DNA of 41,089 nt from Bacteroidia bacterium (lineage in GTDB: Bacteria > Bacteroidota > Bacteroidia > CAIKAF01). This document shows, in pieces, positions 1 through 41,089 of the stretch (position 1 is its first letter; the number at the start of each line of letters is the position of its first letter). The DNA is taken from assembly GCA_016742095.1 (NCBI GenBank), contig JACVCJ010000032.1:1-41089 (forward strand), given 5' to 3'. Position numbers and translations under genes: made by a program. The notes below the pieces were generated by a model, which was not told the DNA's origin, ran no database searches, and was given only the letters and a program-made list of their open reading frames with translations.

Positions 1-935
1 TAGTTCTTGTTGTACAGCTGGCGGATGTCATTATTGAGGTAATACAGTGAATAGGAACCCGATGCGTACAGGCTGGGCATATAGGCCAGTTTGCTGTATT
101 TCAGGTTGCCGATCTGCAGGTTGCGGCTGGTCTGTAACATGCGGTACTCCACACGGTTCTGGTAATTGCTCTTCTGTGTGGTGTCCAGCCCGATGTTGTT
201 CTCCATAGCCTGCTGGTCGTATACGATGTCCAGCTTTTCAGCGGCCGGGTAGCCCATCAGGAACTTGAGGTATTCCTTTTTGGCTTCCAGCAATTCCTGG
301 TTGCTCTGCAAAGAGGCTTTGGTGTTGTTGAGCGTAATGGTGGCGCGCTTGTAGTCGATCTTATCGGCCGTGCCGGCTTCGTACTGGCTGTAGGCGTCCT
401 TCAGGCTGCGCTCCAGACGGGCGATGTTCTCCCCGGACACTTTTACCTGCTGTTCGGTGGCCAGTACATCGTAAAAGGCCTTGGTCACGTTCACCACCAG
501 GTTGATGCGGTTGCTTTCGGTATTCTGACTGGCCTGCTGTTTTACGTTCTTAGCGGTGATACTGGCCAGCAGCAGATCGCGGTTCAGCAGTTGCTGGGTA
601 GCCAGGAACTGGGCGGCAGAGGTGTTTTTTACCCCCAGCTGAATGATATTACCTCCGATGGAAGAAGACTGCAGCTGTACGTTGTGTTGCAGGGAACCGT
701 TGAACTGGATCTGCGGATACCAGTCAGACAGTTTGTTGTTCACATTGATGCGGGTGATCCTTTCATCGAGGACCGACTGCTGTATGCCGGGCTGCTTCTG
801 CAGGGCATAGGCGATCACGTTTTCCAGTGTTGCGTTCTGCAATACACTGTCGGCAGGCTGCTGTGCCTTCAGCGCAAGCGGGAACATCCACAGGATACAT
901 AAAAGGAAAAGATATTTCTTCGGTAGAATGTACAT
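1..935 (-). CDS. TolC family outer membrane efflux protein (3' part cut by window edge)
   Basis: Reading from the ATG at 935 down to the window edge gives 311 codons without a stop. The N-terminus is a Sec signal peptide ending in an LKAQQ-type cleavage region, followed by the Gln/Asn-rich alternating amphipathic helices typical of TolC/outer membrane factor proteins (for example a YDVLATEQQVKVSGENIARL stretch near residue 155). The family forms trimeric outer membrane ducts for tripartite efflux or type I secretion. The full family length is about 430-480 residues, so roughly a third is missing. The gene starts 9 bp after the stop of the MFS exporter, so the two are almost certainly co-transcribed. 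A periplasmic adaptor (HlyD family) would be expected beyond the left edge; none is visible here. Confidence 0.9.
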   Translation of the reverse strand, partial: MYILPKKYLFLLCILWMFPLALKAQQPADSVLQNATLENVIAYALQKQPGIQQSVLDERITRINVNNKLSDWYPQIQFNGSLQHNVQLQSSSIGGNIIQLGVKNTSAAQFLATQQLLNRDLLLASITAKNVKQQASQNTESNRINLVVNVTKAFYDVLATEQQVKVSGENIARLERSLKDAYSQYEAGTADKIDYKRATITLNNTKASLQSNQELLEAKKEYLKFLMGYPAAEKLDIVYDQQAMENNIGLDTTQKSNYQNRVEYRMLQTSRNLQIGNLKYSKLAYMPSLYASGSYSLYYLNNDIRQLYNKN

Positions 936-944
936 AATTGCTGT

Positions 945-2189
945 TTATAGTTGTTTTTGTTGACTCATTTTAAACATATTTCCTTCGCCGCTCCGTACAT
1001 TGGCCGCGATCAGCGCTCCCGCGGCGGCGGCGGCACAGAGAACAATGCCGGTTACCATGGGGCGGGCCGTACCATCGGCAAACCAGCTCACCAGGAAGGA
1101 TACCGATGCATTTATGGACATCTGGATCACTCCCGAAAGCGAGGACGCCGCTCCGGCATTATGTACGAATGGTTTCAGGGATAAGGCATTGGTATTTGGA
1201 TTGTTGATACCAAAGATAAAAAGGTAGCCGGATAATCCGCCAAGTACCAGGGGAAGATATCCGTAACCCAGCCAGGTGCCTGCCGCCAGGAACAGGCCGA
1301 TGGCCAGCAGCAGCAGTCCGGTGCACAGGGATATCTGCTCGTTGCTGTAGCGCTTCATGAATACCCGGCTCAGCTGTCCGCCCGTAATGAGGCAGGCCGC
1401 ATTGAAGGCAAAGGCCATACCGTAGTAGCGTTCACTCAGCCCGAACAGTTCCATGAACACCTGCGGCGAGGCCGATATATAGGCGAAGAGGGCCGCCGAA
1501 CCGAAAGCCGAAGCCAGTGTATAGGGCAAAAAGCCAGGGGTTACCATTACTTCTCCGTAACGTTGCAGAATACGCAGGGGGCGCAGGGACACCGATGTAT
1601 CCGGCCCTTTGCTTTCGGGCAGCAGAAAATATACCGCGGCCAGCAGTACCAGGGCCAGCAGGCTCAGGGTAATAAAGATCACGCGCCAGTGCGCCAGCGA
1701 AACCACGATACCGCCTGCAATGGGGGCCACCACCGGGGCCACGCCCATCACCAGCATCATCAGGGAAAATACCCGTGCGATCTGCTCGGAGGGAAATACG
1801 TCGCGCACCACGGCCCGGCCTGCAATAAAGGTAGCACAACCGCCGAAGGCCTGCATAAAACGCAGTGCGATCAGCTGCTCTACGTTGGTTACAAAGATAC
1901 AGGCCAGCGAGGTCGCCAGGTAAATACCCATACCCGCCAGCAGCGGCTTGCGCCGTCCGTAACGGTCCATCAGCGGGCCGTACAGTACCTGTCCTGCACA
2001 AATACCCACAAAAAAACTGGCCAGAGAGATGCCGACATTGGCCGTATCCGTGTGCAAACCCGTTGCGATCGCGGGGAATGCCGGCAGGTACATATCGATA
2101 CTAAAAGGTATTAAGCCCGATAAAAAACCTAAAATTACAATAAGCCGTCCATGTGACCTTCGTCCGCCTTCTTTCCATTTATCCTTCAT
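945..2189 (-). CDS. Bcr/CflA-type MFS drug exporter
   Basis: This is a twelve-helix major facilitator protein of about 414 residues. The first helix contains the FSIDMYLPAFP motif, and the loop between helices 2 and 3 carries GPLMDRYGRRKPLL, a good MFS motif A. Both are typical of the Bcr/CflA drug:H+ antiporters (bicyclomycin or chloramphenicol efflux in other bacteria). An ATG at 2219 would add ten residues. I prefer the ATG at 2189 because a GAGGA sequence precedes it by about ten bases, although Shine-Dalgarno use is weak in this phylum. It is followed after 9 bp by a TolC-like gene and preceded by an AraC-type regulator on the same strand, which suggests a regulated efflux operon. The substrate cannot be read from the sequence. 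Confidence 0.9.
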   Translation of the reverse strand: MKDKWKEGGRRSHGRLIVILGFLSGLIPFSIDMYLPAFPAIATGLHTDTANVGISLASFFVGICAGQVLYGPLMDRYGRRKPLLAGMGIYLATSLACIFVTNVEQLIALRFMQAFGGCATFIAGRAVVRDVFPSEQIARVFSLMMLVMGVAPVVAPIAGGIVVSLAHWRVIFITLSLLALVLLAAVYFLLPESKGPDTSVSLRPLRILQRYGEVMVTPGFLPYTLASAFGSAALFAYISASPQVFMELFGLSERYYGMAFAFNAACLITGGQLSRVFMKRYSNEQISLCTGLLLLAIGLFLAAGTWLGYGYLPLVLGGLSGYLFIFGINNPNTNALSLKPFVHNAGAASSLSGVIQMSINASVSFLVSWFADGTARPMVTGIVLCAAAAAGALIAANVRSGEGNMFKMSQQKQL

Positions 2190-2240
2190 AAAAACTTGTT
2201 CCTCAGCACACTTAAACATCTACACTGCCGGCCTTATTTT

Positions 2241-2254
2241 ATACCGTACAGTAT
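2241..2254. promoter_or_regulatory. Imperfect palindrome upstream of the MFS exporter
   Basis: ATACCGTACAGTAT is a 14-bp near-palindrome (12 of 14 positions symmetric) about 20-50 bp before the possible exporter starts, in the gap behind the AraC gene. It could be an operator, but this rests on symmetry alone. Confidence 0.25.
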
Positions 2255-2313
2255 ATTACAGAAATCCGATGCAAAAGTCGCAATAGAAATGAAGGCTAAG
2301 AAGGACAAATGTT

Positions 2314-3189
2314 TTAGACTCTTGTACTATTTGAACATTTCGACCGAAAAACTTCGGGCGATTCTCCCGTATTTTTCTTGAAAAAACGGCTGAAATAGGC
2401 CGGGTCCTCAAAGCCCAGGTTAAAAGATATTTCCTTGATACTCTTATCACTATATCCGATCATACGCTTGGCTTCGAGGGTAATACGCCTATGTACCAGC
2501 GACATAATGGTAATGCCCGTTCCCTCTTTGGATATTTCGTTTGCCCTTTTGGGCGTAAGACGCATGGCTTCCGCGTAGAACGTGACATTGTGATGCCTGT
2601 GGTAGTTTTTTTCCACCAGGGCTATGATCTGCCGGGTACGGTTGAGCAGGCGCGGGTCGCGCACCGACACGGACATACGCGTGGAACGGAAGGCCCGGCC
2701 GGCATTTTCGAGCAGCAGGCGCAGGTAACCGTGCAGGATATCGGGCGAGCCGTTCTCGCGGTTGTATTCCTTTTCCATCAGGTCCAGGATCGACTGCATC
2801 ACGGCCCCGTCATCTGCATTCACCGTAAAACTGGGATGATACTCGGGATGGTGGAACAGCAGGTTGTTCTTGATAAAACTGCGGTCTTCGGGCGAACGCA
2901 GCAGGAAATGCGCACTGAACGTAAGGATAACGCCTTCCATATGCCCCGTGTGGAACTGGTGCACCTGCCCCGGCGAAAGAAAGGTCCAGGTACCGGGCCG
3001 TACTTCAAACTCCTCGAAGTCGATCAGCTGAAAACCATCGACGCGACGGTAAAAGATGACCTCGTAAAAATTATGCCGGTGCGGTTCGTACTGGTGCTTT
3101 TTCTGTTCGGAATTCACATTGAAAAAGGAGAACTGCCTGTTGCCGGGCAGATCGAACACGGGAATATTCTGTACCTTTTTCTTTGCCAT
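2314..3189 (-). CDS. AraC family transcriptional regulator with cupin-type sensor domain
   Basis: The protein has 291 residues. The N-terminal half is a cupin-like ligand-binding domain: EPHRHNFYEVIFY near residue 35, then FEVRPGTWTFLSPGQVHQF, the usual AraC_binding signature. The C-terminal 100 residues are a double helix-turn-helix, with the second helix pair around IKEISFNLGFEDPAYFSRFF and the usual KKNTGESPEVFR ending. An in-frame TTG at 3201 exists, but a TATCTTTG -7 box overlaps it, so the ATG at 3189 is the likely start. The gene lies upstream of, and in the same direction as, the MFS/TolC pair and probably controls it; the inducer is unknown. Confidence 0.92.
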   Translation of the reverse strand: MAKKKVQNIPVFDLPGNRQFSFFNVNSEQKKHQYEPHRHNFYEVIFYRRVDGFQLIDFEEFEVRPGTWTFLSPGQVHQFHTGHMEGVILTFSAHFLLRSPEDRSFIKNNLLFHHPEYHPSFTVNADDGAVMQSILDLMEKEYNRENGSPDILHGYLRLLLENAGRAFRSTRMSVSVRDPRLLNRTRQIIALVEKNYHRHHNVTFYAEAMRLTPKRANEISKEGTGITIMSLVHRRITLEAKRMIGYSDKSIKEISFNLGFEDPAYFSRFFKKNTGESPEVFRSKCSNSTRV

Positions 3190-3198
3190 AACCGGGTA

Positions 3199-3206
3199 CA
3201 AAGATA
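3199..3206 (-). promoter_or_regulatory. -7 promoter box TATCTTTG for the AraC gene
   Basis: Exact match to the Bacteroidetes -7 consensus TAnnTTTG, ending 9 nt before the ATG at 3189. No good -33 TTTG was found at 19-21 bp. An 11-bp perfect palindrome (TGCCTCAGGCA, 3216-3226) lies just upstream and might be an operator. Confidence 0.5.
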
Positions 3207-3353
3207 GAATTAATCTGCCTCAGGCACACGCTTTAACAAAAGCCCGGCCGCGCAAAGGGCAATGCTTCTGCTAAAAATACGTTCTTTGTCAGGTAATTTC
3301 CGCAGGATTGCGTATATTAGAACACATTCATGATTTAACACTGTATTAAGTAT

Positions 3354-6209
3354 ATGTCTACAAATTCCACGCCCCGTAAAAAAAGAAGCTTATTTCGCAA
3401 GATCATGCTCGGCAGCGGCATTTTCTTCCTGCTCTGCATCGTTCTGCTGGTAGCCGCCCCTTTCCTGTTCAAGGATAAACTGGTGCAACTCGTAAAAGAT
3501 GAGGCCAATAAACAGCTGAATGCCAACGTAGATTTCGGGAAGTTCGACCTGAGTATCTTCCGTTCCTTTCCCGATTTTCGTTTTAATATACAGAACGTGA
3601 GCGTGGTCGGCAAAGACACTTTCGAAGGCGATACGCTGATCGGCATACGGGAACTGGCGCTGGACCTGAACCTGATGAGCGTGATCCGCGGGGAGAATTA
3701 CCAGGTGAACGCCCTGCGTATTGAAGACCCGCGCGCCCTGGTGCAGGTAACGCAGGACGGCAAAGCCAGCTGGGATATCGTAAAACCCTCTGCCGACACC
3801 ACAACGGCCGCCCCTGCCGAAGAAAAGGAACCTTCCAAATACAACCTGCGCCTGTCTTCGCTCATCATCAACAATGCCCATGTTACGTATATAGATGAAC
3901 AGGGCGGAATGAAGGCCCGCGTGGAAGATCTGGACTATGAACTCAGCGGCGATTTCAGCAACGAACTGCTGCAGTCCGAAAACAAACTGCATATCGCTAA
4001 GACCAGTTTCGCCACCGGTGGCATCGCCTACCTGAGCGAGGTGGAAATAAAGGCCGATGCCGGCATCGATATCGACCTGGAAAACAATATCTACACCTTT
4101 AAAAAGACCGAACTGTTCCTGAACGAGCTGGGCCTGGGCCTGGAAGGATTCCTGCAGCTGAAGGACAACGACGATATGGTGATGGACCTGGCCTTTAAAG
4201 CCCTGAAAGCCGATTTCAAGACCATACTTTCCCTGGTACCGGCCGTGTTCACCCGCGACTTTGCCAGCGTACAGGCTTCGGGTACCGTTGCTCTCGACGG
4301 CTACGCCAAAGGTACCTACAGCGCTATCGGCTACCCGGCATTCGGACTGAACCTGCTGGTGGAGAACGGCGGTTTTAAATACCCCGCCCTGCCCCGTTCG
4401 GTAGAAAAGATCGTCATCGACCTCAAAATTCAGAATCCCAACGGGAACCTGGACGCTACCATCATCGACCTCAACAAACTGAGCCTGGTCATGGGTGGCA
4501 ACCCCATCAGCATGTACGCACATGTAAAAACGCCCGTATCCGATCCGGATTTCGATTTTAATGCCCTCGGCACCATCGACCTGGGCACCATCAAAGAATT
4601 TCTGCCCCTGGAAAAAGGCGAGGAATTCAACGGCGTCATCCGGGCAGACATTGGTCTGAAAGGCCGCCTGAGCTATGTAGAACGTGAACAGCACGAACGG
4701 TTTACGGCACGCGGAAGCCTGGAAGCCAGCCAGATGAAGCTGAAAGTGGAAGCCCTGCCCTACGAGGTGCTGCTGAATGCCATCAAACTGAATTTCACCA
4801 ATAAATTTGTAGAACTGGCCTCTTTCAACGCACTCATCGGCAAGTCGGACATCAGTGCCAGCGGCCGTATCGACAACTTTATCGAGTACATTTTTAAGGA
4901 CGATCTTATCAAAGGTGACTTTACCGTGAATTCCAACCTGCTCGATATCAATCAGCTTACCGCTTCAGACAACAACGATAAGACGCCGGCACAGCAGAGC
5001 ACACAAAGTACGCAGCCTGCCGAAGCTTCCACAGCTCCGGCCTCCGGGGAAAGCAGTGTGATCGAAATTCCCGCCAATATCGATTTTGTGCTGAACACCA
5101 GCCTCAGAAAAGTGCTGTACGATAACCTGGTGCTCGACAACGTGAACGGTAAAGTGATCATCCGGAACCGACGCCTGACCATGGAATCGCTGAAAATGAA
5201 CACCCTGGGCGGACAAATGCGCATGGACGGCTGGTACGATACGAAGAACGCCGAAAATCCGGACGTGAACCTGAATTTCATGGTAGACAACTTTGATATT
5301 GCCACTACCTACAAAACCTTCAATACGTTCCCAAAAATGGCCCCGATCGCCCAGTATGCCTCCGGTTTCTTTACCGTTTCGCTGGAGAATTTCGCCGGCA
5401 AACTGAACCGCGATATGGAGCCTGATCTCAATACCATCAGCGCCAATGGAGTGTTAAAGACCAAAAGCGTGAGCATCGGCGGGTTTGAACCTTTTGTAAA
5501 ACTCGGCGACGCACTCAAGATAAACGAGCTGAAGCGCATGAGTTTCCAGAACGTGAACTTTTCCTACAAAATTAAGGACGGCCGTGCCCAGATCGCTCCT
5601 TTCGACGTGAAGATCGACAAGGTTAAGGCCACCATTTCCGGCTCGCACGGCTTCGACCAGACCATCGACTATACCTGGCGTATGGAAATTCCGCGTTCGC
5701 TGTTCGGCGCCCAGGCCAATGCCACCATCAACAGCCTCGCCCAACAGGCCAATTCGCTGGTGGGAACTAACTTTCAGCCCGGCGAGATCATTTTCGTAGA
5801 TGTATTGTTCGGCGGTACCGCCACCAAACCCACCGTCAAGACCTCACTGAAAGAAAGCGCCAAAAGCATCGCGAACGAAGTGAAGGAACAGGTGATCGAG
5901 ACCGTGAAGGAAAAAGCGGCCGAACAGGTGGACAAAGCCCTGGAAGAAGCCCGCAAACAGGCCGATAAGATCAAGGCCGACGCCCGTATCGCCGCCGATA
6001 AACTGAAGAAGGAAGGTTACGCCGCTGCCGATAAACTGGTAGCCGAAGCCAAGAATCCCCTGGCCAAAGTTGCCGCTCAGAAAGCTGCTGACCAGGCCAA
6101 GAAAGAAACCGATAAAAAAGTACAGAAGGTCCTCGACGATGCCGATGCCCGCGCCGATAAACTGATCAGAGACGCACAGGCAAAGTCGGACGCGAATCTG
6201 AAGAAATAG
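3354..6209 (+). CDS. AsmA family protein with long charged coiled-coil tail
   Basis: The protein has 951 residues. One N-terminal membrane helix (about residues 15-37) is followed by a large beta-rich periplasmic region typical of the AsmA/TamB-like superfamily, which is linked to lipid transport between membranes and to outer membrane homeostasis. AsmA-type features include the early FGKFDLSIFRSFPDFRFNIQ block and the late AsmA_2-like region around residues 700-800. From about residue 835 the last 115 residues become an Ala/Lys/Glu/Asp-rich helix of repeated (A)DKxKxDAxxAADKL-type units, predicted to form a coiled coil. A Thr/Ala/Ser/Gln-rich linker lies near residues 540-565. Its TAG stop codon falls inside an AGTCCG repeat. 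The gene stands alone, divergent from the AraC gene and convergent with a membrane protein gene. Confidence 0.88.
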   Translation: MSTNSTPRKKRSLFRKIMLGSGIFFLLCIVLLVAAPFLFKDKLVQLVKDEANKQLNANVDFGKFDLSIFRSFPDFRFNIQNVSVVGKDTFEGDTLIGIRELALDLNLMSVIRGENYQVNALRIEDPRALVQVTQDGKASWDIVKPSADTTTAAPAEEKEPSKYNLRLSSLIINNAHVTYIDEQGGMKARVEDLDYELSGDFSNELLQSENKLHIAKTSFATGGIAYLSEVEIKADAGIDIDLENNIYTFKKTELFLNELGLGLEGFLQLKDNDDMVMDLAFKALKADFKTILSLVPAVFTRDFASVQASGTVALDGYAKGTYSAIGYPAFGLNLLVENGGFKYPALPRSVEKIVIDLKIQNPNGNLDATIIDLNKLSLVMGGNPISMYAHVKTPVSDPDFDFNALGTIDLGTIKEFLPLEKGEEFNGVIRADIGLKGRLSYVEREQHERFTARGSLEASQMKLKVEALPYEVLLNAIKLNFTNKFVELASFNALIGKSDISASGRIDNFIEYIFKDDLIKGDFTVNSNLLDINQLTASDNNDKTPAQQSTQSTQPAEASTAPASGESSVIEIPANIDFVLNTSLRKVLYDNLVLDNVNGKVIIRNRRLTMESLKMNTLGGQMRMDGWYDTKNAENPDVNLNFMVDNFDIATTYKTFNTFPKMAPIAQYASGFFTVSLENFAGKLNRDMEPDLNTISANGVLKTKSVSIGGFEPFVKLGDALKINELKRMSFQNVNFSYKIKDGRAQIAPFDVKIDKVKATISGSHGFDQTIDYTWRMEIPRSLFGAQANATINSLAQQANSLVGTNFQPGEIIFVDVLFGGTATKPTVKTSLKESAKSIANEVKEQVIETVKEKAAEQVDKALEEARKQADKIKADARIAADKLKKEGYAAADKLVAEAKNPLAKVAAQKAADQAKKETDKKVQKVLDDADARADKLIRDAQAKSDANLKK

Positions 6210-6351
6210 TCCGGAGTATAGAGTCCGAAGTCCGCTAATGAGCGGTTATGAGTATAGAGAAATGAATGAAGGTCGGGCGGGACACACCTGCCATACCATC
6301 AAAAAACGCTTTTCTTTGTTCCCGGACTATCGGACTTCCGGACTACGGACT
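6208..6351. repeat. Mosaic AGTCCG/CGGACT inverted-arm repeat, copy 1
   Basis: Left arm: AGTCCG at 6208, 6222 and 6229. Right arm: CGGACT at 6323, 6331, 6339 and 6346. The arms can fold back on each other over a loop of about 90 bases. The element fills the gap between two convergent genes and supplies the TAG stop codons of both (6207-6209 plus strand; 6343-6345 minus strand). The same arms occur at 7521-7730 and 26094-26203. It may act as a terminator-like structure, but no mobile gene is attached. Confidence 0.75.
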
Positions 6352-7005
6352 ATTCTTAAAAACCCCATACTTCTTATAATAATACCGGTTCATCCCAATA
6401 AGCGCCGCTACGCCGATAAAGGTGGGCAGCAGCCAGTTCAGGATGGTGAGGGGAAATACTTCCTGGATAACGGTAAAGGCCGTCATGGCAGCAATGTAGG
6501 AGATGAACATACGTCCGTAGTGTTCAAACAGCCAGTGCAGCGGTGAGGACGAGGTACGGCGCAGCAGGCGGCCCAGTATGTATTCCAGTATGTCCATGCG
6601 GATATTGAGCAGGAACACCACGCCGAAGAAGAATGCAACGGTACCGAAGAGCATGGCGCCACGCAGCATCAGGTATATACCCCAGCCCAGGGTGAACAGG
6701 GCGATGAGCAGGGCCAGCAGGATCATGATCTTTAGCACCGTGGTGGAACCATTGCGGCGGCGTATGCCAAATACATAGGCCGTGGCCGCCATATACCAGC
6801 CCAAAAGTCCCAGGAAACCGATGAGCAGACTGCCCAGGTAAATACCTGTGCCTACCACAATGGCCCAGCTCCAGAAATAGATGTGTCCCAGTACATGGTG
6901 CAGTTTGCCGCCCTTGCGCAGTACAAACTGCAAAAGTCCGGTAACGGCAATGAGTATACCGGAGGCGGCATGCAGCATACTTACGGTTTCGCGGGGAATG
7001 GTCAT
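6343..7005 (-). CDS. DUF2306-like integral membrane protein
   Basis: The protein has 220 residues with about six or seven hydrophobic helices and few long loops. His residues near helix boundaries (residue 12 in LHAASG, and the HHVLGHIYFWS block at about residues 36-46) resemble the DUF2306 family of small predicted membrane proteins, some of which may bind haem; this assignment is by pattern only. It starts 16 bp after the stop of a membrane-anchored cytochrome c, so the pair looks like a two-gene operon and may form a redox unit (inference). The last residues (NSP) and the TAG stop are encoded by the right arm of the repeat, so the C-terminus seems to have been altered by repeat insertion. 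Confidence 0.65.
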   Translation of the reverse strand: MTIPRETVSMLHAASGILIAVTGLLQFVLRKGGKLHHVLGHIYFWSWAIVVGTGIYLGSLLIGFLGLLGWYMAATAYVFGIRRRNGSTTVLKIMILLALLIALFTLGWGIYLMLRGAMLFGTVAFFFGVVFLLNIRMDILEYILGRLLRRTSSSPLHWLFEHYGRMFISYIAAMTAFTVIQEVFPLTILNWLLPTFIGVAALIGMNRYYYKKYGVFKNSP

Positions 7006-7021
7006 AGGCAGTCAGGATGAT

Positions 7022-7483
7022 TTAGTTATAACGAATGCCGGTTTCCGTCTGCAGGTATGTATACAGTGCATCCATTTCGGCAGTGCTAAATGTAAACGGC
7101 GTATGGTCCATCGCTGCTTTTCCGGCACGTTTCCTTGCCGCTATGGCCAGGGTATCGCCGGAGGCATAAAGCAGGGGTTCATCGCGCAGGTAATCCGCCA
7201 GCCAGGCTTTGGTTACGCCTCGTTCTGTAATACCGAGAAGTCCGGGACCTACCAGTTTTTTATCCTGCATAAAATGACAGCGGGCACAGTTGGCCCTGAA
7301 CAAGGTCTCTCCCGCTGAAACAGAAGTTTCAGATCGTACCGGATCGGGCATCCCACATTGTACCGCCGCCGGCTGCGGTTTGCTGCGATCGTGGATCAGA
7401 ACGGCCATACTGCCGAAAAGTACCAGCACCAGTACCGACATCAGTACCAGGCTCAGGGACAGCTTCAGGATGGAATCCTTCAT
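7022..7483 (-). CDS. Membrane-anchored monohaem cytochrome c
   Basis: The protein has 153 residues. An N-terminal hydrophobic helix (about residues 8-30) anchors it or acts as a signal. The haem-binding CxxCH is C66-A-R-C69-H70, followed by the class I signature VGPGLLGI. A later Met in the GKAAMDHTPF region is a plausible sixth haem ligand, and the STAEMDALYTYL ending is the usual C-terminal helix. It would sit on the periplasmic face of the inner membrane and carry one electron. The partner gene downstream encodes a membrane protein. Its upstream gap holds repeat copy 2, with a weaker -7-like TACATTTA near the start. Confidence 0.9.
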   Translation of the reverse strand: MKDSILKLSLSLVLMSVLVLVLFGSMAVLIHDRSKPQPAAVQCGMPDPVRSETSVSAGETLFRANCARCHFMQDKKLVGPGLLGITERGVTKAWLADYLRDEPLLYASGDTLAIAARKRAGKAAMDHTPFTFSTAEMDALYTYLQTETGIRYN

Positions 7484-7520
7484 ACACAGAGGTTGTTAGC
7501 TGCTGTAAATGTAATGAAAT

Positions 7521-7730
7521 AGTCCGAAGTATAGAGTCCGGCTGATGAGAAGTAATGCATGATGAGGAACGGGTTAAGAAGCTTTCGAGGGTCTGTAAAG
7601 ATAGTAAGGAGAAATGAGTAAGGAGAATGAGCAAGGAGCAAGGAGAAAGGAGACTCCTGATCGTCCGGCCCACCCTTCACCCTTCACCCTTCACCCTTCA
7701 CCCTTCACTCCAGGCTTTCGGACTTCGGAC
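7521..7730. repeat. Mosaic AGTCCG/CGGACT repeat, copy 2, with internal GGAG-rich and CCCTTCA arrays
   Basis: Left arm: AGTCCG at 7521 and 7535. Right arm: CGGACTTCGGAC at 7719-7730. Between them lies a purine-rich run of GAGTAAGGAG/GAGCAAGGAG units (about 7616-7652). It is followed by five perfect tandem copies of CCCTTCA (7673-7707), which is close to the complement of the purine-rich run, so the interior may also fold. This element accounts for nearly all of the 300-bp gap between the cytochrome and lolA genes; no coding sequence is evident in that gap. Confidence 0.75.
7673..7707. repeat. Tandem CCCTTCA, five copies
   Basis: Five perfect, uninterrupted 7-bp units inside repeat copy 2. A short array like this could vary in copy number through slipped-strand replication. 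Confidence 0.9.
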
Positions 7731-7738
7731 AAAAAAAA

Positions 7739-7768
7739 ACGCAGCCTGATAGCTGCGTCTTTTTTTTA
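7739..7768 (-). terminator. Rho-independent terminator of the ftsK-lolA operon
   Basis: The stem ACGCAGC/GCTGCGT (7739-7745 with 7752-7758) has a six-base loop. Runs of A and T on either side could make it work in both directions. It lies 26 bp past the lolA stop on the minus strand. Confidence 0.85.
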
Positions 7769-7783
7769 TGCGTTCCGGCGCAT

Positions 7784-8428
7784 TTATTTGATCACTTTCA
7801 CGCCGGGGAATTTCGTTTTATCAAAGGTAAAGGTGGCATCCGTTACAGACACGTTCGGGGTGAGTAATTTTACCGTGTAGGTATACGTACTTCCGTTGCG
7901 GCCTTTTACCACGGCTTTTTTCACGGTAGAGCCAGCCTCGTCGATATAGATCGTTACAATGGTGAAGTCCTTTTTCTTGGGCTCCAGCGGGTACAGATCG
8001 ATCACGGTGAGCTTTTTACCGCCTGTGGTCTCTTCTTTTACCCATTTCTGCTTAAAGCCTTTCTCGTGCAGGGTAAGAATGGTGGTAGGCGTAATGGCAT
8101 CTTCTTCCTGGTCGTCGGTACTTTCTACATTGGCTTCGTTATTGGCCTTGTTGTAGGTGGTAATGTTCTTACCGTCGCAGAAAATTTCCTGTCCGGCAAA
8201 GCTCAGGTAGTATTTATCGCCTTTTACGGTGAGTTCACCTTCTTTTTTCTGGGGAGTCTGCGAATTGGGCATCGCAAGCTCATACGAGAACGATACCTTA
8301 TACGAAGTATAGCCTTTTACTTTTGCGCTTACTTTATCGAGCACGGCTTTAGCCTTGGGATCGACCTGGGCATTGAGAGAAAGCACGGCTGTAAAAGCGA
8401 GCAGAAGACTGAAGACAGATGTTTTCAT
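7784..8428 (-). CDS. lolA: LolA-like outer membrane lipoprotein carrier
   Basis: The protein has about 214 residues, with a clear Sec signal peptide (MKTSVFSLLLAF to LNAQ) and then the LolA fold: an early helix with DKVSAKVKGYTSYKVSFSYE, a chain of strands including GDKYYLSFAGQEIFCDGKNITTY, and an ending FTFDKTKFPGVKV. LolA proteins carry lipoproteins across the periplasm from the LolCDE exporter to the outer membrane. An in-frame ATG four codons upstream (8440) is possible, but the start at 8428 gives the cleaner signal peptide. The gene follows ftsK after a short gap, an arrangement widely seen in Bacteroidetes, and is closed by a strong hairpin terminator. Confidence 0.88.
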   Translation of the reverse strand: MKTSVFSLLLAFTAVLSLNAQVDPKAKAVLDKVSAKVKGYTSYKVSFSYELAMPNSQTPQKKEGELTVKGDKYYLSFAGQEIFCDGKNITTYNKANNEANVESTDDQEEDAITPTTILTLHEKGFKQKWVKEETTGGKKLTVIDLYPLEPKKKDFTIVTIYIDEAGSTVKKAVVKGRNGSTYTYTVKLLTPNVSVTDATFTFDKTKFPGVKVIK

Positions 8429-8466
8429 AGTTATTGACATGAATTAAGTTCGACAAAATTGAGCAA

Positions 8467-11223
8467 TTACTTCAACGTATCCAAAAAGTGTTCCAAACTT
8501 ACTTCATCGGGGATGAGCACCTGACGGGGCTTACTGCCCTCATTCGGGCCTACAATGCCGGCTGCCTCGAGTTGGTCCATCAGGCGGCCCGCCCGGTTAT
8601 AACCTAATTTTAACCTTCTCTGCAACATCGAAGTACTTCCCTGCTGGGTGGAAACAATGATCCGTGCCGCATCTTCGAACAGGGCATCCTTGTCGTTCAC
8701 GGAGAACTCGGTATTGCCGCCGGAATTTTCCTCGCCGTAGTATTCAGGCAGTTCAAAGGCAGATGGATACCCGCGCTGATCGCCGATGAACTCGGTAAGC
8801 GTATCCACTTCGGGCGTATCCACAAAGGCACACTGCAGGCGTATGAGGTCGCTGCCCAGGGAAAGCAGCATATCCCCGCGACCGATGAGCTGTTCGGCAC
8901 CGCCGGAATCAAGAATGGTACGGCTGTCTACCTTGGACGACACGCGGAAAGCGATCCGCGCCGGGAAGTTGGCCTTGATGGTACCGGTAATGATGTTCAC
9001 CGAAGGGCGCTGTGTGGCAATAATAAGGTGTATACCGATGGCACGGGCCAGCTGGGCCAGACGGGCAATGGGCAGTTCCACCTCTTTACCGGCCGTCATG
9101 ATGAGATCGGCAAACTCGTCCACCACCAGCACAATATAGGGCAGGTAGCGGTGTCCCTTGTTGGGATTGAGGCGGCGGGCCTGGAACTTGGGGTTGTATT
9201 CCTTGATGTTACGCACGCCGGCGTCCTTCAGCAGTTCGTAACGCTGGTCCATCTCGATACAGAGGGAGTTCAGTGTATTGATCACCTTCTGGGTATTGGT
9301 AATGATGGCCTCTTCTTCGCCCGGCAGCTTGGCCAGGTAGTGCCGCTCGATCTTGTTGAACAGCGTAAGTTCCACCTTTTTAGGGTCTACCAGCACAAAC
9401 TTGAGCTGCGAAGGATGCTTCATGTACAGCAGCGATACCAGTATAGCGTTCAGTCCCACCGATTTACCCTGCCCCGTGGCACCGGCCATGAGCAGGTGCG
9501 GCATTTTGGCCAGGTCGGCCACATAGGTTTCGTTGCTGATGGTCTTACCCAGCCCGATGGGCAGGTCGTACTGCGATTTGGCGAATTTCTCCGAGGTGAT
9601 CACACTGCGCATGCTCACCACTTCGGGGGTCTGGTTGGGCACTTCGATACCGATGGTCCCCTTGCCCGGTATGGGCGCAATGATGCGTATACCCAGGGCC
9701 GCCAGGCTCAGGGCTATGTCGTCTTCCAGGTTCTTGATCTTGCTGATGCGTACACCCGGGGCCGGTATAATTTCGTACAGGGTAACAGTGGGGCCTACGG
9801 TGGCTTTGATCTGGTCGATCTGGATATTGTAATTGTTCAGGGTGCCTACAATGCGGTCCTTATTGGCCTCCAGCTCTTCTTTATTGATGCGGATGCCGCC
9901 ACTGCCGTGTTCCTGCAATATCTCGGCCTCCGGCATACGGAAGTGCGGCAGGTCCAGCGTAGGATCGAAAGGATCGAGCGAAATATCGCCGTGGGTCAGC
10001 GGATCGATGGGATTTAGCTCGGCCACCTGCTCCTCTTCCACCGCTTGTTCAATGGTAAAGGCGGGCTCTTCGGCCGTTTTCGGGGTAAGCGGCTTTGTTT
10101 CGGTCTTCGGCAGGTCGAACACGAATTCTTCGGCGGCCGGTTTTTCTGCTTCGGGCAGTATTTCTGTCACGGTATCCGCGATCACGGGCGGTATTTCCGT
10201 TACGGGCGGAATGATCGGCGGTACGAACGGTTCCGGGACAATGTCCTCCTCCTCTGCTTCGTCGAGCACTTCTTCCACATGTTTCGAAAAACCGGGGTCT
10301 TCCTCTTCGGTAGTTTCTTCTTCCTGTCCGGCGATCAGTTCATCGGCAAAGGCCCGTACTTTTTCTGCATTGGCCGATCTTTCGTTCTCTTCCACCACGA
10401 AGGGATCTTCTTCCACCGAAGGTTCAAAAGGCACAAAATCGTCCTTCTTTTTATGCGGGGCGAACATATTGGCGGCCATCTGGGCGGCTTCGGCCATACG
10501 TTCTTCTTCCGTCAGTTCCGCTTCTTCTTCAGGCTCGGGCCTGCTGCGGCCTTTGGGTTTCCATTTTTCCCAGAAGGTGTTCACAAAACCGAAGGACATA
10601 TTGAAGGCGATAATGGCATAGATACCGATGCTGATGATCAGGGCCATCCAGAGGCCCAGGCGGCCGATCCAGCCGGAGATCAGTTCTTCCATGCCCCAGC
10701 CGAACTTACCGTGCAGTACGTCAAAGGCACTGCCGTCGGGGATCATGGCGGCCAGCAGCGTGCTGAGCCATACATAGCCGCCGAGCGACATCACCAGCAG
10801 TTTGGGCTGACTGATGTAGCGCGTACCCGTAAGCAGGTTGAGGCCCGTAAAAAAGGCCAGCGGCACCAGGATAAAAGCCCCCAGTCCCAGGTGCATAACA
10901 GCGTAGTACGACACCAGCGCGCCCGCTTTACCGGCCCAGTTCTTCACCGGACCTTCGGCATCGCCCTGGGTAAAGCTCTGATCGTAGGTATGCGTAAAAT
11001 AGAACGACAGGAAGGATACGGCCAGGAACAGCGAAAACGCTACCAGCAACAGCCCGGTGATCTTCCAGGTACGTTCGTCGCGCAGGGTTTTGCGCAGGGC
11101 GGAATCCTTCTTCGGTCTCGACTCTTTTTTAGCTTTGGATGCGCTTTTGGCTGCGGATTTCGGGGCGGGCTTCTCCTCTTCCTTTTCCCTGGGTTTGTTC
11201 CTGTATGTATTCTGTTTTGCCAT
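8467..11223 (-). CDS. ftsK: FtsK/SpoIIIE family DNA translocase
   Basis: The protein has 918 residues. Four membrane helices lie within residues 55-210, after a Lys-rich N-terminus. A long acidic, Pro/Glu-rich linker (about 225-425) follows. The motor has a Walker A GATGQGKS at 581-588 and a Walker B IVLVVDEFAD at 697-706. The C-terminal gamma winged-helix domain (about 850-918) holds STSMLQRRLKLGYNRAGRLM, which reads orienting sequences on the chromosome. FtsK pumps DNA toward dif at the septum and activates XerCD recombination. A -7 box TATTTTTG lies at 11266-11273. The gene heads an operon with lolA. Confidence 0.97.
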   Translation of the reverse strand: MAKQNTYRNKPREKEEEKPAPKSAAKSASKAKKESRPKKDSALRKTLRDERTWKITGLLLVAFSLFLAVSFLSFYFTHTYDQSFTQGDAEGPVKNWAGKAGALVSYYAVMHLGLGAFILVPLAFFTGLNLLTGTRYISQPKLLVMSLGGYVWLSTLLAAMIPDGSAFDVLHGKFGWGMEELISGWIGRLGLWMALIISIGIYAIIAFNMSFGFVNTFWEKWKPKGRSRPEPEEEAELTEEERMAEAAQMAANMFAPHKKKDDFVPFEPSVEEDPFVVEENERSANAEKVRAFADELIAGQEEETTEEEDPGFSKHVEEVLDEAEEEDIVPEPFVPPIIPPVTEIPPVIADTVTEILPEAEKPAAEEFVFDLPKTETKPLTPKTAEEPAFTIEQAVEEEQVAELNPIDPLTHGDISLDPFDPTLDLPHFRMPEAEILQEHGSGGIRINKEELEANKDRIVGTLNNYNIQIDQIKATVGPTVTLYEIIPAPGVRISKIKNLEDDIALSLAALGIRIIAPIPGKGTIGIEVPNQTPEVVSMRSVITSEKFAKSQYDLPIGLGKTISNETYVADLAKMPHLLMAGATGQGKSVGLNAILVSLLYMKHPSQLKFVLVDPKKVELTLFNKIERHYLAKLPGEEEAIITNTQKVINTLNSLCIEMDQRYELLKDAGVRNIKEYNPKFQARRLNPNKGHRYLPYIVLVVDEFADLIMTAGKEVELPIARLAQLARAIGIHLIIATQRPSVNIITGTIKANFPARIAFRVSSKVDSRTILDSGGAEQLIGRGDMLLSLGSDLIRLQCAFVDTPEVDTLTEFIGDQRGYPSAFELPEYYGEENSGGNTEFSVNDKDALFEDAARIIVSTQQGSTSMLQRRLKLGYNRAGRLMDQLEAAGIVGPNEGSKPRQVLIPDEVSLEHFLDTLK

Positions 11224-11265
11224 GTTTCTTGTCGTTCGGTCCGCTAATGCACAGATTAGCGCTTA

Positions 11266-11273
11266 CAAAAATA
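11266..11273 (-). promoter_or_regulatory. -7 promoter box TATTTTTG for ftsK
   Basis: Exact TAnnTTTG match on the minus strand, leaving a leader of roughly 35-40 nt before the ftsK ATG at 11223. Confidence 0.5.
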
Positions 11274-11388
11274 GAAGGCCTGGGAAGGAAAATAACGCCG
11301 GAAGGGCACAGAATATGCAACACGAAATGTTAATAAACCCCAAAGCAGCCGCCCGGTAAGATAATACGGCAGATTGCAGAAAAATTCG

Positions 11389-11396
11389 TACCTTTG
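11389..11396 (+). promoter_or_regulatory. -7 promoter box TACCTTTG for the ABC-F gene
   Basis: Exact TAnnTTTG match, in the form TACCTTTGCACC that is especially frequent in Bacteroidetes promoters. It ends 27 nt before the ATG at 11424. The best upstream TTG (11374-11376) is closer than the usual 19-21 bp. Confidence 0.65.
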
Positions 11397-11420
11397 CACC
11401 CTCAAATCGAATCTTTTTAA

Positions 11421-13049
<1,629 letters not shown>

Positions 13050-13083
13050 CCCCACAGACAGTTTTTACGTATACTATTATAGG

Positions 13084-13110
13084 GCGCTTCCGGACGGAGG
13101 CGCTTTTTTT
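13084..13110 (+). terminator. Rho-independent terminator of the ABC-F gene
   Basis: GCGCTTCC/GGAGGCGC stem of eight pairs with one G-U, GGAC loop, then seven T. It lies 35 bp past the stop codon. Confidence 0.9.
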
Positions 13111-13193
13111 ATGCGAAAAACCGGGCCTGCTTCATGCAAACCCGGTCTTCTCTGTGTTTGTTCGAAAAAATAAAAGCGAAAGGTGTTACGGTT

Positions 13194-13775
13194 TTAGTGC
13201 TCCCATTGGAGACCGGCCACGTCAAACTCGATGATCTTGGTTCCCTCGTTGAAGAAAGGCGCTTCGATCTTCAGCTTTTTGGCTTTCTTCAGTTTGGAAA
13301 TGAACTTGGAGGCATTGGAGAAGAAGATGATGTCAGAACTGCCGTCGGAGGCCGAACCGTATGAAAAGCGGGTGCCGGTCTCATCGTCGAACTTCACCAT
13401 GCAGGCCTTGCTGAAGCCGAAGCTGGTGAGGAACTGGCCCTTGCTTACGGACAGCGTTACTTCGTTCTTTTTGCCCAGGTTGCGTATGGTAAGGTCAAAG
13501 GTGGAACCACCCTGGTAGGGAAAATCGAAATCGATGGTATTGGTGGATGTGGTGGTGGTCCAGAACTGGTCCTTATTGGTCATTTCGTCCTTGCGCTGAC
13601 CATAGTCCCAGTTTTCTTTCGGTTTGGGCTTGGCTTTGGGGCTATCCGAAGCGCTGGCCGGAGAAGAAGAAGAGGACGAAGACGAAGAGGAAGACGACTT
13701 ATCTTTAGAGCTGGCAACGGCCAGTACCATAAATGCGCTTATCGCAAGCAGGGAGAGCAGGTTTTTCTTTTTCAT
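13194..13775 (-). CDS. Secreted Ser-rich-linker protein of unknown function
   Basis: The protein has 193 residues. An N-terminal signal sequence (about 1-22) is followed by a run of twelve serines and then a Ser/Ala/Pro/Lys linker to about residue 55. The remaining domain begins WDYGQRKDEMTNKDQFW and ends TKIIEFDVAGLQW. This pattern (W-Y-x-x-K/R-D-E-M, a TNTIDFDFPYQGG stretch, a KGQF motif, a Phe-Asp pair and a closing EFDVAGLQW) resembles a family of small periplasmic proteins seen as hypothetical proteins in Proteobacteria. I cannot give it a function. The upstream gene overlaps its start by 4 bp, so the two are translationally coupled. Confidence 0.75.
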   Translation of the reverse strand: MKKKNLLSLLAISAFMVLAVASSKDKSSSSSSSSSSSSPASASDSPKAKPKPKENWDYGQRKDEMTNKDQFWTTTTSTNTIDFDFPYQGGSTFDLTIRNLGKKNEVTLSVSKGQFLTSFGFSKACMVKFDDETGTRFSYGSASDGSSDIIFFSNASKFISKLKKAKKLKIEAPFFNEGTKIIEFDVAGLQWEH

Positions 13776-14116
13776 AGCTGTGTATTGTTTGTTTTAAATT
13801 GAAAGTACGGATTCAGGAAAAGGGCCAGTCCGGCGGCCAGGAAATAGGCCAGTACATCGCCGGGGTCTGCCGTGCCGGCAACCAGACCGGTTTTCTGCAG
13901 CGCTTCGAACAGCACAAAGGATAAGAACAGGAACAGCAGCCATCCCCGGTGCGGGCTACGGTCCCAGATAAGCAGAATGGCCGAGGTACAGGCATAGGCC
14001 CAGAGCGCGTCGGGCACATAATTACGCAGCAGGGCCGGCAGGGGCAGCAGGTACAGCAGCACACCCAGGCCCAGGGGCACGAACAGGTTCAGGAAAATAT
14101 CGGCCGTCCGTTGCAT
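13772..14116 (-). CDS. Small four-helix membrane protein of unknown function
   Basis: The protein has 114 residues with four hydrophobic segments (about 6-28, 36-50, 57-72 and 85-103). A polar pair DRSPHRG lies between helices 2 and 3. The general build recalls small VanZ-like or DUF-type inner membrane proteins, but no diagnostic motif is present. Its stop overlaps the start of the Ser-rich secreted protein by 4 bp. The start at 14116 is the only reasonable ATG. Confidence 0.65.
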   Translation of the reverse strand: MQRTADIFLNLFVPLGLGVLLYLLPLPALLRNYVPDALWAYACTSAILLIWDRSPHRGWLLFLFLSFVLFEALQKTGLVAGTADPGDVLAYFLAAGLALFLNPYFQFKTNNTQL

Positions 14117-14389
14117 GCCTTCAGCAGGTAAACAGATTGGTGGTAAAAGACTTCACAGCCCGGAAAAAGTATATACAGGGAGCAGGTGTGTGCATAGTGA
14201 TGTAAGGCATTCGTGTGTTTACTGCAGATCAGTGCCGGCAAATATAAAGAGGCGCTATGCCGGAGCAGCCCTCAACAAAGGAGCGGCTCTTTCCATGTCA
14301 TTAACGGCGGCTTTCAACGAATAACCGGTATGCGTGCACGGGTACCTTGTCAGTGGCTGTAAAAAGGAATAAAAAAGTAAACTATATGT

Positions 14390-14444
14390 CCTGAAAAGGA
14401 CCTGAAAATCTCTATCCGGAAGCAAAAAACGGTCCCTTTTCAGG
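14390..14444. repeat. Inverted repeat CCTGAAAAGGACC / GGTCCCTTTTCAGG
   Basis: The arms at 14390-14402 and 14431-14444 are complementary apart from one bulged C, with a 28-nt spacer. There is no following T-run, so it is not a classical terminator. It could be an operator pair or a structured RNA. Confidence 0.55.
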
Positions 14445-14488
14445 GTATTGAACTATTCGATCTGCCGAAGTATTTTGCCCTCATTTTA

Positions 14489-14539
14489 AACGTTCGTTAA
14501 AAATATACCTACGTTCATTAACAAAATACCTACGTTCCT
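14489..14539 (+). promoter_or_regulatory. Three LytTR-type binding boxes at exact 21-bp spacing
   Basis: The boxes are AACGTTCGT (14489-14497), TACGTTCAT (14510-14518) and TACGTTCCT (14531-14539). The first two fit every position of the consensus I know for LytTR response regulators, [TA][AC][CA]GTTN[AG][TG]; the third misses one. The 21-bp period equals two helical turns, as for AgrA/ComE-type sites. The first two 21-bp units match at 17 of 21 bases. They lie 68-118 bp before the start of the T9SS cargo gene. Confidence 0.6.
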
Positions 14540-14606
14540 ATATTTCAACTTGACCGGCATTTACAAAAATTGGACATTGCTGTACTAATTTAAACTATTT
14601 ACTCTT

Positions 14607-15815
14607 ATGAAAAAAAGAAGCCTACTTCTGAGTGTGCTGACATTTTGCATCATGCATCTTGCATCGGCACAGGTCATCTCCCCGCAGCAATGTCAGGGTA
14701 TCTGTTCACAGATCGACATGAATATCGGGCCTCCGAGTAATGGCGGACCGATCACCAATCCCAACTGGTCGTACTCGCACGGCTCGCCCAGTATCGGTCC
14801 CGGCTGGTTCTGGCTCTGGTCCTACAATAATGAGGGCGAAGGTATTAATTTTTCAGGGTACAATTTTGTGGCCGGCCGCCAGTACTGCATCAGCTACCTG
14901 GCCACTACGTCCACGCACGACGGTTCTCCGGCCAATGCCAGCGCAGCATTCAACATTGTGGCCAGCAACGGCCCTGTGGTAGGCATTATCACGGGCGGCG
15001 GCGGTGCCCCGATCCCGGGGATCCCGGGTGGCGCACAGGTGGTGCACAACAAGCCCTGGAGTACGTTCTCCGGCGGCGGCCAGATAGGTAATACCGAATG
15101 GGTTACCTTTACCTTTACAGCTACCAGCAACTTCAACAACCTGTGGTTCTTCCCGTCTTCGCCTACCCTGCCCCAGGTTGAGATACAGGTTTCGCAGCTC
15201 ATTATCTGTGAAATTAACCCCTGCGAGGTGAACTTCTCCGTACAGATCGGTCAGTTCGGCGCTACACAGAGCACCATCGATGTGGTGGCCTGGCCGAATC
15301 CGGGCTATTATTTCTGCAACATGGAGATCTACCGTGAAGGTACCCTGGTGTATTCCGGCTCACCGGTAAGCTATATCGCACCTCCGGGCAACTACCGTGT
15401 ATGCGTTACCTTCTGCAACGAGCAAACCGGCCAGCGCTGCAGAAAATGCTTCGATTTCTGTATCGGTAAGTGGACGTCCTTTACGACCTCTGACCCGGTT
15501 GAATATCCCGACTCTCCAAAAAGCGGACCGATCGGTGCAGGAGACATTCCCGAAAGTACCAAAGAAAAACCGGTGCTGAACGAGCTCCGCATCGCCCCGA
15601 ACCCATCCAATGGAGAGTTCCGCGTGTGCGCCGCTGAAAACAGCATCATCAGCACCCTGGAGATCTACAATGCCGGCGGTGTACTGGTAAAAACCATGAA
15701 AGGCAGCAACAGCAATACCGTACAGGTCTCTATGGATTATGCCCCGGGTATTTACTTTGTAAAAGCCCGTCTGCAGGACGGTAAAGAAATGAATTCCAAG
15801 ATCGTACTGGAATAA
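14607..15815 (+). CDS. T9SS-secreted Cys-rich protein, paralog A
   Basis: The protein has 402 residues. A Sec signal peptide (about 1-22) leads into CQGIC and an N-terminal domain (about 30-205) with MNIGPPSNGGPITNP, SYSHGSP and GRQYCISYL motifs, resembling a jelly-roll binding domain (fold guess only). A second domain (206-290) ends in a dense cysteine cluster, C266, C270, C278, C281 and C285, with TGQRCRKCFDFC. A Pro/Ser linker precedes a C-terminal type IX sorting domain from about residue 328 (IAPNPSNGEF, then APGIYFVKARLQDGKE). It should be exported across the outer membrane and either anchored or released. A close paralog of the same length lies at 17224-18432. Function unknown; adhesion or glycan binding is possible. 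Confidence 0.85.
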   Translation: MKKRSLLLSVLTFCIMHLASAQVISPQQCQGICSQIDMNIGPPSNGGPITNPNWSYSHGSPSIGPGWFWLWSYNNEGEGINFSGYNFVAGRQYCISYLATTSTHDGSPANASAAFNIVASNGPVVGIITGGGGAPIPGIPGGAQVVHNKPWSTFSGGGQIGNTEWVTFTFTATSNFNNLWFFPSSPTLPQVEIQVSQLIICEINPCEVNFSVQIGQFGATQSTIDVVAWPNPGYYFCNMEIYREGTLVYSGSPVSYIAPPGNYRVCVTFCNEQTGQRCRKCFDFCIGKWTSFTTSDPVEYPDSPKSGPIGAGDIPESTKEKPVLNELRIAPNPSNGEFRVCAAENSIISTLEIYNAGGVLVKTMKGSNSNTVQVSMDYAPGIYFVKARLQDGKEMNSKIVLE

Positions 15816-15845
15816 CACGCTTACAGGCATTTCATAAACGAACAG

Positions 15846-15879
15846 AAAACTGTCTCCCGAAACGGAGGCAGTTTTTTTT
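15846..15879 (+). terminator. Rho-independent terminator between paralog A and the DyP gene
   Basis: AAAACTGTCTCC/GGAGGCAGTTTT stem with one G-U pair and a six-base loop, followed by a T-run. It serves paralog A and may also work in the other direction for the convergent DyP gene. Confidence 0.9.
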
Positions 15880-15897
15880 GCTTAAATGCGCTATGCT

Positions 15898-16830
15898 CTA
15901 TCCTGAAAACGCATCCAGCATATCCAATGAAGGTACGAAAAAGAGAGTCCCCGTTTTTGTGGTGCTGAAATCCAGGACCCGGTCATAGTTGCCTTCGGGG
16001 TTACCGATGAACATATTGGTCAACATTTCCTGTACGGTGCTGAATGTGCTTGCATAGCAGATAAAATAAGTGCCCATTTCGTTGCCGGAGACGCTTCCAA
16101 AAGGCATATTGTCGCGCACTACCTTTTTATCATCGCCAATGTTGGCAAGGGCCGTATGAGAATTTTTCGGCTTTACCTCATCGGCCATTTCTATATCCTT
16201 TTCTTTCGTTCTTCCAAATACTTTCTCCTGTTCTTCCACCGGCAGGGCATTCCAGGCATCGAGATCGTGCATATATTTCTGAACAAAAAGATAGCTGCCT
16301 CCTTTATAACGCTCATCCTGCCCGTCAATTACCGCAAAATATTCACGGGCCGCTCCATGCGGGTTTTCCGTACCATCCACGAAACCTAAAACGGAACGAC
16401 TGTCCCAGTAGCGAAACCCCTGCACTTCTACCACGCAGTCGGCAACTTCTTTCATCATACCCGAGATCGCGGCCGACATATCGTAAGCAAGACTTTTCTC
16501 ATCTGCCCGCACATGAAAATGCAGATCGCCCTCCGTCGCCACTGCCGTATGCCTGCTGCCGATTATCGGCTCAAAAGTTTTGAGCTCCCGGGGCAGTGGC
16601 CTGGGTAAATCCAGCTTCAGCCAGGCATCATGGCCAATACCCAGTACACAGCTGGCTTTTGCATCAGGAAAACGGTCGAGGGCCGAATTGTTAAGATTAA
16701 TGACCAGGGCACATACCCGTTGGAATACGGACCTTATCTTTTCCGGCGTGATATTTTTCCTGAAATTCCACACCAGAAAATACGTATTGTTATTCGGATA
16801 ATCAGTTACATTTTGGGGATTAGGTTGCAT
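15898..16830 (-). CDS. DyP-type haem peroxidase (YfeX-like, class B)
   Basis: The protein has 310 residues from the ATG at 16830; a longer in-frame reading to 16926 has no family resemblance. The DyP signature GFVDG is at 149-153 with catalytic Asp152, the proximal haem ligand is His225 in NSHTA, and the distal Arg is R239 ahead of NMPFG. Spacing and length fit the cytosolic YfeX/TyrA-like class; no Tat or Sec signal is present. Such enzymes use H2O2 to oxidise dyes, phenolics or porphyrinogens and are sometimes encapsulin cargo, but no encapsulin gene is nearby. The gene is inverted between two T9SS cargo paralogs. A TAAATTTG -7 box lies at 16876-16883, giving a leader of about 40 nt. Confidence 0.93.
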   Translation of the reverse strand: MQPNPQNVTDYPNNNTYFLVWNFRKNITPEKIRSVFQRVCALVINLNNSALDRFPDAKASCVLGIGHDAWLKLDLPRPLPRELKTFEPIIGSRHTAVATEGDLHFHVRADEKSLAYDMSAAISGMMKEVADCVVEVQGFRYWDSRSVLGFVDGTENPHGAAREYFAVIDGQDERYKGGSYLFVQKYMHDLDAWNALPVEEQEKVFGRTKEKDIEMADEVKPKNSHTALANIGDDKKVVRDNMPFGSVSGNEMGTYFICYASTFSTVQEMLTNMFIGNPEGNYDRVLDFSTTKTGTLFFVPSLDMLDAFSG

Positions 16831-16875
16831 GAGATACCATTTAAAAATTAAATTTTTACATAATAGGTTATCGCA

Positions 16876-16883
16876 CAAATTTA
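16876..16883 (-). promoter_or_regulatory. -7 promoter box TAAATTTG for the DyP gene
   Basis: Exact TAnnTTTG match on the minus strand, 45 nt before the chosen ATG. It supports the start at 16830 over the longer reading, because the box lies inside that longer frame. Confidence 0.5.
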
Positions 16884-17223
16884 ATCTTTTCATCAGTATA
16901 TTGCCGCACGGCTCAACAGGCAACAAGAGCGCCCCTCCGGGGTTTGAAGAACGGACGTTTTACCATTTCTGTCGCTTTCTTTATTCTTCCGGCTAACGGC
17001 TCTTCCTCCCTCATGTAAATAACTGTATACCAAAAGTGTACATATACATTGAAAGACCTGCATCCTGTTTTCAGACTTTTTCAGCCATTCGGAATATACG
17101 GAACGTACGTTTCTATAATTTCTGTCCACTTTCGTTCATAAACCATTCACGTTCATACATTTTAACCTCTCAATTCCATTCAAAAGCGGAACTTTCTTTC
17201 CTTAATCAAACAAAAACCTGAAC
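16884..17223. other. 340-bp intergenic region upstream of paralog B
   Basis: No coding sequence is supported. It separates the divergent DyP and paralog B genes. GTTC-type boxes resembling those before paralog A cluster at 17106-17156. A clear -7 box for paralog B was not found. Confidence 0.6.
17106..17156 (+). promoter_or_regulatory. Weaker LytTR-like boxes before paralog B
   Basis: TACGTTTCT (17106-17114), TTCGTTCAT (17131-17139) and CACGTTCAT (17148-17156) each miss one position of the LytTR consensus. Spacings are 25 and 17 bp, not the 21 bp seen before paralog A. The shared CGTTCAT core suggests common ancestry or control but is not proof. Confidence 0.35.
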
Positions 17224-18432
17224 ATGAAAAAACTTATCGTATTCGCCGCCGCGGCGTTGTTTTCAACGTATATGACGGCACAGGCACAGCAATGCCAGGG
17301 AAATTGTGTCGATGTAGACATGAACATCGGTCCGCCGAGTCACGGGGGCCCTATTACCAACCCGGACTGGTCGTACTCGCACGGTTCGCCCAACATCTCT
17401 CCTACGGAGTTCTGGGCCTGGTCGGCCAACAACTCGGGTGAGGGTATGAACTATTCCGGCTACAACTTTATTGCCGGCCGGCAGTACTGCGTTTCGTACC
17501 TGGTAACCACCAATACGCATACCGGTACTCCGCCCGATCCGAATGCGGCCTTTAACATCATTGCCACCAACGGACCGGTGGTGGGTTGGGTAACCCCGGT
17601 GGGCGGCGCTCCCATTCCCGCTACCCCGCCCGGCTCACAAACGGTGGACAGCAAGATCTGGAATACCTTTTTGGGCGGCGGCTTCGGCGGAATTACCGAA
17701 TGGGTGACCGTTACCTTCACGGCCATGAACAATTACAACAACCTGTGGATCTTCCCGTCCTCGCCGGCAGAACCTCCGGTGAACGTGACCGTACATGGCA
17801 TCCGCATCTGTGAGATCACCCCCTGTGAAGTTAACTTCTCTGTTGTACTGGGCGAATACGTACAGGGCAACCTGACCACGATCGACATTCTTACCCCCTG
17901 GCTGCAACCGGGTTATTACGTATGTAACGAGGAAATTTACTGGAACGGTCTGCTGGTCCACTCCGGTTTGCCGGTAAGCTACCTGGGACAACCCGGCAAC
18001 TATAGCGTGTGCGTAACCATCTGCAATAAAGAGACCGGGCAGCGCTGCCGTAAATGTTTCGATTTCTGCGTAGGTAAATGGACCACTACGGACATTGCCG
18101 TACCCGTTGATCCTGCCGATCCGAAAAGCGCCGAAATACGGCCTTCTACAGGTCAGGGCGTTCCGGAAGAAATGAAGGAGAACCCGCTGGCCGCCGGCGC
18201 TATGCTGCTTGTATCGCCCAATCCCGGCAATGGCGATTTCCGTCTTTCGCTGAGCAACAAAGCCACCATCAGCAGTGTAAGCGTATACAACAGCAACGGT
18301 GTTCTGGTACATTCCGCCAGCAGCAACAGCGATGTGGTGAACATGAGCTTCCGCGCCCCGGCCGGCATGTACATTGTAAAAGCGCGCCTGCAGGACGGCA
18401 AGGAAATTACCTCCAAACTGATCGTAGAATAA
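17224..18432 (+). CDS. T9SS-secreted Cys-rich protein, paralog B
   Basis: The protein has 402 residues, the same length as paralog A and roughly 60% identical by eye. It has a Sec signal peptide (about 1-22), a CQGNC start, MNIGPPSHGGPITNP, SYSHGSP and GRQYCVSYL motifs, and the same late cysteine cluster around TGQRCRKCFDFC. Differences concentrate in the Gly/Pro loop near residues 125-150, the linker (about 290-325) and the sorting tail. The tail (VSPNPGNGDF, then PAGMYIVKARLQDGKE) is a standard type IX signal. The strict conservation of cysteines points to disulfide-stabilised extracellular domains. Its own strong terminator follows. The pair looks like a local duplication with the DyP gene between the copies. 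Confidence 0.85.
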   Translation: MKKLIVFAAAALFSTYMTAQAQQCQGNCVDVDMNIGPPSHGGPITNPDWSYSHGSPNISPTEFWAWSANNSGEGMNYSGYNFIAGRQYCVSYLVTTNTHTGTPPDPNAAFNIIATNGPVVGWVTPVGGAPIPATPPGSQTVDSKIWNTFLGGGFGGITEWVTVTFTAMNNYNNLWIFPSSPAEPPVNVTVHGIRICEITPCEVNFSVVLGEYVQGNLTTIDILTPWLQPGYYVCNEEIYWNGLLVHSGLPVSYLGQPGNYSVCVTICNKETGQRCRKCFDFCVGKWTTTDIAVPVDPADPKSAEIRPSTGQGVPEEMKENPLAAGAMLLVSPNPGNGDFRLSLSNKATISSVSVYNSNGVLVHSASSNSDVVNMSFRAPAGMYIVKARLQDGKEITSKLIVE

Positions 18433-18467
18433 AGGTTAGTAATTCTTCATCATACAGGAACAAAGGG

Positions 18468-18502
18468 CTGTTCCCGCTACCAGCGGGAGCAGTTCTTTTT
18501 TT
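18468..18502 (+). terminator. Rho-independent terminator of paralog B
   Basis: An eleven-pair stem CTGTTCCCGCT/AGCGGGAGCAG with one G-U, a three-base loop and a T-rich tail. The tail touches the stop codon of the convergent nucleotidyltransferase gene. Confidence 0.9.
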
Positions 18503-19271
18503 AGGCCCACACTTCCGCCAGTGTCTCCCGGAACAGTTCATTGAGCAATTTCGTGCCCGGTTCCGGCGCCGACGGGATCTGCCTTACGTAGTGCTGGTAT
18601 TCGTGCAGTTTTGCTTCCAGGAAGGCATGCAGCGTATGATTGCGCGGGGCTTCGCCCAGTTCAGCGCCGGCCATTTTACGCTCCTGTAAAGCGTCAATTT
18701 CCCGGCGTACGGCGCCCTCTCCGGCATAGGCATTCACCAGTCCGGCAAATTCTACCGGCGGCATGGTACCGCGGTCCCGGATCCAGTCGCAGGCCAGCAG
18801 CGGACGTATCACGTAAAAGTATTTCTTTACGCGCACGGTATCGCGCAGCAGGTATTCCTTAAAGTTGTTTTCGGCCATGTGCAGGTAATGGTGCAGGCAG
18901 GACTTCGGACTGAAACAGCTGCTTTCCAGTCCGCGCAGGCGGGCCGCCGTGGTAAAAGGCTCCGAATAGATCAGCGGACTGTGCAGCCATTCCAGCATGG
19001 GCGGGTTCGATTTGCGGAAGAGCCGCAGCGCCTTGCGCAGTTCCCACCCGGAAAGGTCGATATCGTCGGGCAATATCTTTTCGTAGCTGTCGCGCTCCGT
19101 ATCGATCTGCAGGTACCATTCCGGACGATGAATATACAAAAACCGCACGTCCCGGTCGCTGTCTGCCGAAGCGAAGCCCCAGGCGCGGCTACCGCTTTCC
19201 ACGGCATAGAGTATTTTTATGTCGAGCTGTTCTTCAAGATGACGCAGTTCCTGCTGTATCTGTTTTTTCAT
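18501..19271 (-). CDS. YcgL/RlaP-like nucleotidyltransferase
   Basis: The protein has 256 residues from the ATG at 19271. The nucleotidyltransferase signature is ESGSRAWGFASADSDRDVRF: the Gly-Ser of GSRAWG (27-32) and the metal-binding Asp39 and Asp41. This is the typical form of the PF10127 group (B. subtilis YcgL; RlaP, proposed to act in RNA repair). The C-terminal part is helical and matches the family length. The substrate is unknown. An in-frame reading to 19469 overlaps the DUF2071 gene in another frame and is not real. The gene starts 2 bp after the DUF2071 stop, so the two are tightly coupled. Confidence 0.85.
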   Translation of the reverse strand: MKKQIQQELRHLEEQLDIKILYAVESGSRAWGFASADSDRDVRFLYIHRPEWYLQIDTERDSYEKILPDDIDLSGWELRKALRLFRKSNPPMLEWLHSPLIYSEPFTTAARLRGLESSCFSPKSCLHHYLHMAENNFKEYLLRDTVRVKKYFYVIRPLLACDWIRDRGTMPPVEFAGLVNAYAGEGAVRREIDALQERKMAGAELGEAPRNHTLHAFLEAKLHEYQHYVRQIPSAPEPGTKLLNELFRETLAEVWA

Positions 19272-19273
19272 AA

Positions 19274-20005
19274 TTATACGTTTTTTTGTCCCCAGGCCAG
19301 TACCTCTACTCCGTCTGAATAATGCATGAGGTCGGCGGGGTATGTAAAATGCATAGTGCCGATACGATAATCCAGCTGTATATCCACGGGTTGAATGCGA
19401 CGCAGGGGCCATTCTGCATGATGGATATCGTAGGAGGAAAGACGGCCGTTCTCCTCCTGGTAGAGGCAATAGCGTTCGGTAAGCCAGCTGTCCAGTGTGG
19501 TCTTGCTTTCCTGTGCCCCCTGCAGCTGCACATCGGCATTCAGGTAAAATCCCCTGCGCTGAAATACAGAACGGTGTATATGCCGCTCTGCGTCCGTCTT
19601 ACGGACGATCTTCGATCTTTCGTAGGGTAATCCCGACAGTGCACGGGAAACCAGGGCAGAAAGGGCCTTGCCCGCCTCGATGTTCAGGAAATATACGCCG
19701 GGTTTATCTTTATGCGTAACATAGGTACGCAGGTTGATCTCATGAAAATCGGATATCCATGAAAGGGCCGGCAGCAGTCGCGGACGAATGCGTTCCATGG
19801 TAAATGCCACCAGGGATGCCCAGGCCTCTCCTTCGTACAGATCGGCCTGCAACCCGGCCGGAAGATGCGGTTGAAGCAGTTCCGGAGCCACTTTCCAGTG
19901 CAGGAACAGGGCACGGTTCCACTCCTGGTAATAGCTCCAGCGGCCCGCAGGCAGCGGCCAGGGCCTGTGCGCCTGTGCGTCCAGTATCTCTTTTACGGAT
20001 GCCAT
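19274..20005 (-). CDS. DUF2071 (YqjF-like) protein
   Basis: The protein has 243 residues. The YqjF/DUF2071 pattern is visible: an early WNRALFLHWKVAPELLQPHLP, then FHEINLRTYV, a GVYFLNIEAGKALSAL stretch and a late LTERYCLY. The family is a soluble acetoacetate-decarboxylase-like fold with no firm biochemical role. It is followed after 2 bp by the nucleotidyltransferase gene. A TAACTTTG -7 box ends only 4 nt before the ATG, so the transcript may be nearly leaderless. Confidence 0.85.
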   Translation of the reverse strand: MASVKEILDAQAHRPWPLPAGRWSYYQEWNRALFLHWKVAPELLQPHLPAGLQADLYEGEAWASLVAFTMERIRPRLLPALSWISDFHEINLRTYVTHKDKPGVYFLNIEAGKALSALVSRALSGLPYERSKIVRKTDAERHIHRSVFQRRGFYLNADVQLQGAQESKTTLDSWLTERYCLYQEENGRLSSYDIHHAEWPLRRIQPVDIQLDYRIGTMHFTYPADLMHYSDGVEVLAWGQKNV

Positions 20006-20009
20006 GCCA

Positions 20010-20017
20010 CAAAGTTA
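20010..20017 (-). promoter_or_regulatory. -7 promoter box TAACTTTG for the DUF2071-nucleotidyltransferase pair
   Basis: Exact TAnnTTTG match, 4 nt ahead of the ATG at 20005. It sits in the 36-bp gap after the GNAT gene, so the pair may be transcribed separately. Confidence 0.45.
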
Positions 20018-20041
20018 ACAGCTTCGGGGAGAAAAAACGGC

Positions 20042-20494
20042 TTATTTTCCGGCCAGTTCCATCAGGTACAGGTCATAGCCGGGCGCCCAGAAATCCTTCA
20101 CTTTTTCGCGCAGTACAAAGCCCTGTTTTTCATAAAAGCGGTAAGCAAGCTGTGAGGTGCGTACCACAATATGATCTGCATTTGCACGCAGTTTTTCGAT
20201 ACGAAAACGGGTAAGCGTCGTTCCCAGTCCGAGCCCCTGGTATGTCGGGTGAAAAATATCCCAGCTGATGCGGCCCGTACGTTCCTCCTTCAGCAGGTTA
20301 AAACCGCCGCAACCGGCTATTTCGCCTGCATATTCCAGCACAAAATACTGTTCGGATCCCTGCCGCAGGTAACGTCGCAGGTCTTCTTCCTCTTCCGGCG
20401 CAAAATACTGCGGGGTGTTCAGCCGCAGCAGGGCGATCACCGCAGCCTCATCGGCCTGCGTATAGCTGCGTATCAGGTACTTTCCCGGCTCCAT
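20042..20494 (-). CDS. GNAT family N-acetyltransferase
   Basis: The protein has 150 residues. The acetyl-CoA pyrophosphate-binding motif A is YQGLGLGTTL (QGLGLG at 86-91), and the late segment YRFYEKQGFVLREK is GNAT motif B. The family transfers acetyl groups from acetyl-CoA to amines of small molecules or proteins; nothing shows the substrate. It lies 36 bp before the DUF2071 gene on the same strand. Confidence 0.88.
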   Translation of the reverse strand: MEPGKYLIRSYTQADEAAVIALLRLNTPQYFAPEEEEDLRRYLRQGSEQYFVLEYAGEIAGCGGFNLLKEERTGRISWDIFHPTYQGLGLGTTLTRFRIEKLRANADHIVVRTSQLAYRFYEKQGFVLREKVKDFWAPGYDLYLMELAGK

Positions 20495-20548
20495 ATAAGC
20501 GGAACGTAAATTTTTTACAATAATGTTTAAAACGAAAGGAACTTCGCC

Positions 20549-21424
20549 CTATATTTTTATGATGTACACTGTATTTTCGAGCATACAGGGCAGGTAGATC
20601 AGCTTTTTACCCGGCACATAATAAAAATCGGCCGGCCCCTTAAAGTTTTTCTCCTGGAGCCATTGCACGGCCTTGTTATAGCGGACGTCGAAATGCCATA
20701 TTTTACCTACGGGTTCCTGTTCGGTACCCCAGTCGGTATAAAAATAACGGCCGAACGTGAAGTAAATACCGTCATAATGGCCGGGGGGACTTACTTTCTG
20801 TACTTCGCCCGTGCGCAGGTTAAAGCGGCACACGTAACCGGGTTTCCCGTTGGAGCCGTAGCCCGCCACGTAGAGGTTATCGGTCAGGTTGTCGATGGCC
20901 ATACCGTTCGGGCCGTCTATCAGGCCTTCGGTATCGTACACCCGCACGGTGTCCTGCAGGAAATCGATCTCGTAGATCACATTGATGTCCGTAGCCGACA
21001 CGTAAATGGTCGATTCGTCCTTCACCACGATATCGTTCAGGTAGCGGGTATCGGGAAACTCCCTGCGCCAGATCACTTTACGGCTTTTGAGGCTTACCAC
21101 CAGCACGCGGTTCACGTCGGCGATCCAGAGGTTGTTATCGAGAATGGCCAGGCCTTTGGGACTGTTCAGTTTTATATCGGGCAGGAAAGACTGATCGAGA
21201 ATGGTACCGTCTTTGGCCATGCGGGTAATAAAACCGTCGCTGTCGGTGGCCATCGGCTTCAGTTCTTTGCCTAAGTTGGATACGTAGTAATGCTTCAGAT
21301 CACTGGTGACACTCTCGGGATGGCTGAACCCTTTTACCTCGTTTACTATGGTTTGGGCATCAAGGGTTAGTGCGCTCAGAAACAGGGAACAACATGTTAC
21401 GATACGTGTCAGTACTATTCTCAT
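20549..21424 (-). CDS. Periplasmic SMP-30/NHL-type beta-propeller protein
   Basis: The protein has 291 residues from the ATG at 21424; a TTG five codons upstream is less likely. After a signal peptide (about 1-24, ending LTLDAQ) come repeated strands of the six-bladed propeller kind: SPKGLAILDNNLWIAD, LNDIVVKDESTIYVSA, GPNGMAIDNLTDNLYVAGYG and YDGIYF. These match the SMP-30/gluconolactonase/strictosidine synthase-like superfamily. The catalytic metal site cannot be confirmed from the sequence. Function is unknown; a lactonase or a binding role is possible. It follows the small membrane peptide gene by 39 bp. Confidence 0.8.
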   Translation of the reverse strand: MRIVLTRIVTCCSLFLSALTLDAQTIVNEVKGFSHPESVTSDLKHYYVSNLGKELKPMATDSDGFITRMAKDGTILDQSFLPDIKLNSPKGLAILDNNLWIADVNRVLVVSLKSRKVIWRREFPDTRYLNDIVVKDESTIYVSATDINVIYEIDFLQDTVRVYDTEGLIDGPNGMAIDNLTDNLYVAGYGSNGKPGYVCRFNLRTGEVQKVSPPGHYDGIYFTFGRYFYTDWGTEQEPVGKIWHFDVRYNKAVQWLQEKNFKGPADFYYVPGKKLIYLPCMLENTVYIIKI

Positions 21425-21463
21425 ATGGTGTGAATGCAATGCAATATACTACTTTTCTTTAAA

Positions 21464-21610
21464 TCACGAAGCCGGAGTTTTCAGCACCAACAGTTCATAA
21501 ATGCAATAAATGAGTGCCGCCAGTACGCAGATAGCGAATATAATACGCAGCAGGAACCCTCCCCGGAGCTTTTCGCGGTTACGGTACTGTTTGTAATCGG
21601 GCTTTTCCAC
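21464..21610 (-). CDS. Small single-helix membrane peptide (48 residues), GTG start
   Basis: A GTG at 21610 opens a 48-codon frame closed by TGA at 21464. The product starts EKPDYKQYRNREKLRGG, a basic cytoplasmic segment, then has one hydrophobic helix (about residues 19-43) and a short tail. The positive-inside pattern is good. It starts 11 bp after dapB and runs in the same direction. The GTG start and shortness leave doubt, but the frame fills an otherwise empty gap. Function unknown. Confidence 0.5.
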   Translation of the reverse strand: MEKPDYKQYRNREKLRGGFLLRIIFAICVLAALIYCIYELLVLKTPAS

Positions 21611-21621
21611 GCGGCTTGTAT

Positions 21622-22338
21622 TTATCCTTTCAGCAGGTCGTTCATGGTGAACACGCCTTTTTTACCGGCCAGCCATTCCGCGGCCAGTATGGCGCCCGAG
21701 GCAAAACCTTTGCGGCCGAAGGCCTCGTGTTCCAGGACAATACGGTCTTCGGCACTGGTCCACACCACGCGGTGCGTACCCGGTACTTCTCCCTCGCGCA
21801 GGGAAGCTACAGGCAGCGTACCTACGGCCTGTTCAGCGCCCAGGGCCCATTGCGTATAGGAATCATGCTCGGCAATGATCCCTTCGGCGGTCGTGATGCC
21901 GGTACCCGAAGGTTCATCGAGCTTATGAATATGGTGTATCTCTTCGAGCAGGGCCGAATATTGCGTATGTTCGTTCATAATACCGGCCAGAATGCGGTTC
22001 ATCTGCCAGAAAATATTGACACCTATGCTAAAATTCGTCGCATAGAACAGAGCGGCCCCTTCCTGTTGTATGCATTCCTTTACTTCGGCAAAGCGGGCAT
22101 ACCAGCCGGTGGTACCCACCACTACAGGCACTTTGTTCTCCGCACAGAAACGGATGTTCTCCACGGCGGCATCCGGTGTGGAAAATTCGATCACCACATC
22201 GGCGCTGCGCAGCTTCTCTGCATCCAGGGCTGTACGGTTATCGCGGTCCGCTACCCAGGCGATCACGTGCCCGCGTTCCCGGGCCAGTTCTTCAATTACA
22301 CGGCCCATTTTACCGTATCCAAGCAATCCAATACGCAT
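21622..22338 (-). CDS. dapB: 4-hydroxy-tetrahydrodipicolinate reductase
   Basis: The protein has 238 residues from the ATG at 22338. The N-terminal NAD(P)-binding motif is GYGKMG (7-12), GTTGW follows at 75-79, and the catalytic/substrate motif HHIHKLDEPSGTG begins at 135, with the His pair and Lys139. The enzyme reduces the product of DapA in the diaminopimelate/lysine pathway, which feeds peptidoglycan. The in-frame extension to 22392 runs into the upstream lipoprotein gene and lacks homology. The start lies 2 bp after the lipoprotein stop, so the genes form an operon. Confidence 0.95.
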   Translation of the reverse strand: MRIGLLGYGKMGRVIEELARERGHVIAWVADRDNRTALDAEKLRSADVVIEFSTPDAAVENIRFCAENKVPVVVGTTGWYARFAEVKECIQQEGAALFYATNFSIGVNIFWQMNRILAGIMNEHTQYSALLEEIHHIHKLDEPSGTGITTAEGIIAEHDSYTQWALGAEQAVGTLPVASLREGEVPGTHRVVWTSAEDRIVLEHEAFGRKGFASGAILAAEWLAGKKGVFTMNDLLKG

Positions 22339-22340
22339 AC

Positions 22341-22961
22341 TTATACTTTTTTCAGGAAACGAAGGTTCTGTATAAAGGGGAAAAAGGTACACACGTCCTT
22401 ACGGTAGTTCTCCAGGTCGCTGCTCTGCACCATTACGTAGTAATAATTGCGCAGCAGGGGATCAAAGTGCAGCAGGATGATGCCGCGGTATTCGCGGTCG
22501 TTCTTTTTCATGGATGTAAAAGCGTAGTGCTCCGAGTACAGCACGCCCTGCAGTTTACCGGTCTCGTACAGGGCGAAACCCGGCTGTTTGCGGGCGGCGG
22601 TCAGTTCGTTGTCGAGGTGCTGTTTTTCGGTCAGGGTATCTACTTTGGGCATGCCGATAAAGAAGAACTCCACGGTGTTGTGTTCGTCCTTGTCCCACTC
22701 CCCGCTCAGTTCGTAAGCGCCGGCAACGGTTTCGGAGGTCCAGAGTTCATAGCCGGCCTCTTCGGGATAGGTGATCACAATGTCCTTTTCTACGGTATCT
22801 GTTTTGTAGGTTACTGAAGTATCGGGGTCTGTGCAGGTGAACACGGGCACTTTCAGCGTGTCAGCGGCGTTTTTATCCGCCTCTGCCGTACTTCCTTTTT
22901 TTCCGCCGCAGGAAGCCAGCAGCAACAGTCCGCCTGTAAGCCACAAAAATGCGTTTTTCAT
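22341..22961 (-). CDS. Lipoprotein of unknown function
   Basis: The protein has 206 residues. The lipoprotein signal has a lipobox LLLASC with Cys18, followed by GGKKGS. The mature part has no family signature that I recognise; it has mixed beta character ([28 protein letters not shown]) and ends [13 protein letters not shown]. The start overlaps the tyrS stop by 4 bp (22958-22961), and the dapB start follows after 2 bp, so translation is coupled with two essential-type genes. It is probably anchored in the inner or outer membrane facing the periplasm. Confidence 0.8.
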
Positions 22962-24232
22962 CGTACGATCACGAGGTTATAGTTTTTCTTTCCTTTCTGC
23001 AGCAGCAGGTATTTTCCGTTGAGCAGATGCCCGGTAGTTATGGTATCCGTATCACTGAGAGATTCCTTGTTGAGCAGTACGCCCTTGTTCTGGAACATGC
23101 GGCGCGCTTCGCCTTTGGACGGGAATATCTGTGTAAGTTCGGCCACCAGCTGCAGACCGCTTACGCCGTTCTCCAGGTCTGTCCTGGATATTTCGAACTG
23201 CGGAATACCGTCGAATACATCCAGGATCTCCGGTTCGCTCAGTTGCTTCAGGTGTTCCGAAGTACCTTTGCCGAACAGGATGTCCGTAGCTTCCTTCGCT
23301 TTTACGAGGGCGGCCGGTGAATGTATCCAGGTGGTCACTTCCTCGGCCAGGCGGTATTGCAGGATACGGCGGCCCGGATCTTCGAGGTGCTGGCGGGTAA
23401 GCATATCTATTTCTTCCTGCGGCAGGAAGGTGAATACCTTAATGAGGCGCTGTACTTCCTCGTCACCCGTATTCAGCCAGAACTGGTAGAATTTGTACGG
23501 CGAGGTACGCTCCGGATCGATCCAGATATTGCCCTGTTCCGATTTGCCGAATTTGCTGCCGTCGGCCTTGGTAAGCAGCGGTGCGGTTATGGCATAGGCC
23601 TCTCCGCCGCCCATACGGCGAATGAGTTCGGTGCCCGCCACAATATTGCCCCACTGATCGCTGCCGCCCATCTGCAGCTTTACGCCACGGGTCTTGTTCA
23701 GGTAGTAGTAATCGTAGCCCTGGATCAGCTGGTACGAGAATTCCGTGAACGAAAGACCGGTCTCCAGGCGTTTCTGTACACTGTCCTTTGCCAGCATATA
23801 ATTCACGGTGAGGTGTTTGCCTACTTCGCGCAGGAAACGCAGCAGCGAGAATTCCTTGATCCAGTCGTAGTTGTTCACCATTTCGGCCGAGGTCTCCCCT
23901 TTGTTGAAATCGAGGTAACGCTCCAGCTGTTTGCGGATGGAGTCCACGTTAAAACGCAGCAGTTCTTCATCGAGCAGGTTACGTTCCTGGGATTTGCCGC
24001 TGGGATCACCGATCATACCGGTAGCCCCGCCCACCAGGGCAAAGGGTTTGTGACCGGCCTGCTGCAGGCGCATCAGCAGCAATACCGATACCATATTGCC
24101 TATATGCAGGGAACTGGCGGTGGGATCAAAACCTACGTAGCCGGAAACCACCTCTTTCGTAAGCAGTTCTTCCGTGCCGGGCATCACATCCTGTAACATT
24201 CCTCTCCACCGTAGTTCTTCAATTAAATTCAT
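22958..24232 (-). CDS. tyrS: Tyrosyl-tRNA synthetase
   Basis: The protein has 424 residues from the ATG at 24232. Class I signature HIGN at 43-46, the TyrRS motif GGSDQWGN at 189-196, and the KMSKS equivalent KFGKS at 227-231. The C-terminal S4-like RNA-binding domain (about 350-424) includes [15 protein letters not shown]. It charges tRNA-Tyr with tyrosine. The extra in-frame codons to 24277 contain the promoter and are not part of the protein. First gene of the tyrS-lipoprotein-dapB operon. Confidence 0.97.
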
Positions 24233-24255
24233 GTGTATGTCTTCTTTATTTTCTA

Positions 24256-24263
24256 CAAAAATA
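24256..24263 (-). promoter_or_regulatory. -7 promoter box TATTTTTG for tyrS
   Basis: Exact TAnnTTTG match on the minus strand, 23 nt before the tyrS ATG. A short palindrome AGCATGCT (24267-24276 region) lies just upstream. Confidence 0.5.
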
Positions 24264-24339
24264 ACAGCATGCTGCAAATTTGTGCATACCGGGTTTTAAT
24301 TATTGTGCTTTTACACTGCGGCTGCGCAGGTACATCCGC

Positions 24340-26061
24340 TTAAAACTCCTGCTTCGACCAGCGGCGGTAGGCCTCTTTCTGGGCCGGCGTGGCAAAGGGG
24401 TCCTTGAGGGCCTCCCATTTTCCGAACCAGGCTTTCCCGTCGGGCAGCATACCGATGCGACGGGTGCGTCCGTTGCGGTTCACCGTAAGTTCCACGCTGC
24501 TGCCGGCGGCAAATTCCAGCCAGTCGTTCAGGTTATCGGTCACGCGCATATCGTTCACGGTGCGTATTTCGTCGTGCAGCATCAGTCCGGCCTTTTCGGC
24601 GGGACTGTCCGGCTGTATGGCCGCCACCAGCACTTTGCCGGCCTCGGTGCGGGTCTTCAGGCCGAAAACGCGCTCGCTGTACTTGTCGGCGGGCAATTCG
24701 TGTACCTGCAGCCCGATAAAGGCCAGGTATTCCTCCAGCCCGGGCATATAATCGTCCGTACCTTCGATAAAACGCAGGAAATACCCGTCGAAAGATACGC
24801 CGGCAAAACGTTCCAGCAGTTCCTTGTAATCGTGGCGGGTATAGCCTTTACCGGTCTTGCCGAACTCTTCGTACAGGGCGCGTACCACATCGTCCATCGA
24901 ATACAGCTGTGTGCTGTGCTTGCGGATGATCAGGTCGGCCATAAAGGCCAGCAGGGCACCTTCGTTATAGATGCTCACCTTGCGGTGCGGCACGCCGGGC
25001 TCGTAACCGTCCAGCCAGGTATCCCAGCTGCTTTCGGCCACGCTGTAGTTAAAACGGCCGTAATTATGCATATAGCGCGTAAGCCAGGTGTTCAGGTTGC
25101 GGAAGAATTCCATCTGCCCCAGTATGCCCGAGCGCAGTACAAATACGTCGCCGTAATAGGTGGTAACGCCTTCGGCCACATAGCCCAGTTCGGAGTAGTT
25201 CTCCCGGGTATAGTCGTAGGGCATCATATCTGCCGGACGGATCGTTTTGATGTTCCAGGCATGGAAAAGTTCATGCGAGGAAATACCTGCAAATTCGGGG
25301 TACAGACGGTCCTTAAATATTTCGAAGGAAGGGCCCAGGCAGATCACGGTGGACGTAAGGTGCTCCACACCGTGGTACATGGGCGTAATGCCTATGTGGT
25401 ACAGGAAATGGTATTCCGGCACGGGAAAATCACCCATTACCAGCAGCTGTTCGCGCGCGTAACGTTCGGTATCGTGCAGGATGCGCTCCCATTCCGGCTT
25501 CACTTCGCCCTGGAACCAGATATTAAAACGCACACCTTCCAGTGTAAGATCGCGGTGTTGCAGGCTTGCCGAAGCGATAAAGGGACTATCGGCCAGTTCG
25601 TGGAAATCGGCCGCTTCAAAACGAAGATCGCCCAGGGCCTTCATACCGGTGGCCACCCGGTAATTTTCAGGGATATGCAGTTTCAGCGTACATTTTTCAG
25701 ATATCCGTTCCGGCAGGTACATCAGGCAGTTCACGGGGTTCATATACAGCATTTCCGCGTCCAGCCAGGTAGAGCCGGCGTTGAGCACCCCGGCGTAATA
25801 ATCGTATTCCAGCACCAGTGCGCTGATCTCACCGGCTTCCACCTTCCATATGTCTTTCGACTGCTTTTCGGCCCGCAGCGCATTGCCGTCGGGATCGAAC
25901 GCCTTAAAACCTTTTACATTTTTGGCAAAATTTCCCAGTTCATAGCGTCCGGGCCTCCAGGCCGGCAGATGTACCAGGCACTCCGGGTCCGGCGCAGGGA
26001 TCGTATACCGGATGTGGATGTACTGTACATTGGGCTTGTCGTAGGAAATTTCATAAAGCAT
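24340..26061 (-). CDS. M61 family metallopeptidase with PDZ domain
   Basis: The protein has 573 residues. The zinc site is HELFH (263-267) with the third ligand Glu297 in AEGVT, preceded by the family motif GVEHLTST (231-238). An N-terminal beta-rich domain (about 1-180) holds LPAWRPGRYELGNFAKNV, typical of M61 glycyl aminopeptidases. A PDZ domain occupies about 480-550, with the AIQPDSPAEKAGLMLHDEI carboxylate-binding loop. No signal peptide is seen, so it is probably cytosolic. The family cleaves N-terminal Gly or Ala. Its promoter box (26079-26086) lies 7 bp from repeat copy 3. TyrS follows 107 bp downstream with its own promoter. Confidence 0.93.
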   Translation of the reverse strand: MLYEISYDKPNVQYIHIRYTIPAPDPECLVHLPAWRPGRYELGNFAKNVKGFKAFDPDGNALRAEKQSKDIWKVEAGEISALVLEYDYYAGVLNAGSTWLDAEMLYMNPVNCLMYLPERISEKCTLKLHIPENYRVATGMKALGDLRFEAADFHELADSPFIASASLQHRDLTLEGVRFNIWFQGEVKPEWERILHDTERYAREQLLVMGDFPVPEYHFLYHIGITPMYHGVEHLTSTVICLGPSFEIFKDRLYPEFAGISSHELFHAWNIKTIRPADMMPYDYTRENYSELGYVAEGVTTYYGDVFVLRSGILGQMEFFRNLNTWLTRYMHNYGRFNYSVAESSWDTWLDGYEPGVPHRKVSIYNEGALLAFMADLIIRKHSTQLYSMDDVVRALYEEFGKTGKGYTRHDYKELLERFAGVSFDGYFLRFIEGTDDYMPGLEEYLAFIGLQVHELPADKYSERVFGLKTRTEAGKVLVAAIQPDSPAEKAGLMLHDEIRTVNDMRVTDNLNDWLEFAAGSSVELTVNRNGRTRRIGMLPDGKAWFGKWEALKDPFATPAQKEAYRRWSKQEF

Positions 26062-26078
26062 AAGCGTGCATTTGAGTG

Positions 26079-26086
26079 CAAAAGTA
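26079..26086 (-). promoter_or_regulatory. -7 promoter box TACTTTTG for the M61 peptidase gene
   Basis: Exact TAnnTTTG match followed by CAC, 17 nt before the ATG. The repeat begins 7 bp upstream, so any -33 element lies within the repeat. Confidence 0.55.
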
Positions 26087-26092
26087 AGGAAT

Positions 26093-26203
26093 TAGTCCGA
26101 AGTCCGTAGAAGTAATGAGGGACGAGTGACGAGCAAGGAGTTCACAGCCCTGAGCCAAACGTTTAGATCAACGGAGCTTTCGTCCGGACGCAGCAATACG
26201 GAC
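26093..26203. repeat. Mosaic AGTCCG/CGGAC repeat, copy 3
   Basis: Left arm AGTCCGAAGTCCG (26094-26106), followed by AGAAGTAATGAGG and GAGTGACGAGCAAGGAG, which also occur in copy 2. The right arm is degraded to CGGAC at 26185 and 26199. It lies between the M61 gene start and the end of the next minus-strand gene. The rest of this 155-bp gap shows nothing else. Confidence 0.65.
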
Positions 26204-26216
26204 CAGCAAAGCGTCT

Positions 26217-27086
26217 TCAGGGCACAAATCGAAACACCCCCGGCCCGCTGCCTACGCCGCCTGCCTGCAGTTCTTCAAAAGCCAGGAAAAAGCCCCTGCC
26301 CGGAATGGCGGCAATGGTCTCCAGCTGCCGGAACGAAGGACTGAACGCATACAGCTTTTCCATGTTCAGTACGGCTCCTTCAGCCGGAGGCCAGGCAAAG
26401 GAGGCTGCGTATATTTTTTCGATCTTCAGTTCAATATGGTAACCGCAGACCCAGAGCCGCCCTTCATAAAATTCGGCACCTGTGACCAAAAAATTGGTTC
26501 CCAGCGTGCATACCGGCGCCAGCACGTAGGCTCCTGCCGCGGTATCCGTTGCATATACCAAAGAAGGGCCCCGGAGCCAGTTCTTACTGAAAATATAGAG
26601 CTTACCGTTCGCCACGGCCATCGCTTCTGCATCGTAATTGTGGCGGTGTTTCTTTTGCGTGACTGCGGGTTTATCCTTATACGAAAAGCTGATGATCTGC
26701 GGCCGTACCGAAACCGAATCGGCCCCGGAAGCTGCAATGTCCTTTTTTGCGATCTTGTATACCTGCAGGTAATTGCGGTTGCCCGAATTGTTCCCGATAT
26801 CGCCGATATAGATATGCGTTTCGTCCTGGGCAATGTCTTCCCAGTCGGTATTTATGGCATTCTGAACGTGTATCTTTTTACGTATCTTAAAATCGGTAGT
26901 GTCCAGGGCATACAATACGGGCTCGTCTCCGCCGTCGTTATGGGCCCAGAGCATGCCGTCCCAGAAAACGGCGCCGGATATTTCCCGCAGTCCGGCCGGG
27001 AGTTCTTTATCGCCGCGGATCTTCAGGTTTTGCTGGGCTGTAGCGGCCAGGCACAGAAAGTATACAAAAAGGAACAGGTTTCGCAT
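26217..27086 (-). CDS. Secreted beta-propeller-like protein
   Basis: The protein has 289 residues. A short Sec signal peptide (about 1-18, LAATAQQ) is followed by strand-rich repeats such as EISGAVFWDGMLWAHNDGG, TDWEDIAQDETHIYIGDIG and NYDAEAMAVANGKLYIFSKN. The WED/EAMA pattern is seen in esterase-like or SdiA-regulated-like propellers of Bacteroidetes; a specific function cannot be assigned. It is likely periplasmic or outer membrane associated. Single-gene unit, divergent from crtD, with a near-consensus TATCTTCG ahead of its start. Confidence 0.75.
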   Translation of the reverse strand: MRNLFLFVYFLCLAATAQQNLKIRGDKELPAGLREISGAVFWDGMLWAHNDGGDEPVLYALDTTDFKIRKKIHVQNAINTDWEDIAQDETHIYIGDIGNNSGNRNYLQVYKIAKKDIAASGADSVSVRPQIISFSYKDKPAVTQKKHRHNYDAEAMAVANGKLYIFSKNWLRGPSLVYATDTAAGAYVLAPVCTLGTNFLVTGAEFYEGRLWVCGYHIELKIEKIYAASFAWPPAEGAVLNMEKLYAFSPSFRQLETIAAIPGRGFFLAFEELQAGGVGSGPGVFRFVP

Positions 27087-27155
27087 GGTAACGAAGATAC
27101 AAAAGAAAATACGCTATCTTGTGAACAAAAGCCGGATCCCCTTTGTCGTTTATAT

Positions 27156-28634
27156 ATGCCTGCAAAAGATGCCATCGTGATCGGCGCCGGGGTCGGCGGA
27201 CTTGCCCTGGCCATACGCCTGAGAGCGGCGGGCTTCAGCGTACGTATATTTGAACAGGCCGCTTATCCCGGTGGAAAACTCTGTGAAAAAAAACAGGACG
27301 GCTACCGTTTTGATGCGGGCCCTTCCCTGTTTACCATGCCCGAACTGCTGGATGAGCTCTTCAGCCTGCACGGCAAAGACCCGCGCGCATACTATACCTA
27401 TACGCAATTACCCGAAATATGCCGCTATTTCTACGAAGACGGCACCCGGCTCTCCTCGTACAGCGACCCGGAGCGCAGGGCCCGGGAATGGGAAGAAAAA
27501 CTGGGCATTCCGCCCGAACAGACCCGCCGCCACCTGCAACGAGCCGCCGATATCTGGCAGCTGACCAGCGACGTATTCATCTTTAACCGTTTCGGACATG
27601 CCGGGTCCTTCACCAGCAAAGCCTTCCTGAAAGGATTGATAAATATACGAAAAATGCATGTGTTCCGCACGATGCATGCGCTCAACAGCCGTTACCTGTC
27701 CGACCCGCGGGCCGTGCAGCTGTTCAACCGCTATGCCACCTACAACGGCAGCAATCCCTATGCGGCCCCGGCCACCCTGCACGTCATTCCGCATATCGAG
27801 TACAACCTGGGCGCTTACCTGCCGGCGGGCGGAATGATCTCCATTACCCGCGCACTGGAAAAACTGGCGCTTGACACCGGTGTACAAATTCTGTATGAAC
27901 ACCCGGTAGAGCGCATCGTAACCGAAAACGATACCGTATTGGGCATACAAAGCAAAGGCGAAGGCCATGCGGCCGGCCTGGTCGTGAGCAATGCCGATGC
28001 GGCCTTTACCTACGGACGCCTGCTGGGCGATACCGGGAGCGCGGGCCGTATCCTGGAACAGGAACGCTCTACCAGCGCCATCGTGTTCAACTGGGGTATA
28101 CGCAGTCACTTCCCTGAGCTGGGGCTGCACAATATTTTTTTCAGTGCCGATTATGAAAACGAATTCCGCTGCCTGTTTGATAAATATACATTATGTGACG
28201 ATCCTACGGTCTACCTCTTCATCAGCAGTAAACACGAGCCGGAAGACGCCCCGCCCGGCTGCGAGAACTGGTTCGTGATGGTGAACGCCCCGGCCGATAA
28301 GGGACAGGACTGGCCGCACCTGATAGCACATGCCCGCAGGGCCGTACTGGCTAAACTGCAGCGCATACTGGGCCGGGACATCGAAGCGCTGATCGCTACG
28401 GAAGACATACTCGATCCTACGCTTATCGAATCGCGTACCTCTTCGGTGGCAGGCTCGCTCTACGGTCCGGCCGGTAACAGCCGCTGGGCCGCTTTCCTGA
28501 GGCACCCGAACTACAGTAAAAAATACCGACATTTGTATTTTACGGGCGGCAGTGTACATCCCGGCGGCGGCATACCCATGGTACTGTCTTCGGCAAAGAT
28601 CACGGCCGGCCTTATTCAAAAAAGACACGCATGA
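27156..28634 (+). CDS. crtD: Carotenoid desaturase, CrtD-like (CrtI family)
   Basis: The protein has 492 residues from the ATG at 27156. The FAD-binding GAGVGG (10-15) is followed by FEQAAYPGGKL, DAGPSLFTMPELL and, near the end, YFTGGSVHPGGGIPMVLSSAK, the classic phytoene desaturase ending. The open frame continues far upstream (to 26436) only because it is antisense to another gene. The next gene overlaps by 4 bp and looks like CruF. That pairing favours CrtD, the C-3',4' desaturase of hydroxylated gamma-carotene in myxol/flexixanthin-type pathways, over a primary CrtI. No crtB, crtY, crtZ or crtW is in the window. Confidence 0.85.
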   Translation: MPAKDAIVIGAGVGGLALAIRLRAAGFSVRIFEQAAYPGGKLCEKKQDGYRFDAGPSLFTMPELLDELFSLHGKDPRAYYTYTQLPEICRYFYEDGTRLSSYSDPERRAREWEEKLGIPPEQTRRHLQRAADIWQLTSDVFIFNRFGHAGSFTSKAFLKGLINIRKMHVFRTMHALNSRYLSDPRAVQLFNRYATYNGSNPYAAPATLHVIPHIEYNLGAYLPAGGMISITRALEKLALDTGVQILYEHPVERIVTENDTVLGIQSKGEGHAAGLVVSNADAAFTYGRLLGDTGSAGRILEQERSTSAIVFNWGIRSHFPELGLHNIFFSADYENEFRCLFDKYTLCDDPTVYLFISSKHEPEDAPPGCENWFVMVNAPADKGQDWPHLIAHARRAVLAKLQRILGRDIEALIATEDILDPTLIESRTSSVAGSLYGPAGNSRWAAFLRHPNYSKKYRHLYFTGGSVHPGGGIPMVLSSAKITAGLIQKRHA

Positions 28635-29278
28635 TCGCACACATCCGGGACCTGGTGTTCCATAAACATTTCTGGGTATATGCCTGCATCGTATACGCCG
28701 TGGGGATCGCGGGGCTCAGTTTCAGCGCCACACAGCCTCTTTTCATACGTCTTATACCGCTCAATATCCTGCTGGCCAACCTGATCCTTTTTGTAAGTAT
28801 GGAAAACACCGACCGGCGCTTCTGGCTTCTGGCCGGCAGCATTGCCCTGCTGGGTTTCCTGGCAGAGGTGGCGGGGATCCACACCGGGCTTATCTTCGGC
28901 GATTATCAGTACGGAAGCGCCCTGGGCCCGAAAGTATTCGGGGTTCCCCTGCTCATCGGGCTTAACTGGACCTTTATGGTGTTCAGCAGTGTGAGCATAG
29001 CGCGGCAGGTGGGCATACCGGCAGGTTTTCTGCCGTTCATGGGTGCCGTGGTGATGCTTAATTATGATTTCTGGCTGGAGCCGGCCGCCATGCGTTTTGA
29101 TATGTGGCAGTGGTTTGCGGGCATTGTACCGCCGCAGAATTACCTGGCCTGGTTCCTGTTCGGCTTCGCATTCTGTGCGCTGTATACACTTACAGGACCT
29201 GTATACGAAAACCGCAGCGCCGCCCGTATCTTCGGCATACAGCTGCTTTTCTTCATTATACTGCGCGTTACGGCATAA
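28631..29278 (+). CDS. cruF: Carotenoid biosynthesis membrane protein, CruF-like (DUF422)
   Basis: The protein has 215 residues with about seven hydrophobic helices. The conserved family blocks are AEVAGIHTGLIFGDYQYG, with the acidic E and H in mid-protein, then VPLLIGLNWTFMV and MLNYDFWLEPAAM. These fit the DUF422/CruF carotenoid 1',2'-hydratase family, which adds water to the psi end of gamma-carotene or related chains. The start overlaps the crtD-like stop by 4 bp (ATGA), so the two steps are translationally coupled. A terminator hairpin begins right after the stop. Confidence 0.85.
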   Translation: MIAHIRDLVFHKHFWVYACIVYAVGIAGLSFSATQPLFIRLIPLNILLANLILFVSMENTDRRFWLLAGSIALLGFLAEVAGIHTGLIFGDYQYGSALGPKVFGVPLLIGLNWTFMVFSSVSIARQVGIPAGFLPFMGAVVMLNYDFWLEPAAMRFDMWQWFAGIVPPQNYLAWFLFGFAFCALYTLTGPVYENRSAARIFGIQLLFFIILRVTA

Positions 29279-29304
29279 AAAAAGACCGCCCTTGCAGCGG
29301 TCTT
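29274..29304. terminator. Bidirectional hairpin terminator between cruF and the DUF3078 gene
   Basis: AAGACCGC/GCGGTCTT stem (29282-29289 with 29297-29304) with a seven-base loop. The run of A on its left gives a good T-tail for the minus-strand gene; the plus-strand tail is T-rich but interrupted. Confidence 0.85.
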
Positions 29305-29330
29305 CCTTATTTTAGTATATACTATAAAAA

Positions 29331-30293
29331 TTATTCCTTGGTACCTATTACGTATTTAAACCCGAGTGCAAGGCCCTGGGCATGCTGTACGCGCACGTCC
29401 TGGTCACGGTCAAACACGGCCGTATAGGTAAGCGTTGTAGAGATAAATTTAGTGACTTTCGCCGAGAATATCAGGTCAAAACGCTGCACCATGTTAAACG
29501 CTGTGGCGAAGTCGTAATCCTTAAAAAATCGATACTTGAATTTAAGGTTAATGTTTTTGTGAAGGTTCTTGTCGAAGCCCAGCTCCCCGCTGAAACCGAA
29601 CTGGTTGCGGAAACGCTTGCCCTGTATCACCCCATAGCGGTCCAGGATGCCATCGGCATTGTTATCGACGGCCGCGATGGAAGTGTCCATCACATAGGTC
29701 TGGCGCAGGGAAATCAGGCCCAGGTTCACGTAAAAGAAATCCACGGGTTTATATTCAATACCTATGTCTTCAAAGGTATAACCGGGAGCCATAAAGTTCG
29801 AGAACTTGGTATCGATCACTTCGTAAGGTTCCTGCGTGGGATCTGCCGGTGTTACCGTGCGGTAGGTATAACCCGGCTGGTACTGCGTTTCAAAACGGCC
29901 GCTGGCAAATACCCGCCAGCTTTTGGCAAAGCGGTACTCCCCCTTGGTAGAGAACTGGAACATATCGGTGGTCTTGCGCAGCTTGGTATTGTTCTTGAAC
30001 AGCTTCAGCAGACCGTATTGCGTGTTGAGGTAGGCACCCCAGCTCCATTTATTCTTGCTGTAACGGATATTGGCGAAAACGTAGGCGCCCAGCGCTACGG
30101 AAGACTCACCGCCACCGCGCCAGGAATCCGAAAAATAGGCCTGGTTCACGTTTACACCGGCGTCTAAATAATACTTCCAGTATTTGTACCAGTTCGTCGT
30201 TGTGTCCCGTGCCGGCTGTGCCGTTTCGCCCGTCTGGGCCGAAACCTGAAACGCAGCCGTCATTACCATAAGAGATAGTAATAATTTCTTCAT
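29331..30293 (-). CDS. DUF3078 outer membrane barrel-like protein
   Basis: The protein has 320 residues. After the signal peptide (about 1-19) comes a region with WKYYLDAGVNVNQAYFSDSW and GGGESSVALGAYVFANI, the recognisable start of DUF3078 proteins of Bacteroidetes. The rest alternates polar and aromatic residues in strands up to a C-terminal strand, suggesting an outer membrane barrel of perhaps 12-14 strands. Function unknown. It follows the 41-residue membrane peptide gene by 17 bp, so it is the last gene of the cdaA operon. Confidence 0.82.
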   Translation of the reverse strand: MKKLLLSLMVMTAAFQVSAQTGETAQPARDTTTNWYKYWKYYLDAGVNVNQAYFSDSWRGGGESSVALGAYVFANIRYSKNKWSWGAYLNTQYGLLKLFKNNTKLRKTTDMFQFSTKGEYRFAKSWRVFASGRFETQYQPGYTYRTVTPADPTQEPYEVIDTKFSNFMAPGYTFEDIGIEYKPVDFFYVNLGLISLRQTYVMDTSIAAVDNNADGILDRYGVIQGKRFRNQFGFSGELGFDKNLHKNINLKFKYRFFKDYDFATAFNMVQRFDLIFSAKVTKFISTTLTYTAVFDRDQDVRVQHAQGLALGFKYVIGTKE

Positions 30294-30310
30294 GATGTAT
30301 GGAGATTTTG

Positions 30311-30436
30311 TTATTTACAGTGTGAGCAGTCCTTGTCTTTGTTTTTAGTTTTCTTCGGTTTAAAGAATACTTTCTGTATAATAAAAGCCAGGGCAAAAAT
30401 AAATAATAAGACTACTAAAATCACCTGCCAGTTCAT
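30311..30436 (-). CDS. 41-residue single-helix membrane peptide with Cys-rich tail
   Basis: From the ATG at 30436 the product is one membrane helix (about residues 3-24) followed by a very basic stretch FKPKKTKNKDKD and the end CSHCK. A hydrophobic helix plus a Lys-rich and CxxC-like tail recalls the FeoB-associated Cys-rich membrane proteins, but no feoB is nearby. An in-frame extension to 30544 overlaps the end of cdaA and is unlikely. It starts 22 bp after cdaA and ends 17 bp before the DUF3078 gene. Confidence 0.7.
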   Translation of the reverse strand: MNWQVILVVLLFIFALAFIIQKVFFKPKKTKNKDKDCSHCK

Positions 30437-30458
30437 TGAATTTTCCGTATTGTATTGT

Positions 30459-31250
30459 TTATAACTTACGCTCTTTAAACTCTTTGAAACGTTTCCGCAG
30501 CAGTTCGGAAGAGACATTACGCACGATACGGCCTTTGTAGGCATAGCTGATGCCCCCGGTCTGTTCGCTTACGATCACGGCGAACACGTCGAAAAATTCC
30601 GTGACCCCGCAGGCGGCGCGGTGACGCATACCGATATCGCTGGGCAGTTCCTGGTTATCGCTCAGGGGCAGCACCAGGCGGGCTGCTTTCAGCTTGGTGC
30701 CTACAATGAGTACGGCCCCGTCGTGCAGGGGAGAGTTTTTAAAGAAAATATTCTCGATCAGTTCGGAGGTCACTTCGGCATTGAGTTTTACGCCTGTTTC
30801 CTCGAAGGAACGTTCTTCCTGCCGGTCCGAAATAATGATAAGCGCGCCCGTTTTGGTAGATGCCATGCGCACCACGGCCTTTTCGATCTCGGCCCAGCGT
30901 ATGGATGCGGTGGTATCCGAAGGTCCCCGGCGCAGCAGGCGTCGGAAGGAATCGGAAAAACCGCCGAAACCGCTCTTGCCCAGTAAGAGCAGAAAACGAC
31001 GTATCTCCTGCTGAAAAACGATCATCAGTGCAATTACGCCCACACTGGTGAACTGCCCCAGGATGCCGCTCAGCAGACGCATATGCAGGGCCTCGGTAAT
31101 GCTCGAAAGAAGGTACACCAGGATAATTCCCAGGAAAATATTCAGGGCCGGAGTTCCTTTTATAAGTCGGTAAAGCTGATAAAGTAAAAGGGAGACCAGC
31201 AAAACGTCCAGTATATCAATAAATCCTATCTTGTCTAAATATGCTCCCAT
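30459..31250 (-). CDS. cdaA: Diadenylate cyclase, CdaA type
   Basis: The protein has 263 residues. Three membrane helices occupy about residues 12-90. The DAC domain then carries the two active-site motifs, DGA at 177-179 (in SPLHDGAVLI) and RHR at 209-211 (in GMRHRAACG). It condenses two ATP into cyclic di-AMP, a messenger for osmolyte, potassium and cell wall control. Length and motif spacing are typical of CdaA. It heads a three-gene operon with a small membrane peptide and a DUF3078 barrel, and it is divergent from a TonB receptor gene with only 34 bp between start codons. A folP neighbour, usual in this phylum, is absent here. Confidence 0.96.
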   Translation of the reverse strand: MGAYLDKIGFIDILDVLLVSLLLYQLYRLIKGTPALNIFLGIILVYLLSSITEALHMRLLSGILGQFTSVGVIALMIVFQQEIRRFLLLLGKSGFGGFSDSFRRLLRRGPSDTTASIRWAEIEKAVVRMASTKTGALIIISDRQEERSFEETGVKLNAEVTSELIENIFFKNSPLHDGAVLIVGTKLKAARLVLPLSDNQELPSDIGMRHRAACGVTEFFDVFAVIVSEQTGGISYAYKGRIVRNVSSELLRKRFKEFKERKL

Positions 31251-31284
31251 TATTCTAAATTAGCGTAAAAATATAAAGAAAATC

Positions 31285-33636
31285 GTGAAATCTATACGTC
31301 TGCTGCCGATCTTAGTATTGATATCCCTTATACATCCCCGCTTGTGGGGACAGGCTGACAGCTGCACGGTAAAGCTGAACACCGGCTCCGGCTTCAGCGA
31401 CATACTGTCGGGTACCCTGGTACTCAACGGTAAAGACACGGTACGGACCGACTCCAACGGCGTTTTCAGGCATCCCCTGGGCTGCAGACTGCGTAAAATA
31501 ACCGTTCTGCAACTCGATCACTTCAGCAACGGCCCCGGGGGACGAAAAAAACAGGAGGCCTCCTACCCTTTTGCATTCCGGGAAAGCTACGAGAGCGACG
31601 ACACGCTTTTTATCATGATGGCCGAAGACCGAAGCGCCCGGTCGCTGAATACACAGCGTACGCCCAATCCCGCTGTGCACCAGACCTTCGTAAGCTATTC
31701 CGATGCACTGAACATACAGCCGGGCATACGCTGGGAATACCGCGGACTCGATGGCAGCGCCGTGCTGAACGTGCGGGGCAGCGGACTACGGAACCAGTTT
31801 GGTATACGCAACGTAAAGTTCTACCACAACGGCATGCCGCTTACCTATTCCGACGGATTTACGCCTTTCGAGATGACGGACCCATTGCTTACGGGCCGTA
31901 TGGAGCTGAATTATAACGTACAGGATTACGGTGCCGGCAATGGCGGCGTACTGCGTATATACAGTCCGGAAGATACCATCGCGGGCGCTCCCGTACTGCA
32001 TGCCAACCTGTACAATGCCATCGGTTCTTTCGGCTATCGGGCACACGGCGGTACCGTTACGTTCCGCAATAAACGCATGTACCTGCGGGCGGGTTTCGCC
32101 TACAAGCAGAGCAAGGGCTACCGCGACCTGGAATTCCTGAACCGCAAGAACGCAGACGCCGAGATCGGTGTGCAGCTGGGCAAAAAACGCAATCATACCC
32201 TGTCGCTGGGCATACTGTACAGCTACATCAACTGGGGACTGCCCGGTTCGCTCAACGCCGCACAGGCCGATACGGCGCCGCGCATGGCCAATCCCTTTTC
32301 CCTGCTGATACCGGCTCACCTGGAAAAAAGCGCCGGCAAGGGAAATATACGCTACACTGTGAATGTCGGCAGAGTTCGTTCCGAGACCATGCTTTTCGGA
32401 GGGGCATCCGATAAATACAATCCCTACGGTACATCCTTCTTCAATAACGGCATCAAAACGGAAAAGGGCTTTAACAGCGGACTGCTGCAAACTTTTGACA
32501 TCCGCCTGCCCAGCCGTTACAGAGGCCACCGCTTTCCCGGCCAGCTGAACAACTACCTGAAAGTACATCTTGAAAATCAGAACGATGTGATCCGTATACG
32601 CGAAACGGACGCGTTTGTGACCGATTCTGTTAAGTTCGCCGGACGTGTGGTACAGTCGCAGACCTTTGGCGGCGTTTCATTTCGTATACAAATCCGGAAA
32701 ACGCATATATACATCAGCGGCAGCGGCTTCGGGCATCTCAATTTTTACCGGGTGGATAACGATCTGGATCAGTCGCGCGTGCAAAAGACGAGTGTGTTCG
32801 GTACCGGGCACGTAGGTGTGGAAATGCTGGTTACCCGGCGTTCGCACATCGGGCTTTTCGTAGGGCATTCGTACAGTCCGCCGCTCTGGGACGAACGCAT
32901 CATGCCCAACGGCACCATACTGCCCCTGCGCGATGAGAAGAAAGCCTATGCGTCCTTTATCTACCAGGGCAATGTGCAGCGCGGTACCTATGACGCCATG
33001 CACCGCTGGAAGGCTGAACTCTACTCCTGGTACTATTACGACTTTATTGTGCCGTATTTCCAGAATGGCAGCGATCTTACCCTGTACCGCAATGCCGGCA
33101 ATTCCGTAAACTCCGGGCTGGAGGTCAATTACGATTTCGCCCGTTATTTTGCCTTCCGCGGAAAGCCTTCCTTTGCGGTATTTGCCAAAGCGAATTATGG
33201 ATTCCAGTATTTCCTGATGCCCCGCCTGGAATTCGAGAACCAGGTATATACGAATAAAATAATGCCGGGTATGCCCATGCACCAGGGCTATGCCAGCGTA
33301 GGCGGTAAAATATTCGGACTGAAACTTTCGCTTTCGGCACAATACATTGATCGTATCGCGCTGAACTTTGACAATACCGATCATCAGAAAGCGTATATGC
33401 TTCTGAATGCCGAAATTTCGTATAGTCATACCATTTTCCAGGTGCTGAACCTCGAAGTTTTCCTGCAGGGACGCAACCTTACCAACAGCGCCTACAGCAG
33501 CCGCCTGCAACTGAACGCACCGCTGGGCAGGTATTACAATCCTGCGCCGGGAACTTTTGTCATGGGTGGATTTTACATACGTACGGCCAATCTCATTAAA
33601 TCGAAGCCGAATACGTTTAAACTGTCAGGGCGTTAA
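31285..33636 (+). CDS. TonB-dependent outer membrane receptor, first copy
   Basis: The protein has 783 residues, starting at a GTG (31285). After a signal peptide (about 1-22) a short Gly/Asp module (GTLVLNGKDTVRTDSNGVFR) resembles a reduced carboxypeptidase-like regulatory domain. The plug follows with SDALNIQPGIRWEYRG, GSAVLNVRGSGLRNQFGIR and a clear YNVQDYGAGNGGVLRIYSP. The barrel then runs to the C-terminus with the usual aromatic strands. Such receptors import iron complexes, vitamins or glycans using the TonB-ExbBD system. No partner lipoprotein of the SusD kind is present. The ligand is unknown. Its 3' end overlaps the stop of the convergent glycosyltransferase gene by 4 bp. Confidence 0.88.
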   Translation: MKSIRLLPILVLISLIHPRLWGQADSCTVKLNTGSGFSDILSGTLVLNGKDTVRTDSNGVFRHPLGCRLRKITVLQLDHFSNGPGGRKKQEASYPFAFRESYESDDTLFIMMAEDRSARSLNTQRTPNPAVHQTFVSYSDALNIQPGIRWEYRGLDGSAVLNVRGSGLRNQFGIRNVKFYHNGMPLTYSDGFTPFEMTDPLLTGRMELNYNVQDYGAGNGGVLRIYSPEDTIAGAPVLHANLYNAIGSFGYRAHGGTVTFRNKRMYLRAGFAYKQSKGYRDLEFLNRKNADAEIGVQLGKKRNHTLSLGILYSYINWGLPGSLNAAQADTAPRMANPFSLLIPAHLEKSAGKGNIRYTVNVGRVRSETMLFGGASDKYNPYGTSFFNNGIKTEKGFNSGLLQTFDIRLPSRYRGHRFPGQLNNYLKVHLENQNDVIRIRETDAFVTDSVKFAGRVVQSQTFGGVSFRIQIRKTHIYISGSGFGHLNFYRVDNDLDQSRVQKTSVFGTGHVGVEMLVTRRSHIGLFVGHSYSPPLWDERIMPNGTILPLRDEKKAYASFIYQGNVQRGTYDAMHRWKAELYSWYYYDFIVPYFQNGSDLTLYRNAGNSVNSGLEVNYDFARYFAFRGKPSFAVFAKANYGFQYFLMPRLEFENQVYTNKIMPGMPMHQGYASVGGKIFGLKLSLSAQYIDRIALNFDNTDHQKAYMLLNAEISYSHTIFQVLNLEVFLQGRNLTNSAYSSRLQLNAPLGRYYNPAPGTFVMGGFYIRTANLIKSKPNTFKLSGR

Positions 33637-35606
33637 CGGCTGCCCAGTTTCCGTATATTACGGATGATTATACGAATATCTTCTTCCAGGCTGTAATTCT
33701 TGGCATATAAAAGATTACAGTTGTGTAACGTGCGCGCATCGAGGCCGGCAGTACCGCCGCGGCTCAGCGGATGCAGTACCGAAGGCGCCAGTGCAGGCAG
33801 TTTTTCGCCGCTTTCCCCGGGCACATAGCCTACCCAGGTACGTTTGCCCGAAAGACAGGCCCCGATATTGGCGAAAAGTCCGCCGGGAGCATTCCCTGCC
33901 AGCAGCAGCAAGGGTGAACACAGGAAAGCTGCCAGGGAAAAAAGTATATCGAAACTGCGTTTTTTACGGCGGTTCTCCGGTTTGGCTATCGACTGCATGT
34001 CTACCATGTACAGTTCGCCCTGGGTGTTCACTGAATTACTGCCGATGATGTACATACTTTCGGGCGGCGCCGTTTTAAATTCCATGTCCGGGGCCGAAAG
34101 TACCGACATATGCAGGATGATCTGTTCGGCGCTGAGTTCCTTGCCCGAGAAAATGATCTCGTTCACGCGGAATATGCGTACAATTTCGGGCAGCTGTTCC
34201 ATGGAACCGATATCGGCCTGGAAACGTTCCCCCGCCGAAACGGTACCGATAATTTCGGACTGGTGACGGGTCTGGTGCAGCAGCTGCCGGATGCGTACGT
34301 TCTCTTCGAGATTGGCCACGATGATGCTCCGTTTTTTATCGTCGGGTGCAAAACCGGTACGGCCTTTGGTAAGCCGGCCCATCGCGTAGCGCACCAGGGC
34401 AAAGGACGCCAGGGCCAGTACCGAGCCGGCCAGGATGATGCCTCGTGAAAAACGCATGTGCTCGGGCAGCAGGGCATAAATAAGCAGTATGATCACCGTG
34501 CCCGTAAACACGCCGCGCAATACGTCCTGCACGCGCGAACGCGCCTTATACATGCCGGCCATCAGTCCGCCCGCCTGCCACAGCAGGATGTACGCGGGTA
34601 TATATACGAAAGCGAATATCTCGGGATAACGCCCGCCTTCCACGTACTTGTGGTTCACTTCCCAGTACGATTTAATGCCCCACATACAGGCGTAGAGTAT
34701 ACTAAAATCGAGCAGCGGCAACAATGCTTTTTTTGCCGCTCTGCGTACCAGGGCCAGCGTAGCGCGCAGGTAAATGGCCAGCTGTATGATGCGTATGTAC
34801 AGACCCGCTCCCTGTCCGGCAAAATGCTTGCGGGCAAAGATGATCATGGCATTGTAGAACACAAATACATAATTGGCGCTGCCCTTCTTGGTGCTTTCGC
34901 CTTTGTAGTGAATAATGCGTGTATCGGGGAAATAATAGTTGCGGTAACCGCCTTTCTGGATCCGGTACGAGAGGTCGATGTCCTCGCCGTACATGAAAAA
35001 ATCTTCGTCGAGCAGGCCCACTTCGTCCAGCGTTTTTTTACGCATCAGCATAAAGGCGCCGGACAGCACGTCCACATCGTGTGTTTCGTCCCTGGAAAGA
35101 AAGGTCAGGTGGTATTTTCCGAAACGGCGGCTGCCTTTGAACAGGGCCGAGAGTCCGAATATCTTGTAAAAGGCCACTTCGGGCGTGGGCAGGCCGCGTT
35201 TGCTTTCCGGCAGGAAATTGCCCTTGCCGTCCACCATGTATACGCCCAGTCCGCCCGCTTCGGGGTGTGCGTCCATAAAGCGTACGGTCTTGGTAAAGGT
35301 GTCTTCCTCCACTACGGTATCGGGATTCAGCAGCAGTACATATTCTCCTTCTGAAATGCGTATGGCCTGGTTATTGGCCTTACTGAAGCCGGGATTGTCC
35401 TTATTGGCAATGAGATGTACCTCGGGGAAACGTTCGGCAATGAGTTCCACGGAACCGTCCACTGAATTATTGTCGACCACGAACACCTCGCAGGAACCGG
35501 CGCCATACACTTCGTCCATACGTCGCACGGCATTGCGGACACTGTAGAGGCATTGTTCTACGAAGTACTTTACATTATAGTTGACAATAATGACCGATAG
35601 CTTCAC
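33633..35606 (-). CDS. GT2 glycosyltransferase fused to a degenerate phosphoglycosyltransferase-like half
   Basis: The protein has 657 residues from a GTG at 35606. A CATATTTG -7-like box overlaps the alternative upstream TTG. Residues 1-235 are a WbbL/rhamnosyltransferase-type GT2: SVIIVNYN, VVDNNSVDGS, LNPDT (about 93-97) and FMYGEDIDLSYR with the catalytic acid/base (about 204-215). Residues 270-415 hold membrane helices. Residues 425-535 look like the CoA-binding-like Rossmann domain of WcaJ/WbaP proteins. KKRSFDILFSLAAFLCSP (549-566) and the final YAKNYSLEEDIRIIIRNI match the two ends of bacterial sugar transferases, but the Asp-Glu catalytic core between them is missing. It probably takes part in cell-surface polysaccharide synthesis. 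It follows a TonB receptor gene by 38 bp. Confidence 0.82.
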   Translation of the reverse strand: MKLSVIIVNYNVKYFVEQCLYSVRNAVRRMDEVYGAGSCEVFVVDNNSVDGSVELIAERFPEVHLIANKDNPGFSKANNQAIRISEGEYVLLLNPDTVVEEDTFTKTVRFMDAHPEAGGLGVYMVDGKGNFLPESKRGLPTPEVAFYKIFGLSALFKGSRRFGKYHLTFLSRDETHDVDVLSGAFMLMRKKTLDEVGLLDEDFFMYGEDIDLSYRIQKGGYRNYYFPDTRIIHYKGESTKKGSANYVFVFYNAMIIFARKHFAGQGAGLYIRIIQLAIYLRATLALVRRAAKKALLPLLDFSILYACMWGIKSYWEVNHKYVEGGRYPEIFAFVYIPAYILLWQAGGLMAGMYKARSRVQDVLRGVFTGTVIILLIYALLPEHMRFSRGIILAGSVLALASFALVRYAMGRLTKGRTGFAPDDKKRSIIVANLEENVRIRQLLHQTRHQSEIIGTVSAGERFQADIGSMEQLPEIVRIFRVNEIIFSGKELSAEQIILHMSVLSAPDMEFKTAPPESMYIIGSNSVNTQGELYMVDMQSIAKPENRRKKRSFDILFSLAAFLCSPLLLLAGNAPGGLFANIGACLSGKRTWVGYVPGESGEKLPALAPSVLHPLSRGGTAGLDARTLHNCNLLYAKNYSLEEDIRIIIRNIRKLGSR

Positions 35607-35644
35607 GGTACAAATATGCAAAAAAGCAGATGCAAGCCGAAAAT

Positions 35645-37927
35645 TTATAGACTGAAGCGGAACTGCAGGGTATAACTGCGCGGACTGTTCATCATGCCCG
35701 GGCGGTTGGCGTAGTCGAGATTGGTGAGGTTCTTGACCATGAAGGATACGCGGGCCTTGCGGGACATCTGCCAGGCCACGCGGGCATCGATCACAAAATC
35801 GCCCTTGCGCTTGGCAATACGGTCCAGGTAATAGTTCTGCACGTCGAACAGCACGGCCAGGATCGGGTCTACGTTCTCGAAGAACGAAGTATAGTTCACC
35901 GTGGTACCGATGGTAAATTTACCGAAGTCCATTTCCAGGTCTCCGCGGAACGTATGGCGGTTACGGTATTTCAGCACCAGGGTATCGCCGAAAGGCAGGG
36001 TTTTGGAGTAATTGTTGAACATATTGCTGAGGTACACGCCCAGGTCACGCTGCGAAGGCGCATTCTGCAGATCGCCCGCGTAGGCGTACGTATAGCCGCC
36101 CAGGAAACGCAGCGGGAACTTGCCTATTTTGCCGCTTCCGGCCAGCGAGAGTTCAAATCCGGCAATGCGTGCCCGGCTTACGTTCAGCGGTTTCAGATAA
36201 GGCCCACTGGCATCGAACAGCAGGTTGTATTCGATCATATTGCGGTTCTCCTGCCAGAACAGGGCCACGTCAAAATAACCCAGCCATTCCTTTATTTTTA
36301 TTCCCTGTTTCACGCCCAGTTCGGCATTCCAGCCGCGCTCGGCCTGCAGGGTATCGTTCGGGCGCAGTTCCACTCCCGAAAGATCGGCTTCCAGGAATTT
36401 CTCCACCACACTGGGCACACGGTAACCCTGTCCCCAGCTGGCACGCAGGAACGTGGCTTTGGCCGCCTTAAAGTTGGCCCCGGCACGGAAAACCGGCACC
36501 ACTTTGAACTGTGTGGTATCGATCTGGTTGTATTCCACACGTCCGCCGGCCACGAGGCTCAGTCTTTTATACTTAAACTCCAGCTGTGCAAAGCCGGCCG
36601 CAAAAATGGTCTGTCTTTTCCCGGGATACAGGTTCGACTGCATCCAGCCGTAGTTCCCGTTGGTACCGGCTGTAAGCGTGAACATGCTGTTGAACACCTT
36701 TTTATAGGTATAATCCAGGTAGATGGAGTTGGATATGGAGTTCGGCGTGGTTTCGGTACCGAAGCGGTAAGTGCGGTAGTAACGGCCGCGCACCGTGTGT
36801 ACATTGCCTTTGTTATCGCTGTAATCGAGGTGCGGGTCGATGGTCAGGAAATAGTACACGTCGTCGGAGCCCTGTGATATTTTATAGGCGCCCTCCCGGC
36901 TGTCCTGCCACAGGAAAAAGCGGCCGCTGCGCTCGTACATGCCGTTTACATTGATGCCGTAATACAGGTCGGGCTTCTTTTTGGAATGATAACGCGTTTT
37001 AAAACTGAGGCGGTACCGGTTCTGATCGTTGTCCTGCAGGTAGCTGCGTTCCATATTTATATTACCACCGGCCACGAAATCGAGACGGTCTTTGGCAAAT
37101 TTATTACGGTGCGAAAAGGAAAGTCCGGCAAAAAAAGGCTGCGATACCTTGTTCCACCAGCGGGCCTTTATATCCCGCGGGTTATTGGTCACGCCCGTGA
37201 AAAGGGTGAAATTGGTCTCCGGTTCACTGCGGCCCCAGCCGGTACGCAGGTGTATGATGCCGTTGAGCGCCGAAGAGCCGTAAAATACGGAGGACGCACC
37301 TTTGATCACCTCTACGTTCTCGGCCAGTTCAATGGGCATAAAACGCCAGTACACGCCCTGCATATCGGGCGAAAGCATGGGAATATCGTCCACCAGCATC
37401 TGCACGCGGCTGCCGGCCCCGTAAGAGAAACCGGTACCCGCCCGGATCTGGGCCTGCCCGTCCACCACGTTCACCCCCGGACTGCGGATCACCGCATCGG
37501 CAAGGTCGATGGCATTGGTGTTTTTGATCACGGCAGGACTGATCACATCGATGGAAACCGTTTCCTCGGCAATATTCTTTTCATAGCGGCTGCTGCTCAC
37601 CACGGTCATTTTCATGAGGCGGCCTTCTTCCTGCAGTACGATATCTTTTACGATCGGCTCCGGGCCTTTTACCTGCAGCGTAAACTTCTGGGTCTCATAA
37701 CCCAGGAAAGACACCGTAACGTTATAGGTACCCGTATCCAGTTTGATCTCATAGCCGCCGTTCGGACCGGTTGAAACGCCTCTGCCCTTACCCAGCATCA
37801 CATTTACGCCAAAGACGGGCGCCCCGCTTTTGGCATCGGTAACCACGCCCCTGAGGGTGGTTTTCTGTGCAAAAGACAGCGAAGACAGGACACACGCGAT
37901 AAGTACAAGGAGTACGTTTTTATACAT
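35645..37927 (-). CDS. TonB-dependent outer membrane receptor with carboxypeptidase-like N-terminal domain
   Basis: The protein has 760 residues. Signal peptide (about 1-20), then a CarboxypepD_reg-like domain (about 22-100: LRGVVTDAKSGAPVFGVNVM, GVSTGPNGGYEI, FLGYET). The plug (about 105-230) has VIRSPGVNVVDGQAQIRAG, SRVQMLVDDIPML and VEVIKGASSVFYGSSALNG, all strong TonB receptor motifs. A barrel follows to the C-terminal YTLQFRFSL strand. There is no SusD partner, so import of an iron siderophore, a cofactor or a metal is more likely than glycans. No riboswitch was recognised in the 272-bp leader region. Confidence 0.94.
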   Translation of the reverse strand: MYKNVLLVLIACVLSSLSFAQKTTLRGVVTDAKSGAPVFGVNVMLGKGRGVSTGPNGGYEIKLDTGTYNVTVSFLGYETQKFTLQVKGPEPIVKDIVLQEEGRLMKMTVVSSSRYEKNIAEETVSIDVISPAVIKNTNAIDLADAVIRSPGVNVVDGQAQIRAGTGFSYGAGSRVQMLVDDIPMLSPDMQGVYWRFMPIELAENVEVIKGASSVFYGSSALNGIIHLRTGWGRSEPETNFTLFTGVTNNPRDIKARWWNKVSQPFFAGLSFSHRNKFAKDRLDFVAGGNINMERSYLQDNDQNRYRLSFKTRYHSKKKPDLYYGINVNGMYERSGRFFLWQDSREGAYKISQGSDDVYYFLTIDPHLDYSDNKGNVHTVRGRYYRTYRFGTETTPNSISNSIYLDYTYKKVFNSMFTLTAGTNGNYGWMQSNLYPGKRQTIFAAGFAQLEFKYKRLSLVAGGRVEYNQIDTTQFKVVPVFRAGANFKAAKATFLRASWGQGYRVPSVVEKFLEADLSGVELRPNDTLQAERGWNAELGVKQGIKIKEWLGYFDVALFWQENRNMIEYNLLFDASGPYLKPLNVSRARIAGFELSLAGSGKIGKFPLRFLGGYTYAYAGDLQNAPSQRDLGVYLSNMFNNYSKTLPFGDTLVLKYRNRHTFRGDLEMDFGKFTIGTTVNYTSFFENVDPILAVLFDVQNYYLDRIAKRKGDFVIDARVAWQMSRKARVSFMVKNLTNLDYANRPGMMNSPRSYTLQFRFSL

Positions 37928-38199
37928 AGGCTACCGAATTAGCAGGATTCCGGGTCAAAAGAAGGAAAAAAAAACATGGTAACACCGAAGGTCTCGGGGA
38001 AAATACTAACAACAAAATTGACAAAAAAAGTACAGGCGAAAGCAGATCTTCCGTAAAAGGCCGATCCGGCACACATTAACGTACGGGATCCGGAGAGATG
38101 AAACGGCCTTACTTTTTGAAAATGAAGCTCTAAAACTTGCATTTTGCTACGAATAATTTGTACATTCACCCCGTTAAGCATTACAATGAACCCCACTTT
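37928..38199. other. 272-bp intergenic region between divergent TonB receptor and T9SS cargo genes
   Basis: AT-rich, no coding sequence supported. It must hold two promoters. TTTTG and TAATTCGG on the minus strand are imperfect -33/-7 candidates (spacing about 14 bp). Nothing else was recognised. Confidence 0.5.
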
Positions 38200-39237
38200 A
38201 TGAAAAAACACCTGTTCTCTCTCTGCGGCAGCCTTCTCGCAGGCGTTACGCTGCATGCCCAGACCATTACCGCCAGTGATATGCCCTCTGCCGGAAGTAC
38301 CTTTGTATTCTCTACCGTTTCTGTACAGGACATGCAGAATTCCGGCGCATACCTGGCCGCAGGTAACGGCATCAACTGGGATCTTTCGTCCTTTGCCCCT
38401 TCCGGGAACGATACCGATGCCTATGTAACTCCCGGCTCGGTGAACGGTGCCTATTCCCTGTTCTTTGGCTTTAATGCCTTCGGAAAGGAATTTGCCGGTA
38501 ACATCGGGGGCGGCATGCTCCCTATCAGCATCGAGGACATTTACGATTTTTACGATGTACAGAGTAACCAGTTCCGACGCAAGGGTATCGGCATGACCAT
38601 TACGGGGCTGCCCTTCCCGGCCCTGTACACACAGCCGGATATCGTATACGAACTGCCCCTTTCCTTCAGCGATACCTATACGCATCCGTTTGAATTTCAG
38701 CTGGCCGTGCCTACGCTCGGCACCCTCAAACGCAACGGGGTACGCACTTCGGTCGTAGACGGTTCCGGCACGCTGATCACGCCCGCCGGCACTTACAACA
38801 ACTGCCTGCGCGTACGTTCCGAAATTACCCAGGTAGATTCCATTATGACCCAGTTCGGCAATTTCGGTTTTCCATCGGAAAGTGTGGAATATACCTGGCT
38901 GGAGGCCGGTACCAAAGCGCCCGTGTTCTCGGTAACGGAAACCGGTGCAGCCGGGCAATCGATGGTGACCGAGGCCAAATACATGAGTGCCAGCCTCAGC
39001 ACTTCAGTAGAGAACTGCTTTGCCCCCGTGGAACAGCAGCTTTTCCCGAATCCCGCTACCGACCTGCTGCAGTTTACGATACCCGTGGAGCAGGACTGGC
39101 AGCTGATCGACATGAACGGACGCCTGCTGCGCAGCGGCAAAGCTACCGGCATGAGCCGCCTGGACATTTCCACCCTGGAACCCGGCACTTACTTCTTTGT
39201 GAACAATAAACAGAAGCATACTTTTATTAAGCAGTAA
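38200..39237 (+). CDS. T9SS-secreted protein of unknown function
   Basis: The protein has 345 residues from the ATG at 38200; the in-frame codons back to 38137 lie in the leader. The signal peptide (about 1-21, LHAQ) is followed by a beta-rich body beginning ITASDMPSAGSTFVFS, with INWDLSSF and a later TPAGTYNNCLRVRSEI, a pattern common in uncharacterised Bacteroidetes exported proteins. The C-terminal sorting domain begins near residue 283 (LFPNPATDLLQF, then LEPGTYFFV) and ends FIKQ. It lies 51 bp before the haem/copper enzyme gene on the same strand and the two tails end alike, so co-expression is likely. Confidence 0.8.
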   Translation: MKKHLFSLCGSLLAGVTLHAQTITASDMPSAGSTFVFSTVSVQDMQNSGAYLAAGNGINWDLSSFAPSGNDTDAYVTPGSVNGAYSLFFGFNAFGKEFAGNIGGGMLPISIEDIYDFYDVQSNQFRRKGIGMTITGLPFPALYTQPDIVYELPLSFSDTYTHPFEFQLAVPTLGTLKRNGVRTSVVDGSGTLITPAGTYNNCLRVRSEITQVDSIMTQFGNFGFPSESVEYTWLEAGTKAPVFSVTETGAAGQSMVTEAKYMSASLSTSVENCFAPVEQQLFPNPATDLLQFTIPVEQDWQLIDMNGRLLRSGKATGMSRLDISTLEPGTYFFVNNKQKHTFIKQ

Positions 39238-39288
39238 TTAAACCATCGGTCCAGCCCGTAGTCTAATTAGAAAACCTGTAACACAAAC

Positions 39289-40860
39289 ATGAAAAAACTT
39301 TCTCTGAACCTGCTCCTGGGTCTGCTGCCCTTATCGGCCGCACTGGCCCAGACACCCACCTGGTCGGGGGATGTGGCCACCATCGTGTACAATAACTGTA
39401 CAAAATGCCATAACAGCAACGGTATTGCGCCCATGCCCTTTGAATCGTACCAGAACGCCTACGATTTTTCCGCACAGATAAAAGTAGCGGTCGTGACCCG
39501 TGAAATGCCACCCTGGCCGCCGGACCGCAACTACCGCGGTTTTGCACACGAACGCACGCTTACGCCGCAGCAGATACAGACCATTTCCGACTGGGTGGAT
39601 GCCGGTTCTCCGGAAGGTAACCCCGCAGAGGCCCCGCCCGTTCCGAATTTCGGCGACGGTGCCGAACTGCAGACCTTTGATATGGAACTGAAAATGGCCG
39701 ACTACCTCGTAAACACCAATTATGACCTGTACCGCTGCTTTGTGATCCCCAGCGGACTGCTGCAGGAACGCTACATCAAAGATATTGAGGTTATTCCCGG
39801 CAACCGTGCCATTGTGCACCACGTACTGGTGTTCCAGGACCCCTCCAACGTACCGGTTACCCTCGACAACAACGATCCGGGGCCCGGCTACACTTCCTTC
39901 GGCAGCACGGGTTCGAACAACTCTAAACTGATCGCAGGCTGGGTTCCCGGCGGACGTGCCTTTTACTTTCCGTCGCAGATGGGCGTAAAACTGGACGCCA
40001 ATACCAATATTGTGCTGCAGGTGCACTATCCCGGCGGCACCTATAACCAGACCGACAGCACCAAGGTCCGTATACGTTTTCACCCGGGTGCGGTGCGCCC
40101 CCTGGAAGTGAACCCGCCGCTGAACCACTACGACCTGGACAACGGCCCGCTGGTCATTCCCGCCAACCAGACCAAATGGTTCTACGCACAGTACCAGGTG
40201 CCCGCACAGTACAATGTATCCGTGCTGAACATAGCACCGCACATGCACCTGATCGGTAAAAAGATAAAAGTATACGGTGTTACCACCAGCTCCGATACCA
40301 TTCCGCTCATCAAGATCGACGACTGGGACTTTCACTGGCAGGGTTTCTATGCCTTTAAGAACGTACTGAAGATACCGGCCGGCACCATCCTGCACGCCGA
40401 AGCCTGGTACGACAATACCACGGCCAATCACGATAACCCGAGCAGTCCGCCGCAGACCGTAACGGCCGGCGAGGGCACAACGGACGAAATGATGCTGGTG
40501 TACTTTACGTATACGCTCTACCTGCCCGGTGACGAGAACATATCCCAGGAAACGGCGCCGACCACGGGTGTGGACGAAAGCGAGGCAGCCGGTATTATCT
40601 CCGGCATGCAGATGTACGATCTGTATCCGAACCCCGCAGGTACCGAGATCAATGTATCCTATGCATTGCCTTCATCGGGCATGCTGCAGTACCGTATTTA
40701 CGACCTCAACGGCAAAGCGCTGCTGAACGGCAGCTACAATGCATCCGGAGGCGGAATACTGACCCAGAAGATACAGGTAGAATCCCTGCAGCCGGGTACG
40801 TATATCATTACCTCAGAACATAAAGGGGTGGTAAAAAGCCGCAAGTTCATAAAACAATAA
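39289..40860 (+). CDS. Secreted cytochrome c/PHM-like copper monooxygenase with T9SS tail
   Basis: The protein has 523 residues. The signal peptide is about 1-20. The first domain (about 25-105) has a haem c site C37-x-x-C40-H41 and REMPPWPP (71-78). The second (about 125-415) resembles the PHM/dopamine beta-monooxygenase copper fold. It has His177-His178 and His246 as candidates for one copper site, and His318 and His320 in PHMHLIG plus Met401 or Met402 in TDEMMLVYF for the other, the complete six-ligand set in the expected order. A type IX sorting tail (about 442-523, LYPNPAGTEI, then LQPGTYII) follows. Family enzymes hydroxylate C-H bonds with O2 and ascorbate; here the haem domain could supply electrons. 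The substrate is unknown. A terminator follows the gene. Confidence 0.88.
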   Translation: MKKLSLNLLLGLLPLSAALAQTPTWSGDVATIVYNNCTKCHNSNGIAPMPFESYQNAYDFSAQIKVAVVTREMPPWPPDRNYRGFAHERTLTPQQIQTISDWVDAGSPEGNPAEAPPVPNFGDGAELQTFDMELKMADYLVNTNYDLYRCFVIPSGLLQERYIKDIEVIPGNRAIVHHVLVFQDPSNVPVTLDNNDPGPGYTSFGSTGSNNSKLIAGWVPGGRAFYFPSQMGVKLDANTNIVLQVHYPGGTYNQTDSTKVRIRFHPGAVRPLEVNPPLNHYDLDNGPLVIPANQTKWFYAQYQVPAQYNVSVLNIAPHMHLIGKKIKVYGVTTSSDTIPLIKIDDWDFHWQGFYAFKNVLKIPAGTILHAEAWYDNTTANHDNPSSPPQTVTAGEGTTDEMMLVYFTYTLYLPGDENISQETAPTTGVDESEAAGIISGMQMYDLYPNPAGTEINVSYALPSSGMLQYRIYDLNGKALLNGSYNASGGGILTQKIQVESLQPGTYIITSEHKGVVKSRKFIKQ

Positions 40861-40883
40861 ACAAAACACTACATTTTTTATAG

Positions 40884-40910
40884 AAGGCAGGGCAGTCCCT
40901 GCCTTTTTTT
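40884..40910 (+). terminator. Rho-independent terminator after the haem/copper enzyme gene
   Basis: AAGGCAGGG/CCCTGCCTT stem of nine pairs, CAGT loop, then a T-run. Confidence 0.92.
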
Positions 40911-40917
40911 ATATTTG
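40910..40917 (+). promoter_or_regulatory. -7 promoter box TATATTTG for the edge lipoprotein gene
   Basis: Exact TAnnTTTG match only 3 nt before the ATG at 40921, overlapping the terminator T-run. If used, the mRNA would be leaderless or nearly so. Confidence 0.4.
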
Positions 40918-40920
40918 TAT

Positions 40921-41089
40921 ATGAAGAAGATCCTCCTTATAAGTATCGTGGCCCTGCCGGGTATACTGTTTTCCTGCAAAAAAAAGACACAGTGCGTAGT
41001 ATGTAACGGCGAAGAGATCGGCTGCGAGAACAGCTACAATCCTTCGCAGTGGCAGAATGTGACCTGGGAAGCCTGGAAAGCCACCAAAC
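40921..41089 (+). CDS. Small lipoprotein, 3' part cut by window edge
   Basis: The first 56 codons are in the window. A lipoprotein signal (MKKILLIS to GILFSC, Cys19) is followed by KKKTQCVVCNG and GCENSYNPSQWQNVTWEAWK. The CxxC at about residues 25-28 could bind metal or form a disulfide. No family is recognised from this fragment. Confidence 0.7.
   Translation, partial: MKKILLISIVALPGILFSCKKKTQCVVCNGEEIGCENSYNPSQWQNVTWEAWKATK

Follow-up and report, generated by a model that had tools for sequence, protein, structure and literature searches.

Which regulator, if any, acts on three evenly spaced boxes that precede a T9SS cargo gene in a 41,089-nucleotide contig of a Bacteroidia bacterium (JACVCJ010000032.1, the whole of which is referred to here as the window), and what else in the genome might share that control? 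LytTR proteins bind 9-bp direct repeats that lie about 12 bp apart, so that successive starts are 21 bp apart and the repeats share one face of the DNA. An initial annotation had read the boxes as LytTR sites, and re-reading of the sequence confirmed their description: all three contain ACGTTC and follow one another at exactly 21-bp steps (direct repeats with 12-bp spacers, Table 1), and the first two 21-bp units are identical at 17 of 21 positions. Scored against the LytTR consensus [TA][AC][CA]GTTN[AG][TG], the first two boxes fit fully, as claimed, and the third departs from it at one position. Within the 490 bp upstream of the gene, three boxes reach a maximum score of 26/27, a value that none of 3000 dinucleotide shuffles reached, whether the spacing was held at 21 or allowed to take any value from 15 to 30. 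The ORF check of the window found no open reading frame of at least 90 aa over the boxes (14489-14539).

The assignment of the downstream gene as T9SS cargo also held, since its product carries the sorting domain PF18962 (Por_Secre_tail) at 2.5e-10, above the cut-off; its N-terminus, MKKRSLLLSVLTFCIMHLASAQ, looks like a signal peptide. A predicted structure (pLDDT 68, beta-rich) yielded Foldseek TM-scores of at most 0.30 and no fold assignment. The cargo load of this genome is heavy, with 42 CHU_C and 147 Por_Secre_tail matches (about 190 sorting-domain matches in 3.7 Mb), so the presence of a cargo gene downstream of the array is weak evidence by itself. Two further T9SS cargo genes lie in the window at 38137-40860, one of them with copper type II monooxygenase domains, and box scans found no ACGTTC arrays 5' of either.

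Table 1. Boxes, promoter elements and cargo genes in the window
Feature	Coordinates	Strand	Sequence and description
LytTR-like box 1	14489..14497	+	AACGTTCGT; consensus 9/9; 118 nt 5' of ATG
LytTR-like box 2	14510..14518	+	TACGTTCAT; consensus 9/9; 97 nt 5' of ATG
LytTR-like box 3	14531..14539	+	TACGTTCCT; consensus 8/9; 76 nt 5' of ATG
-7-like element	14539..14546	+	TATATTTC; consensus TAnnTTTG; overlaps last base of box 3
T9SS cargo gene	14607..15815	+	402 aa; 11 Cys in mature region ahead of sorting domain
Sister-gene box 1	17106..17114	+	TACGTTTCT; consensus 8/9; 118 nt 5' of ATG
Sister-gene box 2	17127..17135	+	CACTTTCGT; consensus 7/9, without GTT; 97 nt 5' of ATG
Sister-gene box 3	17148..17156	+	CACGTTCAT; consensus 8/9; 76 nt 5' of ATG
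Sister-gene -7-like element	17156..17163	+	TACATTTT
Paralogous T9SS cargo gene	17224..18432	+	402 aa; 56% identical to 14607..15815 product

The array was originally placed before one cargo gene, and it is indeed present there, but it is not unique: a second array, missed at first, begins its boxes at 17106, 17127 and 17148, upstream of a paralogous gene whose product likewise carries PF18962 above the cut-off. This sister array is weaker, but its 12-bp spacers and its distances to the ATG are identical to those of the first. When the two upstream regions are aligned without gaps, the best match falls at offset 0 and spans box 1 to the -7-like element, a block in which the two genes share 36 of 59 positions, compared with 14 of the 59 immediately preceding. 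At the fixed offsets predicted from the first array the sister boxes score 23/27, which 0 of 20000 shuffles reached; considered without that positional prediction the score is less striking, being equalled by 10 of 3000 shuffles at spacing 21 and by 182 of 3000 at any spacing. Because the two proteins are only 56% identical, neutral upstream DNA should by now be scrambled, and we therefore read the array block as conservation within one genome. The same comparison bears on whether the array might be a functionless 21-bp tandem duplication, arisen by chance or slippage, with the sister array a leftover of gene duplication. The near-identity of units 1 and 2 is what a young duplication would leave, and in other genomes of the class this core recurs in 21-bp tandem arrays that are long repeats, of which many fall in open frames. 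However, the upstream DNA of the two genes is scrambled, as expected for proteins this divergent, except in the array block, and the 21-bp units of the sister array are dissimilar among themselves while their position and core are retained, so that we regard such an origin as highly improbable.

If the boxes are LytTR sites, the regulator would have to act from outside the window, as the initial annotation proposed, and a profile search found 17 LytTR domains above the cut-off in the genome and none on this contig. The pair pattern ACGTTCNT-n13-ACGTTCNT occurs without mismatch at only two, overlapping, places in the 3.73-Mb genome, both in the first array of the window. With at most one mismatch it occurs at 12 places. 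A codon-usage gene caller puts 6 of these in intergenic DNA, of which the two window arrays contain three, a LytTR/T9SS locus on another contig (C7) contains two, and one lies elsewhere. When a sequence-only model derived solely from the four window pairs was applied out of sample, the top other place in the genome was again at this locus (C7:22057), with a modest E of 0.54 genome-wide and of 0.037 within a 252-kb subset. An excess of a looser pattern in the genome (74 matches against 19) was dropped as support for an operator reading, being made up mostly of coding matches, 46 of 57 of which are antisense.

The C7:22057 array begins 114 nt 5' of the ATG of a T9SS cargo gene of the CHU_C type, downstream of which come PorP/SprF and OmpA-like genes and next a gene for a LytTR response regulator (LytTR2). 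The other flank of this operon carries a second gene for a LytTR response regulator (LytTR1, L069 4477-5244) and, adjoining it in convergent orientation, a histidine-kinase-like gene. The C7 pairs have 12-bp spacers, the two best of them differ from the window pattern by one mismatch each, and box 3 of the cargo promoter is degenerate (AACGGGGAT). A pair, TTCGTTCGT-n12-TACGTTCAT, lies 368 nt 5' of the likely ATG of LytTR1. By a rough estimate, chance would put two pairs of the C7 type between the genes of a single LytTR locus, out of 17, in fewer than one case in 1000. The recurrence of the pair in intergenic DNA beside two LytTR response regulators and a cargo operon, and the sister array at identical distances, support the original proposal of LytTR-type control of T9SS cargo with the boxes as candidate sites, and the C7 genes, which adjoin the closest matching boxes, provide a candidate regulator outside the window.

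We hypothesize that each of the three boxes, which overlie the promoter region of the cargo gene at 14607, serves a LytTR-domain response regulator as an operator half-site, and that together with the related arrays 5' of the sister gene and of the C7 CHU_C operon they define a small regulon of T9SS cargo genes, whose regulators are probably those encoded on C7; on present sequence evidence we put the probability of this reading at about 0.6. The likely regulators would be the two related LytTR proteins that flank the C7 operon (42% identical to one another), with the neighboring histidine-kinase-like protein as a candidate sensor. LytTR1 has Asn at the phosphoacceptor position, which is Asp in seven further LytTR regulators of the genome, one of them LytTR2; LytTR2 would thus be the better candidate for phosphorylation. 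The 21-bp pair 5' of LytTR1 suggests feedback, and autoregulated LytTR systems (PMC6193735) similarly carry such a pair before a regulator gene. It is tempting to go further and to speculate, at somewhat less than even odds, that a few T9SS cargo proteins are controlled, via three-box arrays that overlie the promoter core, by a dedicated two-component circuit of LytTR type whose genes sit beside the cargo/PorP/OmpA operon and at its end, and that one of the two regulators of this circuit has a receiver that could not be phosphorylated at the usual Asp.

Alternatively, the array may be a LytTR-type operator that belongs to another of the LytTR regulators, its resemblance to C7 being incidental. 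Fifteen LytTR domains besides the C7 pair could bind such sites, and ACGTT cores are not limited to C7: on contig C42 (L062 5190-5219) the pair TACGTTTAT-n12-TACGTTGGT separates a LytTR regulator gene from a divergent neighbor without a Pfam family. That pair, however, has two mismatches to the window pattern, against one in each of the two best C7 pairs, and in the window-only model the C7 cargo site is the top-ranked match and C42 is absent from the list, so we consider assignment to another LytTR regulator unlikely. The spacing itself may be more widely used than the letters. Among 14 intergenic box pairs at LytTR loci (spacings 12-40) four have a spacing of exactly 21, a count limited to the LytTR-locus subset because counts over wider loci are biased by the choice of loci. 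On contig C70 (L065 6116-6066, minus strand) three ACGGTTC boxes follow one another at exact 21-bp steps 5' of a fatty-acid hydroxylase gene, which is closely followed by a kinase gene and then by a LytTR regulator gene. Taken together, this array and the spacing count suggest that other LytTR regulators here may share the geometry with other letters.

The position of the boxes relative to the promoter was read from a -7-like element that follows each array. Among gapped words of its form, TAnnTTTG is the strongest 5' of genes in this genome (84 occurrences against 16 expected, 5-fold), in agreement with the flavobacterial sigma-A -7 box (PMC9723704), and TTG lies 18-23 bp ahead of it in 23 cases against 0.4 expected. 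The element of the sister gene, TACATTTT, is also found 5' of the C7 CHU_C gene, and TAYATTTY is common to the three arrays in one register, starting from the last base of box 3. The best ungapped match of the C7 cargo promoter to the upstream region of gene 14607 is nonetheless displaced by one 21-bp unit, which leaves the register of C7 with respect to that gene unsettled. With TATATTTC (14539) as the -7 element, box 2 would lie over -33 and box 3 in the spacer. None of the three target promoters has TTG at the -33 distance, a place occupied by box 2, and this would fit a promoter that is either protein-dependent or repressed; with a -7-like element retained and box 2 in place of the TTG, we weakly favor activation, while repression is possible.

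These promoter elements also bear on whether the boxes might bind a regulator of a different family or be themselves tandem promoter elements, with TACGTTC as a degenerate TAnnTTTG. TACGTTC does resemble TAnnTT, and a spacing of 21 bp would accommodate any dimer that binds along a single face of the DNA. Yet TACGTTC is barely enriched 5' of genes (5 against 2.4) where TAnnTTTG dominates, a separate -7-like element comes after the array in all three promoters, and the best out-of-sample match adjoins LytTR genes, all of which makes either variant quite unlikely.

With the boxes taken as LytTR operators, the arrangement can be set against known ones. Like the operators of AgrA, ComE and HdrR it consists of 9-bp boxes that fit the consensus, in direct orientation with 12-bp spacers. 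It differs in having three boxes where those have two, and in its targets, T9SS cargo genes in a Bacteroidota-type genome. It would differ too in position: described LytTR repeats have a spacing of 11-13 bp and lie 4-11 bp upstream of -35 (PMC6193735), and those of AgrA lie near -60 (PMC4227749), so that a box over -33 and another in the spacer would be unusual for the AgrA/ComE-type arrangement initially suggested, if the -7 element is correctly inferred. A 51-bp defined operator, a named regulator pair and three target promoters make cargo-specific T9SS control directly testable, in a genome in which LytTR regulators are abundant.

No LytTR control or LytTR binding site tied to T9SS cargo was found in the open papers searched, and PorX, which does act on T9SS genes, does not belong to the LytTR family. 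Known regulation of T9SS runs through PorX/PorY and SigP (PMC8050853, PMC4800418), which in Porphyromonas gingivalis also involve a two-component system over T9SS genes. PorX, however, is tied to an ECF sigma factor and controls the secretion machinery, whereas the sites described here precede cargo genes and a cargo/PorP operon; cargo-specific LytTR control would stand beside PorX/PorY-SigP control of the machinery. The SM4/SM5 promoters of remFG-sprCDBF in Flavobacterium psychrophilum are similar in that a surface adhesin operon linked to T9SS has dedicated control there (PMC9723704), but they are sigma-factor motifs and not LytTR-type direct repeats.

Orthologs of the cargo protein were sought in 60 relatives, where no match extended beyond the sorting domain, in a wider genome-contig search, which gave none, and in 395 genomes of the class, which gave none apart from one partial, weak match (G312, 9.8e-9). 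Close orthologs of LytTR1 and LytTR2 were likewise not found, the LytTR regulators recovered being distant (25-31% identity) and without PorP/OmpA neighbors in the stretches examined, and the footprint accordingly rests on one genome. The box pair itself is present in 9 of the 395 class genomes, not above a reversed-pattern control (counts by eye), and was set aside as support, since there it mostly marks long 21-bp tandem repeats. Loci L241, L247, L244 and L250, from other class genomes, are long tandem arrays whose 21-bp units have ACGTTCRT as their core and spacers that differ from genome to genome; several of these arrays lie within open frames.

Within the genome under study, two other Por_Secre_tail cargo genes are weak leads and possible further members of the regulon. 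Before one lies a partial array at C27:1720 (L237 1501-1530) with a single clear box; before the other, at C30:159117 (L108 2117), lie ACCGTTCAT and TCCGTTCGT.
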